A stretch of 32,703 nt of DNA from a virus, in IMG/VR virus record IMGVR_UViG_3300032069_000037, positions 1 to 32,703 of that record; one strand, given 5' to 3'. Below are positions 1-32,703 of this stretch, piece by piece; the first letter of the stretch is position 1; each line of letters starts with the position of its first letter. The notes beneath the pieces are model-generated. The model saw nothing but the letters and a program-made list of their open reading frames with translations. It did not search any database and was not told the DNA's origin. Made by a program: the position numbers and the translations under genes.

Positions 1-224
1 TCGACGAAAAAGCGGTTCTATAGAAAACGTGGCTAAATTCATCCATCGACTTGGCGCTGGTACTTGTCAATATAGAATTTTTGCCATCTGAACTATATAC
101 TTGTTATATTTATAACCCGTAATGGTATTAAGAAGTCAATAACAACTTAATATGTGCTTTTCCAACTAATAAGAATCGTTATTGGCACCACCGCTAGTAA
201 CTAGCAGTTGTCTTAATCCTTTTT
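1..224. other. Left end: AT-rich flank and non-coding end of the provirus
   Basis: No gene can be supported here. Positions 1-102 are probably host sequence if the att call at 103-116 is right. On the minus strand a short open frame could begin with ATG at 46 and run off the left edge, but it has no good ribosome site and is too short to judge. Positions 117-224 are AT-rich and lie beyond the last late gene. A small dyad GCTAG-TAA-CTAGC occurs at 193-205, followed by a T-run at about 219-226 on the plus strand. No tRNA gene is visible. Confidence 0.5.
103..116. other. Candidate attL core
   Basis: GTTATATTTATAAC is an imperfect dyad (GTTATA-TT-TATAAC). Thirteen of its 14 bases recur in the same orientation at 32576-32589, next to the integrase. 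Inverted arms around a short centre suit a tyrosine recombinase core. The AT-rich composition weakens the call. Confidence 0.45.
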
Positions 225-365
225 TTAAAAAATATGCTTTGTCGTTCTATCGTCAGGGCAAAGTTCATTTATGAGATATGCAAGCGCCAACGCAATAACA
301 TCTCCTTGAACTTCTTCGGCTCTTTTCTTCAAAGCCGTCAAAAGTTCTGATTTATTTGCTATCAT
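225..365 (-). CDS. Small hypothetical protein, last gene of the late operon
   Basis: A 46-residue protein starting MIANKSELLTALKKR. The ATG overlaps the TGA of the upstream gene as ATGA, which argues for translational coupling and supports a real gene despite its size. It looks mostly helical, with a central hydrophobic helix (VIALALAYLINEL) that may be amphipathic rather than membrane-spanning, and one Cys. I do not recognise the family. Its place after the fibre genes fits an accessory role, but nothing more specific can be said. Confidence 0.55.
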   Translation of the reverse strand: MIANKSELLTALKKRAEEVQGDVIALALAYLINELCPDDRTTKHIF

Positions 366-547
366 TTTTCCACATCATTTGCCTTTAAAGTTGTTTTTGC
401 GGCCTCAAGTTCTTTTGGCGTGAGTTTTATTTTGCCGCGTTGATGAAGGTCTATTAAACGCTGCGCTATGTCGAAGGCGGGGAAGCCCCGGTATTTAACC
501 TCGTGTTTCATTGCTATGCGGGCCACGATTTTCCAGTCCGTTACCAT
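362..547 (-). CDS. Small hypothetical protein
   Basis: A 61-residue, basic, probably helical protein (MVTDWKIVARIAMKHE...). A ribosome site GTGAGGA lies six bases before the ATG. It overlaps the next gene by ATGA and sits two bases after the stop of the gene upstream, so it belongs to the tail-end operon. There are no Cys and no membrane segment. The family is not recognised. Confidence 0.6.
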   Translation of the reverse strand: MVTDWKIVARIAMKHEVKYRGFPAFDIAQRLIDLHQRGKIKLTPKELEAAKTTLKANDVEK

Positions 548-549
548 TT

Positions 550-771
550 TTATTCCTCACGTTCGTTAAATCCAAGAAGACGACGTATCTGTGCAATCTC
601 CAAGCGAACAGCGTCGAGTTCGTGTTCAAGCATTTTCGCGTGCTGGGTCAAATTCTCGAAGTAGTTCCTAAGTTCCTCGGCGGTCATCTCCGACTTTATA
701 ATTGATGTTTTTTCAAACTTATCCGTCGCCTTGTTTAACACAATTTCGTTTTTCTGCGATTTTATATCCAT
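550..771 (-). CDS. Small coiled-coil protein
   Basis: A 73-residue protein. Residues about 28-66 carry a heptad-like pattern of Leu, Met and Ile (AEELRNYFENL, LEHELDAVRLEIAQI), so a coiled coil is likely. GGGGGAT precedes the ATG. It lies directly downstream of the large fibre/hub gene, where tail-fibre chaperones or oligomerisation factors are often encoded; that role is inferred from position only. There are no catalytic motifs. Confidence 0.6.
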   Translation of the reverse strand: MDIKSQKNEIVLNKATDKFEKTSIIKSEMTAEELRNYFENLTQHAKMLEHELDAVRLEIAQIRRLLGFNEREE

Positions 772-782
772 TTTTTATCCCC

Positions 783-3452
783 CTAACTCGCCTGCAAGAA
801 CAACCGCATGAACAAAGTCGCTCCTATCTTTCCGAGTTGCGTCGACGTGAATTCGAGCGTGTTCCAGCCATACGTCGCAATCTGTTCCAAGAACGCGTCC
901 GTGATATCAGCAAACGTGTCGGCATTAAACGGCCCCGCTATCTGCGTGCCGTTAAGTTTGATATAGACGTTTGCAGGCGAGGTGGACGTGTAAATGCCGT
1001 AGACGATGGAGTGCGTATGGTTGGAGACACTATGGGTATGGTCAGATACCGAATGAGTGTGGTTCGAAACGGTGTGGGTGTGGGCGGATTCAGATACGGA
1101 TGTTTGTTCAGGTACGGCATGATGGTGGTCTTGAATATTTAATAGAACTGATTTGTCACTTGGTTTATAGTGAGCGCCTGTTTGATAAGAATATATACCA
1201 GAACTATTTGTTGCCTCACCAGATGCGCTCATTCCTTTGCACCAAACATTACTAGTTGTCCCGCTCTCCCAGAAACAATTCTGAGATTCAACCGCAGGTA
1301 TACCATGACTATGCGCCGATCCCCCGCTCGACGTCTGCCCGCCCCCCGAACTCGTTGTCTGCCCCCCTCCTGAAGAGGTGGTTTGTCCCCCTCCCGCCGC
1401 CGCCCCCGTTGAGTGCGCGCGGAACGGCTCAAGGACGAGCGCGACCTTTGCCTCCTTTATCTGCAATTTGCCCATGTCGACGGCCTCCTCTGGGATATAG
1501 AACTTCAACGAGAGCGAATGGGTTGCATCTACGTTCTCGGACTTGTCGTGTGTGATGATAGATGGGGCACCCTGCGGGTGGTAGTCTGTCGCGTCCGCCC
1601 TGCGCTCCGCGTCCGCCAGCGTTTCCGTTACCCTGAACTGCGGCACAGCGATCTCCAACTCGGTGTACTCGCCTTCCACCCCTGAGACGCGCTTCATGCT
1701 GATAATCCTGTAATTCCCGTCTATCCCCACATCTGGGTCGGTGACGTGGGCAATGTCGCCGAGTTCAAAGTCCGTGCGTTCGGTTCCAGCAAGGGTGACG
1801 AGCATGCGGTGCTTGCCTCTCTTCGTCTGCTCAAGCATGGCGTTGGCAAACGATGTGAGCGTGTCGATATCGTGGATGTCCTTCGCGCTGAACGTCCCTT
1901 CCATCTCGCCCGTTCCCACCGTGACTTCGAGGTGCGTTGAACCCGGCCCCGCACCAACGACGGTCAGTTTGTCGATGATTTTAGTGGCATCAAAGGATTG
2001 GTCGATTGAGATGATGTCGTCGCTTAAGGTGACGGTTGCGGACTTGTCGTGGCCACGGAGGTCAAACATGCAGAAAATTTCATTGGGCGTCACCCACCAC
2101 TCGCGCATTATCGAGTTTGCCACGCCCGCTATTGCCCGTGCCCGATTTTCGCGGTCGAATCGGTATGAGAGGGGGATATCATACCACTGAATGCTCTCGA
2201 TACGGGCATTGCTAGGAATCGTCTTGTAATATCTGAAACAAACCAAGGCATTTCCGTTGATTATCGCCGTCTTCGGTGCCTTGATGCGGGCGTTCGCGGG
2301 AATTGTTTCCCTATACATAATAAGAATTCTTGCGTTACTTTCTATTGATTCATCGAACGTTCTCTTAATGCGCGCGTTCCCCATAAGCAATTGTAAAAAT
2401 GATTTTTTAATCCGTGCCGTCCCCACAACCGTTTCGGTGGTCGGTACTTTAATTCTGGCCGTCCCGTTTATTGTTTCGTATTGCTGAACAACAATGGTGG
2501 CATTTCCTTCGATAGTTTTTAATTTTGATGTTTTAATTCTGGCCGTCCCGTTTATTGTTTCGTAGTATCGGAAAACAATCTTCGCGGTGCCAGTTGTCGT
2601 TTGCGAAAGCGTCTTTTTAATCAGCGCCGTTCCAGCAATCGTTTTTGGAATGGGAACTTTGGTGCGGGCGTTCGCTGTCATCGTTTCATAATGGGTAAAA
2701 GCAGTTTTTGCGTTGCCTGTTATCGTTTTTGGTTGTGTTATTTTTATGCGTGCATTTCCGCTGATTGTTGCCGTCTTCGGAACCTTGACGCGTGCGTCCG
2801 AGGTTATCGTTTTGTATACTGATGGCATAGTATAAGTCACTACTAATTTTGGCCTCTTCGATTGAACTGCTCTACCACAATAAATTGAAATTCTTTGGTC
2901 TACATTTGGTCTTGTTCCCTTAACATCTTGGGTAGACCTAAAACAATATTTTGTTAATCCCCCCTTATTAATCCAACTAAAATTAGACATGTTTATCCAG
3001 TTGTATCCCTCTATAACAAATGGCGGGAAGAAAATTCCGTCATCACCAGAGTAATTACTTTTATTATAATCTCCTGTTTGAAGTGGAACATGAGGATAAG
3101 TTGGTTGTCCATTTTTGATATATTCATTCCAAAATGATTGGCTAGAAATACTTTTTCCATAAACATACAAGTCAGCAGAAATAATCGTTGCATTACTTGG
3201 TATCGAAGAAGTATCAAAAATGAGAAATCCACGATAAATAGTATATTCCGCATAAGCATAGCCTTCCTCCTCTTCCTCATAGCCATATTGGTTAATCCAA
3301 ATGTTATCTCCACTACAGTATTCAACTCCAGTTGCAGCATTCCAAATTCCCAGATACCAATTAGGGTCTATAAATGTGCCCTCAAACTCACCACTCTGAT
3401 AAACAAATCCATCGTCTTCTGTAGAATAAAAAGTTTTTGTAACCATAGTCAT
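783..3452 (-). CDS. Tail fibre / baseplate hub C-terminal fusion protein (889 aa)
   Basis: A multidomain virion protein for host contact and the tail tip. Residues about 1-210 resemble a DNRLRE-type carbohydrate-binding domain: RGFLIFDTSSIPSNATI followed by a terminal RPKLVVTYT. Residues 211-424 are about 15 repeats of 14-15 residues with consensus ETIxGNARIK. Residues about 425-640 look like the C-terminal half of a gp27/Gp37-like baseplate hub (LSYRFDRENRARAIAG, EWWV, later a lipocalin-like strand pattern). Then come a Gly/Ser/Gln linker (687-716) and a His-rich stretch of HTHxV repeats (790-815), like the metal-binding HxH motifs of T4-type fibre tips. The ATG overlaps the upstream TGA (ATGA). 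The first 210 codons are clearly more AT-rich than the hub part. The matching hub N-terminus lies at 5432-5809. Confidence 0.85.
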   Translation of the reverse strand: MTMVTKTFYSTEDDGFVYQSGEFEGTFIDPNWYLGIWNAATGVEYCSGDNIWINQYGYEEEEEGYAYAEYTIYRGFLIFDTSSIPSNATIISADLYVYGKSISSQSFWNEYIKNGQPTYPHVPLQTGDYNKSNYSGDDGIFFPPFVIEGYNWINMSNFSWINKGGLTKYCFRSTQDVKGTRPNVDQRISIYCGRAVQSKRPKLVVTYTMPSVYKTITSDARVKVPKTATISGNARIKITQPKTITGNAKTAFTHYETMTANARTKVPIPKTIAGTALIKKTLSQTTTGTAKIVFRYYETINGTARIKTSKLKTIEGNATIVVQQYETINGTARIKVPTTETVVGTARIKKSFLQLLMGNARIKRTFDESIESNARILIMYRETIPANARIKAPKTAIINGNALVCFRYYKTIPSNARIESIQWYDIPLSYRFDRENRARAIAGVANSIMREWWVTPNEIFCMFDLRGHDKSATVTLSDDIISIDQSFDATKIIDKLTVVGAGPGSTHLEVTVGTGEMEGTFSAKDIHDIDTLTSFANAMLEQTKRGKHRMLVTLAGTERTDFELGDIAHVTDPDVGIDGNYRIISMKRVSGVEGEYTELEIAVPQFRVTETLADAERRADATDYHPQGAPSIITHDKSENVDATHSLSLKFYIPEEAVDMGKLQIKEAKVALVLEPFRAHSTGAAAGGGQTTSSGGGQTTSSGGGQTSSGGSAHSHGIPAVESQNCFWESGTTSNVWCKGMSASGEATNSSGIYSYQTGAHYKPSDKSVLLNIQDHHHAVPEQTSVSESAHTHTVSNHTHSVSDHTHSVSNHTHSIVYGIYTSTSPANVYIKLNGTQIAGPFNADTFADITDAFLEQIATYGWNTLEFTSTQLGKIGATLFMRLFLQAS
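2180..2822 (-). repeat. About 15 tandem coding repeats in the fibre protein
   Basis: The protein repeats roughly every 14-15 residues, with units such as KTITGNAK, ETINGTARIK and ETIPANARIK. At DNA level the copies have drifted except for near-identical pairs around 2450-2475 and 2535-2560 (TTCTGGCCGTCCCGTTTATT). The alternating hydrophobic pattern suggests beta strands forming a stalk. Copy number could vary by recombination and so change fibre length. Confidence 0.8.
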
Positions 3453-4132
3453 CCACCCAAGATTCCTTTAGAATATAATTTGAAAATTGGGGCGGCTCCT
3501 TCACCTCTTACTGTTTTGTATCCAGCAAAAACATCAATCCCTCGCTTGTAAATTTGTTTAAAGTAGGACATTATTTCACTATAATATTTGTTAAAGTCCT
3601 CCTTATCAAAAATAATAAGGTCTATATCGTGGTATGTTTGACCAAATTTAACCAAGCCTCCGGTCAACCAAATATCGATTGGAAATGGAATCTTATTAGG
3701 TAATTTGGCTTTAAATTCGTCTACCTTAAGGGGTTTTTGGAAAGTATAGAAAGACTTAGGAACTCGAATGTAGGTTAGAGTATCTTTGGTTATTATTAAT
3801 TTTCCGTCTTGGTATATTTGGCAGAGAGCCGGTATAAAAAATTTCCAGTTCCTAAAGAAGTGAAGTTTGATAGGAAACTTATTGAAAATATCCGCGAAGA
3901 ACTTAGTTACTTCAGAAGGAATAGGACAACCCTCATAATCAAATGCCAAATGCAAATCACCAGCAACTGCACCAATCCTTGCTTCTTTACCAACCATGAA
4001 AACGTCTATTTTGAATGAAATTTCTTCTGGGAGAATTTGAACTATTTCTTGGAACGTAATCATATCTAAAGGCGCGTCTGGTAACCTTTTCACTTCCCAT
4101 TTTTTAATTTCTTCTTCAATTATTCTTTTCAT
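3449..4132 (-). CDS. Nucleotidyltransferase-fold protein with an internal duplication
   Basis: A 227-residue protein. The second half carries the nucleotidyltransferase signature: GG at 158-159, then D169-I-D171 in HDIDLIIFD, and a possible third acidic residue D200 in RGIDVF. The first half (about 24-94) repeats the same layout (KIDVFMVG, then GDLHLAFD, then IKLHFF), but the GG, the second Asp and the third acid are lost, so it looks like a degenerate copy. The substrate is unknown; such folds transfer nucleotides to proteins, RNA or small molecules. It overlaps the fibre gene by ATGA and lies in an AT-rich stretch inside the presumed insertion that splits the hub gene. The fold call comes from motifs only. 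Confidence 0.6.
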   Translation of the reverse strand: MKRIIEEEIKKWEVKRLPDAPLDMITFQEIVQILPEEISFKIDVFMVGKEARIGAVAGDLHLAFDYEGCPIPSEVTKFFADIFNKFPIKLHFFRNWKFFIPALCQIYQDGKLIITKDTLTYIRVPKSFYTFQKPLKVDEFKAKLPNKIPFPIDIWLTGGLVKFGQTYHDIDLIIFDKEDFNKYYSEIMSYFKQIYKRGIDVFAGYKTVRGEGAAPIFKLYSKGILGG

Positions 4133-4145
4133 TATTCCACCAACT

Positions 4146-4538
4146 CTACCCGATCCCCACCGTTCCGTCTTGGTGAATCTGCATCATGCGCTTGTGGTTG
4201 CGCCCGTTTTCGGTGAATTGCCAGCCCAAAAATATGATCCACCGCGCGTCTATCTCCCCGCCCCTTTGGTCGAAAGTGCGATACCATCTGCGGAACCAAA
4301 CTGGGCGGTATTCAACTTTTTTATTTGTGAGAAGCACGCCGTCTTCATCGGCGGGGCAAATGCACAATTCGTTAATGTAGAAGCGCCCCGTTGAAAAATC
4401 AACAAAAGCGTTTACTCCGTCGATTTGGTAATGGAGTATCGTCGGGTTGCCCTTTCTGTCGATTGTGCGCTTGATGTCAAAAAAGTCATCTAAAGTGACC
4501 GTTTCGCCGTTCGGATAAGTTAAAAAAAATTTTGGCAT
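4146..4538 (-). CDS. Hypothetical protein of the hub-gene insertion cassette
   Basis: A 130-residue protein rich in aromatic residues and beta-strand patterns (MPKFFLTYPNGETVTLDDF, WFRRWYRTFDQRGGEIDARW). Two Cys form a CIC pair near residue 60. It has no signal peptide or membrane segment. It begins directly after the stop of the LAGLIDADG gene (TAA then ATG). The family is not recognised. Its position between tail genes would allow a virion role, but it may simply be cargo carried with the endonuclease. Confidence 0.65.
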   Translation of the reverse strand: MPKFFLTYPNGETVTLDDFFDIKRTIDRKGNPTILHYQIDGVNAFVDFSTGRFYINELCICPADEDGVLLTNKKVEYRPVWFRRWYRTFDQRGGEIDARWIIFLGWQFTENGRNHKRMMQIHQDGTVGIG

Positions 4539-4892
4539 TTATAGTTCACCCTCTGCCATGAGTATCTTCCTAACTTTTTGCTTTTTCACTCGCAGATACG
4601 GTAAAAGTAATTTCAAGAGAGCAATACTCTCTTTCGTTGTGGACATGTCCCAAATTTTTTGAGTTTGCCAATGTGGTGGCCACGATGGTTGCCTATTTGT
4701 TCTTAAACTGCCACCAATCTTTCTTTGTATTTCTCTGAGAACTTGGGCGTCTTTCTCCATTAAAGCGATTCTAATCCTAACACTATACGTATTTTTGCTC
4801 CGACGTTTTTCTCGTTGAACGCATCCTTCTCCATCTATCAACCCCGCAAGATAAGAAAAAAAGGACTCATTGAATTGAGTATGTCTTGTCAT
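4539..4892 (-). CDS. LAGLIDADG homing endonuclease, free-standing
   Basis: A 117-residue protein with one clear LAGLIDADG helix (YLAGLIDGEGCV, residues about 14-25), where the last acidic residue is the usual metal ligand. A later segment (ALLKLLLPYLRVKKQK) matches the normal C-terminal part. A single motif means it should act as a homodimer. Such enzymes cut a specific long site and spread their own gene and its flanks by repair. It is not in an intein or an obvious intron: the ATG is preceded by GGGGGTC, and it lies between two intact genes. Its place between the two halves of the baseplate hub gene suggests it mobilised the cassette. Confidence 0.85.
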   Translation of the reverse strand: MTRHTQFNESFFSYLAGLIDGEGCVQREKRRSKNTYSVRIRIALMEKDAQVLREIQRKIGGSLRTNRQPSWPPHWQTQKIWDMSTTKESIALLKLLLPYLRVKKQKVRKILMAEGEL

Positions 4893-4904
4893 GAGATTGA
4901 CCCC

Positions 4905-5414
4905 CTACTGTTCGTCGTATCGCATCTTTATCGTCTGCGAGCCGATGTCGCCCGGTGTCGTCACGGTGCTTGGAACGACCAACTGCTGCACGAGGTACTT
5001 TGAGTATCCCGCCGCCGTCAGCACGTTCGTTATGTTAAGCGCCTCGCCTTCAGTATCCCAGCCGGTCAAGGTCGTTGTCGCTACGCTCGATGCGGTGTTC
5101 ACCGGCGTTGCGTATGTTGTCCCGACGCCAGCCTTCAAATTCAAGTTTGCGTCGCTCAACGTTCCGGCGTCGTGCCAGATTTTCATGTTGTCTATCTGGT
5201 TAAACGTGCCACTGAACTTCGCCCGCATCCATCGTTCGTAGGAGTAGTTTGTCCCAGATGATGGAACGGACACTGGGTTGCTTTGATATTCCGTGCCCGT
5301 TTCGTCCGCGTCGTCAATGCTCATGTAGTTGCAGTTCCCCGCGCTACCCGATGAGGGGTATTCCGTGCCGGGTGACGTCCCGTATTGCACTTTCCATTCG
5401 TGTGTTGCCGCCAC
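4905..5414 (-). CDS. Probable tail/baseplate structural protein
   Basis: A 169-residue beta-rich protein beginning with GTG (MAATHEWKVQYGTSPGTEY); AGGAGG lies about six bases upstream. It is rich in Ser, Thr, Gly, Asn and Tyr with no Cys and no membrane segment, as is common for virion surface proteins. The segment YSYERWMRAKFSGTF resembles proteins seen in tail regions of other archaeal and bacterial viruses, recalled from general familiarity and not a firm family assignment. It follows the hub N-terminal gene directly. Confidence 0.65.
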   Translation of the reverse strand: MAATHEWKVQYGTSPGTEYPSSGSAGNCNYMSIDDADETGTEYQSNPVSVPSSGTNYSYERWMRAKFSGTFNQIDNMKIWHDAGTLSDANLNLKAGVGTTYATPVNTASSVATTTLTGWDTEGEALNITNVLTAAGYSKYLVQQLVVPSTVTTPGDIGSQTIKMRYDEQ

Positions 5415-5431
5415 TTTATCCCTCCTTTTTT

Positions 5432-5809
5432 TTATCTCCCTTCGTGGATCGCCGTTATCTCCGTTCCCGAAAGAAGATCGTGAACCACCACGTCAGGGTA
5501 CTGGTTGAGGTACTCCTTTGCGGCGTCGGTGATTTTCCATAACAATTTTGCAGCCGAGTCCCGCCCTGATAATACAATTTCGCGGGCGTTGTGGATTATC
5601 TCCTCTATGATTCCCGCAAACTCAAGTTTGCCCTCGGCGCGTATCTCGATGCGGTCGTTGTAATCGTACTTCGCCCGCTCCTCCGCCGACGATACTAACT
5701 TTATCTCGAATGTTCCCAACTGATTCAACGCCCACGAATATTTGATATTGATTGCATAGTCGATGTCGAACGGGTCGCCCACTTGCGGCACGCATTTTGC
5801 TGTTAGCAT
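5432..5809 (-). CDS. Baseplate hub N-terminal domain (split gene)
   Basis: A 125-residue protein matching only the first domain of gp27/Gp37-type hub proteins: WALNQLGTFEIKLVS, YNDRIEIR, FAGIIEEI, then EIVLSGRDSAAKLLW and VVVHDLLSGTEI. Such hubs normally continue for another 200 or more residues. Here the frame ends soon after DLLSGTEI, and the expected continuation (LSYRFDRENR...) is found 3.2 kb downstream inside the fibre protein. The ATG at 5809 overlaps the upstream stop (TGATG); a GTG at 5812 is an alternative start. The product may still assemble with the separated half. Confidence 0.75.
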   Translation of the reverse strand: MLTAKCVPQVGDPFDIDYAINIKYSWALNQLGTFEIKLVSSAEERAKYDYNDRIEIRAEGKLEFAGIIEEIIHNAREIVLSGRDSAAKLLWKITDAAKEYLNQYPDVVVHDLLSGTEITAIHEGR

Positions 5810-6222
5810 CACCGCACCCCCACCATTTCAAGATAGAGGTCATAGATGTCTTCCGCTGGAACCTTGATTGTTCGCGCGGACAAACTGGTCACGAGCCAGT
5901 TGTAGTTATGCCATGTGAACCTGAAGCGGTCTTTGTATTCCTTCTTCACAAAGAACTCAATCCTTGTCTGCGCGCGCACCTCTGCCGTCTGGCCCTCATC
6001 CGCGACAACCCGTTCGTGGACGGTGAAGGTCCGCCGCCCCCCAAGATAATCGTGAACAAACTTTGGGTCGAATATATCTTTGTCCCGCTGCTCTCCCGTA
6101 TCAGCAAGTACGGGCTGGAACACCACGCGCTCCTCGACCATCGCCACTGGAGACAGCGTGATTATTTCGGGCGGACTGTATGAGTTCCCGTTCAAGTCCA
6201 GTTTTTCGACCGTTATTGCCAT
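5809..6222 (-). CDS. Distal tail-type protein, upstream of the hub
   Basis: A 137-residue protein starting MAITVEKLDLNGNSYSPPE. It follows the tape measure gene after a single base and precedes the hub, the normal place for the distal tail protein of siphoviruses. The sequence is beta-rich (VVFQPVLADTGEQRDKDIF, RFTWHNYNWLVTSLSAR) with no Cys. I chose the internal ATG because upstream codons of the same frame run across the tape measure gene. The function comes from position and general character, not a recognised motif. Confidence 0.65.
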   Translation of the reverse strand: MAITVEKLDLNGNSYSPPEIITLSPVAMVEERVVFQPVLADTGEQRDKDIFDPKFVHDYLGGRRTFTVHERVVADEGQTAEVRAQTRIEFFVKKEYKDRFRFTWHNYNWLVTSLSARTIKVPAEDIYDLYLEMVGVR

Positions 6223-6223
6223 C

Positions 6224-7483
6224 TTAAGCAACCCTTTCCATCTCGCGCTTGTAGTGGTCGTCAAGTTTCCGCACCAGACGATCAATGTCCATGTCGCCTG
6301 CAAGCGTGACGTCGTGTATGTCAAACTGGTTTGTGATGTGATATACTGGGCCGCCCCTGCCGACCGCCGCAACCTTCCCCGCTGGCACGACGTATTCGCC
6401 CGCATGCACAATGGCGGGGCCGGTATAGGGAACGTATCCGCCCTGCTGAAAACCATAAAAGCCCGGCACTTCCCCTCCGGGGCCAATGCCGCCAAGTGTT
6501 ATAGTTGTTAATCTGTCCCAGTAACTTATCAAAAGCACAATAGCGTCAATAATTGCGGTTATCGCGGCGATGACTGGGTTCGCGAGCAAGACGGATGCGG
6601 CGATTCCGATGGCGGTGAACACGGCAATGATAGCGACCTTCATCGTGTCCGAAGCACTGACAAACAGGGCAATGGTGCCGATAACCGCCGTGAATGCTGC
6701 GATAAGGGGGTGACCCATCAATGCGGTTGCAGCCACCCCTATCGCCAAAAACACGCCCGCCACCGCTGTTTGTAGATTGCTTGAACTCGTCGCCATCAGG
6801 ATAAACGCATTAACAATCATCGTAATCGCAAGAATGACGGGGTTGTGTAAAAGAATGGTTGCGCCTATCCCTATGGTGGTGAACGCGCCAACAATCGCAA
6901 CGGTCGGGTCTCCGCTTACATAATATAGTGCGGCAGCAACAAGTCCGGCGACAGTAATAATGCCAGCAAATGCCGTTGAAAGGAGAAGGGCACCAGATGC
7001 AGCCGCCCCCGAAGCCAGACCCACTGCGTGAAGCAATGTTGGGAGCAGAACAAGCCCTCCAAGAATTGCCGTGATTGAGCCGCCGACAACGATAAACGCG
7101 GCGGTAAGTGAGTTGAGAGGGGCGGGCATGCCTGTTACCACATCCACAAGACCCCATAACAAATCGACGAACGGACGGAGAATTGATTCAAGCGCGTCAC
7201 CAACCGTCATGAACAGTAAACTTATTGCATTCTTGGCCTCGCTCATTGCACCACTTAAAAGGGGAGACGCCTTGATGACCATGTAGAGCGCCCCCGTCGC
7301 AGCCGCCCCTATTGCCGCGAAAGCCCCTGCCCACTGTTTCATGAACGCCGACGTCTTCGTTCCTTCCACCTGCGCGGTCTGGCCGACGTCCTTGACCTTC
7401 TTTCCGATCTCATCCATGCTTTTTATGGCTGGGGCCACGTTCGCCGTAATAAGAACGCCCATACTTGCGATTGTCGACACCAT
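6224..7483 (-). CDS. Tail tape measure protein
   Basis: A 419-residue, very hydrophobic Ala/Ile/Gly-rich protein between the tail chaperones and the distal tail gene. Residues 195-325 contain three tandem 43-45 residue repeats (AFTTIGIGATILLHNPV, VFLAIGVAATALMGHPL, VFTAIGIAASVLLANPV). The C-terminus has the typical YVPYTGPAIVHAGEYVVP segment of tape measure proteins. Tail length scales with this protein at roughly 1.5 Å per residue, which would give a short tail of about 60 nm. The hydrophobic helices may also form the DNA-delivery channel in the host membrane. Confidence 0.85.
   Translation of the reverse strand: MVSTIASMGVLITANVAPAIKSMDEIGKKVKDVGQTAQVEGTKTSAFMKQWAGAFAAIGAAATGALYMVIKASPLLSGAMSEAKNAISLLFMTVGDALESILRPFVDLLWGLVDVVTGMPAPLNSLTAAFIVVGGSITAILGGLVLLPTLLHAVGLASGAAASGALLLSTAFAGIITVAGLVAAALYYVSGDPTVAIVGAFTTIGIGATILLHNPVILAITMIVNAFILMATSSSNLQTAVAGVFLAIGVAATALMGHPLIAAFTAVIGTIALFVSASDTMKVAIIAVFTAIGIAASVLLANPVIAAITAIIDAIVLLISYWDRLTTITLGGIGPGGEVPGFYGFQQGGYVPYTGPAIVHAGEYVVPAGKVAAVGRGGPVYHITNQFDIHDVTLAGDMDIDRLVRKLDDHYKREMERVA
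6509..6901 (-). repeat. Three 43-45 codon repeats in the tape measure gene
   Basis: Protein residues about 195-239, 240-282 and 283-325 align without gaps, sharing VFxAIGxAAxxLLxxPxI and a hydrophobic tail. DNA identity has drifted, so the duplication is old. Confidence 0.75.
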
Positions 7484-7484
7484 G

Positions 7485-7688
7485 TTATTGCCTTCCTGTT
7501 TTTCCTGCTCCTCGATTTATTTTTTCCATTTCTTCCCTTTGCTGTCGCGCCTCCTCATCCAGTATGGCCGCAAAGTCGTCCGCGATGTTAGCGGGACATT
7601 CCTGATACCCGCGCCATCCGAGCAACTTGACAAGCCCATACTGTTTGAGGCGCATCGCAGCGTCAGGGGTCGGACTTCCTCCCCTCAT
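7485..7688 (-). CDS. Tail assembly chaperone, second frame (GT-like extension)
   Basis: A 67-residue product (MRGGSPTPDAAMRLKQYG...) that is probably made mainly as the C-terminal extension of the upstream chaperone by -1 frameshifting; the fusion would be about 182 residues. It contains a helical core with GYQECPANIADDFAAIL and a charged C-terminal end. It lies immediately before the tape measure gene, as in the lambda G/GT arrangement, where the fusion chaperones the tape measure and recruits tail tube subunits. Its own ATG overlaps the upstream stop, so independent translation is also possible. Confidence 0.8.
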   Translation of the reverse strand: MRGGSPTPDAAMRLKQYGLVKLLGWRGYQECPANIADDFAAILDEEARQQREEMEKINRGAGKTGRQ

Positions 7689-7706
7689 TGCCGCGACAAG
7701 TTTTTT
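7655..7706 (-). promoter_or_regulatory. -1 programmed frameshift signal (slippery heptamer and stem-loop)
   Basis: On the minus strand, A AAA AAC occurs exactly in the zero frame (codons CGA AAA AAC) at 7706-7700, five codons before the stop. A slip of -1 leads through CTT GTC GCG GCA straight into the downstream gene's ATG frame. Three bases beyond the heptamer a two-part hairpin can form: TCGCGGC (7696-7690) with GCTGCGA (7661-7655), and AGGGG (7685-7681) with CCCCT (7669-7665). Confidence 0.8.
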
Positions 7707-8032
7707 CGAGCCTCAAGTGCCGCTGGGCCGAGTCCGATTGCGTCGAGCAGTCTGTACGCGACTTCTTGGTCGATGTCCTTGATGTTCGCGTCGTTGAGTT
7801 CGAACGGCGCTTCAACAAGTATTTTCCGCAATATTTCGAAGCGGTAGTCCGGGAACTTTTGCATGTCGAACTCAGTCGCGCCCGTCAGCATGTTCATTTT
7901 CGCATACTTCGCCGTTATTTCGTCGCTCTCGTGCGCACCTATGCCCTTGACGACAAAGCGCAACTTCGCGCCACCGACTTCTATCTCGACAACCTGCTTC
8001 CGCGTCGAGGCTCTTCCGTCAAATGCTGCCAC
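7685..8032 (-). CDS. Tail assembly chaperone, first frame (G-like)
   Basis: A 115-residue protein, GTG start with AGGAGG seven bases upstream. Its N-terminal half is beta-rich (KQVVEIEVGGAKLRFVVKGI) and the rest helical (YRFEILRKILVEAPFELND, YRLLDAIGLGP), the usual shape of tail chaperones. It sits between tail tube and tape measure genes. Near the 3' end it holds an in-frame A AAA AAC heptamer, and the last four bases overlap the next gene. The identification rests on position, size and the frameshift cassette. Confidence 0.8.
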   Translation of the reverse strand: MAAFDGRASTRKQVVEIEVGGAKLRFVVKGIGAHESDEITAKYAKMNMLTGATEFDMQKFPDYRFEILRKILVEAPFELNDANIKDIDQEVAYRLLDAIGLGPAALEARKNLSRQ

Positions 8033-8080
8033 TTTTTTTCCTCCTTCGTTTTTTTTTTACGACTTGGTCGAGCGCCAGCC

Positions 8081-9214
8081 TTATGCGCTTACGACCTCAG
8101 ATACACTGCACGAACGCGCCCGCAGTGTGAATTTCTCGCGGACAACGTCACTGTCTGGCAACCGAACCGGGGCGTCTTCCAACCAGCACTCGCTCAACGT
8201 TATAGTCACCTTGTCGTTTGCACCGCGCGTTATCAGTAGCGTCGCGGTGTCGAACTTCGTTGCGTTGTTCATCAAGTCCCAGAGTGTTGTGTCGGATGGT
8301 GTTATTTCTCCCGACAGTTCGTAGTATCGCTCGCCCTCCGAGATGTGCAAGGGAACCCTGCTGCCGTCGCCCGACTCATGCCAGTCCTTGATCAGCCCGT
8401 TACGCATCGTCAGGTTCCAATTCTTTGCGATGTAGTCGACGTCGTTCATTGTCACCTTCGTCTGCGCGAACATGAACGGGTTCGTCGTGTTCGTTGAGAC
8501 GCTCGGAACTGTGCTGCCTTTCTGGACGTCCTTTATTGCCATCGTCATACGCACGCGGAGCGGCTCGTACTCGCGGCTCGATATCGTCGCCTCGTTTACC
8601 TTGCATCCGAGAAACTCGCGCACGAATGCGTTATTTGCTGGCCCTCGCGCCACACTGACTATTGTCATGCTCGGTATCCGCTCGGTTTCTGCGTAAACAT
8701 AGGGGTCTGCAACTGTTCCAGCACCGGTCTTTTTCCCCAAGACGAACTCGAACATTGCCGCTGTCTGTGGGAATATCTCGACCGTCGCGCCCACGTCCTT
8801 CTTTCCTGGCATTAGCAGGGCGATGTTGCGGTCGAACCCAATCCCGCGGATGTCAATCAAGTTGTTCTTCTCGGTCGGCTCTGTCGGCTGGATTACGCCA
8901 AACCAGTTGTTTACCACTGCGGGTTTCTCGCCGAATATCCAGATGTCGCAATCGTCCCCGACCACGACTCCCTCAGTGACGAAACTCGCGTCGGCGCATG
9001 TCACTGTGGTCGCGTCGTTGTCTGTTATCAGCGCCCGGTATCCTTGCGCGGTTCCTGACGTGATCTCGACGATTTTCCCGATGTGTGCGTCAGGTGTCAG
9101 TGCCCATCCCGTTTTGGTTAGAACCGTCGCGGCTACTCCCGTAAGGTCAGTGCCCGCTAAAATCTCCTTTCCATAACTGCATAGCGTCCGTGACCCAAGC
9201 CATTGTGCAACCAT
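8081..9214 (-). CDS. Major tail tube protein
   Basis: A 377-residue protein that should polymerise into the tail tube. The core shows the pattern of virus tail tube proteins: TVEIFPQTAAMFEFVLG, then MTIVSVARGPANNAF, FLGCKVNEATISS and LSGEITPSDTTLWDLM. Residues about 28-95 carry a separate beta module (GKIVEITSGTAQGYRALITD) often inserted in virion proteins. A clear AGGAGG precedes the ATG. It lies between the tail terminator and the chaperones, as expected, and is longer than minimal tube proteins because of the insert. Confidence 0.85.
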   Translation of the reverse strand: MVAQWLGSRTLCSYGKEILAGTDLTGVAATVLTKTGWALTPDAHIGKIVEITSGTAQGYRALITDNDATTVTCADASFVTEGVVVGDDCDIWIFGEKPAVVNNWFGVIQPTEPTEKNNLIDIRGIGFDRNIALLMPGKKDVGATVEIFPQTAAMFEFVLGKKTGAGTVADPYVYAETERIPSMTIVSVARGPANNAFVREFLGCKVNEATISSREYEPLRVRMTMAIKDVQKGSTVPSVSTNTTNPFMFAQTKVTMNDVDYIAKNWNLTMRNGLIKDWHESGDGSRVPLHISEGERYYELSGEITPSDTTLWDLMNNATKFDTATLLITRGANDKVTITLSECWLEDAPVRLPDSDVVREKFTLRARSCSVSEVVSA

Positions 9215-9237
9215 TTATTTTCCTCCTTTTTGTTTTA

Positions 9238-9708
9238 TCATCCAACTATTCCAAACTGGATGACCGCGATTTTTCGGAATACCTCCTTTGTTTCATCAAA
9301 CTCCGCATCGTAGCACGTTGCGACGCGCATGTCGAGCAGGCCGTAATCCTTCACGTAATTCATATTTAATTTTAGAACCGCCAGCACCGCATCTGCAATC
9401 TTGTCCCGTTCCGATGTTGTTTTTGAAAATATCGAAATGTCGAGTGCAATCGTGCCCTCCTCAATCAGCGTGTCGTTGCCCCCCATCTGTTTCTTTGTCA
9501 TCGAGGGTTGGCTGATTGCGATAAGGGGATAGACTATGTCGCGCCGGGGGAACGCTATGAACACCCAATCGGCCCCGCGGTTTATGGGATCGGTAAGGGA
9601 GACGCGGAGCAAATCGCGGATGATTTTCTTTACATGGGTGACAATTTTATCCATGTCGGCGCTCTTCTCTATCCATGCTTGGCCAGTGACGGTTTGTTCC
9701 GACGACAT
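9238..9708 (-). CDS. Tail terminator / neck protein
   Basis: A 156-residue protein fitting the small alpha/beta tail terminator fold: an N-terminal helix (MDKIVTHVKKIIRDLLRVS), strands (DWVFIAFPRRDIVYPLIAIS), a central EEGTIALDISIFSKT strand, then a helix (RDKIADAVLAVLKLN). It is located between the HK97 gp10-like gene and the tail tube gene. The ATG at 9708 has GGTGA six bases upstream; a TTG one codon earlier is less likely. Assignment by order and fold pattern. Confidence 0.75.
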   Translation of the reverse strand: MSSEQTVTGQAWIEKSADMDKIVTHVKKIIRDLLRVSLTDPINRGADWVFIAFPRRDIVYPLIAISQPSMTKKQMGGNDTLIEEGTIALDISIFSKTTSERDKIADAVLAVLKLNMNYVKDYGLLDMRVATCYDAEFDETKEVFRKIAVIQFGIVG

Positions 9709-9714
9709 CAAAGT

Positions 9715-10170
9715 TCACCTTTCCCAAAAATGTTTAATCCCCATTCTTTGTTTTATTTCCATCAGTCGTGCGTCCGAGCGTTTTTGCGCCTCTACTTCAT
9801 TTACCGCGCATTTTTCTGTCGCGGTTGTTATTGCCTTTTTTATTCTTTGCTCGCAAATCGGCCATGTGAAATCAACGGCGGGGATCAGAAACGGCCGGGG
9901 TTCCACAAATCGGCCCGTGCGGGAGTCGCGGTGTCCCTTCTCCACGAATATGCCATAGGGAACGCCATCCCTGACGGCATACTCAAATTCGCCCGTCTGC
10001 TCGATGTGGAGGCTTGCTCGGAGAGCGCCAGTTCTGACGGGGCAGTTCAATTTCGCCATTTCTAAAATAGTTTCAGCATTCTGATGAAGCGCCTCGACTA
10101 TGAGGGGGTCGATTGCCGCGGGGAGTTTCATAAGTGCCTCGACATCGTATGCGACTGCGACCTCAAGCAT
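9715..10170 (-). CDS. HK97 gp10-like neck / tail completion protein
   Basis: A 151-residue protein with the typical gp10 motif set: MAKLNCPVRTGALRASL, then YGIFVEKGHR, then FVEPRPFLIPAV. Members of this family sit at the head-tail joint or complete the tail. Its start codon overlaps the upstream stop (TAATG). The gene order head closure, gp10-like, tail terminator, tail tube is the standard siphovirus order. Confidence 0.88.
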   Translation of the reverse strand: MLEVAVAYDVEALMKLPAAIDPLIVEALHQNAETILEMAKLNCPVRTGALRASLHIEQTGEFEYAVRDGVPYGIFVEKGHRDSRTGRFVEPRPFLIPAVDFTWPICEQRIKKAITTATEKCAVNEVEAQKRSDARLMEIKQRMGIKHFWER

Positions 10171-10583
10171 TATGAAACGCCCCCCACCTGCTCGCGCAAA
10201 ATGAGCAAATCAACGCCGATATCGACAGCGGGCTTTTGCCGAATGAAAACGCGATATGTCTTGTCGTCAATAATAACGTGATCGTCCTTGTCCGCAACTT
10301 CGGCCGATTTTATGAACGCCCCATAGTCCTCCCGCACCAAAATACCCTCGGGGTAATGGTTCAACAACGCCCCCATTCCCGGCCTGCCCCCGCCGCGTGG
10401 AAAGCCCGCCTTGGTCGGAAAATACACGATTGCGCAAGTGACCGTATCTGTGTATGTACTTTTTGGCAGGTCGATTTGGTCGTTCTGATCGTAAGCCAAC
10501 TTGGTGAAGTGGCGTATTTTTATCTGCCTGTTCCACTTTGCGAACACGCGCTTTACAAAACTAAATTTTTGCCCCAATTTCAT
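10170..10583 (-). CDS. Head closure (head-tail adaptor) protein
   Basis: A 137-residue beta-rich protein that begins the neck and tail segment after the accessory island. The ending HVIIDDKTYRVFIRQKPA with later DLLILREQ is typical of head-closure/stopper proteins, which read VxxxGxxYxVxxV...D. GTGAGGA lies directly before the ATG. The role comes from position and that C-terminal pattern. Confidence 0.65.
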   Translation of the reverse strand: MKLGQKFSFVKRVFAKWNRQIKIRHFTKLAYDQNDQIDLPKSTYTDTVTCAIVYFPTKAGFPRGGGRPGMGALLNHYPEGILVREDYGAFIKSAEVADKDDHVIIDDKTYRVFIRQKPAVDIGVDLLILREQVGGVS

Positions 10584-10699
10584 TCCTCACAATATTGGGG
10601 TTGTTTTTGGGGGGTTTAAACGGCGCATAATCAACAACAATAACAACAACAATATATTGCTCATTTAACGGACGGGGCGATAAGGCCCGCGTGGTAATA
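10584..10699 (-). promoter_or_regulatory. Intergenic region with a possible internal late promoter
   Basis: This is the longest gap within the late region. On the minus strand it contains CAATATATTG, a 10-bp palindrome that could serve as a TATA element (10650-10659), followed by a TTG-rich stretch, then GTTTAAAC and a C-run. It lies between the accessory island and the neck genes, so a promoter here would ensure expression of tail genes independent of the island. There is no coding potential. Confidence 0.4.
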
Positions 10700-11146
10700 T
10701 TATACCGCAATACACGACGGGCAAATAGGAGTATCTAAGTCGCATTCCTTTTTCCATTCATGCGGCTTGAAATGCCCGCCAAAACAACGGCCACACCCAA
10801 CACGGGAGCAATCTTTCGTGTCGGGGCAAATCATTTTTGATGAGAGCCTACCTTGAAATTTTTTACCTTTTAAAATAATCTTCCATGTTGAAGGGCCATT
10901 AAACTCTCCACCCCAACGTCTAATCGGGATATAACCTAACTCAACTGCCCGCTTCCTATCCGAGTTCCATATCAAAACGCTTGGAAGCGCAACAAATTTA
11001 CCCCCACTTTTATTATGCCCGCAACACGACGAAATGGTTTTTACCCCGTGTTTGTTTAGATATTCAATTTCCTTTGCGATGCAAGCGTCGACTTTGATTT
11101 TTTCCCCATCTATCTCTATTTCTTTGTCAGTTCCCCATTTACACAT
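10700..11146 (-). CDS. SCCGH-motif protein with C-terminal Cys-rich domain
   Basis: A 148-residue protein. The N-terminal part has KVDACIAKEIEYLNKHG followed by TISSCCGH, a motif recurrent in small virus proteins of unknown function; the Cys and His probably bind metal. The C-terminal 45 residues (ICPDTKDCSRVGCGRC... PHEWKKEC... CPSC) form a Cys-rich module with the same spacing as the next gene upstream (11139-11306). The start at 11146 has GGAGG six bases before it; longer versions of the frame would run through that neighbour. It belongs to the accessory island of the late operon. Confidence 0.7.
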   Translation of the reverse strand: MCKWGTDKEIEIDGEKIKVDACIAKEIEYLNKHGVKTISSCCGHNKSGGKFVALPSVLIWNSDRKRAVELGYIPIRRWGGEFNGPSTWKIILKGKKFQGRLSSKMICPDTKDCSRVGCGRCFGGHFKPHEWKKECDLDTPICPSCIAV

Positions 11147-11306
11147 CTTTTTCCTCCACACGAACGCAAGCGGGGCAATCATAACAAGGTAACGGTTTAT
11201 TGCACCAGTCCTTGTCAAATTCATGCGGGTTTTTGTGGTAGCAGAGCGGCCCTTCGTGTTGGCATTTTCCGTCTCTCGCCTTCGGGCAAATCCACTTTGC
11301 ACTCAT
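11139..11306 (-). CDS. Small Cys-rich protein, paralogous to the neighbour's C-terminus
   Basis: A 55-residue protein, MSAKWICPKARDGKCQHEG and so on, with seven Cys and several His. The layout ICP...C...C..H..PHE...C....CP.CVRV repeats that of the C-terminal part of the downstream protein. GTGAGG lies just before the ATG. The last eight bases (ATGTGTAA) overlap the next gene's start. It probably binds one or two zinc ions. Function unknown. Confidence 0.7.
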   Translation of the reverse strand: MSAKWICPKARDGKCQHEGPLCYHKNPHEFDKDWCNKPLPCYDCPACVRVEEKDV

Positions 11307-11314
11307 CGCCCTCA

Positions 11315-12055
11315 CTACCTTTTTTTATTATCTCCGCGCCAGTTAAATTTGTTTGACCGACGGAGGTTTTTTCGTTCGACCTTCGTGAACCGTTCAAGTT
11401 CTTTAATCAGGGCCATCGTCTTGTCGAGCGGCGGCTCTGGGAGTCCGCACCCGTAGTTGTCATAACCCACCGAAATGAGCGCGGGTTTTATTTCCCGCAT
11501 CCACTCGACCAAAATATCCAAGTCAAAGTCCATTATCGGTTCTATCGAGATGTGTTTTTTGTATTGTTCGGGCAACCTAAACATGGCGCGGTATCTCTCG
11601 TAGGGTGGCGGAGCCTTTGAGCGTCTATAATCCTTGTTCGTTTCTATCGTTGTCGAAAAAATAACGTTATAGGGTAGGATGCCCAAAAATGCAAAATATC
11701 TTATGGGGTTTTTAGTTTCCAAAAAGAACGTTACATCTGGACTTTTTCTCATTGCATCGGCCACCCGCAAAATCCACTCCATAGGCACCCATTCCCCAAA
11801 AAGGTCACCCATGCTTGAAACGAAAACAACATCCCCCGCGCGGAATTTTTTATCCAGTTCCTCCTCCATAAGAGCCGGACAATCAAAACCGTGCTGATAT
11901 TGTGAAAGATGCCTTAGGCGCCGCGCCATTATTGCAGCCCAACAATCGTCGCCGTAACAATGATGCTTACAACCGACGACTGGGTTCCACGTCTTGATTG
12001 GTCTATCTTTATTGAGATGAAACATTCTTGATTTTCTTTTTTTAGCCATCCCCAT
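11315..12055 (-). CDS. Gp37/Gp68-like (DUF5131) protein, radical-SAM-like
   Basis: A 246-residue protein of the Gp37/Gp68 family found in many viruses. Near the N-terminus it has TWNPVVGCKHHCYGDDCWA, the family's metal-binding Cys cluster (C29, C33, C38), then VFVSSMGDLFGEWVP and VTFFLETKNPIRY, followed by IEPIMDFDL. The fold is considered related to radical SAM enzymes, with a TIM-barrel-like order of strands; substrate and role in viruses are not established. The ATG overlaps the upstream TGA (TGATG). It is the largest gene of the accessory island. Confidence 0.8.
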   Translation of the reverse strand: MGMAKKRKSRMFHLNKDRPIKTWNPVVGCKHHCYGDDCWAAIMARRLRHLSQYQHGFDCPALMEEELDKKFRAGDVVFVSSMGDLFGEWVPMEWILRVADAMRKSPDVTFFLETKNPIRYFAFLGILPYNVIFSTTIETNKDYRRSKAPPPYERYRAMFRLPEQYKKHISIEPIMDFDLDILVEWMREIKPALISVGYDNYGCGLPEPPLDKTMALIKELERFTKVERKNLRRSNKFNWRGDNKKR

Positions 12056-12180
12056 CAGTCCTCATTAACTATTGCCCCGCAATCTTTGCAGGTCGTTTCC
12101 CAACCGATTTCGCCATCTCGATAGACGATTGTTGTCGTTTTGAAATTTGTGCTACCGCACCCCGAACATTTTTTAGGCAT
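12055..12180 (-). CDS. Small zinc-ribbon protein
   Basis: A 41-residue protein with two CxxC knuckles: MPKKCSGCGS at the start and TCKDCGAIVNED at the end. A zinc ribbon of this size may act as a small nucleic-acid or protein adaptor. It overlaps both neighbours: its ATG lies inside the upstream stop (ATGCCTAA), and its TGA shares a base with the next ATG. It is too small for a firm family call, but Cys spacing and coupling support it. Confidence 0.7.
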   Translation of the reverse strand: MPKKCSGCGSTNFKTTTIVYRDGEIGWETTCKDCGAIVNED

Positions 12181-12517
12181 CCGCCCTCACCGCCTCTCCG
12201 AGAACCAAGGGACATGCTCTTCCTGCTTTCGTCGCCGCTTGGTTTTTTCGGCCATCATTCTCATCAAAGTATTTAAATTTCCCGCATTTTGGACACTTTT
12301 CGAGTGCCGCAGAGCAAAGAGGTCTCACAAAGATATGGACACAATCTGCTTGCCTTCTTTGTATTTCTGCCAATATTTCCTTGCGGGATTTCCTTTTAGC
12401 GTGACGTCTCTCAAATCTTGATTCCGGGCTTCTTTTCTTAGGTTTGTATGGCTTATACCAAGGAGTAGGTTCTCTACCTTCTATGGGTTTCATTTTAAAC
12501 GCGCTTTTAAATCCCAT
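12173..12517 (-). CDS. Basic protein with a zinc-finger-like C-terminus
   Basis: A 114-residue protein. The first half is strongly basic and Pro-rich (WYKPYKPKKRSPESRFERRH, KRKSRKEI), suggesting nucleic-acid binding. The second half has DCVHIF...LCSAALEKCPKCGKFKYF, which offers Cys and His ligands for one zinc. It starts directly after the TAG of the membrane-protein gene upstream and overlaps the following zinc-ribbon gene by eight bases. Family unknown. Confidence 0.65.
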   Translation of the reverse strand: MGFKSAFKMKPIEGREPTPWYKPYKPKKRSPESRFERRHAKRKSRKEILAEIQRRQADCVHIFVRPLCSAALEKCPKCGKFKYFDENDGRKNQAATKAGRACPLVLGEAVRADA

Positions 12518-12736
12518 CTAAATCTTCCCCCCCATGACAAGCAACAACAAAAGCCCAACGATAAAGAACGGCGTGAGAATCAGCAACACAATAAATAGGA
12601 GCGCCCACCCAATCACGGCGCCAGCAACGACCGCCGCGACGAGGTTTCCAAACGCCCACGGCAATATATGGAATAACCAACCGTATCCGATCAGGACGTC
12701 AAGGAGCAACGCGATAAAAAATCCAACCTTCCCCAT
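12518..12736 (-). CDS. Small membrane protein
   Basis: A 72-residue, almost entirely hydrophobic protein with two or three membrane segments: FFIALLLDVLIGYGWLF, then VAAVVAGAVIGWALLFIVLL, then FFIVGLLLLLVM. It has few charged residues. It sits immediately after the RpoP-like gene. Small membrane proteins in late operons often take part in lysis or in modifying the envelope; this is inference only. Confidence 0.65.
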   Translation of the reverse strand: MGKVGFFIALLLDVLIGYGWLFHILPWAFGNLVAAVVAGAVIGWALLFIVLLILTPFFIVGLLLLLVMGGKI

Positions 12737-12868
12737 CTAAACCATCCTCACGTGCCTGACAATGTTTGCTCGCATCTTGATGAGAACTCGGCAGCCGCAA
12801 CTTTTGCACCTGACCGTTTTAGGCAGCCGCTTGTGCTCCTTGCCGCAACTGTCGCACTTGTATGGCAT
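12737..12868 (-). CDS. rpoP: RNA polymerase subunit P (Rpb12-like) homologue
   Basis: A 43-residue protein that matches archaeal RpoP over its whole length. It begins MPYKCDSCGKE, has a second knuckle RCKSCGCRVLIKMR, and ends IVRHVRMV. Cellular RpoP reads YKCxxCGKx... RCxxCxYxIxxKxRxxVVxxVxA. In the cell this subunit is a zinc ribbon at the rim of the archaeal RNA polymerase and takes part in open-complex formation. The start at 12868 is the only ATG in frame; its TAG is followed at once by the next gene's ATG. A viral copy could exchange into the host polymerase or compete for its site. The similarity is read by eye, but agreement runs into the C-terminal tail, so chance is unlikely. Confidence 0.75.
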   Translation of the reverse strand: MPYKCDSCGKEHKRLPKTVRCKSCGCRVLIKMRANIVRHVRMV

Positions 12869-12872
12869 TGCA

Positions 12873-13139
12873 TTAGCCTTCGTGCGGGGCGAATCTGTTC
12901 AACGCCGTTCTTATCATGTCCAAAACTACCATCACCGCGGTCGCAACGCCGGGATCAAGCCCAAGGCTCAGGACGTTGATCGTTCCGAGATAAACCGCAA
13001 TCGTCCCTGCGAGTTGCCGCCACTCGAACGACTCGACCACGCCATCACGCAACGCGTTCTCAAGCCAACCCGCTACGCAACGGACGGCCCCAGCCACAAT
13101 CGCCAGCACGGATGCAAGCACAAAAGTTATCGGTTCCAT
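12873..13139 (-). CDS. Holin-like small membrane protein
   Basis: An 88-residue protein with an N-terminal membrane helix (TFVLASVLAIVAGAVRCVAGW) and further hydrophobic segments (LAGTIAVYLGTINVLSL, VATAVMVVLDMIRTAL). Length and pattern resemble holins and small virus membrane proteins, and its place in the late operon fits. No lysis enzyme is recognisable next to it, so the holin role is only a suggestion. It overlaps the preceding small zinc gene by 13 bases. Confidence 0.6.
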   Translation of the reverse strand: MEPITFVLASVLAIVAGAVRCVAGWLENALRDGVVESFEWRQLAGTIAVYLGTINVLSLGLDPGVATAVMVVLDMIRTALNRFAPHEG

Positions 13140-13270
13140 TTTCTATCCCCCTTTTTTCTTTTTCCGTGAAGCGGGCAGCCACTATCGTAAACCATTGTCG
13201 TTCCGTAACGCCCCCTTGACCTTGTGCAGCGCCCGCATTTCAGGAACTTAAATGCAAAGGGATTATGCAC
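13127..13270 (-). CDS. Small Cys/His protein with GTG start
   Basis: A 47-residue protein, start GTG at 13270, with FLKCGRCTRSRGRYG and later DSGCPLHGKRKKG, so CxxC plus C and H ligands for a zinc. The GTG lies inside the upstream stop (GTGCATAA), the same eight-base overlap used by two other island genes, and GGTGGTGG precedes it. The basic tail suggests nucleic-acid contact. The non-ATG start and size keep confidence moderate. Confidence 0.5.
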   Translation of the reverse strand: MHNPFAFKFLKCGRCTRSRGRYGTTMVYDSGCPLHGKRKKGDRKWNR

Positions 13271-13640
13271 TGGCGCCACCACCAATTTTAATCCCTTCTT
13301 GGTCGAGCCGCGTGCGAGAGAGAGGACTTAGTAACGTCTTGTCAATCATTCCTGTCTGCACATCGACGACGAAATTACCATTATCAACATTATCGCCAGC
13401 CTTTTCGTTTTTACCGAGGTACAATCCATCGGGGACGTGTTGGCGGTTGCGCATGAACTCTTGCAGGAATCCTACCATTACCGCATTTGGATTATGACGG
13501 ACAAGTGGATCGGAGTTTTTTTTGGCGTCAATAACATAATCGATGGCTCTCTTTACAAAATCTATGCCGTCCCAATGGTTGAACAAGACCACCGACAGTT
13601 GGCTTCCATTTTTAAACTGCACCGAAACCGTGTCACCCAT
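13263..13640 (-). CDS. Hypothetical protein of the accessory island
   Basis: A 125-residue protein beginning MGDTVSVQFKNGSQLSVVLF. It has a beta-rich N-terminus, then helices (DFVKRAIDYVIDAKK, VMVGFLQEFMRNRQ), and a Gly-rich end. There are no Cys and no membrane segment. It is coupled to the next gene by an eight-base overlap. The family is not recognised. Confidence 0.65.
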   Translation of the reverse strand: MGDTVSVQFKNGSQLSVVLFNHWDGIDFVKRAIDYVIDAKKNSDPLVRHNPNAVMVGFLQEFMRNRQHVPDGLYLGKNEKAGDNVDNGNFVVDVQTGMIDKTLLSPLSRTRLDQEGIKIGGGASA

Positions 13641-13643
13641 CGA

Positions 13644-13931
13644 TTATTTCTCCTTTTTTGTAGTCTCCGCGTGCTCAAACTTGAACTCCTTAAGCGCCTT
13701 CTTTGCTACTTTGACTTTTACGCCAAGCAAGTCCGCATCAAGATATAGGTTGTCCACGACCGCAAAAATTATCCAAGCCGCCCCGACCGCTAAAAATAGA
13801 AATTCCAGAATAGTAAACGGATTCGGAAGGAGAACAACCTGCCAATAGTAGGAAATAATCCGCATTAACTCAAGCATCGCGTATATTGCCGATGTAGCGC
13901 CGAGTGCGTTGAAAATCGCCTTTAGTTCCAT
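13644..13931 (-). CDS. Membrane protein with two hydrophobic segments
   Basis: A 95-residue protein, MELKAIFNALGATSAIYAML, with membrane helices at about 10-34 and 40-63 (ILEFLFLAVGAAWIIFAVV) and a charged cytoplasm-type tail rich in Lys and Glu. I chose the ATG at 13931, preceded by GGTGAGG, because longer forms run into the upstream zinc-ribbon gene. Function unknown; it may belong with the other island membrane proteins. Confidence 0.6.
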   Translation of the reverse strand: MELKAIFNALGATSAIYAMLELMRIISYYWQVVLLPNPFTILEFLFLAVGAAWIIFAVVDNLYLDADLLGVKVKVAKKALKEFKFEHAETTKKEK

Positions 13932-13938
13932 CCTCACC

Positions 13939-14175
13939 CTAACTGCCTCCCTCGCATTCCACGCAGACGACCTCCCCACTCTTCACATCAAAATTATTTG
14001 TCTGCTGACCGCACTTGCGACAGGTTGGCTCCGCTATCTCCTCGGGGGCTGGGGTAAGAGGCATGGACGGGTAGACCGATTGTCCGTGCGACCCAACCCC
14101 CGAGTGGCGGGGCCGGGTGGATGCGCCAAGATCGGATGCTGGCAAACTTGCAGGTATGCTTCGCTGTCCAATCAA
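13939..14175 (-). CDS. C-terminal zinc-ribbon protein, TTG start
   Basis: A 78-residue protein. The first 50 residues are low-complexity (Ser, Pro, Gly-rich), the last 28 hold a zinc ribbon: TCRKCGQQTNNFDVKSGEV then CVECEGG. The TTG at 14175 has GGTGA at the right distance and no ATG exists in the frame before the ribbon. It is the first of the island's zinc proteins in transcription order. It could be an adaptor that recruits a partner through its disordered part. Confidence 0.55.
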   Translation of the reverse strand: MIGQRSIPASLPASDLGASTRPRHSGVGSHGQSVYPSMPLTPAPEEIAEPTCRKCGQQTNNFDVKSGEVVCVECEGGS

Positions 14176-14210
14176 AGTTTCACCCGGCTCCTTCGCTTGA
14201 CCGTTATTCG

Positions 14211-14633
14211 TTATGGAATTTTCCCCCTGCGTTTTCTACCTTTTTTTTCGACTGCTTGTTTGGCGGGTGATGATTTGGGTTCGGGTTTGGTTGGTGCAAC
14301 CTTGGTAGTTTCAAGTTTGTATTGATCCCGCCCCGTGATCGCCGTCTCCCTGACTACCTTGCATTTCACGCGGCCCGGTAACGCGCCCTTTTCAAGTAAA
14401 AATTTCAGGCTGCCTTGAACGGCTGCCGCGGCTGTCATCACCACTTCCTTCTTTCCCTCGCGCTCGATCTGGATTAGCGCGAACGTCTTGCCCTCGCCGA
14501 ATTTCGATGGGCGGATTTCGGCGTCCAATATGGTAATTTCCTTGTCCACCAGATAGCCAATTTTTACCTTGTCGCCTTCCATCTTCGGGGTTTTACCGCC
14601 CCAATATTCGGCGATGTCTTTTTCCGTTGCCAT
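14211..14633 (-). CDS. Hypothetical protein, possibly OB-fold
   Basis: A 140-residue protein, start ATG 14633 after AGGAGGT with six bases spacing. The centre is beta-rich (KVKIGYLVDKEITILDAEI, KTFALIQIEREGKKEVVMT, GRVKCKVVRETAITGRDQY), a strand order compatible with an OB-fold, and the C-terminus is a Lys/Pro-rich tail ending KKGRKRRGKIP. This build resembles single-strand DNA-binding proteins, but the tail is basic rather than acidic, so the suggestion is weak. No Cys cluster beyond one Cys. Confidence 0.6.
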   Translation of the reverse strand: MATEKDIAEYWGGKTPKMEGDKVKIGYLVDKEITILDAEIRPSKFGEGKTFALIQIEREGKKEVVMTAAAAVQGSLKFLLEKGALPGRVKCKVVRETAITGRDQYKLETTKVAPTKPEPKSSPAKQAVEKKGRKRRGKIP

Positions 14634-14647
14634 TTTTATACCTCCTT

Positions 14648-14881
14648 TTATTTTTTCATTGACGGGGCAAACTCGCCCGCCAAGAATTTTTTCACGATTT
14701 CGTCGCGCGCGATATTCAACATACCAAGCAAGGGTATTGGCAAAATATTTTTGAACCTCCATCTAAAGATGCCATCCGGGAGTACCTCAAGTGTAAACTG
14801 TCCAACAACAACTTCGCCCGGCTGAATCACTGCCGCCGGTGGTGCCACTTCTGTCGGTTTTCCCACTTTTGGTTTTTCCAT
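14648..14881 (-). CDS. Small hypothetical protein
   Basis: A 77-residue protein beginning MEKPKVGKPTEVAPPAAVIQ: a Pro-rich N-terminus, then a folded-looking part with FTLEVLPDGIFRWRFKN and a hydrophobic PIPLLGMLNIARDEIVKKFL helix. It lies in a row of four small genes between the connector and the island. Family unknown. GGAGG is not visible, but spacing to neighbours (3 and 14 bases) fits an operon. Confidence 0.55.
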   Translation of the reverse strand: MEKPKVGKPTEVAPPAAVIQPGEVVVGQFTLEVLPDGIFRWRFKNILPIPLLGMLNIARDEIVKKFLAGEFAPSMKK

Positions 14882-14884
14882 TTT

Positions 14885-15082
14885 TTATACTTCCTTCTTT
14901 TTTCGCACTTTTGTAAGAATTTCAAGCGGGTCTTGACCTTCATTTTCCAGCCGCACGATTTCAGTTAAGAGAGGCTCAAGATAATCGGAAACGCGCCGAT
15001 ATTTGCGGGTGCGCGATTTGATTATCAGCCCACCCCAAACCCCGTCGTCTATGTAAAGTTGATGCGCGCCCTTGCCCGGCAT
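14885..15082 (-). CDS. Small hypothetical protein
   Basis: A 65-residue basic protein, MPGKGAHQLYIDDGVWGGL, with a helical second half (VSDYLEPLLTEIVRLENEG). Its ATG follows the upstream TAA directly. Nothing in it is recognised. Confidence 0.55.
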   Translation of the reverse strand: MPGKGAHQLYIDDGVWGGLIIKSRTRKYRRVSDYLEPLLTEIVRLENEGQDPLEILTKVRKKKEV

Positions 15083-15454
15083 TTACTTCCCCCCCTTCCC
15101 CGTTTGAATTGGGAGTTTGATTCCGTAGTGCCGCTCAACCCACTCGCGCATCCATTCGGGCACCGGGGGTTCTGGTGCGCTACGTATCAAATAAACGAGG
15201 CATATTGCTGCCCCCTCATAGTAAGGGTCTTGGCTCGTCAAGGTGTAAACTATTTTTCGGACGGATGCGGTATTCTGCTTCAAGTCTGCATACGTCGGCT
15301 CTTTTGGTATCACGTCGGCAAATTTACCCATCACGCCGTCGAGCCACACGATAAAGGGAGCGTGGGATTTTGGCGGGGCAGGGGACGCGATTATCTTAAC
15401 CGCCCGGAACATCATCCTTATTTTTCCTTTAATGATCGGTAGATAGTTTTTCAT
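15083..15454 (-). CDS. Hypothetical protein of the head-neck region
   Basis: A 123-residue protein, MKNYLPIIKGKIRMMFRAV at its start, helical in the middle (ADLKQNTASVRKIVYTL, GAAICLVYLIRSAPEPP) and basic at the end. The ATG at 15454 was chosen over a GTG three codons upstream. It follows the connector gene by 12 bases and may be part of the head or neck, but no family is seen. Confidence 0.55.
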   Translation of the reverse strand: MKNYLPIIKGKIRMMFRAVKIIASPAPPKSHAPFIVWLDGVMGKFADVIPKEPTYADLKQNTASVRKIVYTLTSQDPYYEGAAICLVYLIRSAPEPPVPEWMREWVERHYGIKLPIQTGKGGK

Positions 15455-15466
15455 CGCACGCACCCG

Positions 15467-15805
15467 TCACGTTTCCTCATAATCCGTTGACAAGACGATT
15501 GCTTGTGCAGATACAAGATGCACCGCGGCCTCTGCAAGTTGTTTGTAATTGTTGAGCATGACATCGAACCCCTCCTCGTGTATCATGTCGAGCGCGTATT
15601 TTCCCGATTTGAGTACCGCCGACCACGCGAGGAACGCCGCGAGTTTGACTTTTGCGTCCTCGACTAATGCGGAGGTCGCGTCCGTCCGCTTGCGTGCATC
15701 AACCTCGTTGGTTGCCTGTGCGATGGCTTGCACTATGACGGCGGAACTGACCTCGTCCGTCCCCACATCGCCCAACTGCTTGCGAACTTCTTCTTCCGTT
15801 ACCAT
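15467..15805 (-). CDS. Head-tail connector (gp6/gp15-like adaptor)
   Basis: A 112-residue all-helical protein: MVTEEEVRKQLGDVGTDEV, then VIVQAIAQATNEVDARK, then a long AKVKLAAFLAWSAVLKSG helix. Helical bundles of this size directly after the major capsid gene are the usual adaptor that binds the portal ring. No sequence motif is diagnostic, so the assignment relies on position and helical content. Confidence 0.65.
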   Translation of the reverse strand: MVTEEEVRKQLGDVGTDEVSSAVIVQAIAQATNEVDARKRTDATSALVEDAKVKLAAFLAWSAVLKSGKYALDMIHEEGFDVMLNNYKQLAEAAVHLVSAQAIVLSTDYEET

Positions 15806-15843
15806 TTTTTTTTCCTTTCCTTTTCCCCGATGATCAAAATTTG

Positions 15844-15873
15844 GGGGCGGGTTGTTTGGCGTTTACCCGCCCC
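15844..15873 (-). terminator. Strong hairpin downstream of the capsid gene
   Basis: GGGGCGGGT (15844-15852) and ACCCGCCCC (15865-15873) form a perfect 9-bp GC-rich stem with a 12-base loop, 28 bases after the capsid stop. The sequence after it on the minus strand (CAAATTTTG) has only a short T-run. It may act as a partial terminator or as a block to 3' decay that keeps capsid mRNA in excess over the next genes. Confidence 0.6.
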
Positions 15874-15900
15874 GAACTTTTTGTTTTAACCGACGCTCAC

Positions 15901-16812
15901 TTACGCATGAACTCCGGTCAATTCACGACACGCATCCGCAAGAACCAATTTGGGTTGCAGCCACTGTCTGACCATGTACCCGGTGAAGCCTGCTGGCGCG
16001 TGGCGGTATTGCTCCGCCTCGGTCGGCCCCTCACCCAATACAATGCTCGGCGCCGAAGAATCGACGACGTAACACACAGTGTTCGTCAGCGCGGCGTCAA
16101 CGACCAACGCCATCGTCGGGAACATCGGCAAAGCGATTGACTCGCCCACCTTGACCATTCCCGCCTGCACGCTCTTCTGAACGTGGGTGTTTCCGATGAA
16201 GTCAGCCCAGACCAACGGGTGCATAGCGATTTTGTCCGGTTCGTATCCGAGTGCCTCAATTGCCGCAACTGCCGCACCGATGTCGTCGAACGGGTTGTTG
16301 TCGCTCACGCCACTTGTCTTTGATCCCCAGTCAGCGCCCGTCAAATCGGTTATGTCCTTCAGCACGGTGGAGATTTGGGAGTTCTCCATCTTGCCGAGCA
16401 CCTTCGCCGAATTTTGCGTTGCCAGTCTGACTATTGCGTGTTGCGCCCTCTTTGCAGCCTCGTCCGAGAATGCAATGTGGTCAATGTTCTTCCAGAGGTC
16501 GAAAGGAACGCGCTCATACGCGTCCGCCTTCAATTCGGCCTCGACAAGCGGTGGCACTTTCTCGCTACCTGTCCTCAGTGTTGCGACATCAACATTCCCT
16601 GTCAATGTCTCCATTGGGATAACGCGGCAAAGGGCGCGAAGTTTCTGGGCGGCTGTCGCAAATCCGAGCACCTCGTCGAGAACAACTTGTGCCTCGATTG
16701 TCGAGATGTCTTCGGGCGTTACGAGTTGGGCCTCCCTGAAACTACCGTCCTCAACGCGGGTGGCATAGAATTTACCGTCGACTGGGTTTCTTGCTACACA
16801 AACTCTGCTCAT
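15901..16812 (-). CDS. Major capsid protein, HK97 fold
   Basis: A 303-residue protein with the order of HK97-fold capsid subunits: an N-terminal segment, then RVIPMETLTGNVDVATL, VPFDLWKNIDHIAFSDEAAK, a spine-helix region (AQHAIVRLATQNSAKVLG), AVAAIEALGYEPDKIAMHP, and a C-terminal VVDSSAPSIVLGEGPTEAEQ that fits the A-domain. The N-terminus is short, with no long delta domain, so scaffolding may come from the protease fusion upstream. GGTGAGGTG precedes the ATG by seven bases. It is followed by a strong hairpin. Confidence 0.87.
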   Translation of the reverse strand: MSRVCVARNPVDGKFYATRVEDGSFREAQLVTPEDISTIEAQVVLDEVLGFATAAQKLRALCRVIPMETLTGNVDVATLRTGSEKVPPLVEAELKADAYERVPFDLWKNIDHIAFSDEAAKRAQHAIVRLATQNSAKVLGKMENSQISTVLKDITDLTGADWGSKTSGVSDNNPFDDIGAAVAAIEALGYEPDKIAMHPLVWADFIGNTHVQKSVQAGMVKVGESIALPMFPTMALVVDAALTNTVCYVVDSSAPSIVLGEGPTEAEQYRHAPAGFTGYMVRQWLQPKLVLADACRELTGVHA

Positions 16813-16814
16813 GT

Positions 16815-17216
16815 TTAGCACCTCACCCTAACGGCAATCGTTGTGTCCCCGCTCGCTGCATCCTCGTTGGCGATTCCGACTATGGCGTAGACATCAGTTA
16901 TGGCTCCATCCCATTGCGTCACTGACCCGGCAGTCGAACTGATTACCACGGCACGGCCTTTCGAGATGGCGCCCGTCGCTTTCTTGACCTTGACTATACC
17001 TGAAAACAACGCCTTTATGGTGTGCGTTGTTTCTTCGGAGTAGTCATGGTCTTCGAGAGCGATCATGAACGGGCCTTTGTTGCCTGCGTCTGCCTGCTCG
17101 AATCCTGCTCCGCCGATGTCGTTGATGACTTCTCCTGCGGCGATGTCCTCGTCGGTGTCCACGTCGACTTTCTCGACGCTGAACGCATGGGTCTTAATTA
17201 TATCTCCTGCTGCCAT
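16815..17216 (-). CDS. Capsid decoration protein (DUF2190-like)
   Basis: A 133-residue beta-rich protein, MAAGDIIKTHAFSVEKVDV. The pattern KGPFMIALEDHDYSEETTH, then GIVKVKKATGAISKGRAV and a late YAIVGIANEDAASGDTTI, is that of the DUF2190-type head decoration family, which trimerises on the capsid surface. It sits between the protease and the capsid gene, as expected. GGTGA lies five bases before the chosen ATG. Confidence 0.75.
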   Translation of the reverse strand: MAAGDIIKTHAFSVEKVDVDTDEDIAAGEVINDIGGAGFEQADAGNKGPFMIALEDHDYSEETTHTIKALFSGIVKVKKATGAISKGRAVVISSTAGSVTQWDGAITDVYAIVGIANEDAASGDTTIAVRVRC

Positions 17217-17221
17217 GCCAA

Positions 17222-18733
17222 TCACCCTACGATTTTACCGCCGTCGCTTGCCATCCTGTCTCGCCGGTATCCAAACAGCCGAACGCGCGTGTCCTCGATT
17301 TTGGTAGCCGCTTCCCCGGCCTTCGCCTTCGGGTTTGGCTCATCGAGTTTTGCCTTTATCTCGGTCTGCGCCTTCGTCAGTGCCTCGACCTGTTTGTCCA
17401 ATTCGGCAATCCTGCTTTGTCCCTTCTCAAGTTCTGCAATGCGTTTCTCTGCTTCCGTTATTTTTTCCAATTTATCTCCCTCTTCCTTGTTTGTTTTGAA
17501 CTCTGGTGCCTCCTTGTCGAACTGGCGGTAGTGGGCGGCCAGATGTTCATAGACCTTTCGTTTATCATCGCGTGGAAGGTCTATACCACCTCGGGCGCCG
17601 AGCAATACCGCCATCGCTGCCGCGACGCCCCTCCAAACGACCTTGAGAGTGCCGCCAATCATCTTGTGATGCGGCAACTTGCGCAAATTTTTATCTGATG
17701 ACTTGTCGGGATAATCGGGATCAATCCAAGCGAACGCCGCGTCGGGGAGGTCGTTAGTCTCCGCCGCCGTCAAATCCCACGACGTGTCTTCGGGCGCCAA
17801 CGCCTGCGCTGCCCGTTGCTTGGCCAATTCTGCGGTCAATCGACGGGAGAAATTAGACCACAAAATATCATCTGGAGAAGTCCCCGAAAAAGCCCCTGTG
17901 ATTGTAATAGTTGTAGTTTGGGGGTTTGGAGTGCTGATGATTTGGAGTGGTGGGACGGAGGTATTTGTCGATGCGATAATCTTTGCGGGCCAAACCTCGT
18001 GATGGCCATTCACTTCCTCCACCTTGGCGCGCGGATAAGCGGGCGAATCGACAAGACCGACCGCATCGAACTCAAAGTCCTCTATTACCTCGTGGCCGGT
18101 GTGATCTAAAATATGCGCGTCTGGTTCCTTGGTGGTGTCGGCGCCGCATACCGAACATGATATCTTTTTGGCGACAAACTCGACCGAAACGGCCTTCCAA
18201 TCCCCTGCGACGATGTGCTTCCACGTTCCTTCGTTTGTTATCTTTGCGAGTCCATAGAGCCGCCCATCTTCTTTAAGATAATCAGTAAACACGCCGACTT
18301 CTGATCCCTCCGGGGCGCCGTGACCAATCATCAGGGGTTTGCCAATAAGCGACTTTGCGGCCCGCTCAAGTGCCGCGTCCGTCACCTGCCAGTTGTTTCC
18401 GCAGACGCTCGTGTCGATGAGGTAAATGCGGGCGTAGTGATCCTTATCAGCGTCAGCAAAAATGGAGGCATTATAAACAAGCCTGCCCTCAAATCCCTCT
18501 TCAACAAGCACCAACTGGCATCGGCAGTTCGGGTGCAACGGCGGCCTCATGACTAAATCCGCGTCGTATGTCTCGCCGTCTAATTCCATGCACTCATTGC
18601 AGGCGTCCTGTTCTGCCGTCCAACGCAACCTGAGTCCCATCTCACCCGCGGCGCTCACCGTGCCGAAGTTATCCGAATCCGTAGATAGCGTCGTAGCGAG
18701 AAGGTCGAGACGCGCGGGGATATCTTCCATCAT
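17222..18733 (-). CDS. MuF C-terminal domain, prohead protease and scaffold fusion
   Basis: A 503-residue head-maturation protein. Residues 35-75 are the C-terminal metal site of MuF-like head proteins (DACNECMEL ... PPLHPNCRCQL). Residues about 95-240 look like a prohead serine protease: GHG with H138 and WKAVSVEF with S183 as candidate catalytic residues; an inserted C193/C196/H207/H211 cluster probably binds zinc. Residues about 315-412 form a helical module often joined to such proteases (LPHHKMIGGTLKVVWRGVAA, VYEHLAAHYRQFDKE). Residues 418-465 are a coiled coil that may serve as scaffold. It overlaps the gene with the rest of the MuF part by four bases. Confidence 0.78.
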   Translation of the reverse strand: MMEDIPARLDLLATTLSTDSDNFGTVSAAGEMGLRLRWTAEQDACNECMELDGETYDADLVMRPPLHPNCRCQLVLVEEGFEGRLVYNASIFADADKDHYARIYLIDTSVCGNNWQVTDAALERAAKSLIGKPLMIGHGAPEGSEVGVFTDYLKEDGRLYGLAKITNEGTWKHIVAGDWKAVSVEFVAKKISCSVCGADTTKEPDAHILDHTGHEVIEDFEFDAVGLVDSPAYPRAKVEEVNGHHEVWPAKIIASTNTSVPPLQIISTPNPQTTTITITGAFSGTSPDDILWSNFSRRLTAELAKQRAAQALAPEDTSWDLTAAETNDLPDAAFAWIDPDYPDKSSDKNLRKLPHHKMIGGTLKVVWRGVAAAMAVLLGARGGIDLPRDDKRKVYEHLAAHYRQFDKEAPEFKTNKEEGDKLEKITEAEKRIAELEKGQSRIAELDKQVEALTKAQTEIKAKLDEPNPKAKAGEAATKIEDTRVRLFGYRRDRMASDGGKIVG

Positions 18734-19179
18734 TCCACCCCCGCCAGCGCGTCCTCGACTATCTTCTTGAAATCAGCCAGATACTTATCAGACATGCGCT
18801 TTATTTCTGCCCTGTCGGAGTCCCTCATCGTCGGGGGGGTCTTCACGCCCGCCCCACTGATTTCTCTTTCCTTTCCCTGCAAAAACGTCGCAACCAACGC
18901 GGAATTTATGAGGTTCGCGCCATCTGTTATCACCTCGGTCATTATCGCGTCCCTCGCCATCCCCGCGACATTAAGTTCTTTGGCCCGTGCAACAAGATGG
19001 CGAAGCATCCGCGCAAGGGTGGCATCCATCGAGGACATTTCCCTTAATGACTTGAATTTGCGCAATGGGTGTCCTTGTGCGCGGCATCTTCCCCGTTGTA
19101 GATGGCGCCTTATGCTCGTCACGGCCTTCCCGCAACCGCCACATATTGTCTTGGCGCCGCCTGTGTTGGGATACGTCAT
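18730..19179 (-). CDS. MuF-like head protein, N-terminal part with zinc finger
   Basis: A 149-residue protein between portal and protease. The N-terminus has a CGGCGKAVTSIRRHLQRGRC zinc-finger-like cluster, unusual for a head protein; the rest is helical (MDATLARMLRHLVARAKEL, KYLADFKKIVEDALAGVE). MuF-like proteins normally have a helical part followed by the Cys/His site, and here that site begins the next gene, so the ancestral protein appears split. The overlap ATGATG couples the two. The role in DNA ejection or head assembly is inferred from gene order. Confidence 0.65.
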   Translation of the reverse strand: MTYPNTGGAKTICGGCGKAVTSIRRHLQRGRCRAQGHPLRKFKSLREMSSMDATLARMLRHLVARAKELNVAGMARDAIMTEVITDGANLINSALVATFLQGKEREISGAGVKTPPTMRDSDRAEIKRMSDKYLADFKKIVEDALAGVE

Positions 19180-20384
19180 TTTTTTGTCTCCAGCGGTTTC
19201 AGGTGCAGAAGTGCGCGCCCCTCGGCCTTTTCAATAATGGGCACCGGCAAATTCATGAGCGTGGCGACAGTTGCGGCCATCTCGTGAAAGTCCTCGACCT
19301 TTATCGGATTCCAGACGTGCTTAACCAAGACGGGCAATTCATCGTTGGGTTTGAGTTTAAGTTCCTCCCGCACGATAAGATCGTAGAACTGCCGCTCGAC
19401 TTCGCGTTTCAAGTATCGTTGCTCCTTTGCTATCACCGAGTCGAAAAAGCCAGTCATTATTATCTCGGCGGTGGCGCGGTTGATTTCCTCGGTGCGGGCA
19501 AAAAGCAATTTCGGCACGCAGAAGTGACCCATTATTTCGTCATTTACCTCTTTTAAGAGTCCGCTCAGGATGTCGCGGCTTGGGGTTAGGTTCCAGATTT
19601 CGCTCTCGATTTTTTGTGTGGTGATAAGATGTTTGCCCGGCTTTATTGCCGCCTTCAAATCAGAAAGCGCCTTTGTTGCCGCCGTCGTATCAAGTCCGCT
19701 GACATCAACCGTGTGCTTCCCGATTGGCGCCCAGAGCAGGCGGGAGGTCTTTTCGATTGCTTCCAGCAAGGCCCGGCGCGTCTTGATGGTAGTGAGAATA
19801 GGTTCGATGTCGCTCAAGCCTTCGTAATCGGCCTCTATCGGATTGTTGATGAAATAAAGAATTTCGTCGGGGCTATATTCGCCCGTTCCGTATTTGAACC
19901 CCGTCAGTTGCCCGGTATCGCGGTTCTTTGTAGGGTTAAGTTTGTCGGATTGGAGCGGATCAAGCCGAACGATATCCTTGCCCCTGCTGCGAACTATTTC
20001 AAAACCCACCTTGCCGTAAATCCGCTTCTTGATAATCGTGACCTGAAGAATCCAGTCCATGTTGACAAGTTTGTTTATCGCATCCACTTTTTCCTTGACG
20101 ACAGCGTATTTTTTGAGTTGGGCCTCCGACATCTCGCCGACTGGTTCGAGTTGCGTTTCGAAGCCCTTTGAGGCAGCGACCCAAGCAATCATATCAACAC
20201 AGGCGCGGGTCAGAGAGTCGCGGCGATACTCGCGGTAGTATTCGTTCATGTTATCGTAGCGGGTCGAGGTGGTTTCGGTTTCTGCCCCCCACGGCCACGA
20301 AGCAGAGCGCGAAAGCGGCAGTTGAACCCCGCATTTTGGAGCGCGCGAAAACGCATGCCGAATCCGCGAGGCCACCGACGCCAT
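19176..20384 (-). CDS. Portal protein
   Basis: A 402-residue protein of the portal family. Diagnostic features are YYREYRRDSLTRACVDMIAW, the wing region with YGKVGFEIVRSRGKDIVRL, YGTGEYSPDEILYFINNP, then LLKEVNDEIMGHFCVPKLLF and a helical stem near RATAEIIMTGFFDSVIAKEQ. The dodecameric ring at the capsid vertex is where the terminase docks. It starts two bases after the stop of a small gene and overlaps the MuF part by four bases. Confidence 0.9.
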   Translation of the reverse strand: MASVASRIRHAFSRAPKCGVQLPLSRSASWPWGAETETTSTRYDNMNEYYREYRRDSLTRACVDMIAWVAASKGFETQLEPVGEMSEAQLKKYAVVKEKVDAINKLVNMDWILQVTIIKKRIYGKVGFEIVRSRGKDIVRLDPLQSDKLNPTKNRDTGQLTGFKYGTGEYSPDEILYFINNPIEADYEGLSDIEPILTTIKTRRALLEAIEKTSRLLWAPIGKHTVDVSGLDTTAATKALSDLKAAIKPGKHLITTQKIESEIWNLTPSRDILSGLLKEVNDEIMGHFCVPKLLFARTEEINRATAEIIMTGFFDSVIAKEQRYLKREVERQFYDLIVREELKLKPNDELPVLVKHVWNPIKVEDFHEMAATVATLMNLPVPIIEKAEGRALLHLKPLETKK

Positions 20385-20385
20385 C

Positions 20386-20520
20386 CTAATCCCGCCCCCT
20401 CGGTTCCCGCCTTGCCTTGCCTAAAACAGTGATACCCGGACGCTCAAGCGGATCGGCGTCGGGGTCGAATGATGTCGAAAGGATGGGCTGTGGTTTTATT
20501 TCTTTCTTTTCTTTGGGCAT
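20386..20520 (-). CDS. Small hypothetical protein before the portal
   Basis: A 44-residue, charged, Pro-rich protein (MPKEKKEIKPQPILSTSF, ending ARREPRGRD), probably disordered. It precedes the portal with one base between stop and ATG. The frame is open from a single ATG; no strong ribosome site is seen. It may be a short leader gene. Confidence 0.45.
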   Translation of the reverse strand: MPKEKKEIKPQPILSTSFDPDADPLERPGITVLGKARREPRGRD

Positions 20521-20569
20521 TCGGTCGCGCTCCAACAAAGGGTTTAATAGCGGTTTTTAAGGGGGTTTT

Positions 20570-20881
20570 TTACCCTGCGGGCGGGGGCAAGTCCAAACGC
20601 ACTAAAACGGGGGCGGGGCACTTTACGTAGGGAACCTCAAATCTGTTAAACAACTCCTCGACGGCTCGCGCGTTCTTACGGCTGGTGACAAACACTGATT
20701 GAATAATATCGTGGTGAGGAATTCCGGGGTAACTGTATTTTTTCCGCCCCGCCCCACCATATTCGTCCCTCTTTATCCTGACCTCACTGTATCCGTGCAG
20801 GTGATCATAGAGCGTGCGGGGGTTGCAGCGGGCGCCTTTTGTGCGGTAGACAAATAGGATTAATTTTTTGTTTTCAGCCAT
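20570..20881 (-). CDS. Hypothetical protein, first gene of the late operon
   Basis: A 103-residue protein, MAENKKLILFVYRTKGARC, with a beta strand start, a middle part rich in Tyr/Arg and HHDIIQSVFVTSRKNARAVEE, and a Pro-rich end. GGGGTGA lies four bases before the ATG. It faces the plus-strand repressor across a 160-bp control region. The family is not recognised; a regulatory role is possible from position. Confidence 0.6.
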   Translation of the reverse strand: MAENKKLILFVYRTKGARCNPRTLYDHLHGYSEVRIKRDEYGGAGRKKYSYPGIPHHDIIQSVFVTSRKNARAVEELFNRFEVPYVKCPAPVLVRLDLPPPAG

Positions 20882-21041
20882 CGCTTCACCCCAACCTATG
20901 TGCTGATTTTTTACACTTTGAGGGCGAGTCGGTTATTTTACCCCTATTTAGTATTGTTGGTATGTAGTTAAATAGTTTTGTTGATGTGTGGTAAACTATT
21001 TAAAAGGCGGAAAATAATGGAATGCAGAGGAGGATAAACAA
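20882..21041. promoter_or_regulatory. Divergent control region between late and early arms
   Basis: Toward the plus strand, ATTTAAAAGG at 20998-21007 is a TATA element, and GAGGAGG at 21027-21033 is the ribosome site of the repressor gene. Toward the minus strand, CTAAATAGG and GTGTAAAAAAT are the two candidate TATA elements for the late operon. A tandem 24-bp repeat lies between them, over the plus-strand TATA upstream edge. Confidence 0.65.
20952..20999 (+). repeat. Tandem 24-bp direct repeat, candidate repressor operator
   Basis: Positions 20952-20975 and 20976-20999 match at 17 of 24 bases without a gap; the core shared is TGTTG-n-T-n-TGT-n-GT-n-AA. Direct tandem sites abutting a TATA element are what a ribbon-helix-helix repressor would bind, and such a gene starts 43 bases further on. 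Confidence 0.55.
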
Positions 21042-21203
21042 ATGGGGACTATCAACGTGGAGATTCCCGACGAGTTACATCATCGCTTTAGAAAAAAGAT
21101 TGTCGATGTGTATGGTGGGAAAAAAGGGGATATGCGAAAGGCCGTGGTAGAGGCGCTTGAGGATTGGGTAAAGAAGAAAAACGCAGGAGATCGGCCCCTG
21201 TGA
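21042..21203 (+). CDS. Ribbon-helix-helix transcription regulator
   Basis: A 53-residue protein with the ribbon strand TINVEIPDELHHRF, a loop KIVDVYGGKKGDMR and the second helix KAVVEALEDWVKKK. This is the Arc/MetJ/CopG layout; such proteins dimerise and bind DNA through the paired strands. First gene of the rightward arm, directly behind a tandem repeat that could be its operator, so an autorepressor that also controls the divergent late promoter is likely. GAGGAGG eight bases upstream fixes the start. Confidence 0.75.
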   Translation: MGTINVEIPDELHHRFRKKIVDVYGGKKGDMRKAVVEALEDWVKKKNAGDRPL

Positions 21204-21481
21204 GCCGCATCATAAATAAATTGCAGAAAAACCACGCGGCGTTGAACAAAGCGCTGGGGTCAAGGCCGGGAAGTTGGGTTTGGAAACAACAACAAGCGAG
21301 AAAGAAAACAGGGGAAACGATCCCCACGCAGGAGTTCGGGAAACGGGCGTGGACTTGGAAAAATCTGAAGTTGGGATGGCATGAGATTAGCATACGAACA
21401 AAAATAAAGGTAATTTTCCTTCTTGGTGGGATAATTGGGTTTTTTGCATTTGCCGTTTGGTGGATTATTTTCTGGATTTAA
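21200..21481 (+). CDS. Basic protein with a C-terminal membrane anchor
   Basis: A 93-residue protein beginning with GTG that overlaps the TGA of the repressor gene (GTGA). GGAGA lies about nine bases before it. The first 65 residues are basic and hydrophilic (KLQKNHAALNKALGSRPGS); the last 25 form one membrane helix (VIFLLGGIIGFFAFAVWWII). A longer form from TTG at 21164 is possible but would overlap the repressor by 40 bases. Function unknown. Confidence 0.6.
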   Translation: MSRIINKLQKNHAALNKALGSRPGSWVWKQQQARKKTGETIPTQEFGKRAWTWKNLKLGWHEISIRTKIKVIFLLGGIIGFFAFAVWWIIFWI

Positions 21482-21508
21482 ACCTTTCCGATCCAACCCA
21501 TGCACCGA

Positions 21509-21524
21509 CAGGTATATATACCTG
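21509..21524. promoter_or_regulatory. 16-bp perfect palindrome containing a TATA element
   Basis: CAGGTATATATACCTG is a perfect palindrome. It holds a strong TATA sequence and is followed by a second TATA-like AGTATATAGG at 21527-21536. The next gene starts at 21562. A dimeric regulator bound here would block the TATA-binding protein, so promoter and operator appear to coincide. Confidence 0.65.
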
Positions 21525-21561
21525 CAAGTATATAGGTTAGGTTAGAAAGGGGGTGTTTGGA

Positions 21562-21720
21562 ATGGAACAAAAATTAGAAACGGAAGAGCCAAAATGCCCG
21601 GAGTGCGGGGCGCGGCTCAAGACGGTTTTCTGCACGGCAGTCGATGAGGAAGGAACCGAAATTGATTATGAGGGCGAGGTGTGCCCGTTTGGGTGCAGGC
21701 CAGATGCGGATTATTCTTGA
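21562..21720 (+). CDS. Small acidic zinc-ribbon protein
   Basis: A 52-residue acidic protein with KCPECGARLKTVF and later VCPFGCRPD, so a two-knuckle zinc ribbon (CxxC and CxxxC). It stands right behind a palindromic TATA promoter. AAGGGGGTG lies about six to eight bases before the ATG. It could be a protein-protein adaptor; the family is unknown. Confidence 0.65.
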   Translation: MEQKLETEEPKCPECGARLKTVFCTAVDEEGTEIDYEGEVCPFGCRPDADYS

Positions 21721-21745
21721 AAAATTTGAAGGAGAAGTAATATAA

Positions 21746-22006
21746 ATGTCGGACAAATTAAAAGGTAGTGGTGGGGGCACGACGAAACTCGACGACATCC
21801 GCAACCGCAACCGCCAGCGTATCCTCGCATTCATCAAGAAAAAGACGGGGGAGCGTGGTGTGACGTGGCAGGACGAGATTGTAAAGGCGCTCGGACTGCA
21901 AAAGGCGACGGTGATGAAACATTTGGCGCAACTTGAAAAGAAGGGGCATATCATAATCGAGGATACGGGCGTCACTAAATTGATACATACAAGGAAGGAG
22001 AAATAA
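21746..22006 (+). CDS. Winged helix-turn-helix regulator
   Basis: An 86-residue protein: RNRQRILAFIKKKTGERGV as first helix, TWQDEIVKALGLQKATVMKH as the helix-turn-helix, LAQLEKKGHIIIEDTG as recognition end and wing. This is the MarR/ArsR-type layout without a separate ligand domain. GGAG sits upstream of the ATG. It is likely to control one of the nearby promoters, the 16-bp palindrome at 21509 being an attractive target. Confidence 0.75.
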   Translation: MSDKLKGSGGGTTKLDDIRNRNRQRILAFIKKKTGERGVTWQDEIVKALGLQKATVMKHLAQLEKKGHIIIEDTGVTKLIHTRKEK

Positions 22007-22888
22007 ATGTCAAGAAGAATTGTTATTGGGGCCGCGTTAGTAGGGATAATATTATTAGTGTTAGTATTGTCGATAGTCATTCAGAAAGAAAATAATAGAG
22101 AGCACGCCCCAATCTTTATTAACGGCGACAATCAGTTCACCTCGGCAAATGGTGTCACGAGCGGTTCTGGGACGGCGAATGACCCATACATCATCGAGAA
22201 CTGGGCCATCAACGCTTCGGGTACGCACGGCATAACCATACAGAGCACGACTGCTTACTTTATCATTCGGAACTGTTTGGTCAAAAACGGTGGCGACTCT
22301 TACAACGGAATCTACTTGAACCACGTGATCAACGGGAGAATTGAGAACAACAGGTGCAACAACAACTCTTACGGCATCCGCTTGTATGTATCGAGCAACA
22401 ACACTGTCACTAACAACATCTGTGAGAACAATACAAACAGCGGCATCTACCTGTGGATATCGTCCAATTACAACACCCTGACTGGTAACATCTGTGAGAA
22501 TAACTCCCAACACGGCATCTCGCTGCGCTCTTCGTCCTATGATACTCTTATCGGCAATACTTGTGAGAACAACATCTGGTATGGTATATACTTGGGTGCC
22601 TCGACCTACGATAACCTAATTAACAACAACTTCTCGAAAAACAACTACGGCATCTACTTGATTTCCTCGTCTAATAATACATTCACCTACAACTACCTGC
22701 TTAACAATGCAGAAAACAACGCCCAAGATGGCGGCCTTAATAATTGGGACAACGGTTCGCACGGCAACTACTGGAGCGATTGGCAACCACCTCAGCATTC
22801 TGACGCCGATAACAATGGGATAGTGGACGATTCAAGACCGATTTTTGGCGGGACTAACCAAGATAACTATCCGCTCGTAATTTTTTAG
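22007..22888 (+). CDS. NosD-like right-handed beta-helix protein with membrane anchor
   Basis: A 293-residue protein. Residues 4-25 form one membrane segment without a clear cleavage site, so it should stay anchored with its bulk outside the cell. Residues about 60-240 repeat the parallel beta-helix pattern (NGIYLNHVINGRIENNRC, YGIRLYVSSNNTVTNNIC, YGIYLGASTYDNLINNNF), and the end has NYWSDWQ as in archaeal NosD-like surface proteins. Such folds often bind or cleave polysaccharide. Expressed from the regulatory arm, it could alter the surface of the lysogen, for example to block superinfection; this is inference. It starts directly after the regulator's TAA. Confidence 0.75.
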   Translation: MSRRIVIGAALVGIILLVLVLSIVIQKENNREHAPIFINGDNQFTSANGVTSGSGTANDPYIIENWAINASGTHGITIQSTTAYFIIRNCLVKNGGDSYNGIYLNHVINGRIENNRCNNNSYGIRLYVSSNNTVTNNICENNTNSGIYLWISSNYNTLTGNICENNSQHGISLRSSSYDTLIGNTCENNIWYGIYLGASTYDNLINNNFSKNNYGIYLISSSNNTFTYNYLLNNAENNAQDGGLNNWDNGSHGNYWSDWQPPQHSDADNNGIVDDSRPIFGGTNQDNYPLVIF

Positions 22889-22977
22889 CCGCCTGCCCCT
22901 TTTGCTTAAATATGGGGGAGGGTGTGGGGGTGCGCAAATAAAACCCCGCCGTTCAACGTTTAATTAGCGGTTGGAAA

Positions 22978-23010
22978 TCCGGGCGGCGCTTGTTTGGAGC
23001 ATCGCCCGGA
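22978..23010 (+). other. Leader hairpin upstream of the methyltransferase-like gene
   Basis: TCCGGGCG (22978-22985) pairs with CGCCCGGA (23003-23010), and inside the loop GCT pairs with AGC. A TATA-like TTTAATTA lies at about 22959-22966, so the hairpin would be at the very start of a transcript. It could be an mRNA stability or translation control element. Confidence 0.45.
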
Positions 23011-23046
23011 CGAACCCACCGCAGAATCAATCCGGAGACAACCGAA

Positions 23047-23664
23047 ATGAACCCAACGGCAGGCCCAAAAAAGTCTATTGCGACGCGCTTATTTAGGAGT
23101 ATCGTTCGCGCCCTAAAGCCATTTACCGCCGAGATTCCCAAGGAGCGCGTTTTGGAATTTAGTACCGAGGCGGCATTTGGGCGCTATAAACCATTCTTCC
23201 CAGCCGCTGCTATCGCCCATCCCGCAAAAGCGAACCTCGCCATGATCGAGTGGATAATCAAACGCTACACGAAGGAGGGCGACCCGATATTTGGCGGGTT
23301 CTCACGCGAATGCCTGACTACTCTCGTCGTGCGCGGGCGGAAGGCGTTTGAGGAGCGCGGCGAAAACCTTCAATTTCATTGGCAAGACATGGCACCGGAG
23401 TGGGCAAGGGACATCAGATATTCGATGATGTGTGCCCTTTCGAGCGCGGAGGGCCACCACCGTTTTGAGACGGCGACTTGGTATGACCACATTCGCAACA
23501 AGTGGAACAACCCCGCCCACTTTTGCAGTCCCTATAACTATTTCGAAGGCGTTCTCCACCCGATAGGACTCGATGACAACAAGGACGTCATCTACGAGTA
23601 TCGGGACTGGGCGACGCAGGTTTACAAGGAAGTAAAAGTTCCGAGGATTGATTCCTTTGCGTAA
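23047..23664 (+). CDS. DNA-methyltransferase-derived protein without catalytic motifs
   Basis: A 205-residue protein (start ATG 23047, GGAG upstream; a TTG at 22990 would lengthen it across the leader hairpin). The segment FFPAAAIAHPAKANLAMIEW, then IIKRYTKEGDPIFGGF, resembles archaeal and viral amino-methyltransferases, which have HPAK...WII..YS..GD.ILDPMAGTG. Here the SAM-binding Gly-rich loop is altered to DPIFGGFSREC, and no DPPY-type motif is present; the rest keeps a conserved-looking helix and aromatic residues. It may be an inactive relative used for DNA binding or as a decoy. The replication protein gene overlaps its 3' end. Confidence 0.6.
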   Translation: MNPTAGPKKSIATRLFRSIVRALKPFTAEIPKERVLEFSTEAAFGRYKPFFPAAAIAHPAKANLAMIEWIIKRYTKEGDPIFGGFSRECLTTLVVRGRKAFEERGENLQFHWQDMAPEWARDIRYSMMCALSSAEGHHRFETATWYDHIRNKWNNPAHFCSPYNYFEGVLHPIGLDDNKDVIYEYRDWATQVYKEVKVPRIDSFA

Positions 23665-26600
23665 GAACTTCTTTGAACGGCATTTCAAGCGCACGAAGCG
23701 GGCGCTAAAGGCGATGGCGGTCAAGTTCGAAGACCCCTCCCGGGAGTGGACGAAAGCGGATGAAGATGCAATAAAGCGCGTCATCAACGACATGCGGGGA
23801 AAGCCCATCTACGAAAAATTGGTGCAAATTTACGAGAAGACCATAAAAGGCGACAGACGTTCGATTGAATTTCTGCTTACACACATGCTTTCGGCATATA
23901 CCACCGACCCGAACAACCTCGGCCTTGAGGCGCCGACCAGCGAGGGCAAAACATACCCAACGGTTGAGGTGGCAAAACGCTCCCCCAGCGACGATGTATG
24001 GTATATTGGTGGACTCTCTCCAACTGCGCTCGTTCACGATTATGGCGAATTGGTTGATGATGAGGGAAATCCAATCGAGGCGGCAATAGAGGCGTTACGC
24101 GACCGGATACGCAACTTGAGGGAGGCTGGGTCGGAGGGCAAGGGCGACTTGGTGATCGCACGGGATGAGTTGAAGGAGTTGTTGCGAAAGTCCCGTTACG
24201 TTGTGGACATGGAAGATAAAATAATGATTTTCCTCGAAGCCCCGTGCCTTGAAACGTGGGAGCACCTGCGCCCGATTTTGAGCCACGACGTATTCGAGAT
24301 AAGTTACAAATTTACGGACAAGACGAGCGCGGGATCGCTCAAGACAAACCATGTCGTTATCCGAGGCTGGCCTGCCGTTATCTACCTCAAAGCAGGACGC
24401 GGGCACGAGGATATCATTTGGGATGAAATACAATCGCGCTTCACGACAATCTCCCCGAAGACGGGTTTTGATAAATACCGCGAGGCGATAAGACACATGG
24501 CGATGAAGAAGGGACTGCCCGGCCCCATTTTCGAACGCACGTTGAATTTTGAGGAATTCAGATGGCTTGAGGACGTTCTGAAGTGCTTGCGCGTAAGACT
24601 TGCCGATATCAAATATAAGGCTCGGAAGATTTGCCAAGAAGTCGATCCCAATATGTTCTGGGTGCCGTTTTATGAAAGCATCGGTAACGAGTTTCCAGCA
24701 AAAGAGGGGCGGCACATGCGCGACAGCCGCAGATTCATGACGTTGCTTCAGATGTCGGCGGCGATAGATTGCTACAACCGCCCGACGCTCAATATAGGCG
24801 AAGCGGAGTTCATCGTGGTCGTGCGAGAGGACTACGAGCGCGCGGTCAGGCTCTTTTTTGGTGAGGCGGGGGACGAAATCTTTTCTGGCCTGCCGCGTCA
24901 CGTCATCGACTTTTTCCGAAAGATACCCTTGAAGATGTTTAAAGAAGGCGCGCCGATAACCGTTGCAGAGATGGTCAAGGAGAGCAAGAAGCACGGAAAG
25001 CCGATAAGTGACAAGACCATGCGCAGCCGGTATCTTCCGCTACTCGAAAATGCTGGACTTCTATCAAGCGAACCCGATCCCAACGACAAACGCCAAAATC
25101 TATGGGCGGTTTTAAGTGAGGAAATCGCTCCAAAAGATATTCCAATTTACACCCTTTTCGAAAAAGGGCTATATTTTAACGCCCAAATCCTCGAACAAAG
25201 GTTTGTGGAGGCTTTAAAGATATTCCGCCCAGAAGAGGCATGTATAAAGGATTATGATGGCACCCCACTAACAGCGGCCCAATTATGGGAGAAATACTAC
25301 TCTAAGGGAACGGGGGTCTTGGCGGAATATCAGCCAACCCCGCAAACGACCCCAACCGAGGAAAGCGGCGGAAAAATACAACCCATTTCGGAAACGGGTG
25401 TAATTGGACATATTTCGGGGGAGAATGCGCCGAAAATAGAGGGCTTCGGAAAACCGATGAACCTTAACAACGTGATCAAGCGCGCCCTGAAGACATACAA
25501 AATCAGCATCACAACCAAGCGCCGCGCCTTTCTCAAGGAGGCGGCCCGCGCGTTCGAGGAGAGGTGCGAGAGCAAAAACGGAAAAACGGTCATGGCGCTG
25601 CACCTCGGCGATATCAAGAAGATGATACCCGATATCGAGATTTACCTTGATGAGTTCGCGCGCTTGACTACCCCCGACATCATCGCCCGCGGCATAACTG
25701 AGGCGATAGTTCACGAGACCTGCCATGCGGAGGGATTGAACGAAAAACAGGCACACGCAGCGACCAGAGAGATAATGAAAATGCTAAAGCCGATGGTCTG
25801 GAAATTGATAAAGTGCCCGAAGACGAACGCAAATGTAGGTTGGGAGGAATGCCTGCGTTGCTCCGACGCCGAGAAACATCCGACCTGCCCCGGCTATTCG
25901 ATTCGGTCTCGCTCGAAGCCTCGCGAGCATGCTCCGAATATTTACCACATCACCGAACTCATCACTCCGCGGCATGCGTATTTTGAGCGCAAATATGACG
26001 TTACGAAGGCATGGGCGGATTCTCCAGTCTGGATGCGCTTCTTCATGGGGCGGGCGTTCCACGAGTTCTACGAAAAGGCATACGCAGAGCACGAAGTCGA
26101 GATAGGGGTGGCGCGCGACTACGGCGATTTCAAGGTGACGGGCAGAATCGACATCATCAGCGACGGACTGCTTCAAGAACTGAAAACTCACGGCGACCTC
26201 GGCAGGGTCAAGGCGCGCGGGGTCAGTCCCGAGCATGTCTGGCAGGCGCATGCTTATTATTCCTTACTAAAAGTGACGCAACCGCGGCTCGCAAACGAGA
26301 TTAAAAAGATAAGGATACTCTACGCCGGCCTGACGCGCGCGGATACGTGGTGCGAGTTCGACGTGAAACCGAAAGACATAAGCGATGACATATATGCCCG
26401 CGCAAAGGATTTGCACGAAGCGCTCAAAGCGGGCGTGGCGCCGGAGGACTTCCCCTGCCCGGAGTGGCGATGCAGACTTTGTGATTATGCCTCGCAGTGC
26501 AAGGGAATTAAGATTGCCGAATATAAAAAAGAAGACAAGACTTTTGAAAAGTTTTTGGAGCAGCACGTCGTTGGGGTCAAGAAGGTCGCTGACATCTTGA

Positions 26601-26950
26601 GGGCGCAGGGCCACACCGTCGAGGTTCAGGAACTCGCGAAGAGCGACAAAATTATAAGCGATCCCGCCCAAAAGCAGCAAAACGAATTCGACATCTTGGA
26701 CATTTGCCACAAACAGAAAATCGACGTCAAGACCACGGCGCGCTCGGATATCTGGTGCAACGCCGCCCAACTCACAAAGGCCGCCGATTTGGACTTGATT
26801 TATTATTTCGTGTTCATCAAGAGCGGCGAGGTCAGGCGGATCAAGGCAAAGAAACTACACGCGGCGCAAAAGACGGCAAAGTCCGACGTCAACCAATTCG
26901 GCGAGGAGGGATTTATTTTTGATAAGGAAGTTGCGGAGGCCGTGAAATGA
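23648..26950 (+). CDS. Giant replication protein: ATPase, winged helix, HExxH, Cas4-like and second nuclease
   Basis: A 1100-residue protein, probably the viral replication helicase/nuclease. Walker A is APTSEGKT (95-102) and a Walker-B-like strand is MIFLE (193-197). A winged helix follows at about 414-490. Residues about 600-715 contain VHETCHAEGLNE, an HExxH zinc-protease signature (H689, E690, H693, possible third ligand E699). Residues 721-955 are Cas4/RecB-like: a Cys cluster C723/C735/C738/C747, D835, E844-x-K846, Q866xxxY870, then C937/C942/C945/C951, probably an Fe-S cluster. Residues about 965-1100 look like another PD-(D/E)XK domain (FDILDICHKQKIDVKTT; D1015, D1026, K1028). The TTG start overlaps the previous gene; ATG at 23714 is an alternative. 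Confidence 0.75.
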   Translation: MIPLRKNFFERHFKRTKRALKAMAVKFEDPSREWTKADEDAIKRVINDMRGKPIYEKLVQIYEKTIKGDRRSIEFLLTHMLSAYTTDPNNLGLEAPTSEGKTYPTVEVAKRSPSDDVWYIGGLSPTALVHDYGELVDDEGNPIEAAIEALRDRIRNLREAGSEGKGDLVIARDELKELLRKSRYVVDMEDKIMIFLEAPCLETWEHLRPILSHDVFEISYKFTDKTSAGSLKTNHVVIRGWPAVIYLKAGRGHEDIIWDEIQSRFTTISPKTGFDKYREAIRHMAMKKGLPGPIFERTLNFEEFRWLEDVLKCLRVRLADIKYKARKICQEVDPNMFWVPFYESIGNEFPAKEGRHMRDSRRFMTLLQMSAAIDCYNRPTLNIGEAEFIVVVREDYERAVRLFFGEAGDEIFSGLPRHVIDFFRKIPLKMFKEGAPITVAEMVKESKKHGKPISDKTMRSRYLPLLENAGLLSSEPDPNDKRQNLWAVLSEEIAPKDIPIYTLFEKGLYFNAQILEQRFVEALKIFRPEEACIKDYDGTPLTAAQLWEKYYSKGTGVLAEYQPTPQTTPTEESGGKIQPISETGVIGHISGENAPKIEGFGKPMNLNNVIKRALKTYKISITTKRRAFLKEAARAFEERCESKNGKTVMALHLGDIKKMIPDIEIYLDEFARLTTPDIIARGITEAIVHETCHAEGLNEKQAHAATREIMKMLKPMVWKLIKCPKTNANVGWEECLRCSDAEKHPTCPGYSIRSRSKPREHAPNIYHITELITPRHAYFERKYDVTKAWADSPVWMRFFMGRAFHEFYEKAYAEHEVEIGVARDYGDFKVTGRIDIISDGLLQELKTHGDLGRVKARGVSPEHVWQAHAYYSLLKVTQPRLANEIKKIRILYAGLTRADTWCEFDVKPKDISDDIYARAKDLHEALKAGVAPEDFPCPEWRCRLCDYASQCKGIKIAEYKKEDKTFEKFLEQHVVGVKKVADILRAQGHTVEVQELAKSDKIISDPAQKQQNEFDILDICHKQKIDVKTTARSDIWCNAAQLTKAADLDLIYYFVFIKSGEVRRIKAKKLHAAQKTAKSDVNQFGEEGFIFDKEVAEAVK

Positions 26951-27294
26951 GGTCGCACGCGGTTAAAATTATTCTAATGGGGCGGATTCTCGAAATTCTC
27001 AGCAAGCATGCGTGTGGAAAAGCGCGACGTCCCATGACTACTCAAGAAATTTGGGACGAACTCGAAAAAGAAGAATTTAGCGGACAGGCACGGACATGGA
27101 TACGGCGCGGGATGATAAGCAAGAATCAAGTGGCATGGTTATTGAGGAGAATGTTAAAACCATCTGTCCTCCCGCCTTCATTCGCTGCACATTTTACGCT
27201 TCCTCTCGTCAACAAAATTGTCAACCAAAAAGGAGAGGCGGGAGGCACGAAGTGGACGCTTGCCTGCACGGTTAAACAGGGGATGCGAACATGA
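26947..27294 (+). CDS. Small protein with winged-helix features
   Basis: A 115-residue basic protein. Helices KIILMGRILEILSKHA and TTQEIWDELEKEEF followed by KNQVAWLLRRMLK resemble a winged helix-turn-helix. The ATG overlaps the replication gene stop (ATGA), and its own end overlaps the next gene. It may assist replication or packaging; the family is unknown. Confidence 0.6.
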   Translation: MRSHAVKIILMGRILEILSKHACGKARRPMTTQEIWDELEKEEFSGQARTWIRRGMISKNQVAWLLRRMLKPSVLPPSFAAHFTLPLVNKIVNQKGEAGGTKWTLACTVKQGMRT

Positions 27295-28079
27295 AGGTAA
27301 CAAATGTAACAGATGTAACAGGATTTTTCAAAAAATACCCGCTGATGGTCACAAAATCGGGAAAACCCCCACGCCGAGCCAGTAAAAAAGCCCCCGAAAG
27401 CGCGCATACCCCCCCTGCCGTGGGGGGGGTCGAGAAGCGGGGCATCGAGGACGCAATTGCGGAGACTTGGAGGTTAATCGACTTGGTAAAAGAACGACTG
27501 AGTGCCGACGTTAGTGAAAGCGAGAAAGTAAAATGGGCGTCTGTTTTATCGCAGGCCATCGGAACATTAAACAAACTCTACTACAAGGCGGGCGTGGGTC
27601 AGGTTGAGGAGGACGATTTGGCGCAGATTTTGAGCAAGATGCCAGAAAAGTACCAAAAAATCATAAGAAAGAGGCTCGCGGGGGATAAAAACGGGCAAAC
27701 CATCCCGCCCAATCGCGCAAGTTTCGAGGGGATTCAGCGCGGCAATCTTGTGGAAATCGTCTGGCTCGATGCGTCCCTTTCGCGCGGCATAATTAAGGTC
27801 ACGAATCGCGTTATAGCCACATACAAGCGGACGGTCGGGCGCTTCGTGGGAGTGTTCAAGGACGACCAATACAAGCACCCGCACGTCTTGGTTCAGCACG
27901 AGGCCGACGAGAACGGAGTGGCGGATGTCTCATCAATCCCCCTCGGCATCGTGGTCGGCGTCAATCGCCTCGGGGCAAAGTCGCCAGCCAAACGCGTCAA
28001 GGGGACAGACGCGCAATGGACGCAGCCTCTCGGCCCCGCGGGCGGCGTGAAGATAATGACGAGGAGGAGAAAGCAATGA
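27291..28079 (+). CDS. Hypothetical two-domain protein upstream of packaging genes
   Basis: A 262-residue protein. Residues 48-130 are helical (IEDAIAETWRLIDLVKERL, YQKIIRKRLAGDK); residues 145-235 are beta-rich (RGNLVEIVWLDASLSRGII, RFVGVFKDDQYKHPHVLVQ, VADVSSIPLGIVVGVNRL), perhaps a small barrel. The N-terminus repeats VTNVTDVTGF, encoded by three TGTAACA-like units. A GC-rich hairpin lies in the linker codons. No HTH of a small terminase is evident, but the location would allow that role. Start by ATGA overlap. Confidence 0.6.
   Translation: MKVTNVTDVTGFFKKYPLMVTKSGKPPRRASKKAPESAHTPPAVGGVEKRGIEDAIAETWRLIDLVKERLSADVSESEKVKWASVLSQAIGTLNKLYYKAGVGQVEEDDLAQILSKMPEKYQKIIRKRLAGDKNGQTIPPNRASFEGIQRGNLVEIVWLDASLSRGIIKVTNRVIATYKRTVGRFVGVFKDDQYKHPHVLVQHEADENGVADVSSIPLGIVVGVNRLGAKSPAKRVKGTDAQWTQPLGPAGGVKIMTRRRKQ
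27408..27430 (+). other. G/C homopolymer hairpin inside a coding sequence
   Basis: ACCCCCCC (27408-27415) faces GGGGGGGT (27423-27430) across a seven-base loop, an 8-bp stem of almost pure G-C in codons for a Pro/Gly-rich linker. Eight G and seven C in a row are also slippage-prone. Confidence 0.55.
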
Positions 28080-28339
28080 GGGACTGGATACGCCGGGCGC
28101 TCACGCGGACGGTGACGGTGCGGTCGAAGGGGAAGGGCAAACAGACGGAAAAATATCAACTCCCACCCCCGGAGGCGCTTGTGTGGGGGGTCGTCCTCGC
28201 TATCATCTTTTTTTGCGGATTTTGCGCACTTCAGATAGTTCACATGTTGGCGTTCAGATCGTGGAACAGCGAGGTATGGGCGGGAATGATGCTGATTGTC
28301 GGAATCATATTAGGCGCGTTTTTCGGAGGTAGGGCGTAA
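28076..28339 (+). CDS. Small membrane protein with two helices
   Basis: An 87-residue protein, MRDWIRRALTRTVTVRSKG at the basic start, then two membrane helices (EALVWGVVLAIIFFCGFCAL, WAGMMLIVGIILGAFFG). The ATG overlaps the upstream TGA (ATGA) and AGGAGGAG precedes it. Function unknown; it might be a lysis or envelope protein. Confidence 0.6.
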   Translation: MRDWIRRALTRTVTVRSKGKGKQTEKYQLPPPEALVWGVVLAIIFFCGFCALQIVHMLAFRSWNSEVWAGMMLIVGIILGAFFGGRA

Positions 28340-28503
28340 TGGGGCGTTGCAGTATCAAAGAATGCAAGAAAGAAGCGGTCTCTAATCTATTCATCGGAGA
28401 CTTTGCCTTCTGCTCTGATGAACACGCTCTGGAAGGTTTGAAACGAATGCAAAGTGGTGGACGTGGATTGGTTCCGAGTAAGAAGAGTTCAGGGGGCAAG
28501 TGA
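28339..28503 (+). CDS. Small zinc-finger protein
   Basis: A 54-residue protein, MGRCSIKECKKEAVSNLF, then FAFCSDEHALEGLKRM. The C-x4-C and C-x3-H pairs would hold one zinc, similar to small treble-clef or McrA-like knuckles. It overlaps both neighbours by one base each (TAATG, TGATG). The basic tail ends KKSSGGK. Confidence 0.65.
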   Translation: MGRCSIKECKKEAVSNLFIGDFAFCSDEHALEGLKRMQSGGRGLVPSKKSSGGK

Positions 28504-28874
28504 TGAGGCGCATTCGTTTTAGTCCCGATATGATAGTGGCGATACGGCGCGGCGAAAAGACCATGACATTCCGCAGAAGCCCCAAATTATGCGGAGTCTA
28601 TATCGTCGAAGATGGAAGTTACCCGCGCCACAAGCACGTCGATACTGGCTTGCGCATTTTCATTTTCCACACCTTTTGGGTTGAGAATGTCGGCGTGTAT
28701 GCGTCACAAAACTATAAAGAAGAGGGATTCGCCAACTCGCTCGACGTTATCAAAAAACTTGAGGTGCTTTATGGTGGATTTGTCCCGCGTGTCGGGTTTG
28801 GGCATCAATTTTTATTAATACAATCTCGCTCGGAACTCGAAGACCTGATGAGAAAGACGGGGGGTAAACCATGA
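28503..28874 (+). CDS. ASCH-like domain protein
   Basis: A 123-residue protein with the ASCH-type start IRFSPDMIVAIRRGEKTMTF, followed by strands (LCGVYIVEDGS, RIFIFHTFWVENVGVYA) and a motif EEGFANSLDVIKKLEVL that corresponds to the family's EGF...F segment. ASCH domains bind RNA or modified nucleosides and some are amidohydrolases. In viruses the role is not established. ATG overlaps the preceding stop (TGATG). Confidence 0.65.
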   Translation: MRRIRFSPDMIVAIRRGEKTMTFRRSPKLCGVYIVEDGSYPRHKHVDTGLRIFIFHTFWVENVGVYASQNYKEEGFANSLDVIKKLEVLYGGFVPRVGFGHQFLLIQSRSELEDLMRKTGGKP

Positions 28875-29116
28875 GTGAGGAATTTTATCAAATGAACGAG
28901 TCCAAGGACGGATATGCGCCGTGTTGTAAAAAATGTCACAAGCGGTTTGCAGACGGCGATATTGGTGATGTTAAAAATTATCCTGCCGATGGACGTGTCA
29001 CCGTATTCTTTACTTGCGAAGACTGCGGCGAGGAAAGTTCGTTTACTTACATGCCTGATATGACCAAGTCCGCAAGAGAATACGTGCGAATCCTGCCGCC
29101 AGAGCCGGAGGAATAA
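28871..29116 (+). CDS. Zinc-ribbon protein
   Basis: An 81-residue acidic protein with PCCKKCHKRFADGDIG and TCEDCGEESSFTY, a CxxC...CxxC zinc ribbon, and an acidic Pro-rich end (ILPPEPEE). The ATG overlaps the ASCH-like gene's TGA. It is one of four small zinc proteins in a row before the terminase. Function unknown. Confidence 0.65.
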   Translation: MSEEFYQMNESKDGYAPCCKKCHKRFADGDIGDVKNYPADGRVTVFFTCEDCGEESSFTYMPDMTKSAREYVRILPPEPEE

Positions 29117-29119
29117 CTC

Positions 29120-29638
29120 ATGCCGTCTATAAAATGCGGTTCGTGCGGCGAGTTGTTGACGCTCACGAGACAGGAGTGGCGGGTGTTGTTGGGAACGGAG
29201 AAATGCCCCAAGTGCAGTAAAAATCCATTTGTGAGAAAAGATATGAAAAAGGATAATCCCCTGATAAGTCATTTGAAGACTTTCCAGCACGATGCAAGAT
29301 GCCCCGGCCCCGTTGGATGGCAATGCAATTTTTGTCCGATGAAATTTTGTAAAGGCTGCCCCTTGAGGAAAACTCATGATGAAGAGGTGTTCGGGATGAA
29401 AGAAATCAAATATCCAACGTGGGGCGCGATATCGACACAGCCAGTTTACCACTACTGGACAAAACGCGGCGAGACACTCTGCGGACAGCGTTGGCTTTTT
29501 GGGTTATTGAGTATTGCGCCATTCGAAGAGGGGCAAAGGGGGCACGCCACAACCACAATGGACGACCGGAAGTTATGTAAAAAGTGCCGCACGAAGTTTG
29601 AAAAACAGCGGGGACTAAAGAATGGAAGTCAAAGTTGA
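29120..29638 (+). CDS. Protein with several zinc knuckles
   Basis: A 172-residue protein with 14 Cys. MPSIKCGSCGELLTLTRQ and EKCPKCSKN form a first ribbon; ARCPGPVGWQCNFCPMKFC then KGCPLRK form a second cluster; LCGQRW and DRKLCKKCRTKF form a third. His residues around YHYW add possible ligands. Such multi-ribbon proteins may bind nucleic acid or join protein complexes. It overlaps the next small zinc gene. Not recognised. Confidence 0.65.
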   Translation: MPSIKCGSCGELLTLTRQEWRVLLGTEKCPKCSKNPFVRKDMKKDNPLISHLKTFQHDARCPGPVGWQCNFCPMKFCKGCPLRKTHDEEVFGMKEIKYPTWGAISTQPVYHYWTKRGETLCGQRWLFGLLSIAPFEEGQRGHATTTMDDRKLCKKCRTKFEKQRGLKNGSQS

Positions 29639-29720
29639 AGTAACCTGCCCAAAGTGCGGCAAGACGTTTAAAACAACCGTGGATGTCGAACCGCCAGAGC
29701 GCAACGAGGGACATGAATGA
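29622..29720 (+). CDS. Truncated zinc-knuckle protein before the terminase
   Basis: A 32-residue protein, MEVKVEVTCPKCGKTFKTTV, ending at TGA 29718-29720. In the same frame the sequence goes on for 24 codons with a second knuckle (YGIVCSKCGKVTPWGGFKW) before a TAA at 29793-29795. A zinc ribbon needs both knuckles, so this looks like a 57-residue gene broken by one in-frame TGA, or read through. The terminase gene overlaps the second half. Confidence 0.5.
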   Translation: MEVKVEVTCPKCGKTFKTTVDVEPPERNEGHE

Positions 29721-31225
29721 GCGAACTACGGGATAGTCTGCTCCAAGTGCGGGAAGGTTACGCCGTGGGGAGGTTTCAAATGGATGAAAAACTAACGCGC
29801 ATACGCGATAGGATTTTGACGAACCCGAAATATGCGTTTGAGATGAGCAAACAAATTTCAGTAGTGCGTGCCCTCTTTCACGATCCTGCGATGGTCAGGA
29901 GGGTTCGCGACGACATTCTGTTTTTTTGCCGCTTCGTGCTTGGGTTTGAACCCACCGAGTATCAAGCAAAGTTCCTTACCGACCCGCATCAGTTCGTGGT
30001 GGCGAGGTGGTGCAGGCAGAGCGGAAAATCTTTCAGCGTCGGGGCGCTTCTCCTTCACATCGCCTTGACCAACCCGCACGTCCACATCGGCATAGTCGCT
30101 CCATCCCTTCGCCAGAGCAAAAACGTGATTCAAAAGATGGGGGGATTTATCAAACGACTTGAGAGGGGCATCGGTGGAAACTTGATAAAAAAGGCCCGCA
30201 AGACCGCTATCGAGTGCGGGGACGGGGCCGTGATAGAGGCGCTCCCAAATAACCCGGACACCGTTAGAGGCCCGACGCTTTTTGTGGTTTATTGCGACGA
30301 GTGGGGGTTTGTGAAGAACGACGAGGAGATGTATGACGCGATACTTTTCACCCTCGGCACCACGAACGGACGTCTGATTGCAACAAGCACGCCGAGTATA
30401 AAAAACAGCCTCTTTTATAAAATGTGTTTTGATCCCAATTATGAGGACTTTAGCAGGCATCACATCAACTGGAGGCAGGCGGTGGAACCGTATGGGCCAC
30501 TCAAACCCAACATCCTTGAAAAAATAAAAAAGCAATTACTGGGAGACCCGTGGAGATGGCAGCGTGAGATGGAGGCGGAATTTGCAGAGGACGTGGACAG
30601 GTTTTTCCCGCTCGAATTGATAATAAAATGCCAAGACCCTGATCCCCTCGATAGCAAATACAAAGACTGGGACTATTACCCGTTTGAACACATGCCACTG
30701 GGGGAGTTCTATATCGGCGCGGACTTGGGTAAAAAAGTAGATTTCAGCGTGGTCGCGGTCATTGAGAAAAGGCGGGACGGCAAATTCCGCCTCGTCCATT
30801 TGAAACAGTTCCCGCTCGAAACCCCATACGCATCTGTCATCGGATACGTGAAGGCAATCTGTGACCGATACAAAAACGTCGGGAAAATTGCGGTAGATCG
30901 GACAGGGGTTGGGGAATACATAGTCGAGGACATGGAGAAGGCAATCCCCATCCCGACCGAGGGCGTGCTTCTGACGGTTCCGAGCAAGCAAGAAGTTCTG
31001 GGAAACCTAAAGCGCAGGATGGAGGAGGGGAACGTGTTGATTCCATACGACCAAGACCTGTTCGCCGAGATGAACGCGGAACAATTTGAACTTATGAAAA
31101 GCGGCCAGAACCAATTCAGCCATCCATCGGGAACGCACGACGACCGCCTCTGGGCGCTGGCGTTGGCCGTCTATGCCACGCGGGGAGTGGAACCCTCACA
31201 GCCGCCGATTGCTATTTCAGCATAA
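29717..31225 (+). CDS. terL: Large terminase subunit
   Basis: A 502-residue packaging motor with all the key motifs. Walker A is RQSGKS (100-105), Walker B LFVVYCDE (188-195), motif III ATSTPS (222-227). The RNase H-like nuclease domain has GADLGKK with D336, VDRTG with D394 and THDDRLWAL with D475/D476. It cuts concatemers and drives DNA into the portal. Two starts are possible: ATG 29717 with GAGGG, overlapping the previous stop, and ATG 29780 with GGGGAGG six bases upstream; the latter removes 21 residues that lie over the broken zinc ribbon. Confidence 0.95.
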   Translation: MSELRDSLLQVREGYAVGRFQMDEKLTRIRDRILTNPKYAFEMSKQISVVRALFHDPAMVRRVRDDILFFCRFVLGFEPTEYQAKFLTDPHQFVVARWCRQSGKSFSVGALLLHIALTNPHVHIGIVAPSLRQSKNVIQKMGGFIKRLERGIGGNLIKKARKTAIECGDGAVIEALPNNPDTVRGPTLFVVYCDEWGFVKNDEEMYDAILFTLGTTNGRLIATSTPSIKNSLFYKMCFDPNYEDFSRHHINWRQAVEPYGPLKPNILEKIKKQLLGDPWRWQREMEAEFAEDVDRFFPLELIIKCQDPDPLDSKYKDWDYYPFEHMPLGEFYIGADLGKKVDFSVVAVIEKRRDGKFRLVHLKQFPLETPYASVIGYVKAICDRYKNVGKIAVDRTGVGEYIVEDMEKAIPIPTEGVLLTVPSKQEVLGNLKRRMEEGNVLIPYDQDLFAEMNAEQFELMKSGQNQFSHPSGTHDDRLWALALAVYATRGVEPSQPPIAISA

Positions 31226-31299
31226 TTTTACTCGCCCGCACCATCAAATATACCAAAGTGTTTATAAACTTTAAAAAAATAAAAAGGGCGGGGGATTGA
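31226..31299. terminator. Convergent terminator region
   Basis: Between the converging terminase and integrase genes lies an AT-rich stretch. On the minus strand the integrase is followed by CCCGCCC then T-runs (CTTTTTATTTTTTT), the usual U-rich archaeal terminator. A 10-bp palindrome GTTTATAAAC sits at 31260-31269. Termination for the plus strand is less clear. Confidence 0.55.
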
Positions 31300-32499
31300 C
31301 TACTTGCCCTCGCCCAACACCTTTTGGAGCGCCCGCTGGATTCGGTAGAATGCTGGCTCGAACTGCTTCTCTGGATTCCATTCGATACTCGGCTTCATGG
31401 CTTGGATATATCCCGCCACCCGCGCCAATTTTGTCTTGTCCATGTCCTTCAGCACGTTCAAGATTTCCACAACTATGTCGTCGAGTGCTTCACCAAACTG
31501 GTTGCGCAAGATGACCATGTTCTGCGCCCGCGAAATGCTGATGTGAGGCACCATTTCCTTGAACTGCGCGCGTAGCCTGTCCTCACTCGCCACCGTGTAA
31601 AAGTCCTCGCTCCCGGAGATTTTGTGCCCGTAGAGGATGCATACCCAATCCCTGTCGATTTTATGTGAGGCAGCGACATCCTTGAACATTTTTCTGAACG
31701 CATGTGCTCTTATCCGTTCGCCCTTGGGGATTTCCAATGCTGCCTTCTTTGCGAGGCGCTGAACCATGTTGTTTATGTCCTGCTCCCGCATCTTCCCTTT
31801 CGTCGGGGTTACGAAGAGCCAAGGCGCGCTGTCTCTGCGGGTGTTCAGGTAAACCCGTATCGCGTGGACGGCGTCGGGGGTTAGGAAGGGTCGTATCCTA
31901 ATCTTGGTTTTGCCGCGATAGATGTATCCCCCGCGAGGCGCAAGGCAGAGCGGGTCGTCCTTTCCCAACTCGCCGCGCCCGACCCGTTCCACGTGCTCCT
32001 TGTATCGCTGCTCGAATATGGCCCGCGTTAGATCACACAAGTCCTCGCTTATCGGCGCGCTCGACATCGTCAGAACTATTGCCCTGTCCCTCGCATCCGA
32101 CACCTCGCACATCTTTATCAGGTCGTCCCGCGTTGGAATGTAGTCGGTATAGACAGGTGTTGCGGCCTTGGAGACGCGCTTTACTTGCTCGCGGGTGAAA
32201 TCCAACGGGAGTCGGTTGGAGTCAAAGAACGATACGAGCCGCGCCACGTGAACTTTCCCACTTGACGCGCTTTTTTGCTTGGTGAAGAACTCCAACACCA
32301 TCTTTTCGTTCTTGAACTCCTTGTCGCCTTCTTTTTCCTTGAGGATTTCGGTGGGGTTCTTATTTACAAATTCACAGAACTTCTTTAGGGTGCTTAAATA
32401 GCCGTATCGGGTTTGCTGTTCAAGACCGGCGAGCCAATTTCTGACGCACTCGAACTTCTCAAGCGGGTGCTCCTTTTGCTTACGTTCTTGTTCGTCCAT
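31300..32499 (-). CDS. Tyrosine recombinase (integrase), atypical Arg I site
   Basis: A 399-residue integrase. The N-terminal SAM-like domain (ETRY-type: LEQQTRYGYLSTLKKFCEF) is followed by the catalytic domain with HAFR (H266, R269), ILYGHK (H292) and EDFYT with Y301 as likely nucleophile. The usual first Arg in the G-L-R-I-S-E motif is Pro149 here (SSAPISEDL). About 90 residues follow the catalytic Tyr, forming a long helical tail (LDDIVVEILNVLKDMDKTK). Transcribed toward the terminase, away from the host gene; AGGAG lies nine bases before the ATG. Confidence 0.85.
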   Translation of the reverse strand: MDEQERKQKEHPLEKFECVRNWLAGLEQQTRYGYLSTLKKFCEFVNKNPTEILKEKEGDKEFKNEKMVLEFFTKQKSASSGKVHVARLVSFFDSNRLPLDFTREQVKRVSKAATPVYTDYIPTRDDLIKMCEVSDARDRAIVLTMSSAPISEDLCDLTRAIFEQRYKEHVERVGRGELGKDDPLCLAPRGGYIYRGKTKIRIRPFLTPDAVHAIRVYLNTRRDSAPWLFVTPTKGKMREQDINNMVQRLAKKAALEIPKGERIRAHAFRKMFKDVAASHKIDRDWVCILYGHKISGSEDFYTVASEDRLRAQFKEMVPHISISRAQNMVILRNQFGEALDDIVVEILNVLKDMDKTKLARVAGYIQAMKPSIEWNPEKQFEPAFYRIQRALQKVLGEGK

Positions 32500-32575
32500 T
32501 TTCGGTTGTCTCCTTGCTAATTTCTATGAATTACCTATAATATATAGTTTGTTATTGAGTTTAATGATATTGGGT
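32500..32575 (-). promoter_or_regulatory. Integrase promoter region
   Basis: On the minus strand CTATATATTATAGG (32547-32534) is a strong dyad-like TATA element about 35-48 bases before the ATG at 32499, and AAGGAG is the ribosome site. With the usual 25-base distance the transcript would start near 32515. Confidence 0.6.
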
Positions 32576-32589
32576 ATTATATTTATAAC
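32576..32589. other. Candidate attR core
   Basis: ATTATATTTATAAC matches 13 of 14 bases of the sequence at 103-116 in direct orientation. It lies between the integrase promoter and the 3' end of the host gene, 15 bases beyond its stop codon, so integration leaves that gene intact. Confidence 0.45.
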
Positions 32590-32604
32590 AACTATTTTGG
32601 CCGA

Positions 32605-32703
32605 CTATTTGGGCTTGAGCTTCAAAATTGCGGCCGCGATGTCACCGCCCGTTTCCTTCAGCGCTTTCATCGCCGACTCTCGACCGACGCCTGCCTGTTC
32701 CAT
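32605..32703 (-). CDS. nac: Archaeal NAC homologue, C-terminal UBA domain (partial)
   Basis: The last 32 codons of a gene that enters from the right edge. MEQAGVGRESAMKALKE then GGDIAAAILKLKPK match the UBA domain at the C-terminus of the archaeal nascent polypeptide-associated complex protein (consensus V-x-Q-x-G-V-S-x-x-x-A-x-x-A-L-x-x-x-x-G-D-I-A-x-A-I). NAC binds nascent chains at the ribosome and exists in archaea and eukaryotes but not in bacteria. It is the clearest marker of the host domain and of the provirus edge. Confidence 0.85.
   Translation of the reverse strand: MEQAGVGRESAMKALKETGGDIAAAILKLKPK

Follow-up and report, generated by a model that had tools for sequence, protein, structure and literature searches.

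A protein of an archaeal tailed virus fuses an MCM-like replication ATPase to a Cas4/RecB-like nuclease

A tailed virus of archaea encodes a replication-type ATPase motor and a Cas4/RecB-like nuclease in a single polypeptide. This protein, P0001, is specified by one frame without an internal stop in the window, the whole 32,703-nucleotide stretch of virus DNA that we analyzed (Table 1). We consider P0001 to be a motor-nuclease for replication or recombination of the virus, working as proposed below, and put the probability of this reading at about 0.72. The novelty lies in the architecture of the fusion; the replication modules themselves are known. The original prediction had divided the protein into five parts. 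The AAA+ ATPase, the winged helix and the Cas4-like nuclease were borne out, the protease assigned to HETCH was not, and the nuclease placed at the C terminus is represented by its motif only. The residue numbers given then (H689, E690, D835 and K1028) are correct. Since homology to relatives begins at about aa 27 to 31, an ATG at 23714 (aa 23) is a plausible alternative to the TTG start at 23648. We also considered a separate HETCH-nuclease product from an internal ATG at 25457; this start has no clear ribosome-binding site upstream.

Table 1. Features of P0001 and their positions in the window
Feature	Position	Strand	Residues and basis
Whole ORF	23648..26950	+	1100 aa; TTG start; similar GC3 in all segments
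AAA+ ATPase core, MCM-like fold	23726..24895	+	aa ~27-416; AlphaFold, structural match, 25+ relatives
Walker A, EAPTSEGKT	23927..23953	+	aa 94-102 (P-loop APTSEGKT aa 95-102)
Walker B, KIMIFLEAP	24218..24244	+	aa 191-199 (E197); strand in AlphaFold model
R264, candidate arginine finger (EIQSRF)	24437..24439	+	invariant column in 24-sequence alignment
Winged helix, MarR-like	24896..25111	+	aa ~417-488; profile, structure matches
Low-complexity linker	25301..25456	+	aa ~552-603; pLDDT 31-40
Orphan helical region carrying HETCH	25457..25807	+	aa ~604-720; no homologue; low-confidence model
HETCHAEGLNE	25712..25744	+	aa 689-699; sequence, chance test, weak profile match
Four-Cys cluster C723, C735, C738, C747	25814..25888	+	sequence only; possible zinc knuckle
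Cas4/RecB-like nuclease	25940..26512	+	aa ~765-955; H805, D835, E844, K846, Q866, Y870; C942, C945, C951
C-terminal domain	26525..26947	+	aa ~960-1100; PD-(D/E)XK-like motif NEFDIL...IDVKTT, aa 1012-1030

The N-terminal half of P0001 belongs to a known class of replication-helicase-type modules. According to an AlphaFold model based on an alignment of 24 sequences (pLDDT ~90), residues ~27 to 551 comprise an AAA+ ATPase followed by a winged helix, the latter MarR-like in Foldseek as well, in agreement with the original prediction. The Walker motifs it named also held up: G100 and K101 of the P-loop are invariant in the 24 sequences, F195 of Walker B is invariant and L196 and P199 nearly so, and position 197 is D or E in an alignment of relatives. 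The role of R264 as an arginine finger is suggested by sequence. Compared with Mcm2, the ATPase model gave a VIA Z of 21.2 (rmsd 4.2, 309 aligned), and Z was 20 to 21 against Mcm2-7 and archaeal MCM; other Foldseek matches were the AAA+ proteins ORC, RavA, Mg-chelatase and RuvB. Structure-search matches of whole P0001 models span the ATPase and the nuclease only, so the lack of matches to the other parts does not speak against further folds there. A Pfam search of P0001 returned no MCM match, and the canonical N-terminal OB/zinc domain of MCM is absent; since the AAA+ core begins at about aa 27, there is no room for it.

We found more than 25 relatives of the ATPase. Those in Nitrososphaerota, other archaea and, by fold, fuselloviruses are often joined to archaeo-eukaryotic primases (AEP) or encoded next to them. 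Three are fused to Prim-Pol (L017, PF09250 8e-9; L024, 8e-5; L079, 8e-7), one adjoins a DNA_primase_S gene (L076, 2e-10), and one a gene with a PriX domain (L074, 7e-9). Several have a C-terminal zinc finger where the P0001 chain runs on into the HETCH, Cas4-like and C-terminal domains. Among the replication-side genes of the window no primase was recognized; we counted this, together with the missing MCM N-terminal domain, against the motor-nuclease role. In a viral structure library, the best named matches to P0001 were A460 of fusellovirus SSVk1 (E 2e-10) and an SSV7 protein. The ASV1 record annotates SSV7_B471 and SSVk1_A460 as similar to ASV1_C674, which has been grouped with the Mpal_2033/arCOG07809 helicase and with replication initiation (PMC4158269). 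A profile search of ASV1 with the P0001 ATPase family did not match C674 significantly, so the link to fuselloviruses rests on fold.

PD-(D/E)XK nucleases have been described near AEP-associated ATPases of archaeal mobile elements (PMC4158269), and two relatives have this arrangement. The closest, L039 (41% over 528 aa), belongs to an element with an integrase and has a Cas4-like gene 416 bp from its ATPase gene (TIGR00372, 66.8 bits, cutoff 65). On a marine virus contig (L015/L004), a RecB-like nuclease gene lies 143 bp downstream of the ATPase gene. These neighboring genes count for the logic of the fusion. Because L039 keeps a separate Cas4-like gene nearby, P0001 looks like a fusion of two functions that neighboring genes encode in relatives. 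At the position of the P0001 linker, the ATPase of this closest relative ends in a tail of comparable length.

The nuclease of P0001 has a complete RecB-type core (GxxxH, D, ExK, QxxxY). It matched PF12705 (1e-6), phrog_1706 (4e-16) and TIGR00372 (2.6e-6), the last at 27.4 bits against a cas4 equivalog cutoff of 65. Its model superimposed on the Cas4 protein SSO0001 with Z 18.3 over 191 residues, and it is 24% identical to SIRV Cas4. C942, C945 and C951 correspond to the invariant C-terminal Cys triad and are preceded by an additional C937; the N-terminal Fe-S Cys of most relatives is absent. A Cas4-like nuclease with an Fe-S type Cys set, as predicted, is thus present as to its core and three C-terminal Cys but lacks the N-terminal one.

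For the C-terminal domain, a second PD-(D/E)XK nuclease had been suggested. The D...(D/E)xK core motif is there, but family searches with this domain gave no match, and AlphaFold left the region unfolded. A motif scan showed that the layout FDI-x9-(D/E)VKT recurs in viral ORFs, some of them plausible nucleases; the scan found no significant homologue of the P0001 domain, and comparison of these ORFs with shuffles is biased because the motif itself selected the matches.

The combination of all five parts had been called unfamiliar, and our searches found no second fusion of a replication-type ATPase with a Cas4-like nuclease among the 25+ ATPase relatives, 398 Thermoproteota genomes (queried with the tail), plasmids and phages. 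Exact-peptide scans of viral and genome contigs with full P0001 matched nothing. Scans with a degenerate Walker A, with the ATPase alignment and with the pattern PILSHD...Y(K/R)F-D led only to stand-alone or primase-fused ATPases. In 15 stretches of proviruses with TerL relatives, no ATPase, HETCH or Cas4-like ORF was found.

We propose the following mechanism. The N-terminal half, an MCM-like AAA+ domain plus winged helix of the type that archaeal mobile elements pair with AEP primases, would act as the motor; it probably forms a ring and unwinds DNA, while the winged helix probably contacts the viral origin or fork. A flexible linker would tether the nuclease to the motor, and therefore opened strands could be nicked or resected in place, by analogy with the helicase-nucleases AddAB, RecB and Dna2. 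The product would be single-stranded ends for recombination-dependent replication ahead of packaging. In the C-terminal domain we see a probable second PD-(D/E)XK nuclease, specific for DNA structures. The region with HETCH would most likely be a spacer, either metal-binding or structural, to which the four-Cys cluster may also belong.

In a more specific form of this last idea, H689, C692, H693 and H704, the four cysteines C723-C735-C738-C747, or both sets hold zinc in a structural role or replace the missing Fe-S Cys of the nuclease, a reading to which we give a little less than an even chance. The nuclease lacks the N-terminal Cys common to most relatives, the four-Cys cluster sits directly ahead of it, and C937, just before the C-terminal triad, might itself substitute for the missing residue. 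However, the separate Cas4-like protein of L039 also lacks this Cys and yet has no such cluster. Nor was a homologue of the HETCH region found by Pfam, PHROG and PDB sequence searches or in 398 + 257 Thermoproteota genomes, and its AlphaFold model is of low confidence (pLDDT ~50), all-helical and without an edge strand. A HETCH-only search of the 257 genomes, all of one class, gave six weak matches, and the four inspected all lacked the motif. A search of 7 genomes of another class gave one chance match, and a pattern scan of viral contigs hit unrelated sequences or the wrong frame.

The same observations bear on the idea that HETCH belongs to an active zincin, a small metalloprotease (HExxHxxGxxE) that severs the motor-nuclease chain or clears DNA-bound proteins like SPRTN, which we regard as unlikely. 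HExxH occurs once in ~10,400 aa of non-overlapping window ORFs and in 6.8% of shuffled P0001 sequences; the longer HExxHxxGxx(H/D/E) appears in just 0.05% of shuffles, a pattern picked after the sequence was known. By hhalign, a 26-residue stretch gave a weak match, in register, to an archaeal HExxH family with the motif HEYLHSLG(x)xDE (probability 37%; score 29, against 12 to 17 for five other P0001 stretches). This family is widespread (37/126 genomes), and the flexible linker ahead of the region would suit a protease. But P0001 has nothing equivalent, at the matching position, to a His that this family conserves further downstream, and a PROSITE PS00142-type signature does not fit, with T at a hydrophobic position and E at the last. 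With no homologue, no PROSITE-type match and a model of low confidence, neither the zinc-protease signature of the original prediction nor the self-cleavage that it suggested was upheld. An HExxH ORF of L082 served for comparison only; it lies outside the element, since ribosomal protein genes surround it.

Cas4 proteins act as nucleases in CRISPR adaptation and also occur in archaeal viruses (PMC4625639), so the nuclease could serve defense or counter-defense, for example against CRISPR, and be fused merely for co-expression. This too is improbable: the fusion partner is a replication-type ATPase, the Cas4-typical N-terminal Cys is absent, and in the two elements where a nuclease gene adjoins the ATPase gene, cas1 and cas2 were not recognized among the neighbors read. 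Still more doubtful is a chain that unites MCM-like unwinding and two nucleases with an active metalloprotease, which would remove or cut proteins bound to DNA, or detach the nucleases from the motor by self-cleavage. Finally, a contig error joining two adjacent genes would account for the separate genes of relatives and for a fusion known from one genome, but it is very improbable given 1100 open codons, GC3 and codon usage that are alike from part to part, a junction that is an ordinary linker, and the coincidence needed for a chimera to keep its frame.

P0001 brings together Cas4-like nucleases, which are common in archaeal viruses and whose roles are uncertain, and a little-known family of MCM-like replication ATPases from the mobile elements of archaea. 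That such a nuclease is covalently joined to a replication motor provides direct evidence of a role in replication or recombination, and the single chain predicts joint action at the viral fork or origin.

Among known systems, P0001 resembles the AEP-associated ATPases (Mpal_2033/arCOG07809; ASV1_C674, SSVk1_A460, SSV7_B471) in its MCM-like AAA+ domain plus winged helix. Those ATPases are carried by viruses and by integrative elements with tyrosine integrases and are fused to or near AEP primases, whereas P0001 has no primase domain and none was recognized nearby in the window. The AAA+ core and winged helix are shared with MCM replicative helicases (Z ~21), but identity in structural alignments is 10 to 16%, and the OB/zinc domain and a Pfam MCM match are absent. 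Cch and Cch2 of SCCmec, the former called MCM-like (PMC7581432, PMC5862659), are likewise mobile-element replication ATPases with a C-terminal DNA-binding domain and a dedicated primase/polymerase; judged by their descriptions, they differ in being bacterial, of Pfam DUF927/D5 type and free of a nuclease in the chain. The Cas4/RecB-family nucleases of rudiviruses and SSO0001 share fold, catalytic residues and the three C-terminal Cys with P0001, where, in contrast, the nuclease is not a stand-alone gene and the N-terminal Fe-S Cys is missing. AddAB, RecB and Dna2 combine a motor with a RecB-family nuclease in a single chain, the motor coming first in AddAB and RecB. Their motors are superfamily 1 helicases, whereas that of P0001 is an MCM-like AAA+ ATPase; we propose that motor and nuclease would work jointly in a similar way.

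P0001, the product of a 1,100-residue ORF, is one continuous coding unit in the contig, since GC3 and codon use are alike across all of its segments. No database family describes its first half. A scan with a degenerate Walker A motif identified two relatives on virus contigs, L004 and L009 (31% identity over ~480 aa), and their alignment led us to nine genome loci, most of them named Nitrososphaerota/Thaumarchaeota. A profile search matched 25 of 398 Thermoproteota genomes, about 16 of them strongly; the closest relative, at locus L039, shares 41% identity across 528 aa. In three relatives a Prim-Pol domain precedes the ATPase on its N-terminal side; two others adjoin a separate primase gene. 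Across 24 aligned sequences (column numbers are offset by 22 from residue numbers), P113, F195, S212, D214, R264, K276, R358, and G470 are invariant, as are the P-loop Gly and Lys, in agreement with the Walker motifs of the original prediction. Using this alignment, AlphaFold returned an AAA+ fold plus the winged helix that had also been predicted, with a pLDDT of ~90 over aa ~30-550. Structurally, MCM subunits match best (Z 21.2, rmsd 4.2, 309 residues); viral proteins that share the fold include SSVk1 A460 and an SSV7 protein. The ASV1 record describes ASV1_C674 as similar to SSVk1_A460 and SSV7_B471, and Makarova et al. (PMC4158269) group ASV1_C674 with the Mpal_2033/arCOG07809 helicase and with replication initiation. 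ASV1_C674 itself is not reached by the ATPase sequence profile, so the modeled P0001 ATPase is linked to the ASV1_C674 group by fold. Distant matches in Halobacteriota include ~1000-aa proteins whose sequence resembles the architecture in the Makarova et al. account of ASV1_C674.

Both sequence and fold establish a Cas4/RecB-like nuclease domain in P0001 (fold match to SSO0001, Z 18.3). Because H805, D835, E844/K846, Q866, and Y870 are all present, this domain is likely to be catalytically active. The Cas4-like nuclease first proposed is there, but its Fe-S Cys set is incomplete: the N-terminal Fe-S Cys of most relatives is missing, which makes the domain Cas4-like rather than canonical Cas4. 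The stand-alone Cas4-like protein encoded close to the L039 ATPase likewise lacks it. Its gene and that of the ATPase are 416 bp apart, a stretch that holds a 99-aa ORF, and an integrase is encoded farther along. The marine virus L004/L015 has a RecB-like nuclease (PF12705, 1.6e-7) at a distance of 143 bp from its ATPase, and PD-(D/E)XK nucleases are also reported with arCOG07809 elements (PMC4158269). In P0001, functions encoded side by side elsewhere are thus combined in one chain.

Each confirmed module of P0001 is already known. None of the 25+ ATPase relatives showed a second case of the fusion; a search of 398 genomes with the tail of P0001 gave matches in the Cas4 region only, phages likewise matched in that region alone, and plasmids gave no match. 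The combination, unfamiliar when first described, remains so: an MCM-like AAA+ ATPase/Cas4-like fusion with two orphan parts was not found in the collections and literature searched, which lie outside metagenomes and most subscription journals.

The first orphan part, for which no homologue was found, contains HETCHAEGLNE, earlier taken for a zinc-protease signature. That reading was not confirmed: the PROSITE-type signature is not matched, and HExxH by itself turns up in 6.8% of shuffled P0001 sequences. The longer HExxHxxGxx(H/D/E) is rare (0.05% of shuffles), but this pattern was picked post hoc. By hhalign, the region aligned to an unnamed archaeal HExxH family with 37% probability and a score of 29, versus 12-17 for other parts of P0001; the motif and the next helix are in register, over only 26 residues, much of them the motif itself. 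In the models (pLDDT ~50), HETCH sits in a helix that a turn connects to the next one, which speaks neither for nor against a metal site. On present evidence, a structural role for the region is likelier than a proteolytic one. The archaeal family of the hhalign match, HEYLHSLG(x)xDExxVR (~170 aa, with a conserved downstream His), occurs in 37 of 126 Thermoproteota genomes; its copy at L082 has no Pfam match at E <= 0.5.

The C-terminal domain has, judging by its sequence, a PD-(D/E)XK core layout, NEFDIL...IDVKTT and then a hydrophobic strand-like stretch. The second PD-(D/E)XK-like domain thus stands as a motif, but not as a family or structure match, both of which are absent, as is a confident model. 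Viral ORFs with identical spacing resemble such nucleases, though no significant homologue of this domain was found among them.

With portal, terminase, capsid, tail, and tyrosine integrase genes, the 32.7-kb record is a tailed virus. Terminases related to its own (up to 56% identity; 27-62% for the relatives of TerL) turn up in 76 of 397 Thermoproteota genomes, frequently more than one per genome, so the host is most likely a Thermoproteota archaeon. These relatives form a widespread, little described provirus lineage.

Features of the window and of related loci
Sequence	Positions	Strand	Feature
Window	22007-22888		NosD-like repeat protein, ~23-residue repeats, signal-like N-terminus; at genome strand switch
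Window	22990-23664		ORF overlapping start of P0001 ORF by 17 bases; HPAK...YTKEGDP stretch reminiscent of DNA methylase, without usual catalytic motif; family match not found
Window	23648-26950	+	P0001 ORF, stop-free
Window	27291-28079		ORF
Window	28016-28339		107-aa ORF overlapping the preceding one; conserved ahead of TerL among related proviruses (31-34%); candidate gene for a small terminase or for packaging
Window	29717-31225		TerL
L075, provirus-like contig	1573-3794		Family ATPase adjoining a gene that resembles one upstream of TerL in L002
L082	104-736		HEYLHSLG(x)xDExxVR family member; relatives L161-L180
L160, 20.5-kb virus contig	2124-3749		Stand-alone 541-aa ATPase, same family, 34% identical

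Our best reading is that P0001 would be an MCM-like motor that binds origins or forks and has a RecB-family nuclease tethered to it, presumably forming a ring, unwinding and cutting DNA, with the labor divided between its parts. In a tailed virus, such a protein may serve both replication initiation and recombination-type end processing. Its mode of action would resemble that of AddAB/RecB/Dna2, although the motor differs.
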